Assembly (NCBI RefSeq): GCF_004208525.1
Contig: NZ_SGIT01000001.1
Span: 1,178,001-1,242,000 of the forward strand
Length of the DNA stretch: 64,000 nt
Source: Sphingobacterium corticibacterium
GTDB taxonomy: Bacteria; Bacteroidota; Bacteroidia; Sphingobacteriales; Sphingobacteriaceae
Reading direction: 5' to 3'
Part shown: positions 1 through 64,000 of the stretch, piece after piece
Layout of the letters: each line of letters opens with the position of its first letter
Numbering within the stretch: the first letter of the stretch is position 1
The notes under the pieces: generated by a model
The model's database searches: none
What the model was told of the DNA's origin: nothing
What the model saw: the letters and a program-made list of their open reading frames with translations, nothing else
Position numbers and translations under genes: made by a program

Positions 1-78
1 AGTTATTAATTCGCTCGTTAATTCAGTGCTGCGTTATTTACGTAAACTATTTGATAACTTTAATATAAACGTAAACCT

Positions 79-2949
79 ATGCAGTCTAGAAAGAAACTCA
101 CTTGGGCGCTTATTGCCGGACTCGTATTCCAAGGGTACGGCTACGCGCAAGAAGCAAATCCTGTCGCCACCGTATCGTCCTCCTTAAATCAATCCACCGT
201 CGAAAATATTTTCGACCGTGATGTCAACAGCAGCTGGAAAGTGTCTGCTGCCGACCTCAGCAGCAGCCAATGGTTAATGTTCACCTTAACCAATGGTGGC
301 GATGTAGACAAGTTAACCATCACTTCGAAAGGATTGTCAAAAAAAGAGGTAGAGAATCTTTTTGATATCTATATCACTTACGATCCGATGAATTTAGGGG
401 CTGCAGTACAATACCGCGTCATAGAGCAAGACAAGAAGTTCGTACTCTCCTTCACTCCAAAATATGGTGCACACATCAGGCTTGATCTTAAAGCTGGCAT
501 AACCAAAAAGCCTTTCGAACTTGCAGAGGTGGATGTCTCGGTTCCAAAGCCGGAAGAACAACAGGCAGAGATCGTCAAGAACCGGGATTATATGGATCCG
601 AATCTGCCTACGGAAGAACGGGTAAAAAGATTACTTGCCGTGATGACGCCGGCAGAGAAAATAGATTTACTCAAAGAAAGCTGGGGTATCGCGGGGAATA
701 AACGCCTTGGTATACCTGCTGTTATGAAAGTAGAAGCTTTGCATGGCTTTTCTTACGGAAGCGGTGCCACTATCTTCCCACAATCCATCGGCATGGGAGC
801 CACTTGGAACCAAGCATTAATTGAGCAGGCGGCGATTGCCATCGGTGAGGAAACGAAGAGTGCCAATGCAGTACAAGCTTGGTCGCCCGTATTAGACGTT
901 GCGCAAGATGCCCGTTGGGGACGCGTAGAAGAAACCTATGGAGAGGATCCTATATTAGTTGCTAAAATAGGCGGCGCCTGGATAAAAGGTTACCAATCCC
1001 AAGGCTTATTGACCACACCTAAGCATTTTGCGGTACATGGCGCACCACTAGGTGGCAGGGACTCGCATGATATCGGCTTGTCCGAACGTGAGATCCGAGA
1101 AATACATCTGGTGCCTTTCCGGGATATTTTTAAAAAGTACAAATATGAGTCGATCATGATGTCATACAACGACTATTTAGGTGTACCTGTAGCCGGAAGT
1201 AAGGAAATATTACAGCATGTACTAAGAGATGAGTGGGGGTTTGACGGATTTATTGTCAGTGACTGTGGTGCTATTGGCAACATGATGGCAAAAAAACACT
1301 ATACGGCTACCGATAAGCTTGCGGCAGCAAAGCTCGCGCTAGCGGCAGGTATTGCGACCAACTGTGGCGACACCTATAACAGTCCGGAAGTTGTACAAGC
1401 GGTAAAAGACGGAAAAGTCAACATGAAAGACCTGGACTTTGCCTGTTCGAGCCTCCTCCGTGTGACGTTCAGAAACGGCTACTTCGAGAACCATCCAAGT
1501 AAACCGTTAGACTGGAATAAAATCTATCCCGGATGGAACAGCCCAGCGCACCAGGCAATAGCCAGACAGGTGGCACGCGAATCCATTGTATTGTTGGAAA
1601 ATAAGGATCAAATTCTTCCCATAGCAAAAGATACCAAGACTATCGCGGTATTAGGACCGGGTGCTGATGATTTACAACCGGGTGATTATTCACCAAAATT
1701 ACAACCAGGACAATTAAAATCGGTCCTGACCGGTATTAAAGAAGCGGTAGGCGCTTCAACCAAGATCCTTTATGAAAAAGGTTGTCAGTTTTTCCAAACC
1801 GATAGCACCCGAATTGAACAGGCCGTAGCTATAGCCCAAAATGCCGATATAGTGGTGATGGTACTCGGCGATCAATCAACCAGTGAATCCATCAAAGACC
1901 AGGTTAAGACGTCGGGTGAAAACCACGATCTCGCTACCTTGGAACTACAAGGTGACCAGCAAAGATTATTGGAGGCTGTTGTAGCTACCGGTAAGCCTGT
2001 GATATTGGTCTTACAAGCCGGAAGACCATATAACCTCTCCTATGCGAAAGAACACTGTGCCGCGATTATGGTCAACTGGTTACCTGGACAAGAAGGTGGT
2101 CCCGCAACAGCAGACGTCCTATTCGGCGACTATAATCCGGCCGGCAGGTTACCCGTTACTTTCCCTCAACATGTGGGACAATTGCCTCTCTATTATAACT
2201 TCAAGACTTCCGGACGGCGTTATGAATATGTGGATATGGAATTCTACCCGTTGTACAAATTCGGCTATGGGCTGAGCTATACCAACTTTACGTATTCCAA
2301 TCTCTATACGCAGGTGCAAGAAAATGGCAATATCGCTGTCCGTGCAAAAATCACCAATACGGGTAAGATCGCCGGTGACGAGGTTGTACAGCTTTATGTT
2401 ACCGATATGTATGCCAGTGTAAAGACAAGGGTGATGGAACTGAAAAACTTCGACCGAGTACATCTCCAGCCGGGAGAAACCAAAGAAGTTAATTTCACAC
2501 TGACACCCTACGAAATCTCTCTATTGAACGAACATATGGACCGCGTTGTTGAAGCAGGCGAATTTAAGATCATGGTTGGCGGGGCGAGTCCTTCATTCGT
2601 CGCGAAAGACCAGATCAAGAACAGCTTAAACTACGAAGACGACAGCAAAGGTTTGGCTACCACAGTTGATTATCAGCAGAACTTCGCCGCAAAATTTGAT
2701 CTCCGCGTGCTTAACATCGAGAAGGATATTCAGGATAACAGCTGTGTCGCACACGTAGAAGTGAAAAATACGGGTAATCTAACCGATGTCAACAAAATCG
2801 GCCTGTTTAAAGATGGCGAGCATTATGAAGACAGAAGTTTCGAGCTGGAACCCCAAGCGTCTAAAGTTCTCACGTTTGACATCGAAGCACCCGCTTTCAA
2901 AGAACTGCAGTTTGTCAGTAAATATAAAAGTGTAACCTATAAAAACTAA
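79..2949 (+). CDS. Secreted GH3 beta-glycosidase with N-terminal discoidin-like domain
   Basis: A 956-residue glycoside hydrolase family 3 enzyme that probably removes beta-linked glucose or xylose from oligosaccharides in the periplasm. Residues 1-24 form a signal peptide. Residues about 28-155 look like an F5/8 type C (discoidin-like) carbohydrate-binding fold. The GH3 N-terminal barrel spans about 175-480, with the predicted nucleophile Asp395 in the motif IVSDCGA. The GH3 C-terminal domain (about 530-730, ending near LFGDYNPAGRLPVTFP) and a fibronectin-III-like domain (about 760-840) follow. About 110 further residues at the C terminus are not explained by the usual GH3 architecture. The next GH3 gene begins 4 bp after its stop, so the two are co-transcribed. 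Exact substrate cannot be read from the sequence. Confidence 0.93.
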   Translation: MQSRKKLTWALIAGLVFQGYGYAQEANPVATVSSSLNQSTVENIFDRDVNSSWKVSAADLSSSQWLMFTLTNGGDVDKLTITSKGLSKKEVENLFDIYITYDPMNLGAAVQYRVIEQDKKFVLSFTPKYGAHIRLDLKAGITKKPFELAEVDVSVPKPEEQQAEIVKNRDYMDPNLPTEERVKRLLAVMTPAEKIDLLKESWGIAGNKRLGIPAVMKVEALHGFSYGSGATIFPQSIGMGATWNQALIEQAAIAIGEETKSANAVQAWSPVLDVAQDARWGRVEETYGEDPILVAKIGGAWIKGYQSQGLLTTPKHFAVHGAPLGGRDSHDIGLSEREIREIHLVPFRDIFKKYKYESIMMSYNDYLGVPVAGSKEILQHVLRDEWGFDGFIVSDCGAIGNMMAKKHYTATDKLAAAKLALAAGIATNCGDTYNSPEVVQAVKDGKVNMKDLDFACSSLLRVTFRNGYFENHPSKPLDWNKIYPGWNSPAHQAIARQVARESIVLLENKDQILPIAKDTKTIAVLGPGADDLQPGDYSPKLQPGQLKSVLTGIKEAVGASTKILYEKGCQFFQTDSTRIEQAVAIAQNADIVVMVLGDQSTSESIKDQVKTSGENHDLATLELQGDQQRLLEAVVATGKPVILVLQAGRPYNLSYAKEHCAAIMVNWLPGQEGGPATADVLFGDYNPAGRLPVTFPQHVGQLPLYYNFKTSGRRYEYVDMEFYPLYKFGYGLSYTNFTYSNLYTQVQENGNIAVRAKITNTGKIAGDEVVQLYVTDMYASVKTRVMELKNFDRVHLQPGETKEVNFTLTPYEISLLNEHMDRVVEAGEFKIMVGGASPSFVAKDQIKNSLNYEDDSKGLATTVDYQQNFAAKFDLRVLNIEKDIQDNSCVAHVEVKNTGNLTDVNKIGLFKDGEHYEDRSFELEPQASKVLTFDIEAPAFKELQFVSKYKSVTYKN

Positions 2950-2953
2950 GGCA

Positions 2954-5530
2954 TTGAAAAGTAACAAACAACACTTTCAAGCAAAAGTAAGCGGAATTTT
3001 TATTCTTCTTATTTTCCTGTGTGCCCAGGTACCTGTTGCGCGCAGCCAAGAATTATACCGCGATGAACAGGCTAGCGAGCATAGCCGGATCATGGATTTA
3101 TTGTCTCAATTGACCATTGAAGAGAAAATCGGGTTGTTACGGGCTAGCTCTCCCGGTATTCCACGGCTGGATATTCCGAAGTATTACCACGGAAATGAGG
3201 CCCTGCATGGCGTTGTTCGGCCGGGGCCATTCACCGTGTTCCCCCAAGCAATAGGTTTAGCTAGTATGTGGAATCCCGACTTGCATCTCCAAGTTGCCAC
3301 GGCTATTTCTGATGAGGCACGGGGGCGCTGGAACGAGCTGGATAAAGGTGAAAAACAGATCGATGCGTTCAGTGACCTGCTGACCTTTTGGTCGCCAACC
3401 ATCAATATGGCACGTGATCCGCGTTGGGGAAGAACACCGGAGACTTACGGAGAAGACCCCTATTTAACAGGGATATTAGGGACGAAATTCGTTAAAGGAC
3501 TGCAGGGGGACGATCCGAGATATCTTAAAGTTGTCGCGACCCCCAAACATTTTGCCGCCAATAACGAAGAGCATAACCGCTTTGTCGCAGATCCTCATAT
3601 CCCTGAACGGCAACTCCGGGAATATTATTTCCCCGCGTTCGAAATGGCGGTAAAAGAGGGAAAGGCAGCCTCTTTCATGTCTGCATATAATGCACTAAAT
3701 GGTGTTCCCTGTACGGCAAACCCCTGGTTATTGACCAAAGTACTCCGGAAAGACTGGGGATTTAACGGCTATGTCGTATCAGATTGTGGCGGCCCGAGCT
3801 TGTTGGTTTCTGCACATAAATATGTAAAAACAAAAGAAGCAGCGGCGACTCTTTCGATTAAAGCCGGTTTAGATTTAGAATGTGGCGACGATGTATATAT
3901 AGTCCCTCTTTTAAATGCCTATAAACAGCACATGGTAAGCCAGGCAGATATCGACACCGCTGCTTACCGCGTGTTAAGAGCGCGTATAAAATTAGGGTTG
4001 TTCGACCGTTCGGAATCAAATCCTTACAGCAAAATACCCGGAAGCGTTGTCGGATCGGAAAAACATAGGCAGCTCGCTTTAGAGGCGGCACGACAAAGTA
4101 TCGTGCTTCTAAAAAATCAGAATCATGTGCTACCCCTTAACCCTAAGAAAGTCAAATCTATTGCAGTTGTGGGCATCAATGCAGGATCGGCAGAATTTGG
4201 AGACTACAGCGGTGCTCCAGTACATGCGCCTGTTTCTATATTACAGGGTATACAGCAACGTGTAGGCCATCAGGTCAAGGTACTTTATGCACCCTGGAAA
4301 TCTGCCCTGGACGGACGGGAGATGATTACCGCAGCAGCGTTTCCCGAGGGATTAAAGGCCGAGTATTTTTCGAACAAGGACTTAGCAGGAACACCCAAGA
4401 TCCGCACCGAAAACTGGATTAATTTTGAACCTGCAAATCAGGCTCCCGATCCCTTTTTGCCAAAATTTCCACTATCCATCCGCTGGACTGGTAAGTTAAA
4501 ACCTGCCGTCAGCGGGGATTATACGCTTTACTTTCCCGCAGACGATGGTGCGCGTTTATTTATCGACGGAAAAAACTTGATTGAAGATTGGAGAGAAAGA
4601 AGCATCAGCACTGATTCGATCACGATATCCTTGGAGGCTGGTAAGACATATAATCTTAAAGCGGAATACTTTATCAACCGGGATAACGCGATTGCTAAGC
4701 TGTATTGGAAAGTTCCGTCCATGGAGCAGCAAACGCGTATAGAGATGTATGGCGAAGCAGGAAGAGTGGCGGCAGAGGCGGATCAGGTTATTGCCGTCAT
4801 GGGAATCAACAAGACAATCGAACGGGAAGGCCAAGATAGAGCTTCTATTGAGCTACCGGCAGACCAACAGGAATTTATCCGGGAACTGTATAAGATCAAC
4901 CCGCATATTACGGTAGTACTGGTTGCCGGAAGTTCGTTGGCAATTAACTGGATGGACGAAAACATACCGGCCATCGTCAATGCCTGGTATCCTGGCGAGA
5001 GTGGCGGCACGGCGGTTGCCGAGGTGCTGTTTGGGGACTACAACCCGGGAGGAAGGCTACCCCTCACCTATTACCATAGATTGGAGGACGTTCCTGCTTT
5101 TGACGATTACGATATCACCAAAGGAAGAACTTACCAATATTTTAAAGGCAAGCCCCTTTATCCGTTTGGTTATGGCTTAAGCTATAGTTCTTTCCAATAC
5201 AGCGACATTGATGTGCAGGAGCAGATAGGCAATCTGCTGGTCAACTTTACCATCCGCAATAGCGGGAAGCTGGATGGTGACGAAGTTGCCCAAGTGTATG
5301 TCAAACTGCCGGATGTTGGGGTGATCGTACCGATAAAAGAACTGAAGGGTTTTAAACGGGTTCATCTAAAAAAAGGAAAATCCGAAACGGTCAGCATCAC
5401 CCTTGACAGAAACCTTTTACGGTATTGGGATGAGCAGACTGAACAATTTGTTTACCCGAAAGGGGAATACCATATTATGGTTGGTAGTTCCTCGGAAGAC
5501 ATCCGATTAAAAACATCGGTTAGGCTGTAA
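2954..5530 (+). CDS. Secreted GH3 beta-glucosidase/xylosidase with PA14 insertion
   Basis: An 858-residue GH3 exo-glycosidase. Residues 1-31 are a signal peptide. The GH3 N-terminal domain carries the predicted nucleophile Asp277 in VVSDCGG. The C-terminal domain is interrupted at about residues 466-590 by a PA14 domain (starts GLKAEYFSN, ends AKLYWKV), an insertion known in some GH3 enzymes to shape the active site and bind sugar. The motif EREGQDR just after it resembles the GH3 acid/base region. A fibronectin-III-like domain closes the protein. The chosen start is TTG, 4 bp after the upstream GH3 stop; it is the only start that keeps the full signal peptide. Transcription ends in a strong hairpin 10 bp downstream. 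Confidence 0.93.
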   Translation: MKSNKQHFQAKVSGIFILLIFLCAQVPVARSQELYRDEQASEHSRIMDLLSQLTIEEKIGLLRASSPGIPRLDIPKYYHGNEALHGVVRPGPFTVFPQAIGLASMWNPDLHLQVATAISDEARGRWNELDKGEKQIDAFSDLLTFWSPTINMARDPRWGRTPETYGEDPYLTGILGTKFVKGLQGDDPRYLKVVATPKHFAANNEEHNRFVADPHIPERQLREYYFPAFEMAVKEGKAASFMSAYNALNGVPCTANPWLLTKVLRKDWGFNGYVVSDCGGPSLLVSAHKYVKTKEAAATLSIKAGLDLECGDDVYIVPLLNAYKQHMVSQADIDTAAYRVLRARIKLGLFDRSESNPYSKIPGSVVGSEKHRQLALEAARQSIVLLKNQNHVLPLNPKKVKSIAVVGINAGSAEFGDYSGAPVHAPVSILQGIQQRVGHQVKVLYAPWKSALDGREMITAAAFPEGLKAEYFSNKDLAGTPKIRTENWINFEPANQAPDPFLPKFPLSIRWTGKLKPAVSGDYTLYFPADDGARLFIDGKNLIEDWRERSISTDSITISLEAGKTYNLKAEYFINRDNAIAKLYWKVPSMEQQTRIEMYGEAGRVAAEADQVIAVMGINKTIEREGQDRASIELPADQQEFIRELYKINPHITVVLVAGSSLAINWMDENIPAIVNAWYPGESGGTAVAEVLFGDYNPGGRLPLTYYHRLEDVPAFDDYDITKGRTYQYFKGKPLYPFGYGLSYSSFQYSDIDVQEQIGNLLVNFTIRNSGKLDGDEVAQVYVKLPDVGVIVPIKELKGFKRVHLKKGKSETVSITLDRNLLRYWDEQTEQFVYPKGEYHIMVGSSSEDIRLKTSVRL

Positions 5531-5538
5531 TATGAAAT

Positions 5539-5572
5539 GTAAACTCCCGGAACTTACACGCCGGGAGTTTAC
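5539..5572 (+). terminator. Hairpin terminator after the GH3 pair
   Basis: A perfect 12-bp stem (GTAAACTCCCGG at 5539-5550 pairs with 5561-5572) with a 10-nt loop lies 9 bp after the GH3 stop. There is no long T-tract. It sits between the convergent GH3 and sulfatase transcripts and could stop both. Confidence 0.7.
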
Positions 5573-5670
5573 TTATACATTAAAACAAGCTCCTTGGGAT
5601 TCGAAGTACAGTCTTTTTAGTATCCATCGTTCTGTGTAACCAGATTGTTTTGTAAACGTACAATAGCATA

Positions 5671-7287
5671 TCATTTTTCTACACCAACTTCAATCGCCCA
5701 TTTTTGGTAACTCTTCTTCATCTTATCCACAATAGCCGGCTGATTTAGACTAACGTCGTGCAACTCGACAGGGTCGTCTATCATATTAAATAACTTAACT
5801 TTCTCGTTTACACCTCCTCCAACTATCTTCCAAGTACCGTCACGCATCGCCCACTTGCCAAAATGTTCCCAATATAACGTCCGATCCTGGCCAGTACCAC
5901 CTTTAAACACAGGCAGTAAGGAAATACCCCTAATGTCTTTAATTTCATAACCTTTGAATTTTTTAGGATAGGTCGCTCCTGCAATATCAACACAGGTCGC
6001 CATAACATCCATAATATGCCCGACAGCGTCAGTTTGATTATCTTTTCTTTTGCGAATACCGCCAGGCCAATGCACGATAAACGGCGTGATGATCCCGCCC
6101 TCTTCCGTCCATGATTTATACATCGTATAGGGCGTATTCGACACATTGGCCCACGGTTCATCGTAAGCCAGATAAGATCCTCGTTGTCCAACTCTTACGC
6201 GTGGGTCATGTAATTTCCGTCCATCAACATTTTCAGCACTTGCTCCATTGTCAGAAAGAAAAACAATCATGGTGTTATCGAGTTTTCCTTGTTTTTTCAA
6301 TTCCGCCACAATCCGACCGATCCCCTTGTCCATGCGATCTACCATCGCCGCATAGACCTCCATCCGATCCGCCCATTCACTGGGATTATCTAGCGATTCC
6401 CAACTAGGTATTCCTTCGGGGCTGGCAGAAAGTTGATGCCGCCCATCGATTATTCCGAGTTGCTTCATCCGCTCATAGCGTTGCTTTCGAATGTATCCCC
6501 AACCTTTGTCATATACCCCATCATAGCGTTCTATATCTTCCTGGGGTGCATGCAGCGGCCAGTGTGGTGCTGTGTAAGCCAGGTATAGGAAGAAAGGTTT
6601 TTCCTCATCATTCCTGTTGTGCCGATCTAGGAAAGATAACGCTGTATCGGTAAAGGCATCCGTCATATAAAAATCTTCGATTGGAGGAGACCATAGCTCA
6701 TCTTCGTGTACCATTTGCCGTTTATGTGGTTCTTCCACCAGTTCAAAATAGCTGCTTGCCCCACTGATCAGCCCAAAATAGTGGTCAAATCCGCGTTGTC
6801 GTGGCCAGTGTTCTGGGCGTTCACCCACATGCCACTTTCCGGTCATATACGTTTTATAACCAGCTTCCCTCAAGACTTCTGCCAATGTTACACTTTCATT
6901 ATTTAGGAATCCCTGATAAGGTCCTGGTTTTGGTTTGCTTCCCCTATTACTCACCATCTTTCCCATCCCGGCTTCGTGGGGGTATAATCCCGTCAGCAGC
7001 GCCGCCCGGGAAGGGCAGCACCGTGTCGCGTTATAAAAAGAGCGGAACTGAAGCCCATCACTCGCCAGTTGATCAAGGTTTGGCGTGTTAATTTCACTTC
7101 CGTAACACCCCAGGTCAGCATACCCCATATCGTCGGCCAATATCACGATAATATTGGGACGTCCGGCTGATGAAGTCTGTCCGACAACCACATTCCCAGA
7201 AAACATCCTTCCAATAATAAGCATCCAAAAAAGTATAGCTATGTAGCCTCGTAAAGTAAAAATCGGGTAAGAAAAATAAAATCTCAT
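5671..7287 (-). CDS. Formylglycine-dependent sulfatase
   Basis: A 538-residue type I sulfatase that would hydrolyse sulfate esters on glycans in the periplasm. An N-terminal hydrophobic segment (about 12-36) exports it. Asp52-Asp53 in ILADDMG are the usual metal ligands. The sulfatase signature C-x-P-S-R is at 90-94 (Cys90-Cys91-Pro-Ser-Arg), so Cys90 should be converted to formylglycine by an anSME-type maturase, which is not in this window. Further metal-site and substrate motifs (TGKWHVG, FLSDNGAS) are present. It is the last gene of the sigma/FecR/SusC/SusD block, 11 bp after susD, which makes a sulfated polysaccharide the likely substrate of the whole locus. Confidence 0.94.
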   Translation of the reverse strand: MRFYFSYPIFTLRGYIAILFWMLIIGRMFSGNVVVGQTSSAGRPNIIVILADDMGYADLGCYGSEINTPNLDQLASDGLQFRSFYNATRCCPSRAALLTGLYPHEAGMGKMVSNRGSKPKPGPYQGFLNNESVTLAEVLREAGYKTYMTGKWHVGERPEHWPRQRGFDHYFGLISGASSYFELVEEPHKRQMVHEDELWSPPIEDFYMTDAFTDTALSFLDRHNRNDEEKPFFLYLAYTAPHWPLHAPQEDIERYDGVYDKGWGYIRKQRYERMKQLGIIDGRHQLSASPEGIPSWESLDNPSEWADRMEVYAAMVDRMDKGIGRIVAELKKQGKLDNTMIVFLSDNGASAENVDGRKLHDPRVRVGQRGSYLAYDEPWANVSNTPYTMYKSWTEEGGIITPFIVHWPGGIRKRKDNQTDAVGHIMDVMATCVDIAGATYPKKFKGYEIKDIRGISLLPVFKGGTGQDRTLYWEHFGKWAMRDGTWKIVGGGVNEKVKLFNMIDDPVELHDVSLNQPAIVDKMKKSYQKWAIEVGVEK

Positions 7288-7298
7288 AATATGCTTTT

Positions 7299-9056
7299 TT
7301 AATCTACAATTGCGGTTAGTGGTGGCAAATTTCTTTCTGTACCGGGATATCCTTGATTCTGATTTATAACGCCTAATGTATTCGTATTAATCGCATCCGC
7401 GGGAACCGGAAACAAGACATGATATGGACTAATCCTACATTCAGACGACCCCCACTTCAGATGTTCTCGATAAAAATTATTGGTTGCCATAACTCTATCG
7501 TACCAAAAATTTTTCTTACTGAAATCTGCGATTGAATAGCCGTTACGACCTTCCGCTGCCATGATGTACGAAATACGGACCAACTCCGATTTACGATGTT
7601 CTTCGGCAAACAATTCTCTAGCCCGTTCGTCGAGGATCGTTTCTATACTCACATCACTGGCAGCAATTTCCGCGGCATCGGCCCGTCCCCGTACCTGGTT
7701 AATATCTGCGGCAGCCGATTCCATCCTTCCTAGCCAATAGTAAGCTTCTGCACGCAACAGATAAGTTTCTGCCGAGCGGAACACATAATAATCGCCCTGA
7801 CCTCCATTCGGTACCTGGTCTGTTGTCGCTTGCGGAACGAAGGTTTTATAAAACGGAAAAGAATGATAATGCTGGAAGGTATCGACAATTGCCGAAAAGT
7901 TTGTTGGGTCTATAGGTTTTCCGAAATCGATTGACGCCGGGTTGTTGTATAACAATTCCTCCTGCAACACCCAGTTGCCATCCTTCCGTCTTAAGTCATT
8001 TTCATCCTTCCACAGCTCATAAAGATAATAATTAGAAGGCCTAAGATTCGAATTGCCGCGACCGAGGGAATCATAGGTATCACCTCTATCTAAAGTACCT
8101 CTTGCTGCTTTACTGTCCAGAACACGGGCGTTCCACCATGCCGGGTGGTAATTCCGCATAGTGTGGAGTCCTCCCGTACGTACCTCATCCGGCAGATCGT
8201 TTCTATCCAACACCCCAAGAATTGTTTCAGAATTAGCTGCATTATGCACGTTTACCGGGCGGTGCAGATCCCAGAACAAGTTCCGATGTGGCGCAATTTC
8301 CACCTCTGGGCCAAATCGTTCCCGCATTAAGGGATGCCTCTCAATAACGTCGGAGGCCATTTCTACCGCCTTTTCATACGCCCGGTTGGCCAAACATATT
8401 TTCGATAACAGATGTTTACCCGCCGAGCGGCTTGGCACGCCTGGGCGCATCTGTTCCGGAAGCCACTCCACGGCAAATTCCATATCGCTTTGGATACGAT
8501 CCAAGATCGCCCAGCGCGAATGCGTGTAGAAATCCAATTTCGCCTCCAGCAATTCCTTATCGATAAAAGGTACATCCCCAAATTGATTAACCAATAGATA
8601 ATACCAGTATGCGCGATGAAAGTAAGCCTCGGCCAGTATTTCATTCCGATCCAATTCATTGTCCCAAGTAATATCATCAATCCGAGAGATGAGTGCATTC
8701 ACCACACGTACCGGTCGGTACGCCCACTGAAAATTATCCAGAACGTAATAATTTCCATCGGCACTCGGAGTCAATTGCAGATTCATATTCCGAATACCAT
8801 TGTCATTCAGTGGTCCTGCCACCCCCAGCTCGGTAAAGATAGATTCTGATACCACCGTATTGAGTTCACCGTAAAACGAATTTCGCAAGTTCTTGCGTGC
8901 GGTGACTAACATAGACTCATATCCAGCCTTATTTATGAGCAGGTTTTCAGGCGCATAAAACGAAAGCGGCTCCGGTTTCAACCATTCCTTAGAACAGGAA
9001 AAAACAGCAAACATACTTACGGCCACGACTAAACTATATACAAATTTTATTCTCAT
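7299..9056 (-). CDS. SusD/RagB-family surface glycan-binding lipoprotein
   Basis: A 585-residue SusD-like lipoprotein with a type II signal peptide and lipobox Cys21 (VFSC). These proteins cap the SusC barrel on the cell surface and capture the oligosaccharide. The N-terminal TPR-like helical part and the C-terminal hallmark region (RSAETYLLRAEAYYWLG, then an ELFAEEHRKSELVRI stretch) are characteristic of RagB/SusD. It starts 21 bp after the stop of the susC gene and is followed after 11 bp by the sulfatase. Sugar specificity is not visible. Confidence 0.95.
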   Translation of the reverse strand: MRIKFVYSLVVAVSMFAVFSCSKEWLKPEPLSFYAPENLLINKAGYESMLVTARKNLRNSFYGELNTVVSESIFTELGVAGPLNDNGIRNMNLQLTPSADGNYYVLDNFQWAYRPVRVVNALISRIDDITWDNELDRNEILAEAYFHRAYWYYLLVNQFGDVPFIDKELLEAKLDFYTHSRWAILDRIQSDMEFAVEWLPEQMRPGVPSRSAGKHLLSKICLANRAYEKAVEMASDVIERHPLMRERFGPEVEIAPHRNLFWDLHRPVNVHNAANSETILGVLDRNDLPDEVRTGGLHTMRNYHPAWWNARVLDSKAARGTLDRGDTYDSLGRGNSNLRPSNYYLYELWKDENDLRRKDGNWVLQEELLYNNPASIDFGKPIDPTNFSAIVDTFQHYHSFPFYKTFVPQATTDQVPNGGQGDYYVFRSAETYLLRAEAYYWLGRMESAAADINQVRGRADAAEIAASDVSIETILDERARELFAEEHRKSELVRISYIMAAEGRNGYSIADFSKKNFWYDRVMATNNFYREHLKWGSSECRISPYHVLFPVPADAINTNTLGVINQNQGYPGTERNLPPLTAIVD

Positions 9057-9077
9057 TTCATCAATTATTAAGGTAAA

Positions 9078-12000
9078 CTAAAACGATGCATTGAATCCGA
9101 TCGTAAAGATCCGTGGCATTGGACTATTCGGAGATTCTGGATCCCAGCCCGTCCATTTTGTCACGGTGAGCAGATTGCGCGCACTCAAAAAGAACCGAAG
9201 ATTATTTACCGAAACCTTATCCAAGACATTTTTTGGTAAACGGTAACCGATCGCGACATCCTGTAATCTCAAAAAGCTACGTGACTCATACATATTGATC
9301 CCCCCCTCAAACAATCGATAATTGACATTAAGTCGAGGGTGTGTATTCGATCTATTTTCGGGTGTCCAATACGGGATATCCAAGGTATTTGCACGGTCAT
9401 AGATATTCGAACTAGAGTGGTTAAAATCTTCCCGCTCTCCCAGGTGACCTAAATCTGCCCTTATGAAGATATTTGCATCAAAATACTTCCAGAAACTGAA
9501 ATCATTCCGCCAGCCCAAGGTGTATCGTGGCTGACGCCAACCTATAAACTGTTTATCGTCAAATTGCCGGTATGCACCATCTGCATTTACATCTTCCACA
9601 CGGTATTCTCCGGGACGTAAGCCATATTGTGCTGCTGCTTCGGTCTCTTCAATCTGCCATATTCCTTGTATCCGGTAGTCCCAGATTCTATCCAAGGCCT
9701 CTCCAGGGAAATACCCATTTGCATAATCTGGAACCTCCCTTTGTATAAGCTGCCCGTTCACCTCTTCTTCCATCATATCCCCCCAAAGGCGGTCGATACG
9801 ATTACGATTTAAAGAAAATACTAAGCTGCTTCGCCAATTTAGATTTTCCTTCTTTATGACCTGTCCCTGCACCGTTGCATTTATACCTCTATTGGAAAGT
9901 TCGCCAAGATTAGTCGTGACCGATTCGTAGCCGATAATCCGCGGTAACCTCCTATCCAATAAGAGATCATAGGTGGTTCCTTTGTAGGCATCTATTGTGG
10001 CGGTAAGCCTACTATCAAAAGCAGTCAGGTCGAATCCTATGTTGTAGGCCTCCGTTCCCTCCCATTTTAGGTTGGGATTGGCCATAGAACTATTGGTGAG
10101 CCCCACGACAACGTTTGAGCCATCAAAATATGCATTGCGCGCGAGGTTAGAAAGCGCTGCGTATGCGGGCACATCCCTGTTTCCGTTCACCCCCCAAGAA
10201 ACACGCATCTTTAGATCATTTACCCAAGCCACGTCAAAAAAACGCTCCTGAGACAATCTCCACGCAAAAGCCGCGGACGGAAAGAAGCCTCTAGGATTAT
10301 TTTGGCCAAACGCAGAAAACCCATCCCTGCGCCATGACAAGGTAAAAAGATAACGTTCATCGTAATTGTAATTCATCCGTGCCATCAAAGCATCTCCGGT
10401 ACGCACCCTATCGTTGTTACTAATGGAAGGATTCGCTCCATATTGCAGACCATGCCAAGAAAGATTTTCATTAGGTCCAAAATTTTCATTTTCCTGAAAA
10501 GACTGCTGTATCTGTAATTTTTCCGCATTAACCAAAAAAGTAAAGTCAAATGCGTGCTTATCGAAACGTTGCGACCAGGTCAAGATATTATCGACCATCC
10601 ATTCATAGGAATGTTCATCGGACCGCGTACCGTACCCATTACGGCGCGTCACACCTCCCAACATCGTGGTAGAAGGCCAAAAGTTGTAATCTTTTTCCGT
10701 CACCAGGCGGTTTTGGAAAGACGCTCGGTATTTAATACCGAAAGGCAGCTTCAACTCCGCATAGAACGTGGCAAACAAGCGATTGTTTTTTCTATACTGA
10801 TCTTTATAATAAGCTTCCAAAAAAGCATTAGAGAAAGAAGGATCTTCCTGCGGAAACCTGACCAGCATACCGTCATCCTCTATAAACTTGCCATAGGGAC
10901 TCAGTCTATTGATTCCTCCGGCGGGTACAGAGCTGTTGTCAGAACTGGCAAATTGGGCATTCATGCCGATCTTGAAAAATTTTGCTACATCTCCTTCCAA
11001 GTTTAGGCGAGTTCGCCAAGTCTTGAGCCGGTCGCCATAAATGATTCCTTCATTATCGGTGTATCCGGTAGAGAGGTAATAGTTCACACGAGATGCTTTT
11101 CCAGATAGCGCAATATCGTTATTGTGGCGGAGGCCTTGCTGCATTCGTTTATCGTACCAGTCAATGATCCGACCTTGTTGGAAACCTTCAATCTCGACAC
11201 TATTTAGGCGTAATCTTTTTAGCCATTCCACCGTATTATCCGCATCTGCATTATTGCTGTAATTCCGCCATTGCTCCAACGACACATTTTCCGGCAGTTG
11301 CTCTGGATTCATATAATAACCATCCGCATCACGTGGTGCCATCTGCTGCATCAGATCCTGTCTAAACTGCAAGTAGCCTCCTGCATCGAAAGGTCTATAA
11401 TCATTGGCTACAGATGCCAACCCCCACATCGACGAAACCGTTACAGTCGGCACCTCGCTTGCACCACGTTTTGTGGTTACGATGATAACCCCCGAAGCCG
11501 CACGCGCACCGTAAACGGCAGCCGAACTTGCATCTTGCAGTACGTCTATCGTCGCAATATCAAATGGATTGATATCTTGCAATGCACCATTGTAGATAAC
11601 ACCGTCCAATACAATCAACGGACTTGTACCTGCCGTAATAGAATTGGCACCTCTCACTTCTAAAGATCCGCCCCCTCCCGCTCCAGTAGCCTGATTGCTG
11701 GCAATACCTGCTACTGTACCACTTAGAAACTCGCTCAGATTGGTAGCCGATTGGCTTTCGAAATCACGCGCATCCACACGGGAGATTGCGCCCGTTAGGT
11801 CACTTCTTTTCTGAGTACCGTATCCGATCACGACAGCTTCTTCCAAGTCATTCATCGCGGCTTTCATAGCAATTTCCAAACTAGAACGTCCCTTCAGCTC
11901 TACTTCCTGAGTTTCATATCCCACGAGCGTAAACATTAAGATTCTCGCCTCTGCAGGCAAATCAAGGCTGAAATTCCCATCGCCATCCGTTTTTGTCGCG

Positions 12001-12500
12001 GCAGCAAAATTCTTTACCGATATCGTTGCACCCTCCAATGGCAATCCATTCTCATCAGTTACCTTGCCCTTCAAACGACTTTGCACGATCTGTTCCGCGC
12101 GGGCAGGTGGTACGATGTTCCGTTTGCGAGCAACATCCTTTGTTACTTTGCGACGTACAAGCACTGTCCGATCACGGATAGTATAGTCGAGGGGCTGCCC
12201 ATCGAAACATACCAACAAGGCCTGTTCCAGACTGGCATTATGCAATTTTACCGTTACCGGATGTGCTTGTTTTAAATCACGGTCCGCATAGATAAAATCC
12301 ACACCCGTTTGCTCACTTAGCAATTTTACAACATCTCTCAGTGCAACATTTTGTTTATCTATATTGATTTGGGCACGTGATTCCGCAGAAACCTGTAGAA
12401 TCAGAATGGTTAAAAAGAACACTGTTATCCGCATCGCTTTCCATATAGTATGATCATTCCGCTTGTCATAGCGAAACATCTTATTATAGTTTATAATCAT
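9078..12500 (-). CDS. SusC/RagA TonB-dependent transporter with STN domain
   Basis: An outer-membrane importer of 1140 residues. After a signal anchor (about 22-43) there is a Secretin/TonB N-terminal (STN) domain at about 50-120, a carboxypeptidase-regulatory-like domain (about 143-222), the plug (from about 225, with the conserved VLQDASSAAVYGARAASGV block) and a 22-strand barrel ending in Phe. The STN domain normally contacts a FecR-type anti-sigma factor, and such a gene lies directly upstream. The start is uncertain: Met1 and Met8 (12479) are both possible. It is the first structural gene of the sulfated-glycan locus. Confidence 0.95.
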   Translation of the reverse strand: MIINYNKMFRYDKRNDHTIWKAMRITVFFLTILILQVSAESRAQINIDKQNVALRDVVKLLSEQTGVDFIYADRDLKQAHPVTVKLHNASLEQALLVCFDGQPLDYTIRDRTVLVRRKVTKDVARKRNIVPPARAEQIVQSRLKGKVTDENGLPLEGATISVKNFAAATKTDGDGNFSLDLPAEARILMFTLVGYETQEVELKGRSSLEIAMKAAMNDLEEAVVIGYGTQKRSDLTGAISRVDARDFESQSATNLSEFLSGTVAGIASNQATGAGGGGSLEVRGANSITAGTSPLIVLDGVIYNGALQDINPFDIATIDVLQDASSAAVYGARAASGVIIVTTKRGASEVPTVTVSSMWGLASVANDYRPFDAGGYLQFRQDLMQQMAPRDADGYYMNPEQLPENVSLEQWRNYSNNADADNTVEWLKRLRLNSVEIEGFQQGRIIDWYDKRMQQGLRHNNDIALSGKASRVNYYLSTGYTDNEGIIYGDRLKTWRTRLNLEGDVAKFFKIGMNAQFASSDNSSVPAGGINRLSPYGKFIEDDGMLVRFPQEDPSFSNAFLEAYYKDQYRKNNRLFATFYAELKLPFGIKYRASFQNRLVTEKDYNFWPSTTMLGGVTRRNGYGTRSDEHSYEWMVDNILTWSQRFDKHAFDFTFLVNAEKLQIQQSFQENENFGPNENLSWHGLQYGANPSISNNDRVRTGDALMARMNYNYDERYLFTLSWRRDGFSAFGQNNPRGFFPSAAFAWRLSQERFFDVAWVNDLKMRVSWGVNGNRDVPAYAALSNLARNAYFDGSNVVVGLTNSSMANPNLKWEGTEAYNIGFDLTAFDSRLTATIDAYKGTTYDLLLDRRLPRIIGYESVTTNLGELSNRGINATVQGQVIKKENLNWRSSLVFSLNRNRIDRLWGDMMEEEVNGQLIQREVPDYANGYFPGEALDRIWDYRIQGIWQIEETEAAAQYGLRPGEYRVEDVNADGAYRQFDDKQFIGWRQPRYTLGWRNDFSFWKYFDANIFIRADLGHLGEREDFNHSSSNIYDRANTLDIPYWTPENRSNTHPRLNVNYRLFEGGINMYESRSFLRLQDVAIGYRLPKNVLDKVSVNNLRFFLSARNLLTVTKWTGWDPESPNSPMPRIFTIGFNASF

Positions 12501-12565
12501 TAACTTTGTTTGTTTGGTTATTCTTCAATTATTTAGACGATAAAAAAGGAACGATCAAATATTCG

Positions 12566-12593
12566 GACGGAAGGGGTCTCAAGCACTTCCGTC
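12566..12593. terminator. Hairpin between fecR and susC
   Basis: Arms GACGGAAG (12566-12573) and CTTCCGTC (12586-12593) flank a 12-nt loop. The T-run follows on the + strand, so on the - strand, where the genes lie, it is not a classical terminator. It may separate the regulatory genes from susC or attenuate read-through. Confidence 0.4.
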
Positions 12594-12624
12594 TTTTTGT
12601 TGGTTCCCTACAACAAGCTAGCTT

Positions 12625-13767
12625 TTACATCACTTTCACCCTCCTTCCCTCAATCTCAAACCGGACCGCCTGCGTATAGCTAATCTTATCCAAAATTTCA
12701 GATATATGCTCATACCGGCCTACCGAACCGGTGAAGGTGACAGACGATGCATCACCTTGGTAAATAATCTCCACGTCGTACCAACGCGCTAACATTTTTA
12801 ATATATTTTCCAAAGGTTCTTGTTCAAATACGAACTTACCATATTTCCAAGCTGTAAACTGCCTGACATCAACTGTACTTATCATGAGATCTTGTCCCTT
12901 TAAGACACTCTGTTGCCCAGGTTTGAGCACATGATATTTTATTTCGTTTCCATCTGTCTTATCATTCACAAGCACATTAACGCTCCCCTCGATCAACGTA
13001 GTAAGTGTCTTATGATCGTCCGTATAAGCGGAGATATTAAATTGGGTACCGAGAACGTCGACAATCTGTGCACCTGCCTGCACGCGAAAGGGTACCTTAT
13101 GAGAAAGACCATTTTGATCCCGTGACATCACCTTTGCCACATCAAAATAAGCTTCGCCTTCCAAAAACACCCGACGTTCCTCCTTTCCGAAATGTACAGG
13201 ATACCGTAGAGATGATCCTGCATTTAACCAAACACGCGTACCATCAGGCAATGTAAGCTCATACTGACCGCCGCGAGGAGTCTTTAAGGTTAGCATCTGT
13301 CCGGCGATTGCAGGACTAACGACCTGTCCGTCGTCATACTTTATCAAATCGCCGATCACAATACCTTTATGTAAATCACTCAGTGTGATTTCTTTTCCAC
13401 TCTCCAGCACTAGAGTTGCCGTATTTTTGCCCGGCACAATACTATCCTGCTGTGTTATTATATGATTCTGTTCAAGAGAAGCTGGTTTGTATAAGAAGAT
13501 AAACAAACTCAATATCACGGCTGCTGCAGCCGCGTAGTACCAATATGGCTTGAATTGACGTAACGGTTTGTTTTGCGCGATCTGGCCGTCTATCCCGCGT
13601 TTGATCCTTTCCTTTAACCGCCCCCGGTCGTCTTCACTCAGCTGCCGCAGGACATCTCTATCCTTCTCAAATAATCTGTAGTAGACATCCAAAAATTGCC
13701 GTTCCTCTTCAGATGCTGTACCGTTTCGATGTTTCTCCAGAAGTTCTAAAAAAGTTTTCCTATCCAT
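12625..13767 (-). CDS. FecR-family anti-sigma factor
   Basis: A 380-residue inner-membrane anti-sigma factor. An N-terminal cytoplasmic segment of about 70 residues would hold the ECF sigma factor, one membrane helix lies at about 72-92 (YYAAAAAVILSLFIFLY), and the periplasmic FecR domain contains LTLPDGTRVWLNAGSSLRYP and FLEGEAYFDV. The C-terminal part (about 315-380) matches the DUF4974 domain usual in Bacteroidota FecR proteins. The sigma gene lies 107 bp upstream and the STN-bearing SusC 124 bp downstream, giving the standard trans-envelope signalling set: substrate at SusC, signal to FecR, release of sigma. Confidence 0.94.
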   Translation of the reverse strand: MDRKTFLELLEKHRNGTASEEERQFLDVYYRLFEKDRDVLRQLSEDDRGRLKERIKRGIDGQIAQNKPLRQFKPYWYYAAAAAVILSLFIFLYKPASLEQNHIITQQDSIVPGKNTATLVLESGKEITLSDLHKGIVIGDLIKYDDGQVVSPAIAGQMLTLKTPRGGQYELTLPDGTRVWLNAGSSLRYPVHFGKEERRVFLEGEAYFDVAKVMSRDQNGLSHKVPFRVQAGAQIVDVLGTQFNISAYTDDHKTLTTLIEGSVNVLVNDKTDGNEIKYHVLKPGQQSVLKGQDLMISTVDVRQFTAWKYGKFVFEQEPLENILKMLARWYDVEIIYQGDASSVTFTGSVGRYEHISEILDKISYTQAVRFEIEGRRVKVM

Positions 13768-13874
13768 GATTAGCGAGGTTTACACTATTAAGACAGGCTA
13801 CATTGACATTTTCCCGAAAATATTTCTGTTTTTTTTAAAAATCAATTATCAGAAAAAAAACTATACCAACTAAA

Positions 13875-14441
13875 TCAGAAAAGCTTGGTAATGATGAGTA
13901 ACAAAGTTAACGATGCCCGTAGCTGCGCCAACGCCAAACTTAATTGGTTCTGGACGGTTTTCCTGTTCATTTTTAACTTTTTGGCAATTTCTGCCGTGTC
14001 CAGCTCCTGCTCATACCGCATTCTATAAATTATTTGCTGTTTAGCGCTCAAGGAATTAACGAGCGCCTCCGCCAAAAGAACCAACTCCTTATCCAACAAT
14101 GGGGTATCGCTGGAATCGGTGGCTGCCTGATATTCTATTAAAAGTTCCGCTATAGGCACATAGCGTTTTTCTTTCTCAAACCAGTTGAGTACTCTATTCT
14201 TAACCGCTGTATAAAGATATCCCCTAACATTTTCAATAGATAATTCTTCCATTTGATTCCACAAGGCGACGAAAATATCCTGGGTAATATTCTCCGCTAT
14301 GTCATATTGGTGGCACCGTATGAACGCTTGCTCAAAGACGTACTCCCAATGCTCTTCATACAACAAAGTAAAGACCTGCTCATCCTGTATTTGCGAGCGG
14401 GATAATAAATTTGACGTCGTGTGAGATTTACAATCGGCCAT
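13875..14441 (-). CDS. ECF RNA polymerase sigma-70 factor
   Basis: A 188-residue extracytoplasmic-function sigma factor of the Bacteroidota FecI-like type. Region 2 is at about 25-90 (DIAENITQDIFVALWNQ is the -10 recognition part) and region 4 at about 125-178 (SAKQQIIYRMRYEQELDTAEIAKKLKMNRKTVQNQLSLAL). It is partnered with the FecR gene immediately downstream and most likely drives the susC-susD-sulfatase operon. It is divergent from the PLP-enzyme operon across a 303-bp gap. Confidence 0.94.
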   Translation of the reverse strand: MADCKSHTTSNLLSRSQIQDEQVFTLLYEEHWEYVFEQAFIRCHQYDIAENITQDIFVALWNQMEELSIENVRGYLYTAVKNRVLNWFEKEKRYVPIAELLIEYQAATDSSDTPLLDKELVLLAEALVNSLSAKQQIIYRMRYEQELDTAEIAKKLKMNRKTVQNQLSLALAQLRASLTLLLIITKLF

Positions 14442-14744
14442 AAGTTGTGCGCCATGTTATGCACACAAACTTAAAAAATAATTTGATACTTTAATAATAT
14501 GCATCTCTTTGCTTATATTGAAGCCGCTGCCCATTGCAGCATTTGATCATTCGGCAATATGATGTTAGCTGAACGTCCCTTAAGTTATCAGGTGACTTAA
14601 ACAGATTCAAATACGCGATGAATACTGCGTATAAACCGCGTATTTTTTGCATATAGTACCCATAAACATGTCCCTCTTACTTTACGGCATTTTTTTTGGA
14701 GCTGGCGTAAGAACAGAAGTCAATAAACTTACGGAATTCAGATT
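14442..14744. promoter_or_regulatory. Divergent intergenic region with leader hairpin
   Basis: This 303-bp gap must hold the promoters for the leftward sigma gene and the rightward PLP-enzyme operon. The clearest structure is a stem of AAATACGCG (14609-14617) with CGCGTATTT (14637-14645) that runs straight into further Ts, like an intrinsic terminator, 100 bp before the first ATG on the + strand. A short competing stem (ATAC/GTAT, 14622-14632) lies in its loop. I see no gene and no recognisable riboswitch. Confidence 0.45.
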
Positions 14745-15722
14745 ATGAGGTTATTAAACAAGGAAAATATCACGGCTACCCTAGAGCGGGGAGTCGGAAA
14801 TACACCATTGCTCAAACTGGAATCCTTATCCTCCACCCTAGACATCCAAATCTATGCAAAGATGGAAATGGGAAATCCAAGCGGCAGTGTCAAAGATCGA
14901 TCGGCCACCAACATCCTGATCGAGGCGATCCGGAAGGGCGAGATAAATGCGGAGACCACCATTGTTGAGTCTTCCTCTGGAAATATGGGTATTGCTTTGG
15001 CCAGACTCTGCAAACTGCTGCGGTTAGACTCCTATATTGTTGTCGACCCTTACATTAATCATCACGCCAGAAAACTACTACGCAGTTATGGAGCAAACTT
15101 GGTCGAGGTAAATGAAAAGGATAAAAACCAAGGTTACCTCGGCAATCGCTTAAAAAAGGTGCAGGAACTTCTAGACACGGTACCCAATAGCTACTGGACA
15201 AATCAGTACGGGAATCCTAACGTGCATATCGCACACGAGCAAATATTTCGCGAAATTCTCGACCAGCTTGGCGCGGCACCCGACTACATGTTGGTTGCGA
15301 CCAGTACGTGCGGTACGATCCGTGGCATTGCGGACGCCATCGAAAAGACGGCTTCGTCAACGCGGCTGATTGCGGTCGATGCCGAAGGCAGCATCCTTTT
15401 TGAAAACAATGCGAAAGCAAGACACATCCCGGGAATGGGCGCTAGCCACCCATCTGCCTTTCTGCAAAAACATCAGATTGACCATTACACACTTGTTTCC
15501 GACTATGAAGCAGTTCAGGGATGTCAAATCATGCGGGAACGCGAAGGCATGTTAATCGGTGGTTCTTCCGGTGCTCTCATCGCTGCACTACATAAATTAA
15601 AAAACTATATCCCGGCAAACGCGTCGGTAGCCTTACTTTTTCCTGACAGCGGAGAACGTTATCTTGATACCATCTACAATGAGTTATGGATCCAGCAAAC
15701 TTTTGAAAAAGTAATGGCATGA
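14745..15722 (+). CDS. Cysteine-synthase-family PLP enzyme (SbnA-like)
   Basis: A 325-residue fold-type II PLP enzyme. Lys50 in GSVKDRSA is the predicted Schiff-base lysine, SSSGNMG (about 86-92) the substrate/cofactor loop and GGSSGAL the PLP-phosphate loop. The family includes O-acetylserine sulfhydrylases and SbnA, which joins O-phosphoserine and glutamate on the way to 2,3-diaminopropionate in staphyloferrin B synthesis. The altered loop and the gene context favour a specialised beta-replacement enzyme over a housekeeping cysteine synthase, but that is inference. Its stop overlaps the next gene by 4 bp (ATGA), and all three genes of the operon appear translationally coupled or nearly so. 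Confidence 0.85.
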   Translation: MRLLNKENITATLERGVGNTPLLKLESLSSTLDIQIYAKMEMGNPSGSVKDRSATNILIEAIRKGEINAETTIVESSSGNMGIALARLCKLLRLDSYIVVDPYINHHARKLLRSYGANLVEVNEKDKNQGYLGNRLKKVQELLDTVPNSYWTNQYGNPNVHIAHEQIFREILDQLGAAPDYMLVATSTCGTIRGIADAIEKTASSTRLIAVDAEGSILFENNAKARHIPGMGASHPSAFLQKHQIDHYTLVSDYEAVQGCQIMREREGMLIGGSSGALIAALHKLKNYIPANASVALLFPDSGERYLDTIYNELWIQQTFEKVMA

Positions 15723-17464
15723 TCTGGAAAACTGAACACATTACACCACAGAACGACCTGTATTCCTTTACCCAAGCGTTTAGGAAGCACTCTTCTCCAT
15801 CGACCGAAAGCAATACGATTGCCATCGTGGGAGGCGGCCCAAAAGGAATGTATGCCCTGAATCATTTTGTTAATCAAATACACCTCAATCCAACCACAAA
15901 ACACTATCAAGTTTTGTGGTTTAATCGAGATGAGCTATTTGCTTGCGGACCAAATTACGACATACATCAACCTAATTATCTGTTGATCAACTATTGCATA
16001 GGGCATGTGCATGCCTTCCATCCGGCATATCGAGACCTGGAAAACCAAAAAAGCTTTGTAGATTGGCTGACTGCTGTGAAGATTGTCGACACAGCTGTCG
16101 AGCCGACCGACTTTGCCTCACGGGCCTTGGTAGGCCACTATCTACAGTGGGTTGCTATGGAAACAATGCGTAACCTTCCATTGCATGTACAAATAGAACT
16201 TATCCCACAGCCGGTTATCGCGATAACCGATCGGGACTCGAAGGCAACAATAGAAACCAATACCGGGCATTGGGACGTCGACAGCCTGCTGCTGACCACA
16301 GGTCATTGTTACCAAAACAGTTCCTTAATCGACCACCCGGGAATACCGGCAGCGCAGTATATACGCACACCCTACCCCGTCTCGCAGTTTGAGAAGATTC
16401 CGCCGCAAGCGCAGGTTGGTATTATCGGCATAGGATTAACCTTCATCGATATTGCGCTGGCCCTTACCGAAGGCCGTGGGGGCTCCTTTCAACAGGGCAC
16501 CTATCATCGCTCCGGAAAAGAACCTACCATTTATCCATTTTCCAGAACGTCACTTCCTATACTATGCCGTGGACCGCAATACCAGGAGCAACGTCCCTTG
16601 TATATCTTGACAGAATCGCAGTTTAAGAAATGGATGCGCCGGTCAGCAAAAATTGATTTCGTTTCGGAAGTACTGCCTTTGATCGAAGAGGAAGTACAAC
16701 TTGCGTATTACACTGTGCTGTTTAACGTTACAGATCCGGAGACGACACGAAATAAGATAACACAAATACCAGTATCCGAGCGTTTTATGCTAAACGATTT
16801 GTTACGACCCGCCTTAAACAGCGAAGAAAAAGTCATCCAGTATATCCAGATGAACATTGATGAGGCCCGTAAGGGAGAAGAAAAAAGTCCGCTGATGGCA
16901 GCCGCAGCCGTTTGGGGGAAAATATGCGCACATATCGCTACGTTGTACAAGACGGTAGGGTTCACAGGTGCATCCCAGCAGCAGTTGGATCAATACTATT
17001 TTGGCGCGTTCAACCGGGTGAGTTACGGTCCACCGATAGCAAACATGGAAAAAATATATGCTCTAGCTAAAGCCGGCATCATCCGTTTTGGGACGTTACC
17101 TGACCCCACGATTAGCTGGCAGGTCGATCAGCAAACGTTTTCCGTTTATGATGTAAGTGGAAAAGCGATCCAGATAGATAGCCTAATCGACGCGCGCATC
17201 GCTCGCCCCGCCCTCCAAAAAAGAAACGCCGCACTATATGACAACCTGCAGCTGCAAGGGTCAATACGCGCACACGAGAATGAAGGTTATATACCGGGCA
17301 GCATGTCCATCGATAAATGCGGGAAATGCACCACGATAGGAGGTCTACCTGTTTACTGTTACGGATCGAATACCGAAGGTGTCTTTTTCGATAACGACAC
17401 CTTATCGCGAACAAAAAATGATACCGCCTGTTATTGGGTACAAGAGACACTTCGCAAAATGTAA
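15719..17464 (+). CDS. FAD/NAD(P)-binding protein (PF13454-like)
   Basis: A 581-residue soluble flavoprotein-like protein. A dinucleotide-binding motif VGGGPKGMYAL is at about 38-48 and a second Rossmann-type segment, GIIGIGLTFIDIALAL, at about 238-253. This matches the FAD-NAD(P)-binding family, whose members are poorly characterised and often sit in biosynthetic clusters. A role as the redox step between the two PLP enzymes is plausible, taking the place that the NAD-dependent SbnB has next to SbnA. I cannot identify the reaction. The start ATG overlaps the upstream stop by 4 bp. Confidence 0.8.
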   Translation: MIWKTEHITPQNDLYSFTQAFRKHSSPSTESNTIAIVGGGPKGMYALNHFVNQIHLNPTTKHYQVLWFNRDELFACGPNYDIHQPNYLLINYCIGHVHAFHPAYRDLENQKSFVDWLTAVKIVDTAVEPTDFASRALVGHYLQWVAMETMRNLPLHVQIELIPQPVIAITDRDSKATIETNTGHWDVDSLLLTTGHCYQNSSLIDHPGIPAAQYIRTPYPVSQFEKIPPQAQVGIIGIGLTFIDIALALTEGRGGSFQQGTYHRSGKEPTIYPFSRTSLPILCRGPQYQEQRPLYILTESQFKKWMRRSAKIDFVSEVLPLIEEEVQLAYYTVLFNVTDPETTRNKITQIPVSERFMLNDLLRPALNSEEKVIQYIQMNIDEARKGEEKSPLMAAAAVWGKICAHIATLYKTVGFTGASQQQLDQYYFGAFNRVSYGPPIANMEKIYALAKAGIIRFGTLPDPTISWQVDQQTFSVYDVSGKAIQIDSLIDARIARPALQKRNAALYDNLQLQGSIRAHENEGYIPGSMSIDKCGKCTTIGGLPVYCYGSNTEGVFFDNDTLSRTKNDTACYWVQETLRKM

Positions 17465-17474
17465 AAAGAACTTT

Positions 17475-18851
17475 ATGGATAACACATTTTTACCACTAAC
17501 ACCCATCCTACATCCTTGGGTGCAACGTGTTATAGAACAACCCACGTCTTTGTTTCAAGCGATCGAACGGCAAGGATCGCCTATAAACATACACCACCTA
17601 TCACCCTTGAAAGAAAACATCAACGCGTATGAAAAGGTACTAAACAAATACCAGATCGCCCACAAAATATTCTTTGCACGCAAAGCCAATAAATGCTTGG
17701 AAATAGCCCGAGCTGTAGCACAGACGGGTCAAGGGGTTGATACAGCAAGTTACCGTGAACTTCAGCAATGCGTCGAGGCCGGAATTGATAGCGAACAACT
17801 TGTGCTTACCGCAGCGGTTAAAAACCGGAAACTTCTTGAACTTACCCTGCAGCACGACATCCCTGTCGTATTGGATAATGAGGATGAACTGCAACTGGCG
17901 CAAGGCGTAGCACAAAAAAAGGAGAAAACCATGGAGGTAAACATTCGCGTGGGTGGCTTTTTCGTAGAGGACAAGCGTTTGCCCACGCGCTTCGGCTTTC
18001 CCATCGATCGCGCAATCGCATGTATCAGCGATTTAGCGGATAAATATCCCAATCTCGAATACACCGGTTTACACTTCCATCTCAACGGTTATTCTGTCAA
18101 GGAGCGTGTGGCAGCCATCGAACAATCGGTGCGCGTCATCGACGAACTATTGACCTATGGAATCCAGACGAAGTCGCTCGACATAGGTGGCGGTATCTTG
18201 ATGAATTACCTACAATCTGAACAGGAATGGCTCGACTTCCATAAGTCACTACGCGAAGCCGTACTCGGGACACGGTCGGAACTAACCTATCAGAATGACG
18301 CGCTAGGTATGGTCAAAATCAACGATCAGCTCTATGGTGAACCCACGGTATACCCCTACTTCAATAAACTGCACAAGGCGAAATTATTGGAAGAGATTCT
18401 AACCACGCGCTCTGCTATCTTCGACGTTCCGATCCACCAATTGTTTACCGAACGCGCCCTAGAATTCCGCATGGAGCCTGGCCGGTCGCTGCTGGATCAA
18501 GTGGGTTGTACGGTGGCCAAAGTTGTCTTCCGTAAAAAAGATAGCGAAGGCCGTCTGCTGGTGGGCCTCGAAATGAACCGCACGCAGCTCCGGAGTTCCA
18601 GTGCCGATTTTTTGGTAGACCCTATCCATCTGCCGAAACAGCAAAACCAGAAGACCGATGATCCTTGCTACGCCTATCTCGTCGGGAGCTATTGTCTGGA
18701 ACAGGAATTGATCCTTAAACGAAAAGTCTACCTCAAATCGTATCCGGAAATCGGCGATTTGATTCTATTTCCGAATACCGCCGGATATATGATGCATTTT
18801 TACGAGTCAGAAGCACATCTGTTCGAACTTGCAAAAAACATATTCGTGTAG
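17475..18851 (+). CDS. Y4yA-family PLP-dependent enzyme (DapDC/ODC fold)
   Basis: A 458-residue fold-type III PLP enzyme related to diaminopimelate and ornithine decarboxylases. Lys70 in FFARKANK is the predicted PLP lysine. Other family motifs are GLHFHLNGYS, LDIGGGILM (PLP phosphate) and MEPGRSLLDQ, and VGSYCLEQE carries the active-site cysteine. The open frame begins earlier (17379), inside the previous gene. The ATG at 17475, 10 bp after that gene's stop, fits the operon and the length of homologues better. By analogy with SbnH it may decarboxylate a diaminopropionate-containing intermediate; no carboxylate ligase (IucA/IucC type) is nearby to support a siderophore product. Confidence 0.85.
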   Translation: MDNTFLPLTPILHPWVQRVIEQPTSLFQAIERQGSPINIHHLSPLKENINAYEKVLNKYQIAHKIFFARKANKCLEIARAVAQTGQGVDTASYRELQQCVEAGIDSEQLVLTAAVKNRKLLELTLQHDIPVVLDNEDELQLAQGVAQKKEKTMEVNIRVGGFFVEDKRLPTRFGFPIDRAIACISDLADKYPNLEYTGLHFHLNGYSVKERVAAIEQSVRVIDELLTYGIQTKSLDIGGGILMNYLQSEQEWLDFHKSLREAVLGTRSELTYQNDALGMVKINDQLYGEPTVYPYFNKLHKAKLLEEILTTRSAIFDVPIHQLFTERALEFRMEPGRSLLDQVGCTVAKVVFRKKDSEGRLLVGLEMNRTQLRSSSADFLVDPIHLPKQQNQKTDDPCYAYLVGSYCLEQELILKRKVYLKSYPEIGDLILFPNTAGYMMHFYESEAHLFELAKNIFV

Positions 18852-18875
18852 CGGAGATGATAACAGATTGTCAAT

Positions 18876-19862
18876 TTAGCGCCAGAGCATCTGTCCGCCA
18901 CCGGATTCTATTCTGTCTTTGTCTTTCCAAATAACCGGGATAACACCCGGTGCGTTTGATTCAGAAGGATTGACCACATACCGCTGGCCATCATTGGGGA
19001 TAATCCGCATATCCCATACGTGGCCAAGTGTACCGGTGGATCGGTAATACGTACCAACAAGCAGGTACTTACCATCCGGTGAAAAGACGGGATTCGATTC
19101 CGTGAAATTACTGGTAGTCACCTGTTTTAGATCAGAACCGTCAATATTCATAGTATGGATATGATTGCCTATCTGTAACGCTAGCTTGTTTCCAGCTTGA
19201 TTAACAGCCAACTTACCCCACTCCTCATAATTCATTTCCTTAATGACTTTGCCTGAGGTATAAGGTGGAGGCAAGCGTATGATATATTTGTTATGGGTAA
19301 TTAGCAGTGCATTACCCGGCAGCCACAGCGAGCTCATGTTAAACACATCCAGTCTCTCCCCTTCAATATCCAATAAGCGTGTCACAAATTCACCATTTCT
19401 TTTTAAAATGGTTATTCCGTCGTTGTAATCTTTTGACGTTATCATAATCAAGCTATTATCCGGTGATAAATAACCATGGCAATAGCTATTGCCCTCAGGG
19501 CTGGTATAATCAAATTGTTCGACAACAGATCCGTCAGCCATATTGCTAAGTGTAAATTTCACTTTATAATTTCCTATTGTACTGGCATTAACTGCCGTCA
19601 ACTTCAGTTTACCATCACGTGATATATCCACATTATTCCGTTTACTGTCGCTGGGAAGAAATGCACCGCCGGTTCCATCAGGCAAGCTTATTTGAAGGAT
19701 GCCCTCTGTGGCCCAGTCATAGTAAATAGTACCTTTTAAATCTGTCGGATATTTTCCTGCCCCACTTCCGTCATCCCTTGTCCCATCCGCGTCTTTAGAA
19801 CAAGAGGCAGCTAATATGCAGCATAAAATACCTATCGTTATCAAATAGCTGTATCTCTTCAT
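18876..19862 (-). CDS. TolB-like beta-propeller lipoprotein
   Basis: A 328-residue predicted lipoprotein: signal peptide with lipobox AASC at residues 18-21, then a Gly/Asp-rich linker and a series of propeller-type repeats. The clearest is ESNPVFSPDGKYLLVGTYY, the WD40-like PD40 motif of TolB proteins; YLSPDNSLIMITSKDY and ISRDGKLKLTAV are weaker copies. No catalytic residues are recognised, so a protein-interaction role in the periplasm is the best guess. It is convergent with the PLP operon (24 bp) and separate from the efflux operon upstream. Confidence 0.75.
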   Translation of the reverse strand: MKRYSYLITIGILCCILAASCSKDADGTRDDGSGAGKYPTDLKGTIYYDWATEGILQISLPDGTGGAFLPSDSKRNNVDISRDGKLKLTAVNASTIGNYKVKFTLSNMADGSVVEQFDYTSPEGNSYCHGYLSPDNSLIMITSKDYNDGITILKRNGEFVTRLLDIEGERLDVFNMSSLWLPGNALLITHNKYIIRLPPPYTSGKVIKEMNYEEWGKLAVNQAGNKLALQIGNHIHTMNIDGSDLKQVTTSNFTESNPVFSPDGKYLLVGTYYRSTGTLGHVWDMRIIPNDGQRYVVNPSESNAPGVIPVIWKDKDRIESGGGQMLWR

Positions 19863-19975
19863 AGCATTATATATTTAATTACTCCACTAAGTTAGGGCTA
19901 TTTGATTTTGCGTACAATCCACGAAAACTAGGATATGGATTGTATGTGTGTTTTCAGTTTTATGTATCTCGTCCG

Positions 19976-21127
19976 CTATTCCGTATCCCCTTTATTCTTC
20001 ATAGCCATCAATAAATCATAACTCCCGCGGTCCACTATATCCATATCCGCCAACAGTTCCGATTTTCCAGGCTCCACATAACCCTCATAAGTCGATACCA
20101 CCTCCAAAGGCACTAAGCGAAATACATTCTGGCGAAGCCTTTCAAACACATAGCTTTTATCCTCATAAGATACCACACTAGTCTCCGGTATGACAATAGT
20201 TTTGTGTTTATACGTTGTAACGACGGCATTGAGATACATGCCTAATGCCAATCTATACGGTGAGTCCTGAAATTTAGCATATACATCTGCAGAACCATCT
20301 TCCTGAATATAATGATTGATTGTCATGATGTTGGCTTTCAAGGGTTGGTCTGGGTGTGAATTGGTATAGACCGTCAGTTCCTGTCCGTTCTGGATACTGG
20401 GTAGATCCTTTTCAAAAACCTTGATATGTATAATCAATCCCTGTGCATTAACCAGCTCGAACAAGATATCCGAAGGGTTCACATATTGACCTTTTTGAAC
20501 GCTTATATGGCTTACCATACCGTTAAACGGCGCCGTAATCGTTGTCGAACGACTTATATTATTTTCTGCTATCGATGTAGGGTCTAAGTCAGCCAGTATT
20601 AATTTTTGCTCCAACGAGCGAATAGCAATACGGAGCTTGTTGTACTCTTCCTCCGCATTTTCAAACACCCGATCACTACTCGCTCTGTTCACATTTAATT
20701 CCTGTTGGCGCCTATAATTTCGCTCCGCCGTTTTGAGCTGGGCTTTGGCCATTAAGAAATCTTCCTGTAATTGCACGTACTTATAGTCTTCCAGTACCGC
20801 CAATACCTCACCTTTGCGAAAAACCTGGCCCGGCACAACCCGAATAGCTGTGATATGCCCCCCCAATGGATGAGATACCGAGGTTATATATTCTGGCAAA
20901 ATATCTACTTTTCCGTTAAATCGCATCGTTTTCGGCATATCTCGGTATGTTGCCGATGTATAGGAAGGCTCCAACATACGCAGTTGTTCTTCATTCAACG
21001 TGAGGATATTTTCTGCGGAATCCGTTTTCGTACGTTCTTCCATATTGTTTTCTGAATTTCCACATCCGGATAGCTGTAGCAAAATCGTCCACATGACGAT
21101 GACTACTATATATTTTTTGTTATTCAT
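19976..21127 (-). CDS. RND efflux periplasmic adaptor (membrane fusion protein)
   Basis: A 383-residue HlyD/CusB-type adaptor with lipobox LSGC (residues 19-22). A biotinyl-lipoyl-like half (VSHPLGGHITAIRVVPGQVFRKGEVLAVLEDY), a helical hairpin (about 120-175), the second lipoyl half (ITAPFNGMVSHISVQKGQYVNPSDILFELV) and the beta-barrel/membrane-proximal domains follow in order. It links the inner-membrane pump to the outer-membrane channel. The start overlaps the stop of the CzcA-TolC gene by 4 bp. Being last in a heavy-metal operon, it probably serves Cu/Ag or Co/Zn/Cd export; the metal is not determined by sequence alone. Confidence 0.93.
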   Translation of the reverse strand: MNNKKYIVVIVMWTILLQLSGCGNSENNMEERTKTDSAENILTLNEEQLRMLEPSYTSATYRDMPKTMRFNGKVDILPEYITSVSHPLGGHITAIRVVPGQVFRKGEVLAVLEDYKYVQLQEDFLMAKAQLKTAERNYRRQQELNVNRASSDRVFENAEEEYNKLRIAIRSLEQKLILADLDPTSIAENNISRSTTITAPFNGMVSHISVQKGQYVNPSDILFELVNAQGLIIHIKVFEKDLPSIQNGQELTVYTNSHPDQPLKANIMTINHYIQEDGSADVYAKFQDSPYRLALGMYLNAVVTTYKHKTIVIPETSVVSYEDKSYVFERLRQNVFRLVPLEVVSTYEGYVEPGKSELLADMDIVDRGSYDLLMAMKNKGDTE

Positions 21128-24100
21128 TGCTCTATCAAATAAAATAATTCAGTAATGGTTCTATTTTGTTCAGACACCACATCCAGATACTTAACTTCTA
21201 TATCGATCGCTTGATTTGTGAGGATTACCCATTCCAAATAATTGATATCACCAGCCAAAAACTGTTGTTTTGCAGTATGTAGTATTTTCGCTGCATGTGG
21301 AAGTTGATTTTGTTCGTAACTTGCTACTATTGCCAGCTGCTGCTCCAATTCAACAATCAATTTTCGATGCTCTTTACGCATTTCAGCAGTTTTTTTATCC
21401 AGTTGCTGCTTTTCGACGCGCTCCTTTATTTTCGACGCGCGGATTGCCTTTCGTTGTCCCTGCGTAAAAATGGGAAGCCCCACACCAATCCGCACCGAAT
21501 TAAAACGGTCGTTATTGATTCCTTTAAACGACTGGCTACTAAAGCCTAGCGATAGATCTGGAAGAAGCCGGCTAGCAGCCAGCTGTGTTTCCGCTTCGCT
21601 CGTCCGTACCGATTGCTCCAACAATTGCAACTCGGGATGAGCCCTTAATATGTCGTCACGGCTATCAGGTAGATATATCGCTTTTGAATCGACATCCAAT
21701 GGAACATAATCTTGGTTACCCTGCAACAGCCATTGAAACTCTACTATAGCTTTACGTAACCCACTTTCGACCAGCCGACGTTGAACCGCGATTTGCTCCC
21801 GCTGTGTTTCAGCAATGGTCGCTTCCAGTATATTAGCTTCGCCGAGTTCTAGCCTAAGTTTATTTTTATCAACAAATTCGCTATAGATGCTGTCCATATG
21901 TTGCAGGATCGCTTTTCTATCATATAAAATCTGAATCTGATAAAACACATGTCTGACTTCCCGTGCCGTCTGAACGGCTGTCAACGCTTCCTCCAGTCGC
22001 GCTGTCTGCCATTCTTCTTTTAACACCTGCTTTCTTTTCGCGTATACCGTCGGGAAACTGATCTGTTGGTTCAACCCTAATCGATTATCGTTTTCAAAGC
22101 CCTCCAGCTTACCATATTCTACATACGCTTCGATTTGCGGCATGTCCAACGATGTTTCGGTCAGTTTATCTTTATATGTACTAAACAATTGTCGATTTTT
22201 TATCTCCAGGTTATTTTGTTCCGCGATTTCCAATGCTTCTTGCAGCGTAATAGGTTGTTGTGCCGACAATCTATTCCCCGAGAAGAAGCAGAAAGCGAAA
22301 ACAATAATCCGCACGATGTTGGTATTCATTTTTTTGCTTTTAGTCTGTTCACTTAATAAGTAAAGAATGGGTAACACAAACAAGGTTAGAAACGTCGCCA
22401 ACATGAGTCCACCGATCACGACTGTTGCCAGCGGACGCTGCACTTCAGCGCCGGATCCCGTGCTGAGCGCCATAGGCAAAAAGCCTAGTGAGGCTACACA
22501 AGCGGTCATCAACACCGGTCTGAGCCGCACTTTAGAGCCACGTAACACCACCTGTGCAACACTGGTTATGCCCTGTTTGCGCAGTCTATTGAATTCGGCA
22601 ATCAACACGATACCATTGAGTACCGCCACCCCAAATAGCGCAATAAACCCTACACCCGCGCTGATGCTGAACGGCATTCCGCGTAACACCAGGAAATATA
22701 TACCACCTATGGCCGATAAGGGGATGGCGGTATAAATCAGTAAACTCTGCTTCACGGATCTAAACGCAAAGAACAACAACAAGAAAATAAGACTCAGTGC
22801 GATCGGGACAGCAATTCCAAGTCGTTTTTTCGCATGGTTCAAGTTTTCGAAAGCCCCGCCGTAATTGATATTATATCCTTTCGGCAACGGCATATCTGCA
22901 TTTACTTTCTGTTCCAGTTCCTCGACGATCGATTGCACGTCCCGGCCTCGTATATTGAAGCCAACCACGATTCTTCTTTTAGTATCTTCGCGCTGAATCT
23001 GGTTAGGGCTGCTTTTGAGATCCACATCCGCCAGCTGGTACAACGGAATCTGGATACCTGTCGGTGTTGGAATCAATAAATTCCGGATATGTTCTATACT
23101 TTGCCGTTTTTCATCCGCCAGCCGAACGACCAGATCAAAACGCCTTTCCCCCTCGTACAGCATCCCCGCCTGTTGCCCGGCAAAAGCAGCATTAATTACT
23201 CTATTTGCATCAGAAACGGAAATATGATGCCGTGCCAATGCTGATCGGTCAAAGTCGATGATAACCTGCGGCGCACCAACAACGGGCTCAATATATAAAT
23301 CCTCCGCTCCCTTCACCGATTGAACAATTCCACCAAGACGTTGTGCATACGCCGCGAGGCTATCCAAATCTTCCCCATAGATCTTGCAAACGACATCCTG
23401 CCTCGCCCCTGTCATGAGCTCATTGAAACGCATTTGCACGGGGAACTGGAATCCGGTAGTCAATCCCGGGATGGCCGTTAGCGCCTGACTCATTTTTTCA
23501 GATAGTTCCGGAAAGGTCTTGGCAGACGTCCATTCTTTCTTGGGCTTGAGAACCACAATCATATCGCCGGCATCCATCGGCATGGGTTCCGTAGGAATCT
23601 CCGCACTTCCAATTTTGGTTACGATTTTTTCAACCTCCGGAAACTGCTCTTGTAGTATTTTGGCTGCTTTTGTCGTTACTTCGATGGTTTTACTGATATT
23701 GCTTCCTTGTAAAATACGCATTTCCACCGCAAAGTCACCTTCCTCCAGTGATGGAATAAACTCGCCTCCCATACGAGACAGCAAGGCGGTCGCAAAAACA
23801 AACAGCACAGCGACGATAATTAAAATTATAGTTTTTGCACGTAGCGCCTTGACCAACATCCGACGATGTAGCCGTTCCAAACGCTGCATCATACGGTCAG
23901 ACCAAGTCGGCTTGTTATTGATCTTTTTACTTAACACCAATGCACTCATCATCGGAATATAGGTCAACGAAAGAATAAAGGCACCCATCAGTGCGAACGT
24001 GACCGTTTGCGCCATCGGTACAAACATCTTACCCTCTATTCCCTGTAAAGAGAAAATGGGGAGATAAACAATCAGGATGATTATTTGCCCAAAAACCGCA

Positions 24101-25452
24101 CTATTTACCATTTTAGTGGCAGATCCGGTAACTTGCTTATTCATTTCTTGCTGGCTCAGCACATTGTTTCCATTTACAATGCCACGGTGCGTCAGCTGAT
24201 GCAAGACCGCCTCTACAATAATCACGGCACCATCCACAATCAGGCCAAAATCAAGTGCGCCCAAGCTCATGAGATTTCCGCCCACGCCAAATAAGTTCAT
24301 CATGATGACCGCAAATAGCATGGATAAAGGAATAACGGAAGCAACGAGAAAACCCGCCCTAAAATTACCAAGAAACAACACCAGGATAAAGACGACAATC
24401 AAAGCACCTTCCGTGAGATTAGTTTTCACCGTGTCGATAGTGTTATTGACCATCTTTGCCCGATCAAGAAAAGGTTCTATAACTATCCCTTCAGGGAGAT
24501 CTTCTTCGATAACCTGAAGCCTCTCTTTGATGTTTTTTATAACCTCGTTTGCATTTTCACCTTTCAGCATCATCACAATTGCGCCAGATACCTCGCCCTG
24601 ATCGTTATAGGTCATTGCGCCGTAGCGGATCGCATGTCCAATCTGTACGGTCGCGACGTCCCGCAACAAGATCGGTGTTCTTTCATCGGAAATCTTTATC
24701 GGTATTTTTTCGATATCCTCAATTCCCCCCAATAGGCCTTCACTACGGATAAACAGCACCGTTTCATTACGCTCTATGTATGCGCCGCCCGTATTCTGGT
24801 TATTCTCTTCGAGCGCATGAAAAATATCCTGGATGTTAATATGAAAAGACAGCAACTTATTGGGATCAACAGAAATTTGATATTGCTTAAGTTTGCCACC
24901 AAAACTACTGACTTCTGCTACGCCAGGTGTACCCAAGAGCTGCCGGCGAATAACCCAATCCTGTATTGTACGCAGTTCCGTCTCATCATACTGTTTTTCA
25001 TATCCGTCCTTTGCACGGACAATATATTGGAAAATCTCCCCCAGACCTGTAGAGATCGGCCCCAATTCGGGAATTCCGATTTCATCCGGAATTTCCTCCT
25101 TGACCATCTGTAACCTTTCGGATACCTGTTGCCGCGCCCAGTATACGTCAGTAGATTCATCAAAAACCAACGTAACCAAAGAAAGTCCAAAGCGCGAAAA
25201 GCTTCGTGTCTCGGTTACACCTTTAATATTACTGGTTGCCTGCTCTATCGGAAAAGTAACCAGCCGTTCAATATCTACTGCTCCATAAGACGGCGCAACG
25301 GTAATAATCTGTACTTGATTGTTCGTGATGTCAGGTTGTGCATCGATCGGTAATCGACGCAGTTCGTACATACCAAAGAGTACCAACCCCATCGTGAACA
25401 ATGCAATGATGAGTTTATTCTTAACAGAAAACTCAATTATGCTGTTCAACAT
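21124..25452 (-). CDS. CusA/CzcA heavy-metal RND pump fused to a TolC-like outer-membrane channel
   Basis: One frame encodes both the inner-membrane RND pump and, at its C terminus, an outer-membrane efflux protein. The ATG at 25452 (MLNSIIEF) is preferred because RND proteins begin there; the open frame runs back to 25518. The first about 1020 residues contain RND hallmarks: 12 membrane helices, GALDFGLIVDGAVIIVEA in helix 4 (the proton relay Asp and Glu of HME-type pumps) and large periplasmic loops. From about residue 1042 the sequence MNTNIVRIIVFAFCFFSGN looks like an old signal peptide, followed by a TolC/OEP domain (about 1065-1440, ITLQEALEIAEQNNLEIKNRQ). Such fusions are known in Bacteroidota CzcA proteins. 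Confidence 0.93.
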   Translation of the reverse strand: MLNSIIEFSVKNKLIIALFTMGLVLFGMYELRRLPIDAQPDITNNQVQIITVAPSYGAVDIERLVTFPIEQATSNIKGVTETRSFSRFGLSLVTLVFDESTDVYWARQQVSERLQMVKEEIPDEIGIPELGPISTGLGEIFQYIVRAKDGYEKQYDETELRTIQDWVIRRQLLGTPGVAEVSSFGGKLKQYQISVDPNKLLSFHINIQDIFHALEENNQNTGGAYIERNETVLFIRSEGLLGGIEDIEKIPIKISDERTPILLRDVATVQIGHAIRYGAMTYNDQGEVSGAIVMMLKGENANEVIKNIKERLQVIEEDLPEGIVIEPFLDRAKMVNNTIDTVKTNLTEGALIVVFILVLFLGNFRAGFLVASVIPLSMLFAVIMMNLFGVGGNLMSLGALDFGLIVDGAVIIVEAVLHQLTHRGIVNGNNVLSQQEMNKQVTGSATKMVNSAVFGQIIILIVYLPIFSLQGIEGKMFVPMAQTVTFALMGAFILSLTYIPMMSALVLSKKINNKPTWSDRMMQRLERLHRRMLVKALRAKTIILIIVAVLFVFATALLSRMGGEFIPSLEEGDFAVEMRILQGSNISKTIEVTTKAAKILQEQFPEVEKIVTKIGSAEIPTEPMPMDAGDMIVVLKPKKEWTSAKTFPELSEKMSQALTAIPGLTTGFQFPVQMRFNELMTGARQDVVCKIYGEDLDSLAAYAQRLGGIVQSVKGAEDLYIEPVVGAPQVIIDFDRSALARHHISVSDANRVINAAFAGQQAGMLYEGERRFDLVVRLADEKRQSIEHIRNLLIPTPTGIQIPLYQLADVDLKSSPNQIQREDTKRRIVVGFNIRGRDVQSIVEELEQKVNADMPLPKGYNINYGGAFENLNHAKKRLGIAVPIALSLIFLLLFFAFRSVKQSLLIYTAIPLSAIGGIYFLVLRGMPFSISAGVGFIALFGVAVLNGIVLIAEFNRLRKQGITSVAQVVLRGSKVRLRPVLMTACVASLGFLPMALSTGSGAEVQRPLATVVIGGLMLATFLTLFVLPILYLLSEQTKSKKMNTNIVRIIVFAFCFFSGNRLSAQQPITLQEALEIAEQNNLEIKNRQLFSTYKDKLTETSLDMPQIEAYVEYGKLEGFENDNRLGLNQQISFPTVYAKRKQVLKEEWQTARLEEALTAVQTAREVRHVFYQIQILYDRKAILQHMDSIYSEFVDKNKLRLELGEANILEATIAETQREQIAVQRRLVESGLRKAIVEFQWLLQGNQDYVPLDVDSKAIYLPDSRDDILRAHPELQLLEQSVRTSEAETQLAASRLLPDLSLGFSSQSFKGINNDRFNSVRIGVGLPIFTQGQRKAIRASKIKERVEKQQLDKKTAEMRKEHRKLIVELEQQLAIVASYEQNQLPHAAKILHTAKQQFLAGDINYLEWVILTNQAIDIEVKYLDVVSEQNRTITELFYLIEQ

Positions 25453-25534
25453 AAAATGTGCTATTAAAAAATTTAAAATAGAAAAATAGACTACACGCGT
25501 ATTTTCGTGTAGCGACATACTATCGTAAAATCAA

Positions 25535-25897
25535 TTAACAGCTTTTTGGTGGCTGGAATACGTCTGATAGGTAGTTAGAAGAGAAATGCGAGTCGTCCAT
25601 AATACGCCTACTATCCGGATCGATAAGCGCTGATACCGGCTTTGGTGCCATATGCGATACCGGGATATTAAAAGCGAAGATCATGAGCGCGGAGCCAGTC
25701 ATGAACGGTAATTGCATATCTCTATCCCAATCATCATCCTTTTCGTGACCGCCATAATGGTGTACCATAAATTCCAAGAAACTTTCGTCGTGCTCTAGGT
25801 AATGATCAACCAATATCGGCAACTTCAATACTTCCACGAAAGAAGTCGTCGAGAGTATATAGCTCATTAAAAAGAATATGGACACCGCCTTTCTCAT
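25535..25897 (-). CDS. Small His/Asp-rich exported protein leading the efflux operon
   Basis: A 120-residue protein with an N-terminal hydrophobic segment (about 5-22) and a cluster of potential metal ligands (DHYLEHDESF, HHYGGHEKDDDWDRD) at about 31-61. Proteins of this shape commonly precede CzcA genes in Bacteroidota, and I infer a periplasmic metal-binding or sensing role; no named domain is recognised. It begins the operon, 82 bp before the RND gene. A TAnnTTTG-type -7 box (TACCTTTG on the - strand, 25912-25905) lies just 8 bp before its ATG, which would give an almost leaderless mRNA. Confidence 0.7.
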   Translation of the reverse strand: MRKAVSIFFLMSYILSTTSFVEVLKLPILVDHYLEHDESFLEFMVHHYGGHEKDDDWDRDMQLPFMTGSALMIFAFNIPVSHMAPKPVSALIDPDSRRIMDDSHFSSNYLSDVFQPPKSC

Positions 25898-26149
25898 TGC
25901 ATAGCAAAGGTAAACACACCTTCATTATTTAGAATTATTCTGACATCATTGTTTTGTCATATTTTAGCAGATAAAATTATCGATATTGGCGTTAATTGAA
26001 AAAATCTGTTCCATGAATCCTGTTATCCCAGTTTAGATTGCAAATTATATACGACTGATCCCAAGCTTTTCCGAAGTTCGGGATTGTTTATCTTGCCAAA
26101 ATAGCCCCATCACCAGAGCGTATTATCTTTCAACTTTCAACACAAAAAC
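25898..26149. other. Gene-poor region upstream of the efflux operon
   Basis: No intact gene. On the - strand, 26099-26024 reads as a protein-like stretch of about 26 codons (GKINNPELRKSLG and on to a stop) with an in-frame stop just upstream, which could be the tail of a lost gene. It is AT-rich near the efflux operon start. Confidence 0.35.
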
Positions 26150-26298
26150 AAAATATCTTCCGTTTCATTTAGATGATGTACATTCACTCTCAAAAATTTA
26201 TCTCGATAACACCGCGAGAAGATTGGAAAACAGAATTTTTCTGCACCTTCGACAAAGGCACCAATATCTATTTTATTATAAAGGTCGGGGAGAATGTG
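26150..26298 (+). pseudogene. Internally deleted relic of a DUF4143 AAA ATPase gene
   Basis: This stretch keeps the promoter units and first codons of the ATPase gene at 43901 (AATATCTTCC 23 bp before GATGTACATT, then a match to its 5' codons), and then jumps from about 26218 to a segment matching 44814-44888. Over 26241-26298 about 51 of 58 bases match that gene, including CTGCACCTTCGACAAAGG. About 900 bp of the middle, with both Walker motifs, are missing. An open frame of 118 codons runs through it (26173-26529) but its second half is unrelated to any ATPase, so I treat it as non-functional. Confidence 0.75.
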
Positions 26299-26346
26299 CC
26301 CCCTAAACCGTTAAGGCAGCGTTGGTTTAAGAAAAAACAACAAGAG

Positions 26347-26377
26347 AAGGTCGTCCCAAAAAATACGGGACGACCTT
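26347..26377. terminator. Hairpin with flanking A/T tracts
   Basis: Arms AAGGTCGTCCC (26347-26357) and GGGACGACCTT (26367-26377) pair perfectly around a 9-nt A-rich loop and are followed by TTT on the + strand. It lies downstream of the small lipoprotein gene on the - strand and is the likely end of that transcript or a bidirectional terminator. Confidence 0.7.
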
Positions 26378-26388
26378 TTTATTTAACA

Positions 26389-26433
26389 ATCCGGCCGAGA
26401 TGCGTCTGTTCGAAATCGTCGGTAAATACTTTA
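26389..26433 (-). pseudogene. Possible diverged DUF4260 gene tail
   Basis: On the - strand this reads F-T-D-D-F-E-Q-T-H-L-G-R-I, close to the end of the intact DUF4260 protein at 48737 (DDFKHTHLGWI). About three quarters of the bases match 48753-48797. It abuts the stop of the small lipoprotein gene and lies next to the ATPase relic, the same pairing of fragments as at 45.9 kb. The match is short, so chance or an unrelated conserved tail is possible. Confidence 0.4.
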
Positions 26434-26904
26434 AAACGAATATTGCTTCGTGAAATCAGCACCATCTCCCGACAGGGTAAGGCTCTCATTGACGACAACT
26501 TCGTTTGCTTTTTCAATTTTAAAACTTAACGGCATGTTTGCTCCATAGTTGATAATCTGAACCCCACCTGCAAATGCGCGGATCGGTTGTGTCGTTTCAA
26601 TGACATATGTCTTGGTCGAACCGACAAAATCATTTTTATCCAGTCCGATGGCTGACTCGCCCGTTTTCGCTACACCGTTTACTTTCCATACGTCCGTTTT
26701 TCCGGCCAACGTACCTCCCGAAACAGCTACAGATACAAAATCCTCATCAGGATTCACGTCGTTAAGCGTTACCGTTATTTTGTAGTTACTACCATTGTCA
26801 CCATCGTCTACCTTGTCGTCATCACTACATGATGTAGCTAGTGTTCCTAAAGCCAATAAGGACATAGCTCCCCATTTTGCAATCCTTGCGTTCACCTTTT
26901 TCAT
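26431..26904 (-). CDS. Small lipoprotein of unknown function
   Basis: About 157 residues from the ATG at 26904 (MKKVNARIAK), or two residues longer from 26910. A signal peptide ends in lipobox ATSC, followed by an acidic linker (SDDDKVDDGDNGS) and a beta-rich domain with no recognised family. The open frame extends to 26961, but that would put about 19 residues before the signal peptide. It is divergent from the histidine kinase gene, so it is a candidate target of that two-component system. Confidence 0.65.
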   Translation of the reverse strand: MKKVNARIAKWGAMSLLALGTLATSCSDDDKVDDGDNGSNYKITVTLNDVNPDEDFVSVAVSGGTLAGKTDVWKVNGVAKTGESAIGLDKNDFVGSTKTYVIETTQPIRAFAGGVQIINYGANMPLSFKIEKANEVVVNESLTLSGDGADFTKQYSF

Positions 26905-26963
26905 GTTCATAAAATTTATTGGACAAATGTCCATAGATTTTCCTGGCATGGCAATCATCATAA

Positions 26964-27002
26964 ACCATGATTTTTTTCTCCTCGTATACCATGATTTTTT
27001 CT
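26964..27002. repeat. Two direct repeats in the lipoprotein/kinase divergent promoter
   Basis: ACCATGATTTTTTTCT (26964-26979) recurs as ACCATGATTTTTTCT (26988-27002), starts 24 bp apart, in the gap between the divergent lipoprotein and histidine kinase genes. It could be a regulator-binding site. Confidence 0.45.
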
Positions 27003-27057
27003 GCAGATGGACGATTCAGTCTTTTTTATTTTGATATTTGCGATTCAAATGCAAAGC

Positions 27058-29016
27058 ATGACAAAGAATATATTCTTATTGATTGTTTTTTTACTTTTGG
27101 CCTTCTCGCCAAAGGCGCAACAATGGATACCGCTTGACGAAGAGAAATACTTGCAACAGATTACGCAGCAGATCCATAGCGGCAAGACCGATACCGTGCG
27201 CTTGCGCCATTATCTGCTACTTTCAGAATACTGGGCACAGAGCGATAGCTTGAAAAGTCGCGAAGCTCTACAACAGGTCATTCAATCCCCTGCAAAGCAC
27301 ACCCTACCCAAAGGCATGCTGGCCTATTATCAAGGACTCTATCATGCCTACGCTGGCCAAAAAGCCAAAGCAAAAGAATTTTACAGACATGCTATCGAAG
27401 CGTTGGAGAACGATCCGCAGCACGCCGATCTGCTCATCAGGGCATGGCATGACTACGCCTATCTCCAGATCGACGAAAAAGGTTACGATGTACTGGTAAA
27501 AACGCTGACTGACCAATGCATCCCCGCGAGCAAAAAAAGCCGCAATAGCACACTCCTAGCCTATTGCTATACGCAGTTGGGCATCACGTTCATGTCCGTA
27601 GGCCAATTCGATAAAGCCGAAGAATATCACCAAAAAGCCTTGGTGGCGCTTGAAAAGATACCCGTGCAAACCGTGCACCTGCTCACTTACTTCAATTTGA
27701 TCAGCAATTACTGTTACAAACCGGATAGCCAATCTGCAAAAATCTATCTGGACAAAGCCCTAGCTATCATACAACCGTATCCAGACTCGCGGCAGTATCC
27801 GAATTACTACTATCAGGAAGCCATGTACTATACCACGAAGCAGGAATATGACCAGGCTTTGCTTAGCCTGGAGAGCGGTGTGAAGATGGCGCAGGAAAAA
27901 AAGCAAGTCCGGTTACTACATCTATTGTATTTCCGGAAATACAACGTGTACCTGATGCAACAGGATTATCAGAAAGCCAAGTCACAGCTCGAACATATAT
28001 TACAGGAAAAGGTGCTAGGTAGTGAAACTGTTAACAGGAGGATTACCTATACACAATTGGCCAACGTGAATGAGCTGTTGGGCGATTACAAACAGGCGTA
28101 TCATTGGATGAAGATGTCCAGCAATCTCGGGGACAGCATCCAACAGGAGAAGCTGCTCGAAAAAATGAACGAATACGAAATCGCCTATCAAACAACAGAA
28201 AAACAACAAAAAATCGATAGGTTAGAGCAAGAAAAGAAGGAAGACGAACTGCTAGCCAAAAACAAAAACTTACGTATTACCATCCTTGCCATTGCGCTTG
28301 GGCTGAGCGTGGTCATCGCATTTCTGATCTACATAAACTATCGCAAGCAGCAGAAATTAAACAGGCAGATTAGCCTTAGCCATCAACAAGACTTGCTACA
28401 TATTGAAAACCAGCGGAAATACGAGGCCACAAGAGCCGTTCTGCAGGGCGAAGAGCAAGAACGGCAACGAATCGCGCAGGATCTGCACGACAGCATGGGC
28501 GGCATGTTGGCCAACATCCGTATGTCCATTTCGTCGGGAGATTCCCAAAACTCGACGGATATCCTGCGGAAAATAGATAAATCCATTGCGGAGATGCGGC
28601 GAGTTTCCAGAAACCTGATGCCCGAAACACTCAAAAATCTCGGATTGGAAACCGCACTGCGGGAGCTTTGCGAATCCATGGGACAAAAAAATTTCTCCAT
28701 ACAGTTCGAATCCTTCAACCTATCGGAATACATTCCGTTCCAAACACAGCTGATGCTTTACCGCATCACACAGGAAGCGATCAGTAACGTCACCAGATAC
28801 GCTCAAGCAGCGAACGTGATCGTACAGATCAGTCAAAACGAAAACCTACTGAGCCTTACCATAGAAGACGATGGTATAGGTTTTGATCCGTCAACCATTA
28901 CGTATGGACTAGGGTTGAGAAATATCGAAAACCGGGTCCGTCTGATCGGCGGCACAGTCGATATTGTGTCCGCCAGAGGACAAGGTACCACTATTAATGT
29001 TGAATGCCATGTATAA
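27058..29016 (+). CDS. TPR-containing sensor histidine kinase (NarX/DesK-like)
   Basis: About 652 residues from the ATG at 27058 (MTKNIFLLIVFLLLAF, a signal peptide); the frame opens earlier at 27007. A periplasmic array of TPR-like helical repeats spans about 40-390 (for example YCYTQLGITFMSVGQFDKAEEYHQKAL). A short coiled coil, one membrane helix (about 402-425), a HisKA_3 dimerisation domain with the phospho-accepting His477 in RIAQDLHDSMGG, and a HATPase_c domain (DDGIGFDPS, GLGLRNIENRV, GQGTTINVE) follow. The regulator gene overlaps its end by 8 bp. The ligand sensed by the TPR region is unknown. Confidence 0.92.
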   Translation: MTKNIFLLIVFLLLAFSPKAQQWIPLDEEKYLQQITQQIHSGKTDTVRLRHYLLLSEYWAQSDSLKSREALQQVIQSPAKHTLPKGMLAYYQGLYHAYAGQKAKAKEFYRHAIEALENDPQHADLLIRAWHDYAYLQIDEKGYDVLVKTLTDQCIPASKKSRNSTLLAYCYTQLGITFMSVGQFDKAEEYHQKALVALEKIPVQTVHLLTYFNLISNYCYKPDSQSAKIYLDKALAIIQPYPDSRQYPNYYYQEAMYYTTKQEYDQALLSLESGVKMAQEKKQVRLLHLLYFRKYNVYLMQQDYQKAKSQLEHILQEKVLGSETVNRRITYTQLANVNELLGDYKQAYHWMKMSSNLGDSIQQEKLLEKMNEYEIAYQTTEKQQKIDRLEQEKKEDELLAKNKNLRITILAIALGLSVVIAFLIYINYRKQQKLNRQISLSHQQDLLHIENQRKYEATRAVLQGEEQERQRIAQDLHDSMGGMLANIRMSISSGDSQNSTDILRKIDKSIAEMRRVSRNLMPETLKNLGLETALRELCESMGQKNFSIQFESFNLSEYIPFQTQLMLYRITQEAISNVTRYAQAANVIVQISQNENLLSLTIEDDGIGFDPSTITYGLGLRNIENRVRLIGGTVDIVSARGQGTTINVECHV

Positions 29017-29641
29017 CAATACGCCCATCAATATAGCCCTAGTCGACGACCACCCGATGATCCTGGAGGGGTTGAAGTCTTTGCTACAGCAGCACGGCCG
29101 ATTCCAAATATTTTCCTTTACCAAAGGCGTTGCCATTCTGGACTTTATCCAGGAAAACACGATAGATGTAATCCTACTAGATATTGTATTAAGTGATGCA
29201 AACGGTCTGGATCTATGTAAAAGCATCAAGCAAAAATCTCCCAGTTCCATTGTCATCGGGATAAGTAACCAAGCAGAACGCAGTATTATTTTCCGCTTCT
29301 TGGAAAACGGTGGAAACGGCTATATTCTGAAGAACGCAGATGCGCAGGAGATTGTTCAATGCATCGACAAAGCGCTGCTGGGCGAACTCGCCCTAAGCAG
29401 AGAGGTTCAGGAAATCATTTCTCGCCCCTCGACTAGTACATTTGAACTGCCTAGATTAACGAAGCGGGAGCAACAGATCCTACAGGCCATTGCACATGGA
29501 CAGACCTCGGCCAAGATTGCCGAAAGCCTTTTCATCTCGGTCATTACTGTCGAGACGCACCGCAGAAACCTGATGCAAAAATTCAAAGCCAAAAACATGA
29601 TTGAACTCGTGAAAATTGCCACCGAAAACAAGTTGCTATAG
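29009..29641 (+). CDS. NarL/FixJ-type response regulator
   Basis: A 210-residue regulator starting at the ATG at 29009, which overlaps the kinase stop by 8 bp; the longer open frame from 28964 lies inside the kinase gene. The receiver domain (about 6-120) carries VDDHP at the acidic pocket, the phospho-acceptor Asp58 (LLDIVLSD) and Lys near 108. The LuxR-type helix-turn-helix is at about 147-205 (LTKREQQILQAIAHGQTSAKIAESLFISVITVETHRRNLMQK). It forms a two-component system with the TPR kinase. Confidence 0.94.
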   Translation: MYNNTPINIALVDDHPMILEGLKSLLQQHGRFQIFSFTKGVAILDFIQENTIDVILLDIVLSDANGLDLCKSIKQKSPSSIVIGISNQAERSIIFRFLENGGNGYILKNADAQEIVQCIDKALLGELALSREVQEIISRPSTSTFELPRLTKREQQILQAIAHGQTSAKIAESLFISVITVETHRRNLMQKFKAKNMIELVKIATENKLL

Positions 29642-29746
29642 TGCGGGCGAATCCGTTTTATGCATTCAACATTTCTGGCTGTTTAATTGTACGATTACCA
29701 TAAATTACAATCGCCCGAAAATGGTTATATAAATGGACCGGATACC

Positions 29747-30640
29747 TTAAAGAATAAAGAAGGTCTTCGGTTTTAGCGGCTCAGGAATTTCTGTTTCTTT
29801 TAGCAGCTGCTTGATATTAATCTCGATATTCCGCGCTATGGCCGTTACGGGCGTATCACTGGGCCGATTACGGAAAGGATCTTGCAAGTTGTATGCGGTT
29901 TTTTCAGCAAGAAAAAACAAAGCGGCGATAAGTACCAACAGCGGAATTTCGAAAATCGCGTGAACATCCTGTATCGCAATCGATAACGTAATCAGAAAAA
30001 GATAAATGGCTGCATGTAGAAAAAAACGATATGTCACTGGAAATACGGTCGTATTTATACGTTCTGCCCTGCCCATAGAATCCACAAGACGCACTAAGGT
30101 CTGATCCAGTTGCACCCTGTAAAATTCAGGGATTAGCTGATTATCTGCGACTTCCTTTATACGGGTTGCCTGCATCTGGGTTATAGCTAACGGTACATTT
30201 TTATGATGTCGAAGCGTATCCTGTTCTGCCGACGTGAGGTTCAATTGTCTACCCAATGGATTCAATCCCCGCAGAGAATCGCCTAAAGCGTAACACCAAG
30301 CGATCTGTTTATAAGCGACGTCTCTAATCACGTCTTCGGATGCGCTGTCGATATAACTTTGAAGTTGTATGACGAGCGAACGGGAATCGTTTACAATCGC
30401 GCCCCATATTTTGCGTGCCTCCCACCACCGTTCGTACGACTGGCTCATCTTAAAAGACAATAACACCGATATTGCTGTACCTAAAAATGCCGGAACACCC
30501 AAAGGCATGTCTGGAAGCCGATCCCCCAGAAAATACGTAAAGGCATTAAAGATCAAGCCCACAATAGCCACTGTGGCCACTTCGCTTTTAATTTTGTTAA
30601 GCATGTAGCGTAACGGGATACCAGAAGAATTCACTATCAT
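29747..30640 (-). CDS. Bestrophin-family anion channel protein
   Basis: About 297 residues from the ATG at 30640 (MIVNSSGIPLRYMLNKIKSEV, the usual start of bacterial bestrophins); the frame is open to 30718. Features of the PF01062 family are the first membrane helix after the SEVATV segment, MSQSYERWWEARKIWGAIVNDSR, and the C-terminal ENPF-like region DPFRNRPSDTP. It probably forms a pentameric ion channel in the inner membrane. It is monocistronic, separated from the antiporter gene upstream by a terminator. Confidence 0.9.
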   Translation of the reverse strand: MIVNSSGIPLRYMLNKIKSEVATVAIVGLIFNAFTYFLGDRLPDMPLGVPAFLGTAISVLLSFKMSQSYERWWEARKIWGAIVNDSRSLVIQLQSYIDSASEDVIRDVAYKQIAWCYALGDSLRGLNPLGRQLNLTSAEQDTLRHHKNVPLAITQMQATRIKEVADNQLIPEFYRVQLDQTLVRLVDSMGRAERINTTVFPVTYRFFLHAAIYLFLITLSIAIQDVHAIFEIPLLVLIAALFFLAEKTAYNLQDPFRNRPSDTPVTAIARNIEINIKQLLKETEIPEPLKPKTFFIL

Positions 30641-30690
30641 ACTAGGATGAACAAATATCTTTTGGATGTGTTTGAACGACGAAGAAAAAA

Positions 30691-30722
30691 ATCCGTGTTC
30701 CCATAAACATAGGGACACGGAT
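30691..30722 (-). terminator. Intrinsic terminator after the antiporter gene
   Basis: On the - strand a stem ATCCGTGTCCC / GGGAACACGGAT (one bulge) with a 9-nt loop is followed by seven Ts (complement of 30684-30690). It lies 57 bp after the antiporter stop and before the bestrophin gene. Confidence 0.8.
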
Positions 30723-30778
30723 CGTCGATTTAGCGCCGTTCAATCCCTTTCCATTTCGGAAAGATCGCACCGCGTTTT

Positions 30779-32896
30779 CTATCCAAAAACTTTACCTATA
30801 ACTTTACCGATTGCGGCGAAATCATCAAGATTATTGACGGCTCTTCTTTCGATCGGATTTTCTCGTGCTTCCGAATATGGATAGATCAAGATATAATTAT
30901 TGTGAAGCAAACTATTATTCAGGAATTCCGGTACCGCATGCATTGGAGAAGTGTAAGAGAATCGATTTCTATCAGCCATGAGCACAATTAATCCTTGATC
31001 TGTCTCCAATCCAAGCAATACATTCTCGGCTTCGTTCCAAGACTCCATTTCTTGCAGTTCCGCTTCGATTGCTGATTTCTTTAAAATACGTTCAAGAACG
31101 CCCAACATCCGTTTGTTAGCGTGAAATGTCATCGTAGCGCCTGAATTTCGTGCAATATTCCAGATTTTTAACAGCGCGTGAAAAAAGCCAGGCTCCTCCT
31201 CGGCGTCGCGTGGAATAATAACAACATAGTTTTTCACCGTCGATATTGGCTGAATAGCACGGTATATTAATAAATTCACATGCTCGTTTGTCAGGTAACC
31301 ATTATAGAGATTATAAATAAACGATGCAGAAAATCCCTTTTCACGTTCCAAACCGATGATTAAATCGGTGATATTTTTCTCTTTAATTACATTATTAACG
31401 CCAGATACCACCTGTTCATCATGCCGAGTTATAGGTGTAATAACGACATCAGCTGCTGCTCCCATTTTTACCGCCCCATCTAAAATACGTTCCGCATTTT
31501 TGGCCGACGATTCATTTTTCTCCTCATTGATAATATTTAGCGCAAATATTCCCTCTTTATTCGATTCTGTTTTAATAAGCAGTCCGAGATTGACCATTTT
31601 TTCTGTCATCTGCTCGTTGTTGATCGGCAGTAGAATCCGTTCCCTTTCGTCACCTTTACCGGTCACCGTATTATCCTTATCCACATCCGCTATTTTCTGC
31701 CCGCTCGACATCGACACAAATGACGATATTGTACAAGACACCAAAATGAGTAAGATACTTCCATTTAATACATGATCATTTAATAATCTGATTGGTTCGC
31801 CGTCCGCAGTTTCGCCAATGATAATCGTATAGCCGACCATTACAGAAGCCAATGTTGCCGCAGCAGACGCTGCACTCATACCAAAGATTAAGCGTCCTTC
31901 GTTGGCAGTAAGTTTAAAAGTACGTCGTGTCAAATATGCTGCCACATACTTTCCACCTATCGATGCCACGAGCATAATTCCCGCTACCCCAAGCGTTTCC
32001 CAATCGCTTATAAAAGCCTTAAAATCAATCAGCATACCCACGCTGATCAGAAAGAAAGGAATAAATATGGCATTACCGACAAATTCTACCCGATTCATCA
32101 ATGAAGAAGTATGGGGAATGAGTCTGTTGAGCGCCAAACCCGCAAAGAATGCTCCTATAATAGCCTCTATTCCCGCAATCTCGGCGAGAAGCGCCCCCAG
32201 ATATATCATCACGACCACGAAGATATATTGTGAAATCTTGTCTTCCACCCGTTTGAAAAACCAACGGGCAATAATCGGGAACAACATTAACACGATTGCC
32301 GAAAACAACGCCATAGAAACACCAAGTCTTACCCAAAAGGCCGTACCTACCTCTCCCTGAGACATCCCAACAATGACGGCCAGCACGAGAAGCGAAAGTA
32401 CATCCGTTATCATTGTGCCACCTACCGTAATATTCACCGATAAGTTTTTCGCAATCCCCATACCGCTAATCAGCGGATACGCGATAAGGGTATGCGACGA
32501 AAACAAACTAGCGAATAAAATGGATGTCGGGATGGAGAATTGCAACACATAGTAGCCCCCTATAAAACCCAGAATAAAGGGAAATATAAAGGTGTACAAT
32601 GCAAATGTCAGACTTTTCCATTTATTCCGTTTGAAATCGCCCATATCGATTTCTAGTCCTGCCAGGAACATAATATAAAGCAGACCCGTGGTCCCTATTA
32701 CGATAACACTGCTATCTCGTTCCAGCACATGAAAACCGTTAGGCCCAATCAAGGCTCCAGCGATAATTAACCCCAATATGTGTGGAACTTTAATTTTGTT
32801 CAGTAAAAGGGGTACAAACAGGATGATTACCAATTCAATCAGGAATTTGATTAGCGGGTCAGTAATCGGAAGTGTGATCGGGTGTATAGCAAGCAT
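30779..32896 (-). CDS. Cation/proton antiporter (CPA2 family) with C-terminal cytosolic domain
   Basis: A 705-residue protein. The first about 400 residues form 12 or so membrane helices of the Na+/H+ exchanger domain (LGLIIAGALIGPNGFHVLE, GLEIDMGDFKRNKWKS, SHTLIAYPLISGMGI, IEAIIGAFFAGLALNRLIP). The cytosolic remainder (about 425-690) has two universal-stress-protein-like segments (ERILLPINNEQMTEKMV and the later KNYVVIIPRDAEEEPGF). It lacks a TrkA-N type domain. It would exchange K+ or Na+ for protons. It follows the coiled-coil lipoprotein gene by about 9 bp and ends in a strong terminator. Confidence 0.92.
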   Translation of the reverse strand: MLAIHPITLPITDPLIKFLIELVIILFVPLLLNKIKVPHILGLIIAGALIGPNGFHVLERDSSVIVIGTTGLLYIMFLAGLEIDMGDFKRNKWKSLTFALYTFIFPFILGFIGGYYVLQFSIPTSILFASLFSSHTLIAYPLISGMGIAKNLSVNITVGGTMITDVLSLLVLAVIVGMSQGEVGTAFWVRLGVSMALFSAIVLMLFPIIARWFFKRVEDKISQYIFVVVMIYLGALLAEIAGIEAIIGAFFAGLALNRLIPHTSSLMNRVEFVGNAIFIPFFLISVGMLIDFKAFISDWETLGVAGIMLVASIGGKYVAAYLTRRTFKLTANEGRLIFGMSAASAAATLASVMVGYTIIIGETADGEPIRLLNDHVLNGSILLILVSCTISSFVSMSSGQKIADVDKDNTVTGKGDERERILLPINNEQMTEKMVNLGLLIKTESNKEGIFALNIINEEKNESSAKNAERILDGAVKMGAAADVVITPITRHDEQVVSGVNNVIKEKNITDLIIGLEREKGFSASFIYNLYNGYLTNEHVNLLIYRAIQPISTVKNYVVIIPRDAEEEPGFFHALLKIWNIARNSGATMTFHANKRMLGVLERILKKSAIEAELQEMESWNEAENVLLGLETDQGLIVLMADRNRFSYTSPMHAVPEFLNNSLLHNNYILIYPYSEARENPIERRAVNNLDDFAAIGKVIGKVFG

Positions 32897-32905
32897 TGTG
32901 TATTA

Positions 32906-33493
32906 TTATTTTGCTCTGGGTGTCAATTCTACGGAAAATACAGTTTCACAATTATTTTTACCTGTTAAGACCAATGTGCCTCTCATCACACCGGATGTTA
33001 TATCATCGAGCTGAACGCGTCTGGCTACACTACTTTTAGTCATATTGGTATCGGGTAAGATATTCAGTATAATTTCATTGCCGTTCTGTTGTCCTTCAAA
33101 TATCCGGATATGTTCGTCGTTGTTGACCACCTGAACATACGATCCAACGGAGTCTGAATAAAATCGCCAGACCTCATGCCGCTGATCACCAACAACATAG
33201 TTTGCACAACGTGAAGCACGGCAAACCATCCGACTGTTCCATTCTCCTAATACGCTATCTGGCCATGGTTCATGGATTGAAGTGGTATCTCCCTCCGATG
33301 CTGTGGATTCGGTGGCTCGAAGACTATCTCTCATCTTTAACAACGTCTGATAATCCTGCTCTATTGATGCTATATCTTGTTCTCGCTTTTCAAGCGCCTT
33401 TTCGCGATCAGCAAGCGCCTGTTTTCTGCCATCTTGTCCGCAGCTTACCAGCAATATTATCGCCAGATATATGAGATAAAAACGTGCAATCAT
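32906..33493 (-). CDS. Coiled-coil lipoprotein of unknown function
   Basis: About 195 residues from the ATG at 33493 (MIARFYLIYLAIILLVSC); the frame opens at 33529. Lipobox LVSC is followed by a charged coiled coil (QALADREKALEKREQDIASIEQDY) and a C-terminal beta-rich domain (about 75-195) without a name I recognise. Its neighbour is the antiporter gene, about 9 bp downstream, so the two are co-transcribed. Anchoring in a membrane near the antiporter is possible but unproven. Confidence 0.75.
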   Translation of the reverse strand: MIARFYLIYLAIILLVSCGQDGRKQALADREKALEKREQDIASIEQDYQTLLKMRDSLRATESTASEGDTTSIHEPWPDSVLGEWNSRMVCRASRCANYVVGDQRHEVWRFYSDSVGSYVQVVNNDEHIRIFEGQQNGNEIILNILPDTNMTKSSVARRVQLDDITSGVMRGTLVLTGKNNCETVFSVELTPRAK

Positions 33494-33535
33494 GTCTATT
33501 CTTTTATTAATAAACATCATACGCTGCATACTGTT

Positions 33536-33742
33536 TTAATAAATTACGGGAGAAACATGATTGTTTCGGATATAACCCAGTCTCCAATTTTCAAGATCGG
33601 GGTCACCATTTCTTAGCAGAACTTCATTATCAAAAAATAAACTTATGATATAATTTTCCCGCGAGCGAGGCCGAAGGTCGGCTAAGATGCCTAGTTTTAG
33701 TTTATATTCGTTTTGCAGCTTGAGCACTACCGCCCGAGCCAT
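33536..33742 (-). CDS. Possible 68-residue protein coupled to the LytTR regulator
   Basis: The ATG overlaps the end of the LytTR regulator gene by 16 bp in another frame, and the stop is 43 bp before the coiled-coil lipoprotein start, so it fills an otherwise empty operon slot. Sequence MARAVVLKLQNEYK and onward is basic and has normal composition, with no signal peptide and no recognised domain. It could be a real small protein or a chance open frame. Confidence 0.4.
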   Translation of the reverse strand: MARAVVLKLQNEYKLKLGILADLRPRSRENYIISLFFDNEVLLRNGDPDLENWRLGYIRNNHVSPVIY

Positions 33743-34443
33743 TCCTGGAAGAGAAGGGAACGTTCCTGACTAACGATCACATCCTCATTTTGTTCGGGAA
33801 CAAGTTTTACTTTTACACGACCACGGCTTATTTTCAGCATTGATACGATGGCATCGATATGCACCATAAATTTTCGGTTTATCTGGAAAAAAGATGCCGG
33901 ATCCAGTTTTGTGGCTATCCCCATCAAGGTATCCTCTATAATATAGCGTCCCCCAGCTTTCTCGACCGCAAATAACGTTTTATCTTCCGCCATAAAGTAG
34001 GCGATATCATCTACGGGGAGCGATTTGAGATGGATACCATATTTCACCAGAAATCGACTTTTATAATGTGGTTCATCCGAAGGCAGCAATTTTCTTACCT
34101 TTGCGATAGCCTGTTCCATATCTTCTTGATCAAAAGGTTTCAACAAGTAAGCATAACCTTGGTTCTGAAAGGCATCGAGCGCATATTCGTCGTAGGCTGT
34201 GGTAAAAATAACAGGCGCCGATACCGGTACTTGTTTAAACACATCTAGGCTGATACCGTCTGCCAGATGTATATCCATAAAGATCAGATCCGGATTGTTA
34301 TTACGCAACCAGTTCACAGCATCACGGACAGTATCCAACCGAATCAACTTGGGATTTTCGGCTAGTAACAACAGCGCCAACATATCGCGCAGACTGTCCC
34401 ACGCCCATTCTTCATCCTCTACAACAAGTATTTGCCAAGCCAT
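33727..34443 (-). CDS. LytTR-family response regulator
   Basis: A 238-residue regulator; the start is the ATG at 34443 (MAWQILVVEDEE), since the longer frame to 34500 crosses a terminator. The receiver domain has the acidic pair in VEDEE, phospho-acceptor Asp57 (LIFMDIHLAD) and the conserved Lys in LLKPFDQED. The LytTR DNA-binding domain covers about 130-236 (FLVKYGIHLKSLPVDDIAYFMAEDK, FFQINRKFMVHIDAI). It should pair with the LytS-type kinase at 41951-43315, which is at the other end of the SusCD/protease block; such domains bind direct repeats about 21 bp apart, and a fitting pair lies at 41889-41920. Confidence 0.93.
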   Translation of the reverse strand: MAWQILVVEDEEWAWDSLRDMLALLLLAENPKLIRLDTVRDAVNWLRNNNPDLIFMDIHLADGISLDVFKQVPVSAPVIFTTAYDEYALDAFQNQGYAYLLKPFDQEDMEQAIAKVRKLLPSDEPHYKSRFLVKYGIHLKSLPVDDIAYFMAEDKTLFAVEKAGGRYIIEDTLMGIATKLDPASFFQINRKFMVHIDAIVSMLKISRGRVKVKLVPEQNEDVIVSQERSLLFQEWLGR

Positions 34444-34457
34444 ACAGTAAAAATAGA

Positions 34458-34497
34458 AAAAATCCCTTATCCTACGATGTACGCATAAGGGATTTTT
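34458..34497. terminator. Bidirectional intrinsic terminator between susD and the LytTR gene
   Basis: A perfect 13-bp stem (AAAAATCCCTTAT at 34458-34470 with 34485-34497) has A and T tracts on both sides. On the - strand it follows the susD stop by 25 bp and ends in Ts 15 bp before the regulator ATG, so regulator expression needs read-through or its own start. Confidence 0.8.
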
Positions 34498-34521
34498 CAT
34501 ATAGTTACCACTACGCGTATG

Positions 34522-35844
34522 CTAGAGTAGCTCTGGGTTATTTTCGACCGCTTCCCGCGGATAGCGGATGGTATATCGCGGATCGTCCTCGTTTAACGTA
34601 TAAGTTTCACCGAGAAACACATGTTGAATTTCAGGACGGTCCCAACGCTTCAGATCATACCAACGCAAACCCTCTAATGCTAATTCACGTGTCCTTTCTA
34701 GCTGTACGAAGCTCAATAATTCCGGGACGGAAAGCATTTTTAGATTAGCCGCCTGTTCGGTGACCGCCGTTTCCGTTAGTCTATGTTTTGCCAAGGTCTG
34801 TAAAGCTTCCAAAGCCACCTCTTTACGATCGATATGGAGGGCAGCTTCCGCCAGGATCAAATAAAGCTCTCCATTTCTAAAACTGACCTTCAATCTGCTA
34901 TTCCCTCCCTTACGCGATTTATAATCGCCACCGGATTTCTCAAAATAACGGGCAAAACGCTTATCGTTGACCTGATCGTACAACGCTATGACGTTGTTCG
35001 CAACATAGGTACTCGAATGGACTTGCGCTGTCGCTGGATTATCCAATGCTTGGATAGATTCAACCGATTCAAAATCATTGGGAAGCAAAACTTCGTCGCC
35101 ATTCAGGTTAACCAGACCATTTTCGATCGCCAACGCCTTCTCTGCTTCCGACAATGCTTCAGCCCATTCAGACCGATATAGATGTAGTCTAGCTCGGAAG
35201 GCATGTAATGCTCTTTTGCTAAAACGATACCGATGCTCGGATGGCTGGTCAACGACCTGCATCAGATCTTCCGCATGTTGTATATCATTCATGATAAAAG
35301 CATATACATCCTCCATCGTCCGGACCGGAAATTTCTGTTCCAAATCGATCGTCTGCGCAATAGGAATCCCCTTGTGCTGTCTGTTCGTTTCGCTATACAC
35401 CGGCGCATAGCAGTTGAGCAATTCAAAATGGCTATACGCCCGCAATAGGTAGGCTTCCGCTTTTAGCTGCTTCGTTACCTCATTATCACCCAATTTATCA
35501 TCGATTTCTGTCAACAGCAAATTCGCATAAAATATACTCTTGTAGAAAGTTCCCCAAGGGTAAGACAACGTTGTAGGATCCGGTGATTGGTCATTCCATA
35601 TATAAATATCTTTCAGATACGCCATATCCGTCGAATACTCATCCAATAGCAATTCGTCAGTCCGCAATGACAGCAGGGATTTGTGTGTCGGGAAAACCGA
35701 ATACCCACTGGTCAGCATGGCACGAAAGTCAGATTCGGTCGACGGTACAACCGTTCCCACAGGTTGTATATCCAAGTATTTATCGCAGGAATGTAAAAAC
35801 ATCCCCGCCATGGCTATGTATAAGTATATTAATTTTCGTTTCAT
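34522..35844 (-). CDS. SusD/RagB-family lipoprotein of the protease locus
   Basis: About 440 residues from ATG 35844 (MKRKLIYLYIAMAG); lipobox LHSC. It has the RagB/SusD features: N-terminal DKYLDIQPVG, TPR-like helices (AEAYLLRAYSHFELLNCYAPVYS) and the C-terminal FVQLERTRELALEGLRWYDLKRW. It is at the short end of the family. It follows susC by 22 bp and precedes a terminator. Together with SusC and the metalloprotease upstream it probably handles peptides or a proteinaceous nutrient rather than glycans; this is inferred from context. Confidence 0.93.
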   Translation of the reverse strand: MKRKLIYLYIAMAGMFLHSCDKYLDIQPVGTVVPSTESDFRAMLTSGYSVFPTHKSLLSLRTDELLLDEYSTDMAYLKDIYIWNDQSPDPTTLSYPWGTFYKSIFYANLLLTEIDDKLGDNEVTKQLKAEAYLLRAYSHFELLNCYAPVYSETNRQHKGIPIAQTIDLEQKFPVRTMEDVYAFIMNDIQHAEDLMQVVDQPSEHRYRFSKRALHAFRARLHLYRSEWAEALSEAEKALAIENGLVNLNGDEVLLPNDFESVESIQALDNPATAQVHSSTYVANNVIALYDQVNDKRFARYFEKSGGDYKSRKGGNSRLKVSFRNGELYLILAEAALHIDRKEVALEALQTLAKHRLTETAVTEQAANLKMLSVPELLSFVQLERTRELALEGLRWYDLKRWDRPEIQHVFLGETYTLNEDDPRYTIRYPREAVENNPELL

Positions 35845-35865
35845 AACTATCATCATTAAAAAGCG

Positions 35866-38800
35866 TTAAAACTGAGCAGATAAACCAAACGTAAACGATT
35901 TGGTTATCGGCTGCGCATAGAAGTTCCCGTATGTTTCGGGATCAAAATAACCGTCATACGAATCGCCGAATACGAAGAGGTTACGTCCTTCCACATTGAA
36001 CCGGATATTACCGGCACCTATACGTTTAGCGATCTTGCTCGGCATGGTATAACCTAAGCGAATGCTATTAATGCGGACGTAACTCATGTTTTTTGCCCAT
36101 ATGTCGTAATATCCGAAAGATTTAACCGGATCATTGTCCATCATCCAACTGTACGCAATCCAGCGCGCATTGTCTTCTATATTCGTACTGCCCAAAGCTG
36201 GCAAACCACCTCCGTTAAGCGCATCCATCACCAAGTTGGATTGGTTCATACCCCGATCCACACTTGCCGGGTTGTACGGTGGTGTCGCACGCATCCATCT
36301 GTCCAAGTTGAATGCCGCCGATACCGCTAAATCAAAATGATCAAAGCGGAATCTATTGGTCATACCACCCACAAACTTCGGGTCGGCATTCCCTAAATAA
36401 CGGAATTTACTCCGATAGGTATCTGGCGTAAGTTCTGTAGCAACCATATATCCCGGTAGGAAATCAGCCCAAGGATCGTAAAGACCATAAAATTCTTCGA
36501 AAGCTACCGTTTCTCCGTCCGCTCCCTGGAACTGCATCAAGCCATCGGCGTCCAGTCCTGCTGTCGGTAGCACGAATATAGAGTTGATTGGATACCCTTC
36601 CTGATTATCCAGTATGTACGATTTTGGATCCGCCAGTACTTTCGTAAGCTTATTGTTATTGTGTGCAATATTAAAATCCGTTCCCCATTCAAACCGGTCA
36701 CGCACGATGTTCCTACTGGAAATCATGAGTTCGATCCCTTCATTTTTCACCGCTGCCCAATTCCGGTGGATATTTTCAAAACCGTTCTCCAACGCAAGTT
36801 GGCTCACACCGATAACGTCCGTACTATTGCGGTTGTAATAGTCCACCGTAACGTTTAACCTATCTGACCAAAGACCAATATCAAGTCCTGCGTTCCAAGT
36901 CTGCGTACGTTCCCAGCGCAATTTATCATTTGCGGGCATATCCACCACGATAGTTTCTTCATTAGATCCGGGTAATAACATTCCAGTACTATACTGACCA
37001 ATGAAAAAAGGATATGTATTGCGGTCGACGTTCCCCTGTATCCCATAAGATGCGCGTAAACGCAAGTTCGAAATAGCAGGCACTGCCTCCATAAACGATT
37101 CTTCGGTTACAATCCAAGATCCCGCAAGCGACCAAATCGGTAGAAACCGATATTTTGGATCTACGCCAAACATATTCGATCCGTCGTAGCGAATACTACC
37201 GAATAGGTTATATTTACGATCCAATGTATAGGTCGCATTCGCAAAGAACGACGCATATGACGTTTCGTTGATCCCTTTCGCGTACTGACGATATATTGCT
37301 TGATTTGCAAAGTCCGAAGTCGGAAAAATTAGAGGTTTGGTGGTCAAGGTGACCGGATTAAACCCAAACCCCTTTGTAGAGATCAATGTATTTTTACTTC
37401 GTCGAAGTTCTGTTCCGCCCATTACATCCAATTCATGGCGCTCTCCAAACATCGTATTATAGCTTAAGAACGACTTCCAATTGTATTGAAAACTACTGTT
37501 TGCCGTATTTTCGATAATTCCACCTTCCGGCAAAAAGTATTTCTCGCCCCCGCTATAATATCGGGTTCTTTGATACATCTTACGTCTGTAATAGCTATCC
37601 TGATCCATAAATTTCTCCGAACCGACTTCATCAAACTGCAAACCAAGTTCCGTACGGATATTCAGGTTATGCAAGATATCGTACTGTAAGTAGGAGATCG
37701 CCTTAAGCGCTTTATTGGATAAACTATATTTCGTGTTCTCCCGTTCTTCCATCGCATTGAAGGGTATATACGTATCACCCTCGTAACCTTCAATATCCGG
37801 ATCGTACACATATGAGCCATCCTCATTTCGAATCGCCAGATATGGATTGACCGTATGGGCGTAGTAACTTGGATTAGTGAACGCATCCTGATCCTGAATA
37901 GGATTATGCCGATTGGTGATCGATCCCAAGAGATTTACCCCTGCTGTTAATCGGCTGTTAATACGGAAATCATTATTCAAGGTGATGTTACAACGATTCA
38001 TATCGACATTATACGTGCTTCCCTTCTCGTCGAAGTAGCCCGCCGAAAGATAGTAGCGATGGCTTTCCGTTCCGCCCGAAACCGACGCATTATATTGCTG
38101 ATTGATCGCATTTCTAAATAAATTATCCGCCCAATTATATTCTTGTCCCCGCAACGCATCAATTGCATTTCTGGTTTCAGCAGACAAAGCCGTTAATCCG
38201 CCCGCACGAAAAGTATCCCATTCGTCTGCGGATGTCAACAAGCGCGCAATGGCACCTTTACCCGACCGGTAAGTCAGATCAGCGCGCTTCGCCATTTCCA
38301 GTTCAAAATCTACTTTTTGTGAGGCATTCATCAAATTTAACCGGTCGAAGTCGGGACGCTGCGTCACAAACGTATTCGCAGAAACGCTGACCTTTGCCGG
38401 CCCCGCTTGTCCACGTTTGGTGGTGATCACGATTACGCCATTCGCGGCACGTGCACCATAGATTGCTGTAGCCGCAGCATCTTTTAATACCGTGATATCC
38501 TTGATATCCTCCGGATTTAACCCCGCGATGGGCAGATTTCTTAGCGTGTTTATATCGTCCTTATCCAGGCGATTCGGTAGCTCAGTGCCTTCTACAGGTA
38601 GGCCGTCAACCACCCACAAGGGATCCTGCGTACCATTCATCGAAACCGTACCCCGGATACGGATCTGCGATACGCCATTTGGTCCACCGCTTAAATTGGA
38701 AAACTGCATACCCGGTATCTGTCCTTCCAGCATCTGTTCGATACTCGCCACGCCCGACTGCTTGATTTTTTCAGCATCGATTTTTGTGTAAGCTGTGGTA

Positions 38801-39192
38801 TTCTTCCGCTTCTTGATATCACTGTAACCCGTCACGATCACCTCTTCCAAGGCTTCATCGGCTGGTTGGAGCAGAAACGTTTTCCGTCCCTGATAAGTTC
38901 CCACACGCAAACTTTCATACCCCATAAAAGAAATGGTTACGGCTTTTACATCATTTGGTATCTCCAGCACAAATTCGCCCTTGCTGTCGGTTATGGCCCC
39001 CAATACCGACTGTTGGAGCTGTCCTGCGACTCCTGTCTGCTCTGATACCGTCGAGCGGTCCACCGTAACGGCGGCACCCGCAATTGCCTGGTTGGTTACC
39101 GCATCCAGCACGCGCCCTTCCAACCTTGTTATATCCTGTGCCCGGCTTATATGCACACAGCATATCATCAAAATAATTACTATTCTATACAT
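35866..39192 (-). CDS. SusC/RagA TonB-dependent transporter of the protease locus
   Basis: An 1108-residue outer-membrane importer. Signal peptide 1-18, a carboxypeptidase-regulatory-like domain (about 22-115), the plug (about 120-250, with VLKDAAATAIYGARAANGVIVITTK) and the barrel ending in Phe. Unlike the other two SusC proteins of this window it has no STN domain, in keeping with control by a two-component system instead of FecR/ECF sigma. It starts 12 bp after the protease stop and is followed closely by susD. Confidence 0.95.
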   Translation of the reverse strand: MYRIVIILMICCVHISRAQDITRLEGRVLDAVTNQAIAGAAVTVDRSTVSEQTGVAGQLQQSVLGAITDSKGEFVLEIPNDVKAVTISFMGYESLRVGTYQGRKTFLLQPADEALEEVIVTGYSDIKKRKNTTAYTKIDAEKIKQSGVASIEQMLEGQIPGMQFSNLSGGPNGVSQIRIRGTVSMNGTQDPLWVVDGLPVEGTELPNRLDKDDINTLRNLPIAGLNPEDIKDITVLKDAAATAIYGARAANGVIVITTKRGQAGPAKVSVSANTFVTQRPDFDRLNLMNASQKVDFELEMAKRADLTYRSGKGAIARLLTSADEWDTFRAGGLTALSAETRNAIDALRGQEYNWADNLFRNAINQQYNASVSGGTESHRYYLSAGYFDEKGSTYNVDMNRCNITLNNDFRINSRLTAGVNLLGSITNRHNPIQDQDAFTNPSYYAHTVNPYLAIRNEDGSYVYDPDIEGYEGDTYIPFNAMEERENTKYSLSNKALKAISYLQYDILHNLNIRTELGLQFDEVGSEKFMDQDSYYRRKMYQRTRYYSGGEKYFLPEGGIIENTANSSFQYNWKSFLSYNTMFGERHELDVMGGTELRRSKNTLISTKGFGFNPVTLTTKPLIFPTSDFANQAIYRQYAKGINETSYASFFANATYTLDRKYNLFGSIRYDGSNMFGVDPKYRFLPIWSLAGSWIVTEESFMEAVPAISNLRLRASYGIQGNVDRNTYPFFIGQYSTGMLLPGSNEETIVVDMPANDKLRWERTQTWNAGLDIGLWSDRLNVTVDYYNRNSTDVIGVSQLALENGFENIHRNWAAVKNEGIELMISSRNIVRDRFEWGTDFNIAHNNNKLTKVLADPKSYILDNQEGYPINSIFVLPTAGLDADGLMQFQGADGETVAFEEFYGLYDPWADFLPGYMVATELTPDTYRSKFRYLGNADPKFVGGMTNRFRFDHFDLAVSAAFNLDRWMRATPPYNPASVDRGMNQSNLVMDALNGGGLPALGSTNIEDNARWIAYSWMMDNDPVKSFGYYDIWAKNMSYVRINSIRLGYTMPSKIAKRIGAGNIRFNVEGRNLFVFGDSYDGYFDPETYGNFYAQPITKSFTFGLSAQF

Positions 39193-39204
39193 TAGAAATA
39201 TTTG

Positions 39205-41814
39205 TTAGTTATTCATATTTAAAGTGACACCAATACGTAGCAGAAGGTCTTCATAGTGTGCCTTCGTCGCTGCATTGCCTGTGTTGCTAGCCTTCTTCAG
39301 CAACTCGTAAATCCGAAGTAGTTCCCCTCTTTTCAACGTCAGCATATCCGATGTTCTGGCCATACCTGTTACATGTACATTCCGCAGCCTCGTCTCGGTC
39401 TGGCCGTGCTCATGCCACGGGCAGAGCGATGGATTTACGGCTGTTAACAAGGCATTCACCTCTTGTATTTTCTTCTCGTTGATTTTTTCCATGGTTTTAT
39501 TACTCGATACCATCAGCACATCGATATAATTCTGCTGCAACATACGCGTATCCAAATCCAGATTTTTTTTCTGTATGGTGCCCTCAAAAATCACTTTGCG
39601 TAACGCATCGAAGAGCTCCATCGCTGTCCATGTCATTTCCGAACCGAAGAGTTTTTCCATTTCGATCATACGTAACAACCGTTCATCCCTTACCAGGCTG
39701 TATAGCAAGCTATACTGAAACTCGCGCTGGAGATTATAAGGTGCATATTCAAATACACCTGCCGGACTATCGCGCAGCGGGAACGTCTTGGTCATCAGTT
39801 CGGGTACGAACAACCAAGAAGGTATCCGAAGAACCTGCTCTTCCAAGTATGCAAAAGCTTCTTCCTGTGTCGCGCGAGATACCGGGCTATAGGCGCTTTT
39901 TCCATCACCCAATACCGGGTTTTCCAGATAAATACCACCTATATTATTGACCACATGATCCGCATAGGTATACCACTGCCCTATTCCACCCATATACAAT
40001 TTACCCGCTTTATAGTAGTTCTCTCCCTTTACCGTCGTCCATTCGATAATCTGCGGCATCATACGTTTCAGGTTTCGCAGACCATATCGACCTGCCAGCA
40101 TCGCATTGTCGCCCAGATCTTCAGATTGCGCCCTTGGATCTACCACATTTTTGCTATCCTGCTGCTCACCGTACCAATAGTTCGGATCATGCTGATGCTT
40201 CTCTATCGCCTGTCGCAGTGTAGGTAGTTCTTCCCACGGTGTATCCACATCGTACCAGCGATAGGCCCACTCGATAGCATACTTATCATATAGCCCGATC
40301 ACCGGCGTAATTACCTGTACCCCATCCTCCGGTTGTGCCACATAATTAAAGCGGGCGTAGTCCATAATCGATGTCGCTGTTCCCCCCATCTTTTCGGTAA
40401 ACGATGGCGAGCGCAAAGAATCGACGGGAAAAGCATGGGAAGATCCCATATTATGCATCAATCCAAGCGTATGCCCTATTTCATGCGAAGAAACAAAACG
40501 GATAGCGTGTGCCATTTTTTCGTCCGAGAATGTATTTCCGCGGGCTGCCGTATCGATTATACCCGTCTGTATACGCATCCAGCTATTGAGCACCGTCATC
40601 ACGTTGTGCCACCAGATGACATCCGCTTCTAAAATCTCGCCCGATCGGGGATCCACGACAGACGGTCCCATCGCATTCGCTTGCGAAGACGCAGCATACA
40701 CGATCGAAGATACATTGGCGTCATCGGGATCAAAGGATACCGTATCCGGCAGTTGCTTCGCTACGATCGCATTTTTAAACCCAGCAGCCTCAAAAGCTAC
40801 CTGCCAATCGTACACGCCAGCAATTATCTGTGTACGCCACTGTTTTGGCGTAGCGGGATCAATATAGAAAACGATAGGTTTTTGTGGTTCGACTAGCTCC
40901 CCGCGAAGATACCGATCGCGATCCTCCTCTTTAGGTTCCAAACGCCACCGCGTCACCAATTCACGTTTTTCCAATTCCTGCTGTTTATCCGAGAAGTACC
41001 AGCGTGGAGTCGTAAAGAAGCCCACTCTGGGATCGGAAAACCGTGGACGCATCGGCTGCTCCGGCAATCCATAGATATTGCTTGTGACCGAAATCGAAAT
41101 CGGAATCGATGCGTTTCCTTCCGTCACCTTAGTCGAATAGATGGATTTGATGACGATATTATTATCGAACGATTTCATCTGTTCTATCGACGAGATGGCT
41201 TTATTCGGCGAAGTACCGAGTCCCAAATTAGCAAATACATCCAGAAAGCTCTTTTCAGAACCATCAAATACCTTATTGACCTTGATAAAAGCCGTTGTGG
41301 AGTCCGCGTCGTAGCATACTACCTTAAATGATTCGATAAACGAAGCCCTATAATTGTCTGCTACAGAATAGGCTATGGCATCCTGATGCTTCACATCGAC
41401 TTTTGGATCGTATTCCCCTACCCAAATTTCTTTTCCATTTTTCCTGGGCATCAACCGGATCACTTTATTCTCGAAATTCATCCCCTTATTCACCCCAGCC
41501 TCGTTGATAGCCAATGGTACAGACGACACTTTATGAATCAATAGAAAGTCTTTGTCGAATGCCGTTTTGGGAATCCCAAAATAATAGTCTTCATCCTTTA
41601 TCAGTACCGTAAACATACCGCTATCGATACGTGCCCCATCCTTAAGCTTTTGGTAAGAAGTGGTAGATACCGCCGTATCTATCCTACTCGCCTTATCGTC
41701 CTGCTTTTTATACCCGCTAAAATTTGGCAAAATGGCGCAAGACTGTACAAGCGCCATCAAACACAACGCCAGTCCCACGCCGTTGTAAATCTTCTTTTTG
41801 TATCTCATGTGCAT
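39205..41814 (-). CDS. Zinc metalloprotease lipoprotein (DUF5117/DUF5118/DUF4953)
   Basis: An 869-residue exported protease. A lipobox (LVQSC, about 23-27) anchors it. The N-terminal DUF5118/DUF5117-like regions precede the catalytic domain, where SSHEIGHTLGLMHNMGSSH (about 437-455) is an extended zinc site HExxHxxGxxH, followed by a Met-turn-like SIMDYARF. It would cut proteins or peptides in the periplasm or at the surface and feed the adjacent SusCD pair. The start may be Met1 or Met3. The upstream 136-bp gap contains direct repeats that look like a LytTR operator. Confidence 0.9.
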   Translation of the reverse strand: MHMRYKKKIYNGVGLALCLMALVQSCAILPNFSGYKKQDDKASRIDTAVSTTSYQKLKDGARIDSGMFTVLIKDEDYYFGIPKTAFDKDFLLIHKVSSVPLAINEAGVNKGMNFENKVIRLMPRKNGKEIWVGEYDPKVDVKHQDAIAYSVADNYRASFIESFKVVCYDADSTTAFIKVNKVFDGSEKSFLDVFANLGLGTSPNKAISSIEQMKSFDNNIVIKSIYSTKVTEGNASIPISISVTSNIYGLPEQPMRPRFSDPRVGFFTTPRWYFSDKQQELEKRELVTRWRLEPKEEDRDRYLRGELVEPQKPIVFYIDPATPKQWRTQIIAGVYDWQVAFEAAGFKNAIVAKQLPDTVSFDPDDANVSSIVYAASSQANAMGPSVVDPRSGEILEADVIWWHNVMTVLNSWMRIQTGIIDTAARGNTFSDEKMAHAIRFVSSHEIGHTLGLMHNMGSSHAFPVDSLRSPSFTEKMGGTATSIMDYARFNYVAQPEDGVQVITPVIGLYDKYAIEWAYRWYDVDTPWEELPTLRQAIEKHQHDPNYWYGEQQDSKNVVDPRAQSEDLGDNAMLAGRYGLRNLKRMMPQIIEWTTVKGENYYKAGKLYMGGIGQWYTYADHVVNNIGGIYLENPVLGDGKSAYSPVSRATQEEAFAYLEEQVLRIPSWLFVPELMTKTFPLRDSPAGVFEYAPYNLQREFQYSLLYSLVRDERLLRMIEMEKLFGSEMTWTAMELFDALRKVIFEGTIQKKNLDLDTRMLQQNYIDVLMVSSNKTMEKINEKKIQEVNALLTAVNPSLCPWHEHGQTETRLRNVHVTGMARTSDMLTLKRGELLRIYELLKKASNTGNAATKAHYEDLLLRIGVTLNMNN

Positions 41815-41888
41815 TGTATACTGATACGGTTAATAGATAATCAGGGCCTAAAAGTGCTGACAAATAATCACAAACGCAATCTTTAAGC

Positions 41889-41920
41889 CGTGAACACGCG
41901 AAGTAAGGGCGTGAACACGC
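41889..41920. promoter_or_regulatory. Direct repeats 21 bp apart upstream of the protease operon
   Basis: CGTGAACACGC occurs at 41889-41899 and identically at 41910-41920, with flanking bases partly shared. The repeats are 21 bp apart, on the same face of the helix, about 75-105 bp before the protease ATG. LytTR-domain regulators bind pairs of direct repeats with this period, and a LytTR gene is in the locus. Confidence 0.65.
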
Positions 41921-41950
41921 ATATTTAACCGACGAGCATGTTCTTCATTC

Positions 41951-43315
41951 TTATAAAAAAGGGAGGTAAACCGTAAAATACCCCGCATCTACCCGATAAC
42001 TAAATCCCTTCCGACCTTCTGCTTGATATACCGAATGGATATAACGCAATCCATATCCTCCACTTTCCGTATCCATATTGCTTTTTGGACTATAGTTGTT
42101 GCGGACTACCAGCTGTTCTCCGTCTACGACGATTTGGATGGATAGCGGCGTTAACGGAGTGAACTCATTATGCTTGATAGCATTTTCCACGACGATCTGT
42201 AAGCTCCAACGCGGAAGCAAACGCTTAAGATACGTATGATCAACCTGCATATCGGTAGGCGCAAATGCATTCTTGAAACGGATTTCCTGAAGAAAAAGAT
42301 AAGCGGTAGCCAGCGATAGCTCTTCTTCCAATGATGCATATACATCCGGATCTTGCCGAAGCATTGTTCGGTACATCTTTGCCATTTTGCCAACAAACAA
42401 TTGGGCGCGATCTTGATCTTGCTTGACCAATTGCTGCAGTGAACCGAGTGCGTTAAACAGAAAGTGGGGATTCATTTGCTCCCTGAGCCGTTCAAAGCGC
42501 GCCAGCGCTTGTTCCTTTTGCATATTGGCGTGCTCTAAGGCCAAACGGTGTTCTTTTTTACGCTGAAAATACAAGCTTATTGAAAACGCCCCTACGGTGA
42601 ATATTAATGTTGTTCCTAGCAGCAGACTGATAAAGAGCACATCCCGGATGGCGCGATCCTGTTCAAATATAGGCACCGAAACGACCATATAGTCTTCCGG
42701 TCCAAAGTAATTTAGCGGATAAACAAATTCCCGAACAGGCAAATCCAGGTATGCAGAATGTCGAACTGTACCATTCAACTTTTCATACCAGCTACCTCCA
42801 TCGGGATGCATAGTTCCCAGTTGAGCTGAATCCGGGCTCATCAGACAAAAACCTTCGGCCGTATAAACGGTTATATATCCCCGTGCATACCGATAGGTAT
42901 CTCCCAAGTATAGATGAAGTTGATCGAGATCCAGATAAACAGGTAATGTTTCACCTCGCCACTTCACGTTTCTGAAAGGAATCACACCCTGTTCTTGCTC
43001 AGCGGCTGTAAAATGAAATAGCCCATGAAACAACGTATCATTAGCGCTACGTGTTTCTGTCGGAAGACCGTCTAGCCCTGCCTGTGCATGCAAAAGTATA
43101 TCCAAACGCTGCTCCAGCAGGTTCAGTTCCTTTTTTAGCAGAATAGATTGATCCAACGCTTTTATCTCTTCATTTTGACGATTTACCTGATCCATCCGGT
43201 CAAATATGATCCGAACCGCCACAACAGCCAAAATCAGCAAAAATATAAAGATAAAACCAAAGACATATATAGACTTGACCTTCCACGAAGACAAGCCACC
43301 TACGCTAGACAACAC
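41951..43315 (-). CDS. LytS-type sensor histidine kinase
   Basis: A 454-residue membrane kinase. Helix 1 lies at about 13-34, an extracytoplasmic sensor region at about 35-225 (Cache-like in position; no clear family), and helix 2 at about 225-250. A short coiled coil then leads to the His_kinase domain with phospho-accepting His284 in REQMNPHFLFNALGSLQQL, followed by a HATPase with IVVENAIKHNEF and GGYGLRYI. These kinases pair with LytTR regulators; the only LytTR gene here is 7.5 kb away at 33727-34443, beyond protease, SusC and SusD. It is the first gene of the leftward block. Confidence 0.92.
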   Translation of the reverse strand: MLSSVGGLSSWKVKSIYVFGFIFIFLLILAVVAVRIIFDRMDQVNRQNEEIKALDQSILLKKELNLLEQRLDILLHAQAGLDGLPTETRSANDTLFHGLFHFTAAEQEQGVIPFRNVKWRGETLPVYLDLDQLHLYLGDTYRYARGYITVYTAEGFCLMSPDSAQLGTMHPDGGSWYEKLNGTVRHSAYLDLPVREFVYPLNYFGPEDYMVVSVPIFEQDRAIRDVLFISLLLGTTLIFTVGAFSISLYFQRKKEHRLALEHANMQKEQALARFERLREQMNPHFLFNALGSLQQLVKQDQDRAQLFVGKMAKMYRTMLRQDPDVYASLEEELSLATAYLFLQEIRFKNAFAPTDMQVDHTYLKRLLPRWSLQIVVENAIKHNEFTPLTPLSIQIVVDGEQLVVRNNYSPKSNMDTESGGYGLRYIHSVYQAEGRKGFSYRVDAGYFTVYLPFL

Positions 43316-43358
43316 AGCACAAAAATAAAGGAAATTAGATAAATATTATCATTTCTTG

Positions 43359-43476
43359 GTTAGTTATTATGAGGTTATATCATAACGCTCAACCAACGAG
43401 ACAAGTTCGAAACTGAGAATCGGACCATACATATGTTGCCCGCGCACGAATATCTTATGCGGTAGATTGGTCGAAA
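43359..43476 (+). pseudogene. Internally deleted relic of the DUF4143 ATPase gene
   Basis: Fourteen bases of the ATPase start region (GTTAGTTATTATGA, as at 43891-43904) are fused directly to a copy of the last about 100 bp of the same gene (43373-43476 matches 45017-45120 with only a few differences). About 1.1 kb between these points is missing. The relic lies directly upstream of the intact gene and makes 100-bp direct repeats flanking it. Confidence 0.85.
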
Positions 43477-43557
43477 CCCCTATTTTAGATGCTGGGCGCA
43501 TAGCGTTGTTCTTCCAGTACCACAGAGAAGCAATGATTCAAAAGTACCATCAGCATA

Positions 43558-43790
43558 TTACAATTCGGAAGGTAGTGCATGATTCGACACCCCATACACA
43601 CTTGGCGATATGCCAAAATGCTTCTTAAACAATGTACTAAAATAGCTATGATTTGAATATCCAATCTTATCTGCAATACAATACAGCGTGAGTCCGTTTC
43701 CACTTCCCGAAGCCAGCAGTTCCAAGGCTTTTGACATACGAACCTCCGTAACAAAGCCGTGTATCGTTCTACCGAACAACACTGCTGGTC
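43558..43790 (-). pseudogene. AraC-family regulator C-terminal fragment
   Basis: The reading frame encodes about 75 residues with the second half of an AraC-type DNA-binding domain: VRMSKALELLASG and IADKIGYSNHSYFSTLFKKHFGISPSVY. The sensor domain and first helix-turn-helix are missing, and an in-frame TGA precedes VLFGRTIHGF, so there is no proper start. It is a remnant stranded between the ATPase relic and the intact ATPase gene. Confidence 0.8.
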
Positions 43791-43821
43791 AGCATCAAAC
43801 ATGATCTTTCAACATAAAAAC

Positions 43822-43890
43822 AAGATATCTTCCATTACAAACGGAAGATATCTTCCGTTTAATCTAAAAGATGTATATTTGGTCTGAAAA
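43822..43890 (+). promoter_or_regulatory. Three 23-bp promoter units before ATPase gene 1
   Basis: AAGATATCTTCC starts at 43822 and again at 43845; a degenerate unit, AAGATGTATATT, starts at 43868. All are 23 bp apart. The third unit contains a -7-like TATATTTG (43874-43881), and the ATG at 43901 is 19 bp beyond it. The junction of units 1 and 2 forms a perfect 22-bp palindrome (43839-43860, half-site AAACGGAAGAT). Confidence 0.75.
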
Positions 43891-43900
43891 GTTAGTTATT

Positions 43901-45109
43901 ATGATACGGCAAGAAGAAATTTCGATAGTGATTGATGCGCAACAGGAGACCTTTCTGAAACAAGAACCCGGATTTTTGCGGGATGCACTGCCTCATATTC
44001 CTATTGCAGATTCATTTGCATCCATTATCACCGGCATACGCAGGTGCGGCAAAAGCACCTTGTTGTTGCAGTTACTTCGAAGAGATTATCAAGAGGCCAT
44101 TTATCTCAATTTTGATGACATACGTCTCTCTGGATTCGAAGATACAGATTTACCCCGATTACATCGGGAAATCGAACGACGTGGGATAAACATTCTATTC
44201 TTTGACGAAATACAAATCGTAACTGGGTGGGAAAAGTACATAAACCAGCTGTTACGCGAGGGCTATAAAATATTTATAACAGGTTCCAATGCATCGATGC
44301 TCAGTACCGAATTGGGCACTCATTTAACAGGCAGGCACCTTTCCATGGAGCTATTCCCTTTCTCCTATTCGGAATTTATACGCTTTAAATCTCTAGACAA
44401 CGGAGAAGAAGCTGTAATGACCTACCTCAAAAATGGCGGAATTCCCGAATATGTGAAGACAGGTATTCCGCTTATCTTGAACACACTGGTCGATGATATA
44501 TTAATGAAAGATATTGCAGTTCGACACGCTGTTCGCGATATCAATTCACTGCGACAACTGGCAGCTTTCTTGATTACGAATATAGGCAACTTAGTTTCTG
44601 CCAGCAAATTAGTAGGTATGTTCGATATTAAGTCCCCAAACACCTTCTTGGAGTATTTCTCGTTTCTTAAAGATGCTTATTTGATCGATTTTGTTCCTAT
44701 ATTCAATCATTCGCTAAAAGTTCAAGTGCGTAATCCAAAAAAAATTTATGTAATGGATATGGGACTCTACACGGAAAACGCGATATCGCTAAGTGATAAC
44801 ACCGGAAGACGATTGGAGAACTTGGTTTTTCTGCACCTTCGACAAAGGTATCAACATATATTCTATTATAAAGATCGCGGAGAATGTGATTTTATTGCTA
44901 TGGAAAGAAACAGTGTAAAAGAAGCTATTCAAGTATGTCTTTCCATAAACGACGAAAATTTTAATCGGGAATATAATGGATTGTTAGAAGCTATGCAACA
45001 TCTCGGCCTCAAAGAAGGTTATATCATAACGCTCAACCAACGAGACAAGTTCGAAACTGAGGATCGGACCATACATATGTTGCCCGCGCACGAATATCTT
45101 ATGCGGTAG
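43901..45109 (+). CDS. AAA-family ATPase with DUF4143 domain (copy 1)
   Basis: A 402-residue cytoplasmic ATPase of the PF13173 (AAA_14) plus DUF4143 type. Walker A GIRRCGKST is at 45-53, Walker B ILFFDEIQ near 100-107 and the sensor motif ITGSNAS near 130. DUF4143 covers about 200-370, with a C-terminal restriction-endonuclease-like stretch ECDFIAMERNSVKEAIQVC. The function of this family is unknown although it is abundant in Bacteroidota. The open frame begins at 43871, but that lies inside the -7 box; the ATG at 43901 fits both promoter and homologue. It is about half identical to copy 2. Relics of the same gene are at 26.2 and 43.4 kb. Confidence 0.92.
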   Translation: MIRQEEISIVIDAQQETFLKQEPGFLRDALPHIPIADSFASIITGIRRCGKSTLLLQLLRRDYQEAIYLNFDDIRLSGFEDTDLPRLHREIERRGINILFFDEIQIVTGWEKYINQLLREGYKIFITGSNASMLSTELGTHLTGRHLSMELFPFSYSEFIRFKSLDNGEEAVMTYLKNGGIPEYVKTGIPLILNTLVDDILMKDIAVRHAVRDINSLRQLAAFLITNIGNLVSASKLVGMFDIKSPNTFLEYFSFLKDAYLIDFVPIFNHSLKVQVRNPKKIYVMDMGLYTENAISLSDNTGRRLENLVFLHLRQRYQHIFYYKDRGECDFIAMERNSVKEAIQVCLSINDENFNREYNGLLEAMQHLGLKEGYIITLNQRDKFETEDRTIHMLPAHEYLMR

Positions 45110-45144
45110 ATTGGTTGAAAATCGTATCATCTTGACTAAATATA

Positions 45145-45903
45145 TTAGACTTCAGCCCCACCATAGATATGATCCAACATGCGGTATAACTTTGGATGAT
45201 CCTCTTTCAGCAAGCTGGGCTTCTTGAAGAAATACTCGGATACAACCGCAAAAAATTCTGCCTCATTGGTACCCGCATACTCCCGGATATCTGATTCGCC
45301 CGTTCGGATCTCGCGAATGGTTTTATGCATCTCTTTGATCCAAGGCTCAATCAATGACTTCGGGATAAGATACTCTGGAATGCCATCCACTTCGCCATCG
45401 GCCTTATCGATGAGGTGTACAAACTCGTGAATGGCCGTATTGCCTGCGGAAAAGTTCAAAAAACCATTTCGCAAAGCCTGCTGTGATAGGATCATCTTAC
45501 TGCTGAGGGCCCCCGAACCGACCATCCCGGCGACGTTCCTTTCTTCGCTCGCTGTACTGAAGCGCTCATCAAAATAATCAGGATACACCAGTACTTCGGT
45601 GAGATTGCGATAGACCCATAGTTTGAAATGAAAAAGTGGAATGGTAGCACTCGCCGCAATAAGTACTTTGTCCTCATCGGTAACCACTGCACCTTTTTCT
45701 GCCGATATCTTGGTATGTTCTAAAAAGTAGCGTACCCTTGTCAAGAACGTTTGCTGTTCCTCGGTAGGCAGATGACGATAAAACCGAACTTGCTTCTCGA
45801 GGATCTCTCCCATCACCTCGTCCGTGAAGGCAGCTGGTACTGGAATTTTCTTCGGACCGCCATACCTAAAAATGTACACAATAAGCACAATGGCAAAAAG
45901 CAC
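45145..45903 (-). pseudogene. Truncated second copy of the MtfA-like peptidase gene
   Basis: Positions 45150-45924 match 49928-50702 (the intact gene) base for base apart from about five substitutions and without gaps. The copy lost its ATG and first nine or so codons: upstream of position 45924 the frame runs into DUF4260 sequence and a stop, leaving only GTG (45903) in the middle of the membrane anchor. The C terminus is also altered, ending GAEV instead of GAEES. The catalytic part with HEFVH is intact, so an enzyme lacking part of its anchor might still be made. Confidence 0.85.
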
Positions 45904-45924
45904 GAGGCCAGTGATAATGAAATA

Positions 45925-46010
45925 ATCCAGCCGAGGTGTGTATGCTTGAAATCATCAAGGTACTTTAGTCCATAGCCGAAAATCCGGTCCATATCCATTT
46001 GCTTGGTCGT
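45925..46010 (-). pseudogene. Internally deleted DUF4260 relic
   Basis: Positions 45925-45992 match the 3' part of the intact DUF4260 gene (48753-48820) almost perfectly. The next 18 bases match its start-codon region (49088-49105) at 15 of 18 positions, with ATG changed to ACG. Thus about 270 bp of the middle are gone. It is fused to the truncated mtfA copy on its left. The rest of the gap to the ATPase promoter (46011-46237) shows only a short membrane-protein-like stretch on the - strand (near 46095-46030) and no intact gene. Confidence 0.7.
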
Positions 46011-46237
46011 ATCTTCGGGCGGCCATCAGCTTGCTAATATAAAAACCCGAATAGCCATAGTGGTGCTTTGAAAGATATAGGCGAGAAGGTAATAGGCGAA
46101 CACGTACATGATATGACAGGTCGTTTTGAGCGTATAAATCAAAACAACGAATATTTCGGACTGGAGGGAATCAACCGAGGGCGCAATCCGCTTTCAATAT
46201 AGCCAATATTTCAAGATAGAAATTGATACGATTAAGT

Positions 46238-46299
46238 ATCCATTTGTAATGGAAACTTTTATCCATTTGTAATGAAAACTTTTGTACATTTGTAATGGA
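46238..46299 (+). promoter_or_regulatory. Three 23-bp promoter units before ATPase gene 2
   Basis: TCCATTTGTAATGGA at 46239, TCCATTTGTAATGAA at 46262 and TACATTTGTAATGGA at 46285 are spaced exactly 23 bp. Each is an inverted repeat (TCCATT, TGT, AATGGA). The third contains a -7-like TACATTTG (46285-46292), and the ATG follows at 46318. The complement of this motif recurs as TCCATTACAAACGGA (43831-43845) in the other ATPase promoter. Confidence 0.8.
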
Positions 46300-46317
46300 T
46301 ACCAAAATGCAGACAAT

Positions 46318-47529
46318 ATGGTTACAGAAGAAACAATAGAACAAGTCATCACGGCTCAACGAGCAAACATGGCACATCGCGGTACAGGGCAACGCAGAGA
46401 GGCTCTTTCTTCGTTACCAGATTTAGCCAACTTTGCACTAATCGTATCCGGCATAAGACGTTGTGGGAAAAGCACCCTGCTTTATCAGCTTTTGGATGAG
46501 CGATATCAAGATGCGTTATATCTAAACTTTGAGGACCCTAGGTTATATGGGTTTGATCTGAAAGATTTTGTACGTCTGGATAAGATCATTGCACGTCTTG
46601 GAACCCGGGTTTTACTATTTGATGAAATACAAATTATAACCGACTGGGAACGATATGTACGGCAAAAACTCGATGAATCTTTCCAGATCGTTATTACTGG
46701 ATCAAATGCCAGTTTGCTGAGTAAAGAACTTGGCACGAAACTCACCGGACGGCATATTACAAAAGAGCTCTTTCCGTTTTCTTTCGAAGAGTTTGCTGAA
46801 TTTACTACTAAAAATCATTCACCAGAGTCTTTGGCAGATTATCTAGAAATAGGCGGTTTCCCCGAATACGTCAAACAGGGTATTGAGGATATTCTGCATT
46901 ATGTTCTGGAAGATATTCTATTACGTGACATCGCCATACGCCATAATATACGTGACGTAGACAAACTTCAAAAACTGGCCCTATACCTTATTTCCAATGT
47001 GGGAAAACCAGTTAGTGCCAATAGACTTAAAAGTATAGTTGATATCGGGTCCACCAGCACCGTCACAGAGTACTTATCTTATCTTGAGGATAGCTATTTG
47101 ATACAATTGATTCCCAAGTTTGATTATTCTCTCCGAAAACAGGCTATCAATCCGCGGAAGGTATATGCTATTGATACCGGGCTCATCAAAGTAAATTCCT
47201 CATCTTTTACAAGAGATGATGGAAGGCTTCTAGAAAATCTTGTCTATACACACCTTCGACGGTCATATCAGCAGATCTATTATTTCTCAGAACAACGAGA
47301 GTGCGATTTCGTTGTCTTTGACAAAACCGACATCCAAGCAGCTATACAAGTTTGTTACACGCTAAATCAGGACAATCTTGAAAGAGAAATGAACGGGTTG
47401 TTGGAGGCCATGGATTTTTTCGGTCTCCAGGAAGGTACCATCGTGACATTTTCCCAGACAGACCGATTTATCGAAGACGGTAAGATCATCCATGTTATAC
47501 CCGCACATGCTTATTTAGCAACGGATTAA
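46318..47529 (+). CDS. AAA-family ATPase with DUF4143 domain (copy 2)
   Basis: A 403-residue paralogue of the ATPase at 43901. Walker A GIRRCGKST is at 45-53, Walker B VLLFDEIQ near 100, and ITGSNASLLSKELGTKLTGRH is the strongly conserved sensor region. The DUF4143 domain ends in RECDFVVFDKTDIQAAIQVC and an HVIPAHAYL tail shared with copy 1. The ATG at 46318 (MVTEETIEQ) is chosen because the upstream ATG at 46282 precedes the -7 box. It stands alone, under its own repeat-bearing promoter, which suggests autoregulation or control by a shared factor. Physiological role unknown. Confidence 0.92.
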   Translation: MVTEETIEQVITAQRANMAHRGTGQRREALSSLPDLANFALIVSGIRRCGKSTLLYQLLDERYQDALYLNFEDPRLYGFDLKDFVRLDKIIARLGTRVLLFDEIQIITDWERYVRQKLDESFQIVITGSNASLLSKELGTKLTGRHITKELFPFSFEEFAEFTTKNHSPESLADYLEIGGFPEYVKQGIEDILHYVLEDILLRDIAIRHNIRDVDKLQKLALYLISNVGKPVSANRLKSIVDIGSTSTVTEYLSYLEDSYLIQLIPKFDYSLRKQAINPRKVYAIDTGLIKVNSSSFTRDDGRLLENLVYTHLRRSYQQIYYFSEQRECDFVVFDKTDIQAAIQVCYTLNQDNLEREMNGLLEAMDFFGLQEGTIVTFSQTDRFIEDGKIIHVIPAHAYLATD

Positions 47530-47603
47530 TTGCACGTTCCAAAATTCTCATTTTACAAAAGACCTCGGAAATCATACAGTAAACTGTTATTATAAAACCA
47601 CGT

Positions 47604-47948
47604 ATGATCTGCCGTGATGCACAGCGCTTTATGACGACTATCCATGAAGATATCTACAGAAAGCTTCATACACCTTATATTCTGATAGATGACCACAGCA
47701 TGCCTGGCAGCGCAGAAGGGGATTTTGTGCATATGCAAGTAAGCGATCATGCTTCCCGTTATGATTTAGCAGTGGGCGCGCATCCAAATAAAGATTGGCA
47801 ATGGATATGGGACTATTTTGAAGATTCGCAAAAGCTGTTCGCGCCCGAGTTCTGGACGGAACAGGATACTTTTTCTGTTGATCGATTTCTGACGTATATC
47901 AAGGAAGGAAAAAACCCCTTTGTTAGCCCTATGTATAACTTCGGATGA
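47604..47948 (+). CDS. Hypothetical protein truncated by an mtfA scrap
   Basis: An open frame of 114 codons (or 104 from 47634) with a Trp-rich, soluble-protein-like sequence (HPNKDWQWIWDYFEDSQ, FWTEQDTFSVDRFLTYIKEGKNPF). I recognise no family. The last codons and the stop come from a 29-bp piece of mtfA sequence in reverse orientation (47934-47962), so the original protein may have been longer. It could be a decaying gene. Confidence 0.4.
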   Translation: MICRDAQRFMTTIHEDIYRKLHTPYILIDDHSMPGSAEGDFVHMQVSDHASRYDLAVGAHPNKDWQWIWDYFEDSQKLFAPEFWTEQDTFSVDRFLTYIKEGKNPFVSPMYNFG

Positions 47949-47962
47949 TCCTCTTGTAGCAA
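47934..47962 (-). pseudogene. 29-bp scrap of the MtfA-like peptidase gene
   Basis: Matches the 3' part of both mtfA copies (around 45184-45212) at 26 of 29 bases; on the - strand it reads LLQEDHPKLY against LLKEDHPKLY. It is the third trace of this gene within 3 kb. Confidence 0.6.
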
Positions 47963-48049
47963 TACAGTAGTCGTAAAATCCTTGTTTTCGTGGATTGCTC
48001 ACGTCATGATTTTTACGGAACTTTAAATTTGTTGATATAGGGGGTTAAC

Positions 48050-48712
48050 ATGATAAAGAAAAATTGGACAAAACTAATAGCTTGCGCAATGCTAGGATGT
48101 TATGGATTCATGGTTATTGCCGCCTGCTCGAAAGGCACTTCGGATGATCTCTCCTCAAAAAATGAGTTCAACAGCAAAATGAATGGCAAAGCTTACGTAG
48201 GTAAGACAAAGTCGACTTTATACCTCGGAGGCTACGAATCGCTTCCTGCAGTAGAAGGCTCAGGTTCGTTTAACATCGACAAGATTAGTGGTGACAGCTC
48301 TACACTTGCGCTGGTTGTTGAACTTAATTCCGATGATGGCTTCACCTTTGGCATTCCAGGCAAACAGGATGGTATGTCCTGGCAAACGAATTTTCCGAAT
48401 GGTTCATGTGTGATTAAGGCGAACGGTGAAATTGATGCAAAGATGATAACAGCTGGCAAAGAAATTACCTGGGACGGACATCTGTTTGACGACAAACTTA
48501 TGTTAGACATACGGATTAAGTACCTTGAAAATGAGAACGAAATAACAGCCGGGTCAATTTTGGCTACACGTTTGGAATTAGCCAGTGAAGGCAGTGGTGA
48601 ATCCACTGGAAATGGGAATGGTTGCAAAAATATCGTTTGGGAATCTCGTGCGATTTTCAATATTTACTCTGGAGGTGTTGATCTTATTAATGTACCAGTA
48701 TGTCATCCATAA
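48050..48712 (+). CDS. Lipoprotein of unknown function
   Basis: A 220-residue predicted lipoprotein: hydrophobic signal 9-25 with lipobox IAAC at 23-26, then a Ser/Lys-rich linker and a beta-rich domain (about 45-180) with no family I recognise. The C-terminal part has a Gly/Ser-rich loop (SEGSGESTGNGNG) and two or three cysteines (NGCKNIV, VPVCHP) that could form a disulfide. A purine-rich AGGGGG lies 9 bp before the ATG, unusual in this genome. It is convergent with the DUF4260 gene. Confidence 0.65.
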   Translation: MIKKNWTKLIACAMLGCYGFMVIAACSKGTSDDLSSKNEFNSKMNGKAYVGKTKSTLYLGGYESLPAVEGSGSFNIDKISGDSSTLALVVELNSDDGFTFGIPGKQDGMSWQTNFPNGSCVIKANGEIDAKMITAGKEITWDGHLFDDKLMLDIRIKYLENENEITAGSILATRLELASEGSGESTGNGNGCKNIVWESRAIFNIYSGGVDLINVPVCHP

Positions 48713-48736
48713 TGTTATGCGGAAAGATTTCTTACC

Positions 48737-49105
48737 CTACTTTTTTCTTCCGATCCAGCCGAGGTGCGTATGCTTGAAATCATCACGGTACTTTAGTCCA
48801 TAGCCGAAAATCCGGTCCATGGCTGCATGGCCAAAAAGGATGATGCCCACCAAGGAAAATACCGGGATCTGGAAGATGAATCCCGCAGCTACAACCAACA
48901 ATGCCGTGAGTTTATGGTGAAAAATATTGTACGTAACGGCGCCTACACTGGTATTTATCGCGTAGGCCAACATGGAAATATCGGGCAATAAAAGGCAAGC
49001 TGGGAAAACCCACCAGGCGTAATCCAGTTGCGTAAACAATAAGATAGCGAGTAAAAACTGTCCTATTTCTTCGAGTTTCAATAGTGTATCCATTTGTTTT
49101 GTCAT
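48737..49105 (-). CDS. DUF4260-family membrane protein
   Basis: About 122 residues from the ATG at 49105 (MTKQMDTLLKLEE); the frame is open to 49138. Three or four hydrophobic helices (EIGQFLLAILLFTQ, WWVFPACLLLPDISMLAYAIN, KLTALLVVAAGFIFQIPVFSLVGIILFGHAAMDR) and the conserved end GYGLKYRDDFKHTHLGWIG identify the family, whose function is not known. The Crp-type regulator gene ends 60 bp upstream and is co-oriented, so the two probably form a unit. Fragments of this gene occur at 45.9 kb and possibly 26.4 kb. Confidence 0.88.
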   Translation of the reverse strand: MTKQMDTLLKLEEIGQFLLAILLFTQLDYAWWVFPACLLLPDISMLAYAINTSVGAVTYNIFHHKLTALLVVAAGFIFQIPVFSLVGIILFGHAAMDRIFGYGLKYRDDFKHTHLGWIGRKK

Positions 49106-49165
49106 GTTTTCTGAATTTGTTAAAGCAAAGGTCGCCAATAGTTACTCCATTCATCTTGACAAAAG

Positions 49166-49744
49166 TCAAGGTTTTTCTATCTGACGCTTTCTGATTCTGC
49201 TAAAGGTTTCGGCAGACATTCCGAGTACGGAAGCAATATAGTGTAACGGGATTTTGTTGAACAACTCTTTATTCTGTTCAAAGTATGCATTGTACCGTTC
49301 TTCTGCGCTCATTGATAAATGCGAAAACACCCTGTCTTCGATCATCGCAAAGCATTTCACGATAAAGTGTCTTTCGATCTCATTCCATTTTGGGAATACT
49401 TTAGCAAGCTTTTGGTAATCGGTTTTGGTAATGCTCCATAATGTGGTATCCGTAAAAGCCTGGATAGTCCAACGATTCGGCTGATCGAAGAAGAACCCCG
49501 ACACTTCGGTCATAAACGCATTGTCTGTGGCAATCCACTGGGTAACATCCTTACCATCCGCATACGCGTACACCCTGAGAATTCCAGATCGGATGACACT
49601 CAATTTGTCACAAACTTTTCCGGTCTTGGTAAAGAAGTCATTTTTTTGAAGGTTCTCTTCTTTAAAGTACGAGACTATCCGTTCGCATTCGTGGTCTGTA
49701 AGCTCTCCAAAATGTTGTTTTATAATTTTTCTAAAGTCTTCCAT
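49166..49744 (-). CDS. Crp/Fnr-family regulator
   Basis: A 192-residue cyclic-nucleotide-binding-fold regulator. The beta-roll covers about 10-115 (FTKTGKVCDKLSVIRSGILRVYAY, WIATDNAFMTEVSGFF), a dimerisation helix about 115-145, and a short helix-turn-helix at the end (IPLHYIASVLGMSAETFSRIRKR). Its size is typical of the many Crp-like proteins of Bacteroidota, whose ligand is often unknown. It probably controls itself and the DUF4260 gene downstream. Confidence 0.9.
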   Translation of the reverse strand: MEDFRKIIKQHFGELTDHECERIVSYFKEENLQKNDFFTKTGKVCDKLSVIRSGILRVYAYADGKDVTQWIATDNAFMTEVSGFFFDQPNRWTIQAFTDTTLWSITKTDYQKLAKVFPKWNEIERHFIVKCFAMIEDRVFSHLSMSAEERYNAYFEQNKELFNKIPLHYIASVLGMSAETFSRIRKRQIEKP

Positions 49745-49810
49745 TATTCAAAATTTAACCTAAAAAAGCCCGGTTACGTAAATTGAAATTAACAAAAATC
49801 GATTTATATC

Positions 49811-49861
49811 AAAATTCCTCGGTAGAAACCATCTGAAAGATAATTTCTACCGAGGAATTTT
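49811..49861. terminator. Long perfect hairpin between mtfA and the Crp gene
   Basis: An 18-bp perfect stem (49811-49828 with 49844-49861, core ATTCCTCGGTAGAAA) and a 15-nt loop, with A and T tracts at both outer ends. It lies about 60 bp after the mtfA stop on the - strand and before the Crp gene, acting as a terminator. Confidence 0.85.
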
Positions 49862-49919
49862 TGTTTTAATAAATACATAAAAAATGAAAGTACAAATTGT
49901 ACTACGGGCGTACTACATT

Positions 49920-50717
49920 TCAGGATTCTTCAGCCCCACCATAGATATGATCCAACATACGGTATAACTTTGGATGATCCTCTTTCAGCAAGCTGGGCTT
50001 CTTGAAGAAATACTCGGATACAACCGCAAAAAATTCTGCCTCATTGGTACCCGCATACTCCCGGATATCTGATTCGCCCGTTCGGATCTCGCGAATGGTT
50101 TTATGCATCTCTTTGATCCAAGGCTCAATCAATGACTTCGGGATAAGATACTCTGGAATGCCATCCACTTCGCCATCGGCCTTATCGATGAGGTGTACAA
50201 ACTCGTGAATGGCCGTATTGCCTGCGGAAAAGTTCAAAAAACCATTTCGCAAAGCCTGCTGTGATAGGATCATCTTACTGCTGAGGGCCCCCGAACCGAC
50301 CATCCCGGCGACGTTCCTTTCTTCGCTCGCTGTACTGAAGCGCTCATCAAAATAATCAGGATACACCAGTACTTCGGTGAGATTGCGATAGACCCATAGT
50401 TTGAAATGAAAAAGTGGAATGGTAGCACTCGCCGCAATAAGTACTTTGTCCTCATCGGTAACCACTGCACCTTTTTCTGCCGATATCTTGGTATGTTCTA
50501 AAAAGTAGCGTACCCTTGTCAAGAACGTCTGCTGTTCCTCGGTAGGCAGATGACGATAAAACCGAACTTGCTTCTCGAGAATCTCTCCCATCACCTCGTC
50601 CGTGAAGGCCGCTGGTACTGGAATTTTCTTCGGACCGCCATACCTAAAAATGTACACAATAAGCACAATGGCAAAAAGCACGAGGCCAGTGACAATGAAA
50701 TAGGATGAATCATTCAT
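49920..50717 (-). CDS. mtfA: MtfA-like M90 zinc peptidase, membrane-anchored
   Basis: A 265-residue protein. One membrane helix at about 7-26 (FIVTGLVLFAIVLIVYIF) anchors a cytoplasmic M90 domain with the zinc motif HEFVH (in NTAIHEFVHLID, about 175) and the downstream glutamate in NEAEFFAVVSEYFF. In E. coli the family member MtfA cleaves peptides and is regulated by binding the repressor Mlc; the partner here is unknown. The start ATG (MNDSSYF) is present, unlike in the copy at 45.1 kb. It is divergent from the fecR gene. Confidence 0.9.
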   Translation of the reverse strand: MNDSSYFIVTGLVLFAIVLIVYIFRYGGPKKIPVPAAFTDEVMGEILEKQVRFYRHLPTEEQQTFLTRVRYFLEHTKISAEKGAVVTDEDKVLIAASATIPLFHFKLWVYRNLTEVLVYPDYFDERFSTASEERNVAGMVGSGALSSKMILSQQALRNGFLNFSAGNTAIHEFVHLIDKADGEVDGIPEYLIPKSLIEPWIKEMHKTIREIRTGESDIREYAGTNEAEFFAVVSEYFFKKPSLLKEDHPKLYRMLDHIYGGAEES

Positions 50718-50830
50718 GGAGTTTGTTCATTTTTTTTACAAAGTACGAAATATGAACAAAAATAACTTACATGATCCCCCCGGTCTTGTGTTTTTTGGAT
50801 ATATACTAATAAACGGACAGTCAAAATACG

Positions 50831-51943
50831 ATGACGATGGCGAAACACCAAGATCGGATACAGTATCTCCTAGCGAAATATAAATCCGGCCTGTTAAATA
50901 AAAGCGAGCATATGGAACTCGCTGCATATCTCAAGAGCGAAGAAGGCAAAGAGATCTTGTTTGAAGACATGAAGCAGTCGTTCAGCGACAGCTTAAGCAC
51001 CATGTCGAGTATGCCAGAAAGTACTTCAGCGCGTATGCGAGATCGTCTCATAAAGGAGACATCACCTATGGTAACCGTTAAGCCGATCATCCAGCGTGTA
51101 TGGCTCAGCGGCTTGGTCGCCACTATCCTTTTACTTATTGTGGGCTGGTGGTCTATTCATATGCTTACACAGGATCCTGACTTAGAATGGCAAACAATGC
51201 GGACGACATTAGGGGAACAGAAGAAAATAGAACTGTCTGACGGCTCTGTGATTTTCATCAACGGCGGAGCAACTGTACAGATTCCGAAAAACATGACGTC
51301 ATTGGACTACCGCATTATCAAACTGAGTGGAGAGGCTTTCTTCGACGTAGCACCGGATTCAAGCAGACCCTTCTTTGTGGTAACCCGAGATTTCAGTATT
51401 CGAGTTTTAGGTACTTCGTTCAATGTGGATACCGAATTAGAGCAGTCGGTTACCGTACGTGAAGGTAAAGTACAAGTGATGCAGATTGACGAAAATAGTG
51501 TATCGAAAAGCTTGCATAATCTGCCTGAGGTATGGCGCCATTTCGCGCAATCCAATACCGAACAACAGGTACATTCTCCCAAGCGTCCCGAAATGGAAAT
51601 AGAACAACTCACTCCCCCTACAGTTGCACTCGGACCATTTGAAAAAGCTGGTATCGGAGAGCATACGGGACTAAGTAAAACGAACGTCTCCAACATCAAT
51701 AACTGGATGCACAAAGACCTCGCATTCTACGACCAGCCTTTGGAGCTTGTCGTACAGCAATTAGAACGGTTTTATGGCAAAGAGATAACAATTGATCCAG
51801 CGCTATCAGGATGCAAAATTACGCTAGCGGCAAATAAGAAAACCTTAGATGAAGCACTGAATGGTCTAGTACGACTAATCCGCGATGGACAGATTAAGAC
51901 GATCGAGAACGGACTGCTCATATCCGGATCAAAATGCCAATAG
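50831..51943 (+). CDS. FecR-family anti-sigma factor of the phosphoesterase locus
   Basis: A 370-residue anti-sigma factor: N-terminal cytoplasmic part (about 1-90), membrane helix at about 94-116 (LSGLVATILLLIVGWWSI), FecR domain (IELSDGSVIFINGGATVQIPKNM, LSGEAFFDVAPDSSRPFFVVT) and a C-terminal DUF4974-like domain with DQPLELVVQQLERFYGKEI. A second ATG two codons later is also possible. Unlike the usual layout no sigma gene precedes it; the likely partner is the ECF sigma gene at 60590-61198, at the far end of the locus. Confidence 0.93.
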   Translation: MTMAKHQDRIQYLLAKYKSGLLNKSEHMELAAYLKSEEGKEILFEDMKQSFSDSLSTMSSMPESTSARMRDRLIKETSPMVTVKPIIQRVWLSGLVATILLLIVGWWSIHMLTQDPDLEWQTMRTTLGEQKKIELSDGSVIFINGGATVQIPKNMTSLDYRIIKLSGEAFFDVAPDSSRPFFVVTRDFSIRVLGTSFNVDTELEQSVTVREGKVQVMQIDENSVSKSLHNLPEVWRHFAQSNTEQQVHSPKRPEMEIEQLTPPTVALGPFEKAGIGEHTGLSKTNVSNINNWMHKDLAFYDQPLELVVQQLERFYGKEITIDPALSGCKITLAANKKTLDEALNGLVRLIRDGQIKTIENGLLISGSKCQ

Positions 51944-52146
51944 GCAAAAAAACGTAGTAACTCAATAATACCTATATGAGAAAAGAAATCATTCCTCCTT
52001 AATCCCAAGCCTAAAACGGGAGAATATTCATCGAATACTCCCCCGCATTGTACTGGATCCAACAAGACAACCAAAGCCTGAGAAACTTACTGTCTTGCTG
52101 TGAAACGAATCAAACATTGTTTAACCCATTTTTCAGTTTAACAAAA
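51944..52146 (+). promoter_or_regulatory. fecR-susC intergenic region
   Basis: About 200 bp containing an imperfect hairpin (CGGGAGAATATTC near 52017-52029 with GAATACTCCC at 52033-52042), with C-rich sequence after it. The susC promoter is presumably between this and 52147, but I see no clear -7 box. The open frame from 52048 through it is treated as leader, not coding. Confidence 0.4.
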
Positions 52147-55100
52147 ATGCAAAAAAAATTACGAATTAGAAGCAGATTTAAATTCGGGAAAATTATGCGT
52201 ATTACGAGCTTAGTAGCTGCCCTTACATTCACCATCACGCTGGTATCCGCTTCTCATCCCAGTTTCGGTCAGGCCGAATTAGAGAACAAGACAAAAGTTT
52301 CTTTCCCCGGCATACCTTTGAGCAAAGCATTGGAAGAACTCCAGACTAAAACAGGACTTCCACTCGCCTACCGTTCTTCGCAGTTACCTAATGACGCACA
52401 CGTTACGTACAATGGCAATAAAAAAGTACGGGACATATTGAAAGAAATCCTTACGCCGCACGCTTTGTATTATGAAGTAAAAGACGGTTTTGTAGTCCTG
52501 AAGGAAATACCACGAAATGCAGATATAAAAACCCTCTACGCTCAAAGCGACGTCGAAGTACGCGGGACAGTCCGGGACAGTACCGGAAATGTCATGGCCG
52601 GGGTTTCGGTATCCGTAAAAGATAGACCGCACATCGGAACAACGACAGATCTTAATGGGCGGTATATTTTATCCGTTCCTCCACATGCTGTATTGGTATT
52701 TGCTTCCGTAGGATATAAATCACACGAGCAGTCCATTGGAAAGCAGCAAGTCATCGACGTGGTACTTACCCCTACTGAATCCGGTATTGATGAAGTTGTG
52801 GTAGTCGGCTTCGGCACACAAAAGAAAATCAGTCTCGTAGGCGCCCAATCCAGCGTGAATCCCAGTGAATTACAAGTCCCCGCCGCGAACCTAACAAACG
52901 TACTAGCCGGACGATTGGCGGGTGTAGTTGCTGTACAACGCAGTGGCGAACCCGGATTTGACAACTCAGACGTATTTATTCGCGGCATATCGACCTTCAG
53001 TCAGGGGCTGAGTCGCCCACTTGTACTGGTCGATGGTGTCCCACGAGACATGGCCAATATCGACCCGGAAGACATAGAAAATTTTACCATACTAAAAGAC
53101 GCGGCTGCCACAGCTGTCTACGGCGTGCGAGGTGCGAATGGCGTAGTGCTTATAACCACCAAAAAAGGTACTCCGGGGAAGCCAAAGTTCGGATTCCGAT
53201 ATTACGACGGACTTACAACCTTTACCCAGATGCCTGAGTTCGCGGACGGTGCGACCTTTATGCGCATGTCGAACGAAGCCCTTACAAACCGTGGTGCTGC
53301 ACCGATTTACAGCGATGACGTCATCCGTATGACCGCTGAAGGTACCGATCCCTATCTTTATCCCAACGTGGATTGGGCCGCTGCGACATTTAACAAATGG
53401 GGCTACCAGCGCAGAGGCAACATGAACATCAACGGCGGGTCGGACCGAACCAACTATTACGTTGGCGTGAGTTACTTAGACGAACTGGGTTTATATAAGC
53501 AAGGTGATGCCGATTATGACAACAGATCGCGCCGATCGCGTTACAACCTAAGCAGTAACCTCACCGTGCAAGCCAGCAACACAACGAAGGTGGAATTAGG
53601 TATTAACGGTCATTTGCTCAACATCAATATACCAGGGACGACTCAAGACAATATAGTGGAGGGCCTATGGTACATGACTCCCGTGGTACATCCGGTGATG
53701 TACGAAGACGGAAAAATTGCTGATCAGCGTTCTGGATCATTGCAAAATCCATATGCATTGATTACCCAGACCGGATACGCGAATCAGTGGCGCAACCAAC
53801 TCTTCTCCAATTTACGCGCTACGCAAGATCTTCCCTTTATTACCGATGGTCTTTCCGCAACCGCCATGTTCTCCTTTGATGTCTATAACTATACATCCAT
53901 GAGGCGTACACGCCGACCCGATACTTTTATTGCAACGGGACGCGACACGGATGGCAGCATGCTCTACGAAGAAACCTATCGTGGCGATCGTTTTCTATCC
54001 TTTAACAGGTCTAGTCAAGGTACACGCACAATTTATTGGGAAGGTGCCTTGAACTACAATAAGTCTTTTGGCAAACATGATGTAACCGGCATGTTGTTAT
54101 ACAACCAAAGCGACGAACTCAACTCCCAAGCAGGAGATCTGACCGCTTCTCTTCCCTATCGGTTTCTCGGTCTGGCGGGGCGCGCTACTTATGGCTATGA
54201 CAACCGCTATTTTATTGATGCCAATTTTGGTTACAACGGTTCCGAAAACTTTGCACCCGATCATCGTTTCGGCTTCTTTCCTTCCGGCGGTATCGCCTGG
54301 GTGGTGAGCGAAGAACCCTTCTTCGAGCCTCTAAAAGACGCTGTAAATCTATTTAAGCTGCGTTTTTCACACGGTAAAGTAGGAAACAGTCAAATTACAG
54401 GCAGACGTTTTGCCTACCTTTCAACTATATCAACCTCCAGCAACGGCGGTTATCTATTTGGCCGAGATCGAGGGAACGATGCCTTTTTACGCTCACACAA
54501 CATAGGCGACTATGGCGTGAACGTTACCTGGGAAACAGCTACCAAATCCAATCTCGGTCTAGATTTACAAATCTTAAACAATGCGCTAAACGTTCAACTT
54601 GATTTCTTCAAAGAAAGACGCGAAGGCATCTTTTTGCAGCGCGGAGCAGTACCCGCCTACTTAGGTCTCCAAACGCTACCCCTAGGTAATCTGGGTGTTA
54701 TCGATAACAAAGGCTTTGATGCCAACGTAACGTTCAATAAACAATTCAATGAACTGCGGGTACAACTTCTGGGAAACCTCACGTATACCCGTAACCTCAT
54801 CGTCGAAAACGACCAACCAACACCGATGTATCCCTGGTTAGATCAACGAGGTCGCAAGGTAGGACAGCGCTTTGGTTTCGTAGCAACAGGGTTATTTGAA
54901 AATCAAGAAGAGATTGATAACGGTCCGCTGCATCCCGGCACAGTACGTCCGGGCGATATCCGCTTCCAGGATGTCAACGGTGATGGCATCATCGACGACT
55001 TCGATAAAATACCTTATGGTTATGGCACAATTCCCGAGTGGGTTTATGGTGCTGGATTTACCATCGGTTACAAAGCACTAACCTTATCGACACTTTTCCA

Positions 55101-55518
55101 AGGTGTGGGCAATGTGGATATCCGCATGAACGGAGAAGGGCTGATGCCTTTCCAGCAAGGCTTGAACCGAGGTAACCTGCTGAGCAATATCGAAGATCGC
55201 TGGACGATAGAAAACCCCCGACAAGATGCATTCTATCCTCGCTTGAGCGATGGTAACCCTAACAATAATTTTGTCGAGAGCAATTGGTGGGTCAAAAACG
55301 GTCGATATGTTAGACTAAAAACGTTACAACTTACCTATACATTGCCGAGAACCTGGGTAAAACGTGCTAAAATTGACAATGCCAATATCTTTTTCGCCGG
55401 CTACAATCTAGTCACCTGGAGTCCGTTCAAATTTTGGGATGTCGAGCTGCCAGAAGGACGCGGTACTAACTATCCATTGACAGCCTCCTATACGCTCGGT
55501 TTTACACTAGACTTTTAA
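52147..55518 (+). CDS. SusC/RagA TonB-dependent transporter with STN domain
   Basis: About 1123 residues from ATG 52147 (MQKKLRIRSRFKFGK); the frame opens 99 bp earlier, which would put 33 extra residues before the signal peptide. Signal anchor about 18-40, STN domain about 50-125 (IPLSKALEELQTKTGLPLAYR), carboxypeptidase-regulatory-like domain about 140-225, plug about 230-345 (LKDAAATAVYGVRGANGVVLITTKKG), then the barrel ending in Phe. The STN domain fits signalling to the FecR protein encoded upstream. susD follows after 19 bp. Confidence 0.95.
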   Translation: MQKKLRIRSRFKFGKIMRITSLVAALTFTITLVSASHPSFGQAELENKTKVSFPGIPLSKALEELQTKTGLPLAYRSSQLPNDAHVTYNGNKKVRDILKEILTPHALYYEVKDGFVVLKEIPRNADIKTLYAQSDVEVRGTVRDSTGNVMAGVSVSVKDRPHIGTTTDLNGRYILSVPPHAVLVFASVGYKSHEQSIGKQQVIDVVLTPTESGIDEVVVVGFGTQKKISLVGAQSSVNPSELQVPAANLTNVLAGRLAGVVAVQRSGEPGFDNSDVFIRGISTFSQGLSRPLVLVDGVPRDMANIDPEDIENFTILKDAAATAVYGVRGANGVVLITTKKGTPGKPKFGFRYYDGLTTFTQMPEFADGATFMRMSNEALTNRGAAPIYSDDVIRMTAEGTDPYLYPNVDWAAATFNKWGYQRRGNMNINGGSDRTNYYVGVSYLDELGLYKQGDADYDNRSRRSRYNLSSNLTVQASNTTKVELGINGHLLNINIPGTTQDNIVEGLWYMTPVVHPVMYEDGKIADQRSGSLQNPYALITQTGYANQWRNQLFSNLRATQDLPFITDGLSATAMFSFDVYNYTSMRRTRRPDTFIATGRDTDGSMLYEETYRGDRFLSFNRSSQGTRTIYWEGALNYNKSFGKHDVTGMLLYNQSDELNSQAGDLTASLPYRFLGLAGRATYGYDNRYFIDANFGYNGSENFAPDHRFGFFPSGGIAWVVSEEPFFEPLKDAVNLFKLRFSHGKVGNSQITGRRFAYLSTISTSSNGGYLFGRDRGNDAFLRSHNIGDYGVNVTWETATKSNLGLDLQILNNALNVQLDFFKERREGIFLQRGAVPAYLGLQTLPLGNLGVIDNKGFDANVTFNKQFNELRVQLLGNLTYTRNLIVENDQPTPMYPWLDQRGRKVGQRFGFVATGLFENQEEIDNGPLHPGTVRPGDIRFQDVNGDGIIDDFDKIPYGYGTIPEWVYGAGFTIGYKALTLSTLFQGVGNVDIRMNGEGLMPFQQGLNRGNLLSNIEDRWTIENPRQDAFYPRLSDGNPNNNFVESNWWVKNGRYVRLKTLQLTYTLPRTWVKRAKIDNANIFFAGYNLVTWSPFKFWDVELPEGRGTNYPLTASYTLGFTLDF

Positions 55519-55537
55519 TTTCTTTAGCTTAAAGAGA

Positions 55538-57394
55538 ATGAAAAAAATATTAAATACCTTCACAAAGTTACTCTTGGTCGTTACGGCCTTAGCTACCAGC
55601 GCCTGTAATAAGGATTTTTTTGACCAAGTTCCAGACGATATCCTCACGATCGAGGAGATTTTTAACAGACGAGACCTCTCCGAGGAGTGGCTGGCGGGAG
55701 TCTACAACCAAATCCGGGACGAAGCACACCGCACCAATAGCACGCCGTGGGACGTTATCTCCGATGATGCCGATGTGTCACAACGCAACACGCCATTCCG
55801 CGTCAATCTCGGAAATTGGAATGCCGCTTCAAATTACTGGAATTTTTGGGAACATTACTATAAAGGTATTCGATCGGCGACCACCTTTATCAATAATATT
55901 GACGGCAACGAACAAATACTGTTAGAAAGAGAAGGAGAAGCACTCATCCGTCAGCGTAAAGCCGAAGCCCGATTTCTACGCGCATTTTTCTATGCTGAAT
56001 TATTAAAACAGTACGGACCTGTGATTCTACTGGGCGATGAAGAAATTGCGCCTGATCTACCGACGGACGATCCAGCCATGCAAATACCGCGGTCCCCCTT
56101 TGACGTTTGCGTAGATTACGTAGCCAGCGAACTGGATCTTGCCGCACAAGACCTTCCCGTTCATTATATCAACCAGCAGGATATGGTGGCTGATTTTGGC
56201 CGGGCCAGTCAGATTTTGTGCAAAGCCGTCAAAAGCCGGCTCTTGCTTTATGCCGCGAGCCCGCTATTCAATGGTAACAGCGACTATGCCGGATTTGCGA
56301 ATCCGGATGGCACCCCGCTCATGAACACGACAAACGATATATCCAAATGGCAAAGAGCCGCTGCAGCAGCCAAAGAAGTGATCGATTATGCAGAATCATC
56401 TGGCCAATTAGGGCTATACAAAGTAATCCAAAATGGAGAGATCAATGCCTTTCAGTCTTACCGTGATGTATTTCTGGATTCCTGGAATATCGAATGGATC
56501 ATGGCTCGAAATTCCAACGGTTTGTGCAGCTATCAACGATCATGTACCCCTCGGTTAGCAAGTGGGTACGCCAGTATGGGGCCAACCCAACAATTGGTAG
56601 ACACCTACCGCATGGCTAATGGTGCTATTCCGATTACGGGGTACAACAGTAATGGCGAGCCGATCATCAATACCGCATCTGGCTACAGCGAAACCGGATT
56701 TAGCGCATTCCGCGCACCCGGAGCCACGCGCAGTGTGAACACACACCATATGTATATCAATCGCGAACCACGCTTTTACGCCACCGTTACGTACAGTGGT
56801 AGTGACTGGATCAATACGACATCTGGCCTTGGTGCACGGGAAATACAATTGTATTTGACCGGTGAATCGGGAAAGGGAGGGTCGCATGATTACTCGGAGA
56901 CCGGATATCTTTTCCGCAAAAATGTGTCCCCGACCTACGATCCACGTCAAACTTGTGCACAACGGTCCTATGTCATGATGCGTTACGCCGAAATTCTCCT
57001 CAATTATGTAGAAGCATTGAATGAATATGATGCCGGCAATCCCGACATATTGAAATACCTCAACCAGATTAGAGAAAGAGGTGGTATTCCAGCATTGGCG
57101 AGTGATCCCGGACAGACTGAAATGCGTCAGGAAATCCGCAGAGAACGAAGGATCGAACTCACCATGGAGCACCTACGTTATTTTGATACCCGAAGATGGA
57201 AAATTGCAGAACAGACCGATGCAGGACCTTTTTACGGCATGAACGTAGATGGTGGAACCTCGAATAGCGATCCGAATTTTTTCCAACGGACAGCCTTTGA
57301 AAACAGGGTTTTCAGAAGAGCATTCTACTTGTTTCCGATACCACAACGCGAGGTAGAGCGTAATCCCAATTGTGTACAAAATCCCGGTTGGTAA
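55538..57394 (+). CDS. SusD/RagB-family lipoprotein of the phosphoesterase locus
   Basis: A 618-residue SusD-like lipoprotein with lipobox ATSAC (Cys about 23). The N-terminal DQVPDDILTIEEIF, the helical AEARFLRAFFYAELLKQYGPVIL block and the C-terminal RYAEILLNYVEALNEYDAG and EIRRERRIELTMEHLRYFDTRRW are standard for the family. It is large for a SusD protein, with long loops in the middle that may shape ligand binding. Co-transcribed between susC and the DUF1735 lipoprotein. Confidence 0.94.
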   Translation: MKKILNTFTKLLLVVTALATSACNKDFFDQVPDDILTIEEIFNRRDLSEEWLAGVYNQIRDEAHRTNSTPWDVISDDADVSQRNTPFRVNLGNWNAASNYWNFWEHYYKGIRSATTFINNIDGNEQILLEREGEALIRQRKAEARFLRAFFYAELLKQYGPVILLGDEEIAPDLPTDDPAMQIPRSPFDVCVDYVASELDLAAQDLPVHYINQQDMVADFGRASQILCKAVKSRLLLYAASPLFNGNSDYAGFANPDGTPLMNTTNDISKWQRAAAAAKEVIDYAESSGQLGLYKVIQNGEINAFQSYRDVFLDSWNIEWIMARNSNGLCSYQRSCTPRLASGYASMGPTQQLVDTYRMANGAIPITGYNSNGEPIINTASGYSETGFSAFRAPGATRSVNTHHMYINREPRFYATVTYSGSDWINTTSGLGAREIQLYLTGESGKGGSHDYSETGYLFRKNVSPTYDPRQTCAQRSYVMMRYAEILLNYVEALNEYDAGNPDILKYLNQIRERGGIPALASDPGQTEMRQEIRRERRIELTMEHLRYFDTRRWKIAEQTDAGPFYGMNVDGGTSNSDPNFFQRTAFENRVFRRAFYLFPIPQREVERNPNCVQNPGW

Positions 57395-57412
57395 TCAACA
57401 AATAATTATGTT

Positions 57413-58411
57413 ATGACAAAAACAATAAGAAATATAGTTATCATTGGAATGGGTTCACTTTTATTCTCTTGTGAACCCCAATCGCTCAACATAGAAGACA
57501 GCGCGCAGTATTCCCGTGTTTTCATGTCATCTGCAAGCGAAACGTCAATTGAAAAAACCTACGATATTACCGACGAATGGCACCAGATTCCTTTCGGTGC
57601 CGGCTACGGTGGTTTTAATCAACTTACGCAAGATCTGGAAATCACCTTCGAGGTGGCGCCAGACTTAGTAGAGACATTCAATGCCCAAAACGGCACCAAC
57701 TATCAAACAGCCCCTGAAGACAGCTATCGGATATCTCAAAACACCGTCACGATCCCCGTCGGGAAAACAGGGAGTAATTCCATATACTTGGAGGTAAATC
57801 CCTTGTATTTCGGTGGTACTCGCCCTGTCCTCGTTCCGATTTCAATCAAATCAGCTACCGGAAACGTACCTATCGAAGAGTCTAGGCGGACGACCTATTA
57901 CGTTATAAGCGGAGGCTATGTTACAAACCCTTATATACCATATGCCAAAAACGATTGGCAAATACACAGCTTCTCTTCGGAAGAAGACGTCAATGATGAA
58001 GGACCGGCCTGGAAGGCAATCGATGGCGATAACAGCACACACTGGCTAACGAAATGGCGGCGGGATGCAAACAATCAACGTCCGGTCCACCCGCATCATA
58101 TCAGCATAGATATGGGCGTTAGCCAAACGCTGCACGGCGTACAATTATTTGGCCGATTGGGAACTAATCCAGATAATATGAACCACAACTTCTATCTTTT
58201 TCCACGATTGGTGAACGTCGAAGTCAGCGAGGGTGGTTCTGTTTGGGAATCGGCAGGTATCTATTCAACTGCACTGGAGCCGACACCAACACCCGAGTTC
58301 ACGATATACTTTGAGCAAGCCACCAAAGGCAGGTATTTCAGAATTACAGTGATCAACAGCCACAGTAATAATGGGGATACCAGTGCGATCGCGGAGATTG
58401 AAGCTTTTTAG
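57413..58411 (+). CDS. DUF1735 lipoprotein with C-terminal discoidin-like domain
   Basis: A 332-residue surface lipoprotein. The lipobox is SC at about 19-20 (LLFSC). A DUF1735-type beta-sandwich (about 25-145) contains YSRVFMSSASE and an LEVNPLYFGGTRPVLVPISI strand pattern. An F5/8 type C domain follows (about 185-332: PAWKAIDGDNSTHWLTKWR through ISIDMG and GRYFRITVIN). Such proteins are found as surface ligand-binding partners next to susD. It starts 18 bp after susD. A hairpin separates it from the next gene. Confidence 0.88.
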   Translation: MTKTIRNIVIIGMGSLLFSCEPQSLNIEDSAQYSRVFMSSASETSIEKTYDITDEWHQIPFGAGYGGFNQLTQDLEITFEVAPDLVETFNAQNGTNYQTAPEDSYRISQNTVTIPVGKTGSNSIYLEVNPLYFGGTRPVLVPISIKSATGNVPIEESRRTTYYVISGGYVTNPYIPYAKNDWQIHSFSSEEDVNDEGPAWKAIDGDNSTHWLTKWRRDANNQRPVHPHHISIDMGVSQTLHGVQLFGRLGTNPDNMNHNFYLFPRLVNVEVSEGGSVWESAGIYSTALEPTPTPEFTIYFEQATKGRYFRITVINSHSNNGDTSAIAEIEAF

Positions 58412-58422
58412 AACCGATTGAT

Positions 58423-58460
58423 ATTGACTGTCGTTCGGATTTTGCCTAACGGCAGTCAAT
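58423..58460 (+). other. Intra-operon hairpin
   Basis: A 13-bp stem with one G-U-type mismatch (ATTGACTGTCGTT at 58423-58435, AACGGCAGTCAAT at 58448-58460), 12-nt loop, no T-tract. It lies between the DUF1735 gene and the phosphodiesterase gene and may stabilise or process the mRNA. Confidence 0.55.
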
Positions 58461-58496
58461 AATAACAAACAAAACCCTATAAAACATAACCCGATA

Positions 58497-59321
58497 ATGA
58501 AATTAATCCGTTTCCTTACTTGCATCCTCTTCTTGACCTCCTGCGGTAAAAGTGCAGACGCGCCCGATGATACCACGCCTGCTGACGATGCTGTTGTGGT
58601 AAAAACCATGACGTATAATATCTGGGGTGCCAGACAAGGTGGTTTACACACCCCTCAACTCCAAGAAATAGCGGAGGTGATCAAGAGGCACAACCCTGAC
58701 TTAGTTGCTTTACAAGAAGTGGATCGATTCACGACCCGCAACGGACAGCCAGTCGGTGACGTAGCCAAAGAACTGGCTGACCTCACAGGCATGTCGCATT
58801 TCTTTGCGCTCGCAGAACCCCGTCACGGTGGTGAATATGGTGACGCCGTATTGTCCAAACTCCCCATTAAAGAGACCAAAGCCTATAACCTCGGTGTAAC
58901 AGCCGAGCTCCCCGGAGAAATCCGTTCGGTAGCACGGGTAACCGTAGAAAAAGAGGGAAAGGAATTTTATTTCATCAGTACCCATTTTGACCACCTCAGC
59001 AACGAGGCGAACCGCTTAAAGCAGGCCAAGGATTTTGTTGCTATCCTTAAGGAATATCAGAAACCCGTCATTGTAGGCGCCGATTTCAATGCTTTGCCCA
59101 ATTCGGAAACTATAGGTATCTTACGACAGCATCTTACTTTGGGATGTTTTAATAATAACTGCTCACAGTTTACATTTTCAACAGATAACCCCCGCAGTGT
59201 GATCGATTATATCATGTACGCGCCCATTACGGGACTTTCCGTACAATCTTATACCGTTGACACACGCGCATACAGTGAATCGGATCACTTTCCCGTTATT
59301 TCTACTTTTAAATTGCATTAA
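58497..59321 (+). CDS. EEP-superfamily phosphodiesterase lipoprotein
   Basis: A 274-residue exported member of the endonuclease/exonuclease/phosphatase family. Lipobox TSC at about 15-17. The catalytic residues of the fold are visible: Asn in TYNIW, Glu in LQEVDR, His in THFDHL, Asp/Asn in VGADFNALPNSE and the final Asp-His in SESDHFPVIS. The family includes DNases, sphingomyelinases and inositol-polyphosphate phosphatases, so the bond cut is a phosphodiester or phosphomonoester, but the substrate is undetermined. It sits between the sugar/ligand-binding lipoproteins and a second phosphoesterase. Confidence 0.9.
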   Translation: MKLIRFLTCILFLTSCGKSADAPDDTTPADDAVVVKTMTYNIWGARQGGLHTPQLQEIAEVIKRHNPDLVALQEVDRFTTRNGQPVGDVAKELADLTGMSHFFALAEPRHGGEYGDAVLSKLPIKETKAYNLGVTAELPGEIRSVARVTVEKEGKEFYFISTHFDHLSNEANRLKQAKDFVAILKEYQKPVIVGADFNALPNSETIGILRQHLTLGCFNNNCSQFTFSTDNPRSVIDYIMYAPITGLSVQSYTVDTRAYSESDHFPVISTFKLH

Positions 59322-59358
59322 AAATTCATTTCTTCCTTCATCCATAAAAAACATTACC

Positions 59359-60570
59359 ATGTCAAAGATTTCCAATAGGCGCCAATTTCTAGCCATACTT
59401 GCCACCGGCACAACTAGCTTAGCAACAGCACACGCTTTTGGGGGCATCCCCGCTAACACCAGACGCAGTGTCGCCACACCCACACCCCATCAATTTATCA
59501 TCCCTCCTTACCTGCAGGCACTTACACCAACCGGCGTATCACTGTTGAGTATTACATCACGGCCAGCCTATACGTGGATAATGTACGGTGAAGAACAATT
59601 GTCCGATAAAGCACATGCTGTGGAAGACGGCATGGTCCAAGCCAACAATACCCTTTCCTGCATACGTATAGCTAATCTCCAGCCCGATACCGTATACAAC
59701 TACCAGGTTATTTCGAAGGAAATCATCTCTTTTGCGCCTTACAAACTCGAATACGGTGAAGAAATCAAAAGCGAAATATACACCTTTAGGACACCAAAAA
59801 CTGATGCAGATACCGTGAACGCTCTTGTCCTTAATGACATTCATGATCGACCAGAATCCTACGCTACTATGTTTCGGCTTGCGCATCAACTGCCCTATGA
59901 ATTCGTCGTTTTAAATGGTGACTTATTCAACTATCAAACCGACGAAAAACAGGTTATTGAGCATCTACTCTACCCCTGTACCGAATTATTTGCGAGTGAA
60001 AAACCATTTGTTTTAAACCGTGGAAATCATGAAACCAGAGGACGGTTTGCACGTAATTTAAAACAATATTTTGACTATCTCGAGGGGAAGTACTACCAGG
60101 CTTTTCGACAAGGTCCTATCTTTTGGATTATGCTAGATACCGGAGAAGACAAACCCGATGACGAACCCGTTTACGCTGGAATTGTAGACTACGATAACTA
60201 CCGTAAGGAACAAGCGACGTGGTTGGAACAGGTTATGCAAACGAAAGACTATCAGCAAGCACCATTCAAAGTCGTGGTGATGCATATCCCTCCTTTCCAT
60301 TCCGGAGACTGGCATGGTACCCTACATTGTCGGAAGCTTTTTTCTCCCTTATTTGACAAATATCAAGTAGACGTCGTGCTTTCAGGCCATACGCATCGCT
60401 ATGGCGTATACAAGCCTCAGCCGGATCATACGTACCATATCGTAATTGGAGGGAGTCCAAAAGAAGGAAACCGCACGATGACGCATGTCGCTGCCGACCG
60501 AAAGAGCTTAACGATCAATATGATTAAAGATGACGGCAGCAATGTTGGAACAGTTGCGCTGTCGAAATAG
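59359..60570 (+). CDS. Tat-type secreted metallophosphoesterase
   Basis: A 403-residue calcineurin-like phosphoesterase. The ATG at 59359 gives a twin-arginine-like signal (NRRQFLAILATG); the frame opens earlier at 59257 inside the previous gene. An N-terminal fibronectin-III-like domain (about 40-145), as in purple acid phosphatases, is followed by the two-metal site: VLNDIHD, VLNGDLF, NRGNHET, VVMHIPPFH and SGHTHRYG. It would release phosphate from an organic ester in the periplasm, probably after the EEP enzyme has acted. Its stop is 19 bp from the end of the convergent sigma gene. Confidence 0.9.
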   Translation: MSKISNRRQFLAILATGTTSLATAHAFGGIPANTRRSVATPTPHQFIIPPYLQALTPTGVSLLSITSRPAYTWIMYGEEQLSDKAHAVEDGMVQANNTLSCIRIANLQPDTVYNYQVISKEIISFAPYKLEYGEEIKSEIYTFRTPKTDADTVNALVLNDIHDRPESYATMFRLAHQLPYEFVVLNGDLFNYQTDEKQVIEHLLYPCTELFASEKPFVLNRGNHETRGRFARNLKQYFDYLEGKYYQAFRQGPIFWIMLDTGEDKPDDEPVYAGIVDYDNYRKEQATWLEQVMQTKDYQQAPFKVVVMHIPPFHSGDWHGTLHCRKLFSPLFDKYQVDVVLSGHTHRYGVYKPQPDHTYHIVIGGSPKEGNRTMTHVAADRKSLTINMIKDDGSNVGTVALSK

Positions 60571-60589
60571 AAACGTTGATATATCGGCG

Positions 60590-61198
60590 CTATAACATCC
60601 CAATTGCTAAAGCGCAAATAAAGGCTGTACGGGAAATAGATAGCCCAGCTTTCTTTCCCATATAATCTTGAATAGATTTCATGGCTAATGACATGTGCTC
60701 TTTCACCGTGTACGGCGAAATACACAACTGATTCGCCACTTCCTCGTAAGTCTTTCCTTCCTGTCGGCATAATACAAACACCTTCTGTCGTTGAGGAGGT
60801 AAAGATTTTACCGCATGATAAAGGAGCAGGTCATACTCTTTTGCTTGGTACGTCTCTTCCAACGATTCCGTCGCTAAGGGTTCGATCCTTTCATTTTCGA
60901 ATATATCCAACGAAGCATGTTCCAAACGCTTCTTCAATTCCTTATAGGTAGCGTTTCTAGCGATACGGTACATATAGGCGATAAACGATTTTTCAGGATC
61001 TATCCGATCCTTTATTTCCCATATTTTCATGAAAACTTCGTGCACGATATCTTCTGTCGCCATATCGTCTCGCAAATATTTGTGGATGAAAAGGAAAATA
61101 CCCTTATGATAGGCGTCATATATCTCAACAAAAGCTTTGGTATCCCCACTTTTAAGCTTTATCAATGTCTCTCTCGATATGTTTTTCCTACTAATCAT
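60590..61198 (-). CDS. ECF sigma factor of the phosphoesterase locus
   Basis: A 202-residue sigma-70 family protein of the Bacteroidota ECF type. Region 2 (about 20-90, ATEDIVHEVFMKIWEI) and region 4 (about 130-182, LPPQRQKVFVLCRQEGKTYEEVANQLCISPYTVKEHMSLAMKSI) are complete. The C-terminal tail is hydrophobic (SISRTAFICALAIGML). It lies on the opposite strand and at the opposite end from the FecR gene at 50831, but no other sigma or anti-sigma gene is nearby, so the pair is inferred. Confidence 0.92.
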   Translation of the reverse strand: MISRKNISRETLIKLKSGDTKAFVEIYDAYHKGIFLFIHKYLRDDMATEDIVHEVFMKIWEIKDRIDPEKSFIAYMYRIARNATYKELKKRLEHASLDIFENERIEPLATESLEETYQAKEYDLLLYHAVKSLPPQRQKVFVLCRQEGKTYEEVANQLCISPYTVKEHMSLAMKSIQDYMGKKAGLSISRTAFICALAIGML

Positions 61199-61445
61199 CT
61201 TCTTTGAACCGGTTACGTCGACAAATGTAACGGTTAGCTTGTTAATTTATCATTAAATATTGAAGCAGTTTATAAGTTACTTTCGAAGGTACAAAAAAAC
61301 AACGATAATTGATGCATATCCATTTTGCAGTTTTGAAACCACAAAAAAACCTAAGCAATTGAAATAGAAACATTAGTGGATTTAGACCAAACCGTTCATT
61401 TTTTATATTTTTGACAGTAAAGACGGGAAATAGCATTAGATTATT
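61199..61445. promoter_or_regulatory. Divergent gap before the 513-residue orphan gene
   Basis: AT-rich 247 bp. A -7-like TATTTTTG (61406-61413, TAnnTTTG consensus) lies 33 bp before the next ATG; I do not see a matching TTTG at -33. The leftward sigma promoter must also be here. Confidence 0.4.
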
Positions 61446-62987
61446 ATGTCATATCATGCGATAGAAAATTTAGTGGAAGATGCTGTTCATTTAATTGAAC
61501 AGTCAAATCTTCCTGTAAAAGAGCAGCGTAACATTGTTTATAACCTCTATCAATTTCAAAACAGATTCGATACCAACTACACTGTATTACGTTGTTCTCC
61601 TTTTTTGGAGCGTATCAGCTTCCTTCAGAAACTTCCACTCGATCAACATCCCGATTTTAAGAAAGACCCCAACTATTTCCATAATTTAGACGCATCCGGC
61701 TGGATCTACGCGGAGGTCGGTTTAGCTGATGACCATGCTGTGGTTTACCATGAAGATGGATTTATCTTTCCTGAATACGGTTCTCGAACCTGGAAGCGGT
61801 TGGTAGAGGATGGTCAATGGAAAGAAGCCACGGAAGAACCACAGCCCCTCCCTATCTTCATTCTCATTGCGAACATGATAGCACTTGCCGAGAAGCATGG
61901 CCATACGCTCTTGATGCATAATTTTTATCTCGCGTTTTTAAATGCATACTTAGAATTCGATATTGGTACCGCAGATGGCATGCCCGAAAGATTTGAGGAT
62001 TGGGTCTATAACACCGAGCTCTTAAAGCTTCGGGAACTTTTCGTTCAACATTCCTTACTTAAAATCAAGAAAAAAGAAACGGAATTTGAAATTCCAACAT
62101 TATCATCCGAATTAAGTTACGATATTGAACCGGATAAACAAGCGAAAATTGAATTCCTCATGGATTCCAAAAAGACCGTGGAGAAAATCCATAGTGTTTA
62201 CCTGAAAGCGGAAAAAGCATTGAAGGAATTGCCGCAAAAGATCAAAGCCATCGAGGATTCAGCGCGACAGGAGATGGAAAATAAAGGATGGATATTTGTA
62301 TCAGCATACGAGGAGAAAAGACTAGAAACATACAAATTATTATGGTATCGAGATATCCCGTCGGGATCTACTACCCATAGAATATTTACCGAAATCATCT
62401 TAGAAATCAAATTAAGCTCGGTTGTAGCCAAACAATACGTTCAACACGGTTTATTGTTGAAATGGCAAGAAAAACCGATAAGCGAAGATGTCTCCGATGC
62501 TCATTTTGAAGTTAATCCATTTGAATTTATTGACGATAAAAATCTAGAAAAGAAACTTAATTTTTTAGGCCTTTGGGTACTTCCATTCAAATCGAAACAG
62601 GATATCTTATTGAAATCCTTTGCTTTATTTCTCCATTATTTAGTTCCCCTGGATACCATCTATTTACATAAAATAGACGCCGCATTTCCCGAACCGTTCT
62701 TTTCCAAGCCTTATCTATCTTACATTAGCATCTTTGAATCAGACAAACCTATATCCGAATTTCTCTTAATTGCCAATCTTTATTCCATATCCTTATTATT
62801 TATTTACAAGCTTGTACAAGAGGGTAAGATAAGGGAAGCTCTTGAAATAAATGATATCCAAGAAGCAAGATTAACGGATCGCTTCCGGGAAGGTATTGTA
62901 TGGTATAAAGAAAGCTATGCTCCTTATATCAGAGCGGTTAAAGCCGGACAAATGCCAGCTTTGCCGAAGCTCTTTAAAAGAAAATAA
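61446..62987 (+). CDS. Orphan 513-residue protein of unknown function
   Basis: A soluble protein with no signal peptide, no membrane helix and no motif I recognise. It is rich in aromatic and charged residues; residues about 235-280 (PDKQAKIEFLMDSKKTVEKIHSVYLKAEKALKELPQKIKAIE) are likely a long helix or coiled coil that splits the protein into two globular halves. The ATG follows a -7-like box by 33 bp. It is monocistronic, with slightly higher AT content than the SusCD locus next to it. The function cannot be inferred. Confidence 0.75.
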   Translation: MSYHAIENLVEDAVHLIEQSNLPVKEQRNIVYNLYQFQNRFDTNYTVLRCSPFLERISFLQKLPLDQHPDFKKDPNYFHNLDASGWIYAEVGLADDHAVVYHEDGFIFPEYGSRTWKRLVEDGQWKEATEEPQPLPIFILIANMIALAEKHGHTLLMHNFYLAFLNAYLEFDIGTADGMPERFEDWVYNTELLKLRELFVQHSLLKIKKKETEFEIPTLSSELSYDIEPDKQAKIEFLMDSKKTVEKIHSVYLKAEKALKELPQKIKAIEDSARQEMENKGWIFVSAYEEKRLETYKLLWYRDIPSGSTTHRIFTEIILEIKLSSVVAKQYVQHGLLLKWQEKPISEDVSDAHFEVNPFEFIDDKNLEKKLNFLGLWVLPFKSKQDILLKSFALFLHYLVPLDTIYLHKIDAAFPEPFFSKPYLSYISIFESDKPISEFLLIANLYSISLLFIYKLVQEGKIREALEINDIQEARLTDRFREGIVWYKESYAPYIRAVKAGQMPALPKLFKRK

Positions 62988-63282
62988 TAGTACGAAGATA
63001 ATTACAGAAAGAAAAAGGAATACACGATTCTGTATGGTGATTTTGAGATTTACAAACAAAACCCAGCGCGAAATGTCGGCATGATGAGTGACATCTTGTA
63101 TGATAAATACTGATAAAAATTATAGGCTTACGTACGCGTATTTGCACCCACAACAAAACCACACCGACCTAGGCAGAAATTAAACATTTGACCATAAATA
63201 GACAATATCGGACATCCAAATAAGTAAATTTGGGAATAAGTCCAGCAATACAATATTGTCGTCTGGTTTTAAATATTAAGGT
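62988..63282. other. Intergenic region before the SDR gene
   Basis: About 295 bp without a credible gene. A TAnnTTTG-type box (TAAATTTG, 63225-63232) lies 51 bp before the SDR ATG and is the best promoter candidate; nothing else stands out. Confidence 0.35.
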
Positions 63283-64000
63283 ATGAATAATAAAGTGATA
63301 ATTGTTACTGGAGCAGCTATGGGTCTTGGTCTTGCAGCTGCCCAAGAGTTTGCCGCTCGAGGTGCTAAACTGGTGTTAGTTGATTACAACAAAGAAGCCC
63401 TTGAAAAAGCTACCGATGAAATTCGTAAAGATTTTCCTGCTGTAGAAATTGCTACTTACGTTGCCGATGTTTCTAACGAGGAGGATGTAAAAGGTTACGT
63501 TGCACTTACCGAATCTAAATTTGGCAGGATTGACGGACTTTACAATAATGCCGGCATCGAAGGCCGCCAAGCTCCCCTCGCCGAATATGATCTCGATGTA
63601 TTTAAGAAAGTGGTGGATATTAATTTAATGGGAGTTTATTACGGTATGCGCTATGTTATCCCCGTCATGCAAAAACAAAAATACGGTCGAATTGTAAATG
63701 TAGCGTCTGTAGGCGGTATCCGCGGTGTCGTCAACCAGACACCATACGTAGCGACTAAGCACGCTGTATCCGGTATGACTAAAAATGCCGCCATCGAGTA
63801 CGGTAAAGATGGTATACTGACCAATGCCATCGCACCAGGAGCGATATTAACACCTATGGTAGCTGAAGCTTTCAAGCAGGTAAATCCCGCTAACCCTGCT
63901 GATGCAGAGCGCGAATATGCGCAACGAAATCCTACGCGTGCATTAGGACAACCGGAGCATGTAGCGAAGCTTGTCGCCTTCCTTATCGGGGAAGAAAATG
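63283..64000 (+). CDS. SDR-family oxidoreductase (partial, cut by window end)
   Basis: The first 239 codons of a short-chain dehydrogenase/reductase, running off the right edge. The ATG at 63283 gives MNNKVIIVTGAAMGLG, with the cofactor-binding TGxxxGxG motif at residues 9-16. NNAG (about 89-92), the catalytic Ser in NVASVGG, and Tyr-x3-Lys in PYVATKHAV complete the classical SDR active site. Asp38 after the second strand (LVLVDYNK) suggests NAD rather than NADP. Such proteins are usually about 250 residues, so only the last few codons are missing. Substrate unknown. Confidence 0.93.
   Translation, partial: MNNKVIIVTGAAMGLGLAAAQEFAARGAKLVLVDYNKEALEKATDEIRKDFPAVEIATYVADVSNEEDVKGYVALTESKFGRIDGLYNNAGIEGRQAPLAEYDLDVFKKVVDINLMGVYYGMRYVIPVMQKQKYGRIVNVASVGGIRGVVNQTPYVATKHAVSGMTKNAAIEYGKDGILTNAIAPGAILTPMVAEAFKQVNPANPADAEREYAQRNPTRALGQPEHVAKLVAFLIGEEN

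What the first reader, a model, noticed from the sequence alone, without database searches (positions are those of the whole stretch)
43822..46299. 23-bp-spaced repeats in the promoters of DUF4143 AAA ATPase genes
Both intact ATPase genes have three promoter units exactly 23 bp apart (43822/43845/43868 and 46239/46262/46285), and in both the third unit overlaps a TAnnTTTG-like -7 box. The unit sequences differ, yet the core TCCATTTGTAATGGA of gene 2 recurs in complement as TCCATTACAAACGGA (14 of 15) in gene 1. A decayed third copy at 26.15 kb keeps two units at the same spacing. This conserved spacing over half-identical genes suggests a dedicated regulator, possibly the ATPase itself, and I know of no description of it.
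Basis: partly seen in the sequence, partly recalled or inferred. Interest (0 to 1): 0.8.

Follow-up and report, generated by a model that had tools for sequence, protein, structure and literature searches.

The report
Self-targeting operators of PDC-S01 ATPase genes
Two neighbouring genes for a very common but unexplained class of bacterial and archaeal ATPases (candidate anti-virus genes) carry repeated binding sites at an exact 23-base spacing in their promoters; relatives in bacteria and archaea carry the same layout, and the evidence suggests that each ATPase binds these sites itself and shuts down its own gene.

Summary
Gene 2 has three palindromic units, TCCATT-NNN-AATGGA, exactly 23 bp apart. 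Gene 1 has a diverged version. In 89 non-redundant relatives, lag 23 is by far the strongest self-match (z=18.7); a weaker peak at 33 belongs to a sister clade. Control promoters show no such excess. The array is found in Bacteroidota, Pasteurellaceae, Treponema, Termititenax and several archaea, on unrelated host promoters: in Bacteroidota it overlaps TAnnTTTG, in archaea it abuts an apparent TATA box. Spacing follows the protein tree: 23, 32/33 and 40 map with the minimum of 2 changes. A blind scan of 395 Bacteroidota genomes found exact tandem sites in three, all directly upstream of such an ATPase. Operator half-sites covary with one protein region, the turn and recognition helix of the ATPase's own winged helix-turn-helix (P about 0.001), not with the AAA or C-terminal domains. 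Best explanation: negative autoregulation by the ATPase, multimerised on tandem operators. The proteins match PDC-S01, reported as the fourth most common defence candidate in prokaryotes and not validated. Binding and repression are inferred. I found no description of the operators in the open-access literature held here.

The parts
43822..43844 (+). gene 1 operator unit 1 (palindrome TTCCATT-ACA-AACGGAA, 43830-43846)
43845..43867 (+). gene 1 operator unit 2 (degenerate)
   Evidence: lag-23 self-match 14/15
43868..43890 (+). gene 1 unit 3, fused with the -7 box TATATTTG (43874-43881)
43901..45109 (+). gene 1: AAA_14 + DUF4143 ATPase (PDC-S01 profile)
   Evidence: Pfam; PADLOC
46237..46259 (+). 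gene 2 operator unit 1 (TCCATT-TGT-AATGGA, 46239-46253)
46260..46282 (+). gene 2 operator unit 2 (46262-46276)
46283..46305 (+). gene 2 operator unit 3 (46285-46299); its left half-site is also the -7 box TACATTTG (46285-46292)
46318..47529 (+). gene 2: AAA_14 + wHTH + DUF4143 ATPase
   Evidence: Pfam; AF2 model; PADLOC
46957..47118 (+). winged helix-turn-helix of gene 2 (residues 214-267)
   Evidence: AF2 model; covariation
47053..47091 (+). recognition helix (residues 246-258); residue 247 (47056-47058) ranks first of 399 columns for the variable half-site dinucleotide, by a small margin
47218..47526 (+). C-terminal PD-(D/E)XK-like domain without the catalytic Lys (QVC in place of ExK)
26134..26298 (+). 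decayed gene1-like copy: promoter piece with units 2 and 3 plus a C-terminal coding relic

Best explanation
The 23-bp-spaced units are tandem operators recognised by the product of the gene they precede. The ATPase (AAA_14 domain, winged helix-turn-helix, PD-(D/E)XK-like C-terminus) binds the palindromic half-sites (N1 N2 N3 A T T) through its own wHTH. Several protomers sit side by side on two to four units, and because the last unit coincides with the -7 box they block RNA polymerase: negative autoregulation. ATP binding or hydrolysis, or an infection signal, would change oligomer state or DNA affinity and release the gene. Shown by computation: the arrays, their exact spacing, their restriction to these genes, their overlap with the core promoter, their cross-domain conservation, the match of spacing to protein clade, and the covariation with the recognition helix. 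Inferred: direct binding, repression, cooperativity and the signal.
For: Periodicity: lag 23 z=18.7, sister clade at 33 (z=8.3); 46% of relatives and 59% of distant DUF4143 genes have a strong tandem repeat, against 4.3% of control promoters. Specificity: own genome and 395-genome scans. Portability: archaeal relatives (L084, L087, L089, L092, L108) keep the 23-bp palindromes with a TATA-like box just downstream, where Bacteroidota have TAnnTTTG. Register: 19 of 46 TAnnTTTG boxes fall in one of 23 phases (nominal P about 2e-14), though some of these boxes lie inside an assigned unit, so this is not fully independent. Phylogeny: spacings 23, 32/33 and 40 need only 2 changes on a 110-row tree; the 23 group is one side of a branch with support 100. 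Covariation: of all 9-column protein windows the best is residues 240-248 at the start of the recognition helix; recognition helix partial Mantel r=0.22, P=0.001, AAA P=0.86, C-terminus P=0.95; residue 247 ranks 1 of 399, with Q247 pairing with CT in 4 of 4 and R247 with GT in 3 of 3. Fold: wHTH in a pLDDT 87 model, nearest solved folds SSO1545 and PABY2304. Gene 2 orthologs in two relatives share only the operators plus the ORF, in different flanks, and vary in the 3-nt spacer (5 of 9) rather than the half-sites (3 of 36; P=0.004).
Against: No binding or expression data. The covariation is statistically clear but modest, and related sequences are only partly corrected for. Residue 247 leads the next column by a small margin (0.373 against 0.368). 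Gene 1's second and third units are poor palindromes. Some members (L085, L093, L098) lack a clear array. An activator role is not formally excluded.
Confidence: 0.8

Rival explanations
1. A separate host or neighbouring transcription factor (for example the product of an AraC-like remnant near 43.5-43.8 kb) binds the repeats and controls the ATPase genes.
For: Operators overlap the promoter, as for any repressor; a short ORF (43485-43802, minus strand) that reads like an AraC-type fragment to me, though it has no Pfam match, lies upstream of gene 1.
Against: The arrays follow the ATPase across Bacteroidota, Pasteurellaceae and archaea on unrelated promoters; covariation is with the ATPase's own recognition helix; gene 2 and its orthologs share only the operators and the ORF.
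Confidence: 0.05
2. The array is primarily a functional DNA target rather than an operator: a self-recognition mark, a homing or recombination site, or a sensor platform on which the ATPase assembles to detect infection, with gene control secondary.
For: The protein carries a PD-(D/E)XK-like fold; the conserved moving unit begins just before the first operator and ends at the stop codon, and one genomic site holds different copies in different strains.
Against: The catalytic lysine is missing (QVC) in 49 of 54 members of this clade; the last unit coincides with the core promoter in register; no common target was seen at the three genomic sites of gene 2.
Confidence: 0.12
3. The repeats are a minisatellite made by replication slippage or a MITE-like element comparable to the 23-nt BrickBuilt repeats of Porphyromonas gingivalis.
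For: Same unit length of 23 nt in BrickBuilt (PMC4596501).
Against: The sequence differs, and the BrickBuilt paper does not mention ATPase genes; here there are two to four palindromic units with free spacers, spacing is conserved where sequence is not, and half-sites are constrained.
Confidence: 0.02

Closest known systems
PDC-S01 (PADLOC phage-defence candidate, single gene)
   Same: Both proteins match PDLC04787 at E about 6e-114 over nearly the whole length. PDC-S01 is described as an ATPase fused to a PD-(D/E)XK-superfamily domain, fourth most common defence across prokaryotes and repeatedly transferred between domains (PMC12988326).
   Different: The passages I read describe no operators or autoregulation; defence activity is unvalidated for most PDCs.
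SSO1545 (2FNA) and PABY2304 (2QEN), archaeal AAA+ ATPases
   Same: Best structural matches of the gene 2 model: Z 14.9 and 14.8 over about 256 residues, AAA plus wHTH.
   Different: Only about 20% identity and no sequence-level match; the C-terminal part is barely covered; no operator is known to me.
IniR of mycobacteria (signal transduction ATPase and transcription factor)
   Same: ATPase with an SSO1545-like domain that binds a promoter and controls transcription (PMC5760070).
   Different: Its DNA-binding domain is a C-terminal SdiA-like domain after a MalT-like domain, and it activates another operon.
ParA type Ia partition autoregulation
   Same: Works like it: a DNA-binding Walker ATPase assembling on sites in its own promoter. 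The paper 'Three ParA Dimers Cooperatively Assemble on Type Ia Partition Promoters' (PMC8465637) was listed but not read.
   Different: Unrelated ATPase type; no partner gene or centromere seen here.
BrickBuilt MITE of Porphyromonas gingivalis
   Same: 23-nt tandem unit in Bacteroidota (PMC4596501).
   Different: Different sequence, location and nature.

Membership tests
PDC-S01 | Full-length match to the PADLOC PDC-S01 profiles | tested here: met
   PDLC04787, E=6.3e-114 and 5.8e-114, profile positions 13-407 and 24-407 of 412
PDC-S01 | ATPase domain with intact Walker A/B followed by a PD-(D/E)XK-superfamily domain | tested here: met
   PF13173 and PF13635 above cut-off; GIRRCGKSTL and FDEIQ; C-terminal fold in the model (assignment to PD-(D/E)XK rests on motif and published description)
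PDC-S01 | Anti-phage activity | not testable with these tools
   No experiment; validation pending for most PDCs (PMC12988326)
Active PD-(D/E)XK nuclease | Catalytic (D/E)xK with conserved acid residues | tested here: not met
   E306 and D330 kept but the lysine is replaced: QVC in 49 of 54 members of the 23-bp clade
Autoregulatory wHTH repressor with palindromic operators | wHTH domain in the protein | tested here: met
   AF2 model helices 214-226, 234-241, 246-258 and strand 262-267, pLDDT about 90
Autoregulatory wHTH repressor with palindromic operators | Palindromic operators overlapping own core promoter | tested here: met
Autoregulatory wHTH repressor with palindromic operators | Operator sequence covaries with recognition helix | tested here: met
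   partial Mantel P=0.001; residue 247 ranks 1 of 399 by a small margin
Autoregulatory wHTH repressor with palindromic operators | Demonstrated binding and repression | not testable with these tools
   needs gel shift and reporter assay
BrickBuilt MITE | AGAYCATARTATCCTCTCRTRTG-type 23-nt unit with leader, tail and terminal inverted repeats | tested here: not met
   unit sequences differ by inspection; no such flanking parts were seen

The most novel reading that the evidence does not exclude
A superfamily of tens of thousands of mobile ATPase genes in bacteria and archaea (PDC-S01) is a self-contained regulatory cassette: each ATPase reads its own tandem operators through a simple code at the start of its recognition helix, and the oligomer's geometry fixes the operator spacing (23, 32/33 or 40 bp; the 33-bp clade differs by a roughly 13-residue insertion in the AAA domain). 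The operator-bound oligomer is the resting, sensing state of the defence protein, so regulation works in any host regardless of its transcription machinery.
Probability: 0.4. Interest if true: 0.88.

Novelty: new variant of a known kind. Interest (0 to 1): 0.78.

Why it matters
PDC-S01 is reported as the fourth most common defence candidate in prokaryotes (about 39,000 instances in one survey, PMC12988326), yet what it does is not known. The operators point to a concrete, testable biochemical activity, sequence-specific DNA binding, together with ready-made target DNA and predicted specificity residues. An operator array shared by bacteria and archaea on unrelated promoters is unusual and shows how a mobile gene can bring its own control to any host.

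Tried and rejected
BrickBuilt 23-nt minisatellite as the source: rejected on sequence and location. Genome-wide regulon: rejected; the exact palindrome occurs twice in the own genome, at gene 2 and inside a coding gene, and the gene1-like site at C1:849472 also lies inside a coding gene. Sequence search of the PDB found no relative. NCBIfam gave no match. The first automatic unit registration misplaced several arrays and was replaced by an iterative weight-matrix fit. Literature: DUF4143 is named in one paper held here; searches for AAA_14, PF13635/COG1373 and tandem-operator terms found no description of the operators. Most subscription papers, including the SSO1545 structure paper, are not held.

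Full report
What was checked. Both promoters were read directly and the repeats measured. Both proteins are AAA_14 + DUF4143, 50% identical. The conserved starts are ATG 43901 and ATG 46318.

Is it more than chance? I collected relatives from 301 genomes of the same family and 80 named loci from a collection of bacterial and archaeal genomes. In 110 bp upstream of 89 non-redundant genes, the best 15-base self-match was compared with dinucleotide shuffles for every lag from 8 to 44. Lag 23 stands far out (mean 10.4 against 7.7, z=18.7; 28 genes with at least 13 of 15 against 0.1 expected). The second peak is lag 33 (z=8.3). Other genes' promoters from the same loci do not show this: 4.3% have a match of 13 or more at any lag from 16 to 45, against 46% of the close relatives and 59% of distant DUF4143 genes. 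The distant genes have their own exact spacings, mainly 32 or 40 bp.

Anatomy of a unit. An iterative weight-matrix fit gives a palindrome N1 N2 N3 A T T - NNN - A A T N3' N2' N1'. The inner ATT is the common core; N2N3 differ between loci (CC, TC, CT, GT, GC, AC and others). Gene 2 orthologs in two relatives (95-96% protein identity) vary in the central three bases at 5 of 9 positions but in half-sites at 3 of 36 (P=0.004). This is what protein contacts on two half-sites would leave.

Relation to the promoter. In Bacteroidota the box TAnnTTTG, the known -7 element (PMC7366714), sits in register with the array: 19 of 46 boxes start exactly 7 bp before a unit centre (modulo 23) and 32 of 46 fall within four phases. 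Part of this is not independent, because in about a quarter of cases the box lies in an assigned unit; boxes lying downstream of both assigned units favour the same phases. In archaeal relatives the last unit is followed within a few bases by a TATA-like box. The array therefore occupies or abuts the core promoter in both domains, which points to repression.

Who reads it? The array is tied to the gene and not to the host. It is seen in Bacteroidota, Pasteurellaceae (L075), Treponema (L097), Termititenax (L080), Fibrimonadaceae (L129), and in Nanoarchaeia, Micrarchaeota, Nanoarchaeota and Pacearchaeota records; many are metagenome bins, so a few host labels could be wrong. In the own genome the tandem pattern with up to two mismatches occurs only at gene 2. 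A blind scan of 395 genomes of the phylum with the pattern alone, allowing one mismatch, gave matches in eight genomes. Exact matches occur in three, the own genome included; all three lie directly upstream of a relative of these ATPases, as does one of the five one-mismatch hits in other genomes. The reversed control pattern matched three genomes, so the other hits are at chance level.

The predicted structure (mean pLDDT 87) shows an AAA domain, a winged helix-turn-helix (residues 214-267) and a C-terminal domain that I assign to the PD-(D/E)XK-like group from its motif and the published description; nearest solved folds are SSO1545 and PABY2304, then STAND proteins. Across 48 non-redundant members I compared operator distance with protein distance, controlling for whole-protein distance. 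The best 9-residue window of the whole protein is 240-248, the turn and start of the recognition helix. The recognition helix gives partial r=0.22, P=0.001; the AAA domain and C-terminus give none (P=0.86 and 0.95). Residue 247 ranks first of 399 columns for the variable dinucleotide, by a small margin: Q goes with TCTATT, R with TGTATT, T mostly with YCATT.

Spacing as a clade character. On a 110-protein tree the spacings 23, 32/33 and 40 need two changes, the minimum; the 23-bp genes are one side of a fully supported branch although they come from both domains (two rows with very long branches, L002 and L007, are placed unsurely, and many rows had no spacing call). Members of the 33-bp clade have a 10-13 residue insertion at gene 2 residue 171 that no 23-bp member has. 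This is a correlation across one split. In the 40-bp clade the third unit even contains the start codon in several genes.

What the genes are. Both match PADLOC's PDC-S01 (E about 6e-114), a candidate single-gene defence reported as fourth most common in prokaryotes, with many transfers between domains (PMC12988326). In this clade the nuclease lysine is lost (QVC), so DNA binding rather than cutting may be the main activity. The shared segment between gene 2 and its orthologs starts just before the first operator and ends at the stop codon: operators and gene move together.

Conclusion. The most likely mechanism is negative autoregulation by multimers of the ATPase on tandem operators. Shown by computation: arrays, specificity for these genes, register, conservation, covariation. 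Inferred: binding, repression, the signal that relieves it, and any role in defence. I found no earlier description, within a library that lacks most subscription papers.

Noticed in passing
window 45150-45924 and 49928-50702: Two copies of an M90 metallopeptidase gene region, 99.4% identical over 775 bp, with a further 68-bp repeat at 45925-45992 and 48753-48820 (97%): a recent duplication around the ATPase genes.
   Followed up: partly
window 43361-43476: A relic 5' of gene 1: the last part of gene 1 (45016-45120, 98% identical over 105 bp) preceded by 14 bases identical to gene 1's start region, like an internally deleted copy.
   Followed up: partly
L221 (G226:C51) against window 25965: In a related genome the gene 2 ortholog lies 47 bp from the segment homologous to window 25965, close to the place where this genome has the decayed gene1-like copy: one site used by different ATPase copies.
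   Followed up: partly
L172, L178, L182, L186, L187: In the 40-bp clade the third repeat unit (TACGGTATACATGAAACTT type) contains the start codon and codons 2-3, so the operator would constrain the protein's N-terminus.
   Followed up: partly
L103, L105-L126 (33-bp clade) against gene 2 residue 171: A 10-13 residue insertion in the AAA domain accompanies the change of operator spacing from 23 to 32/33 bp.
   Followed up: partly
L217-L220 and L002: The 32-bp clade and an own-genome paralog keep an intact E-x-K nuclease motif, unlike the 23-, 33- and 40-bp clades (QVC/QVA/QVS).
   Followed up: no
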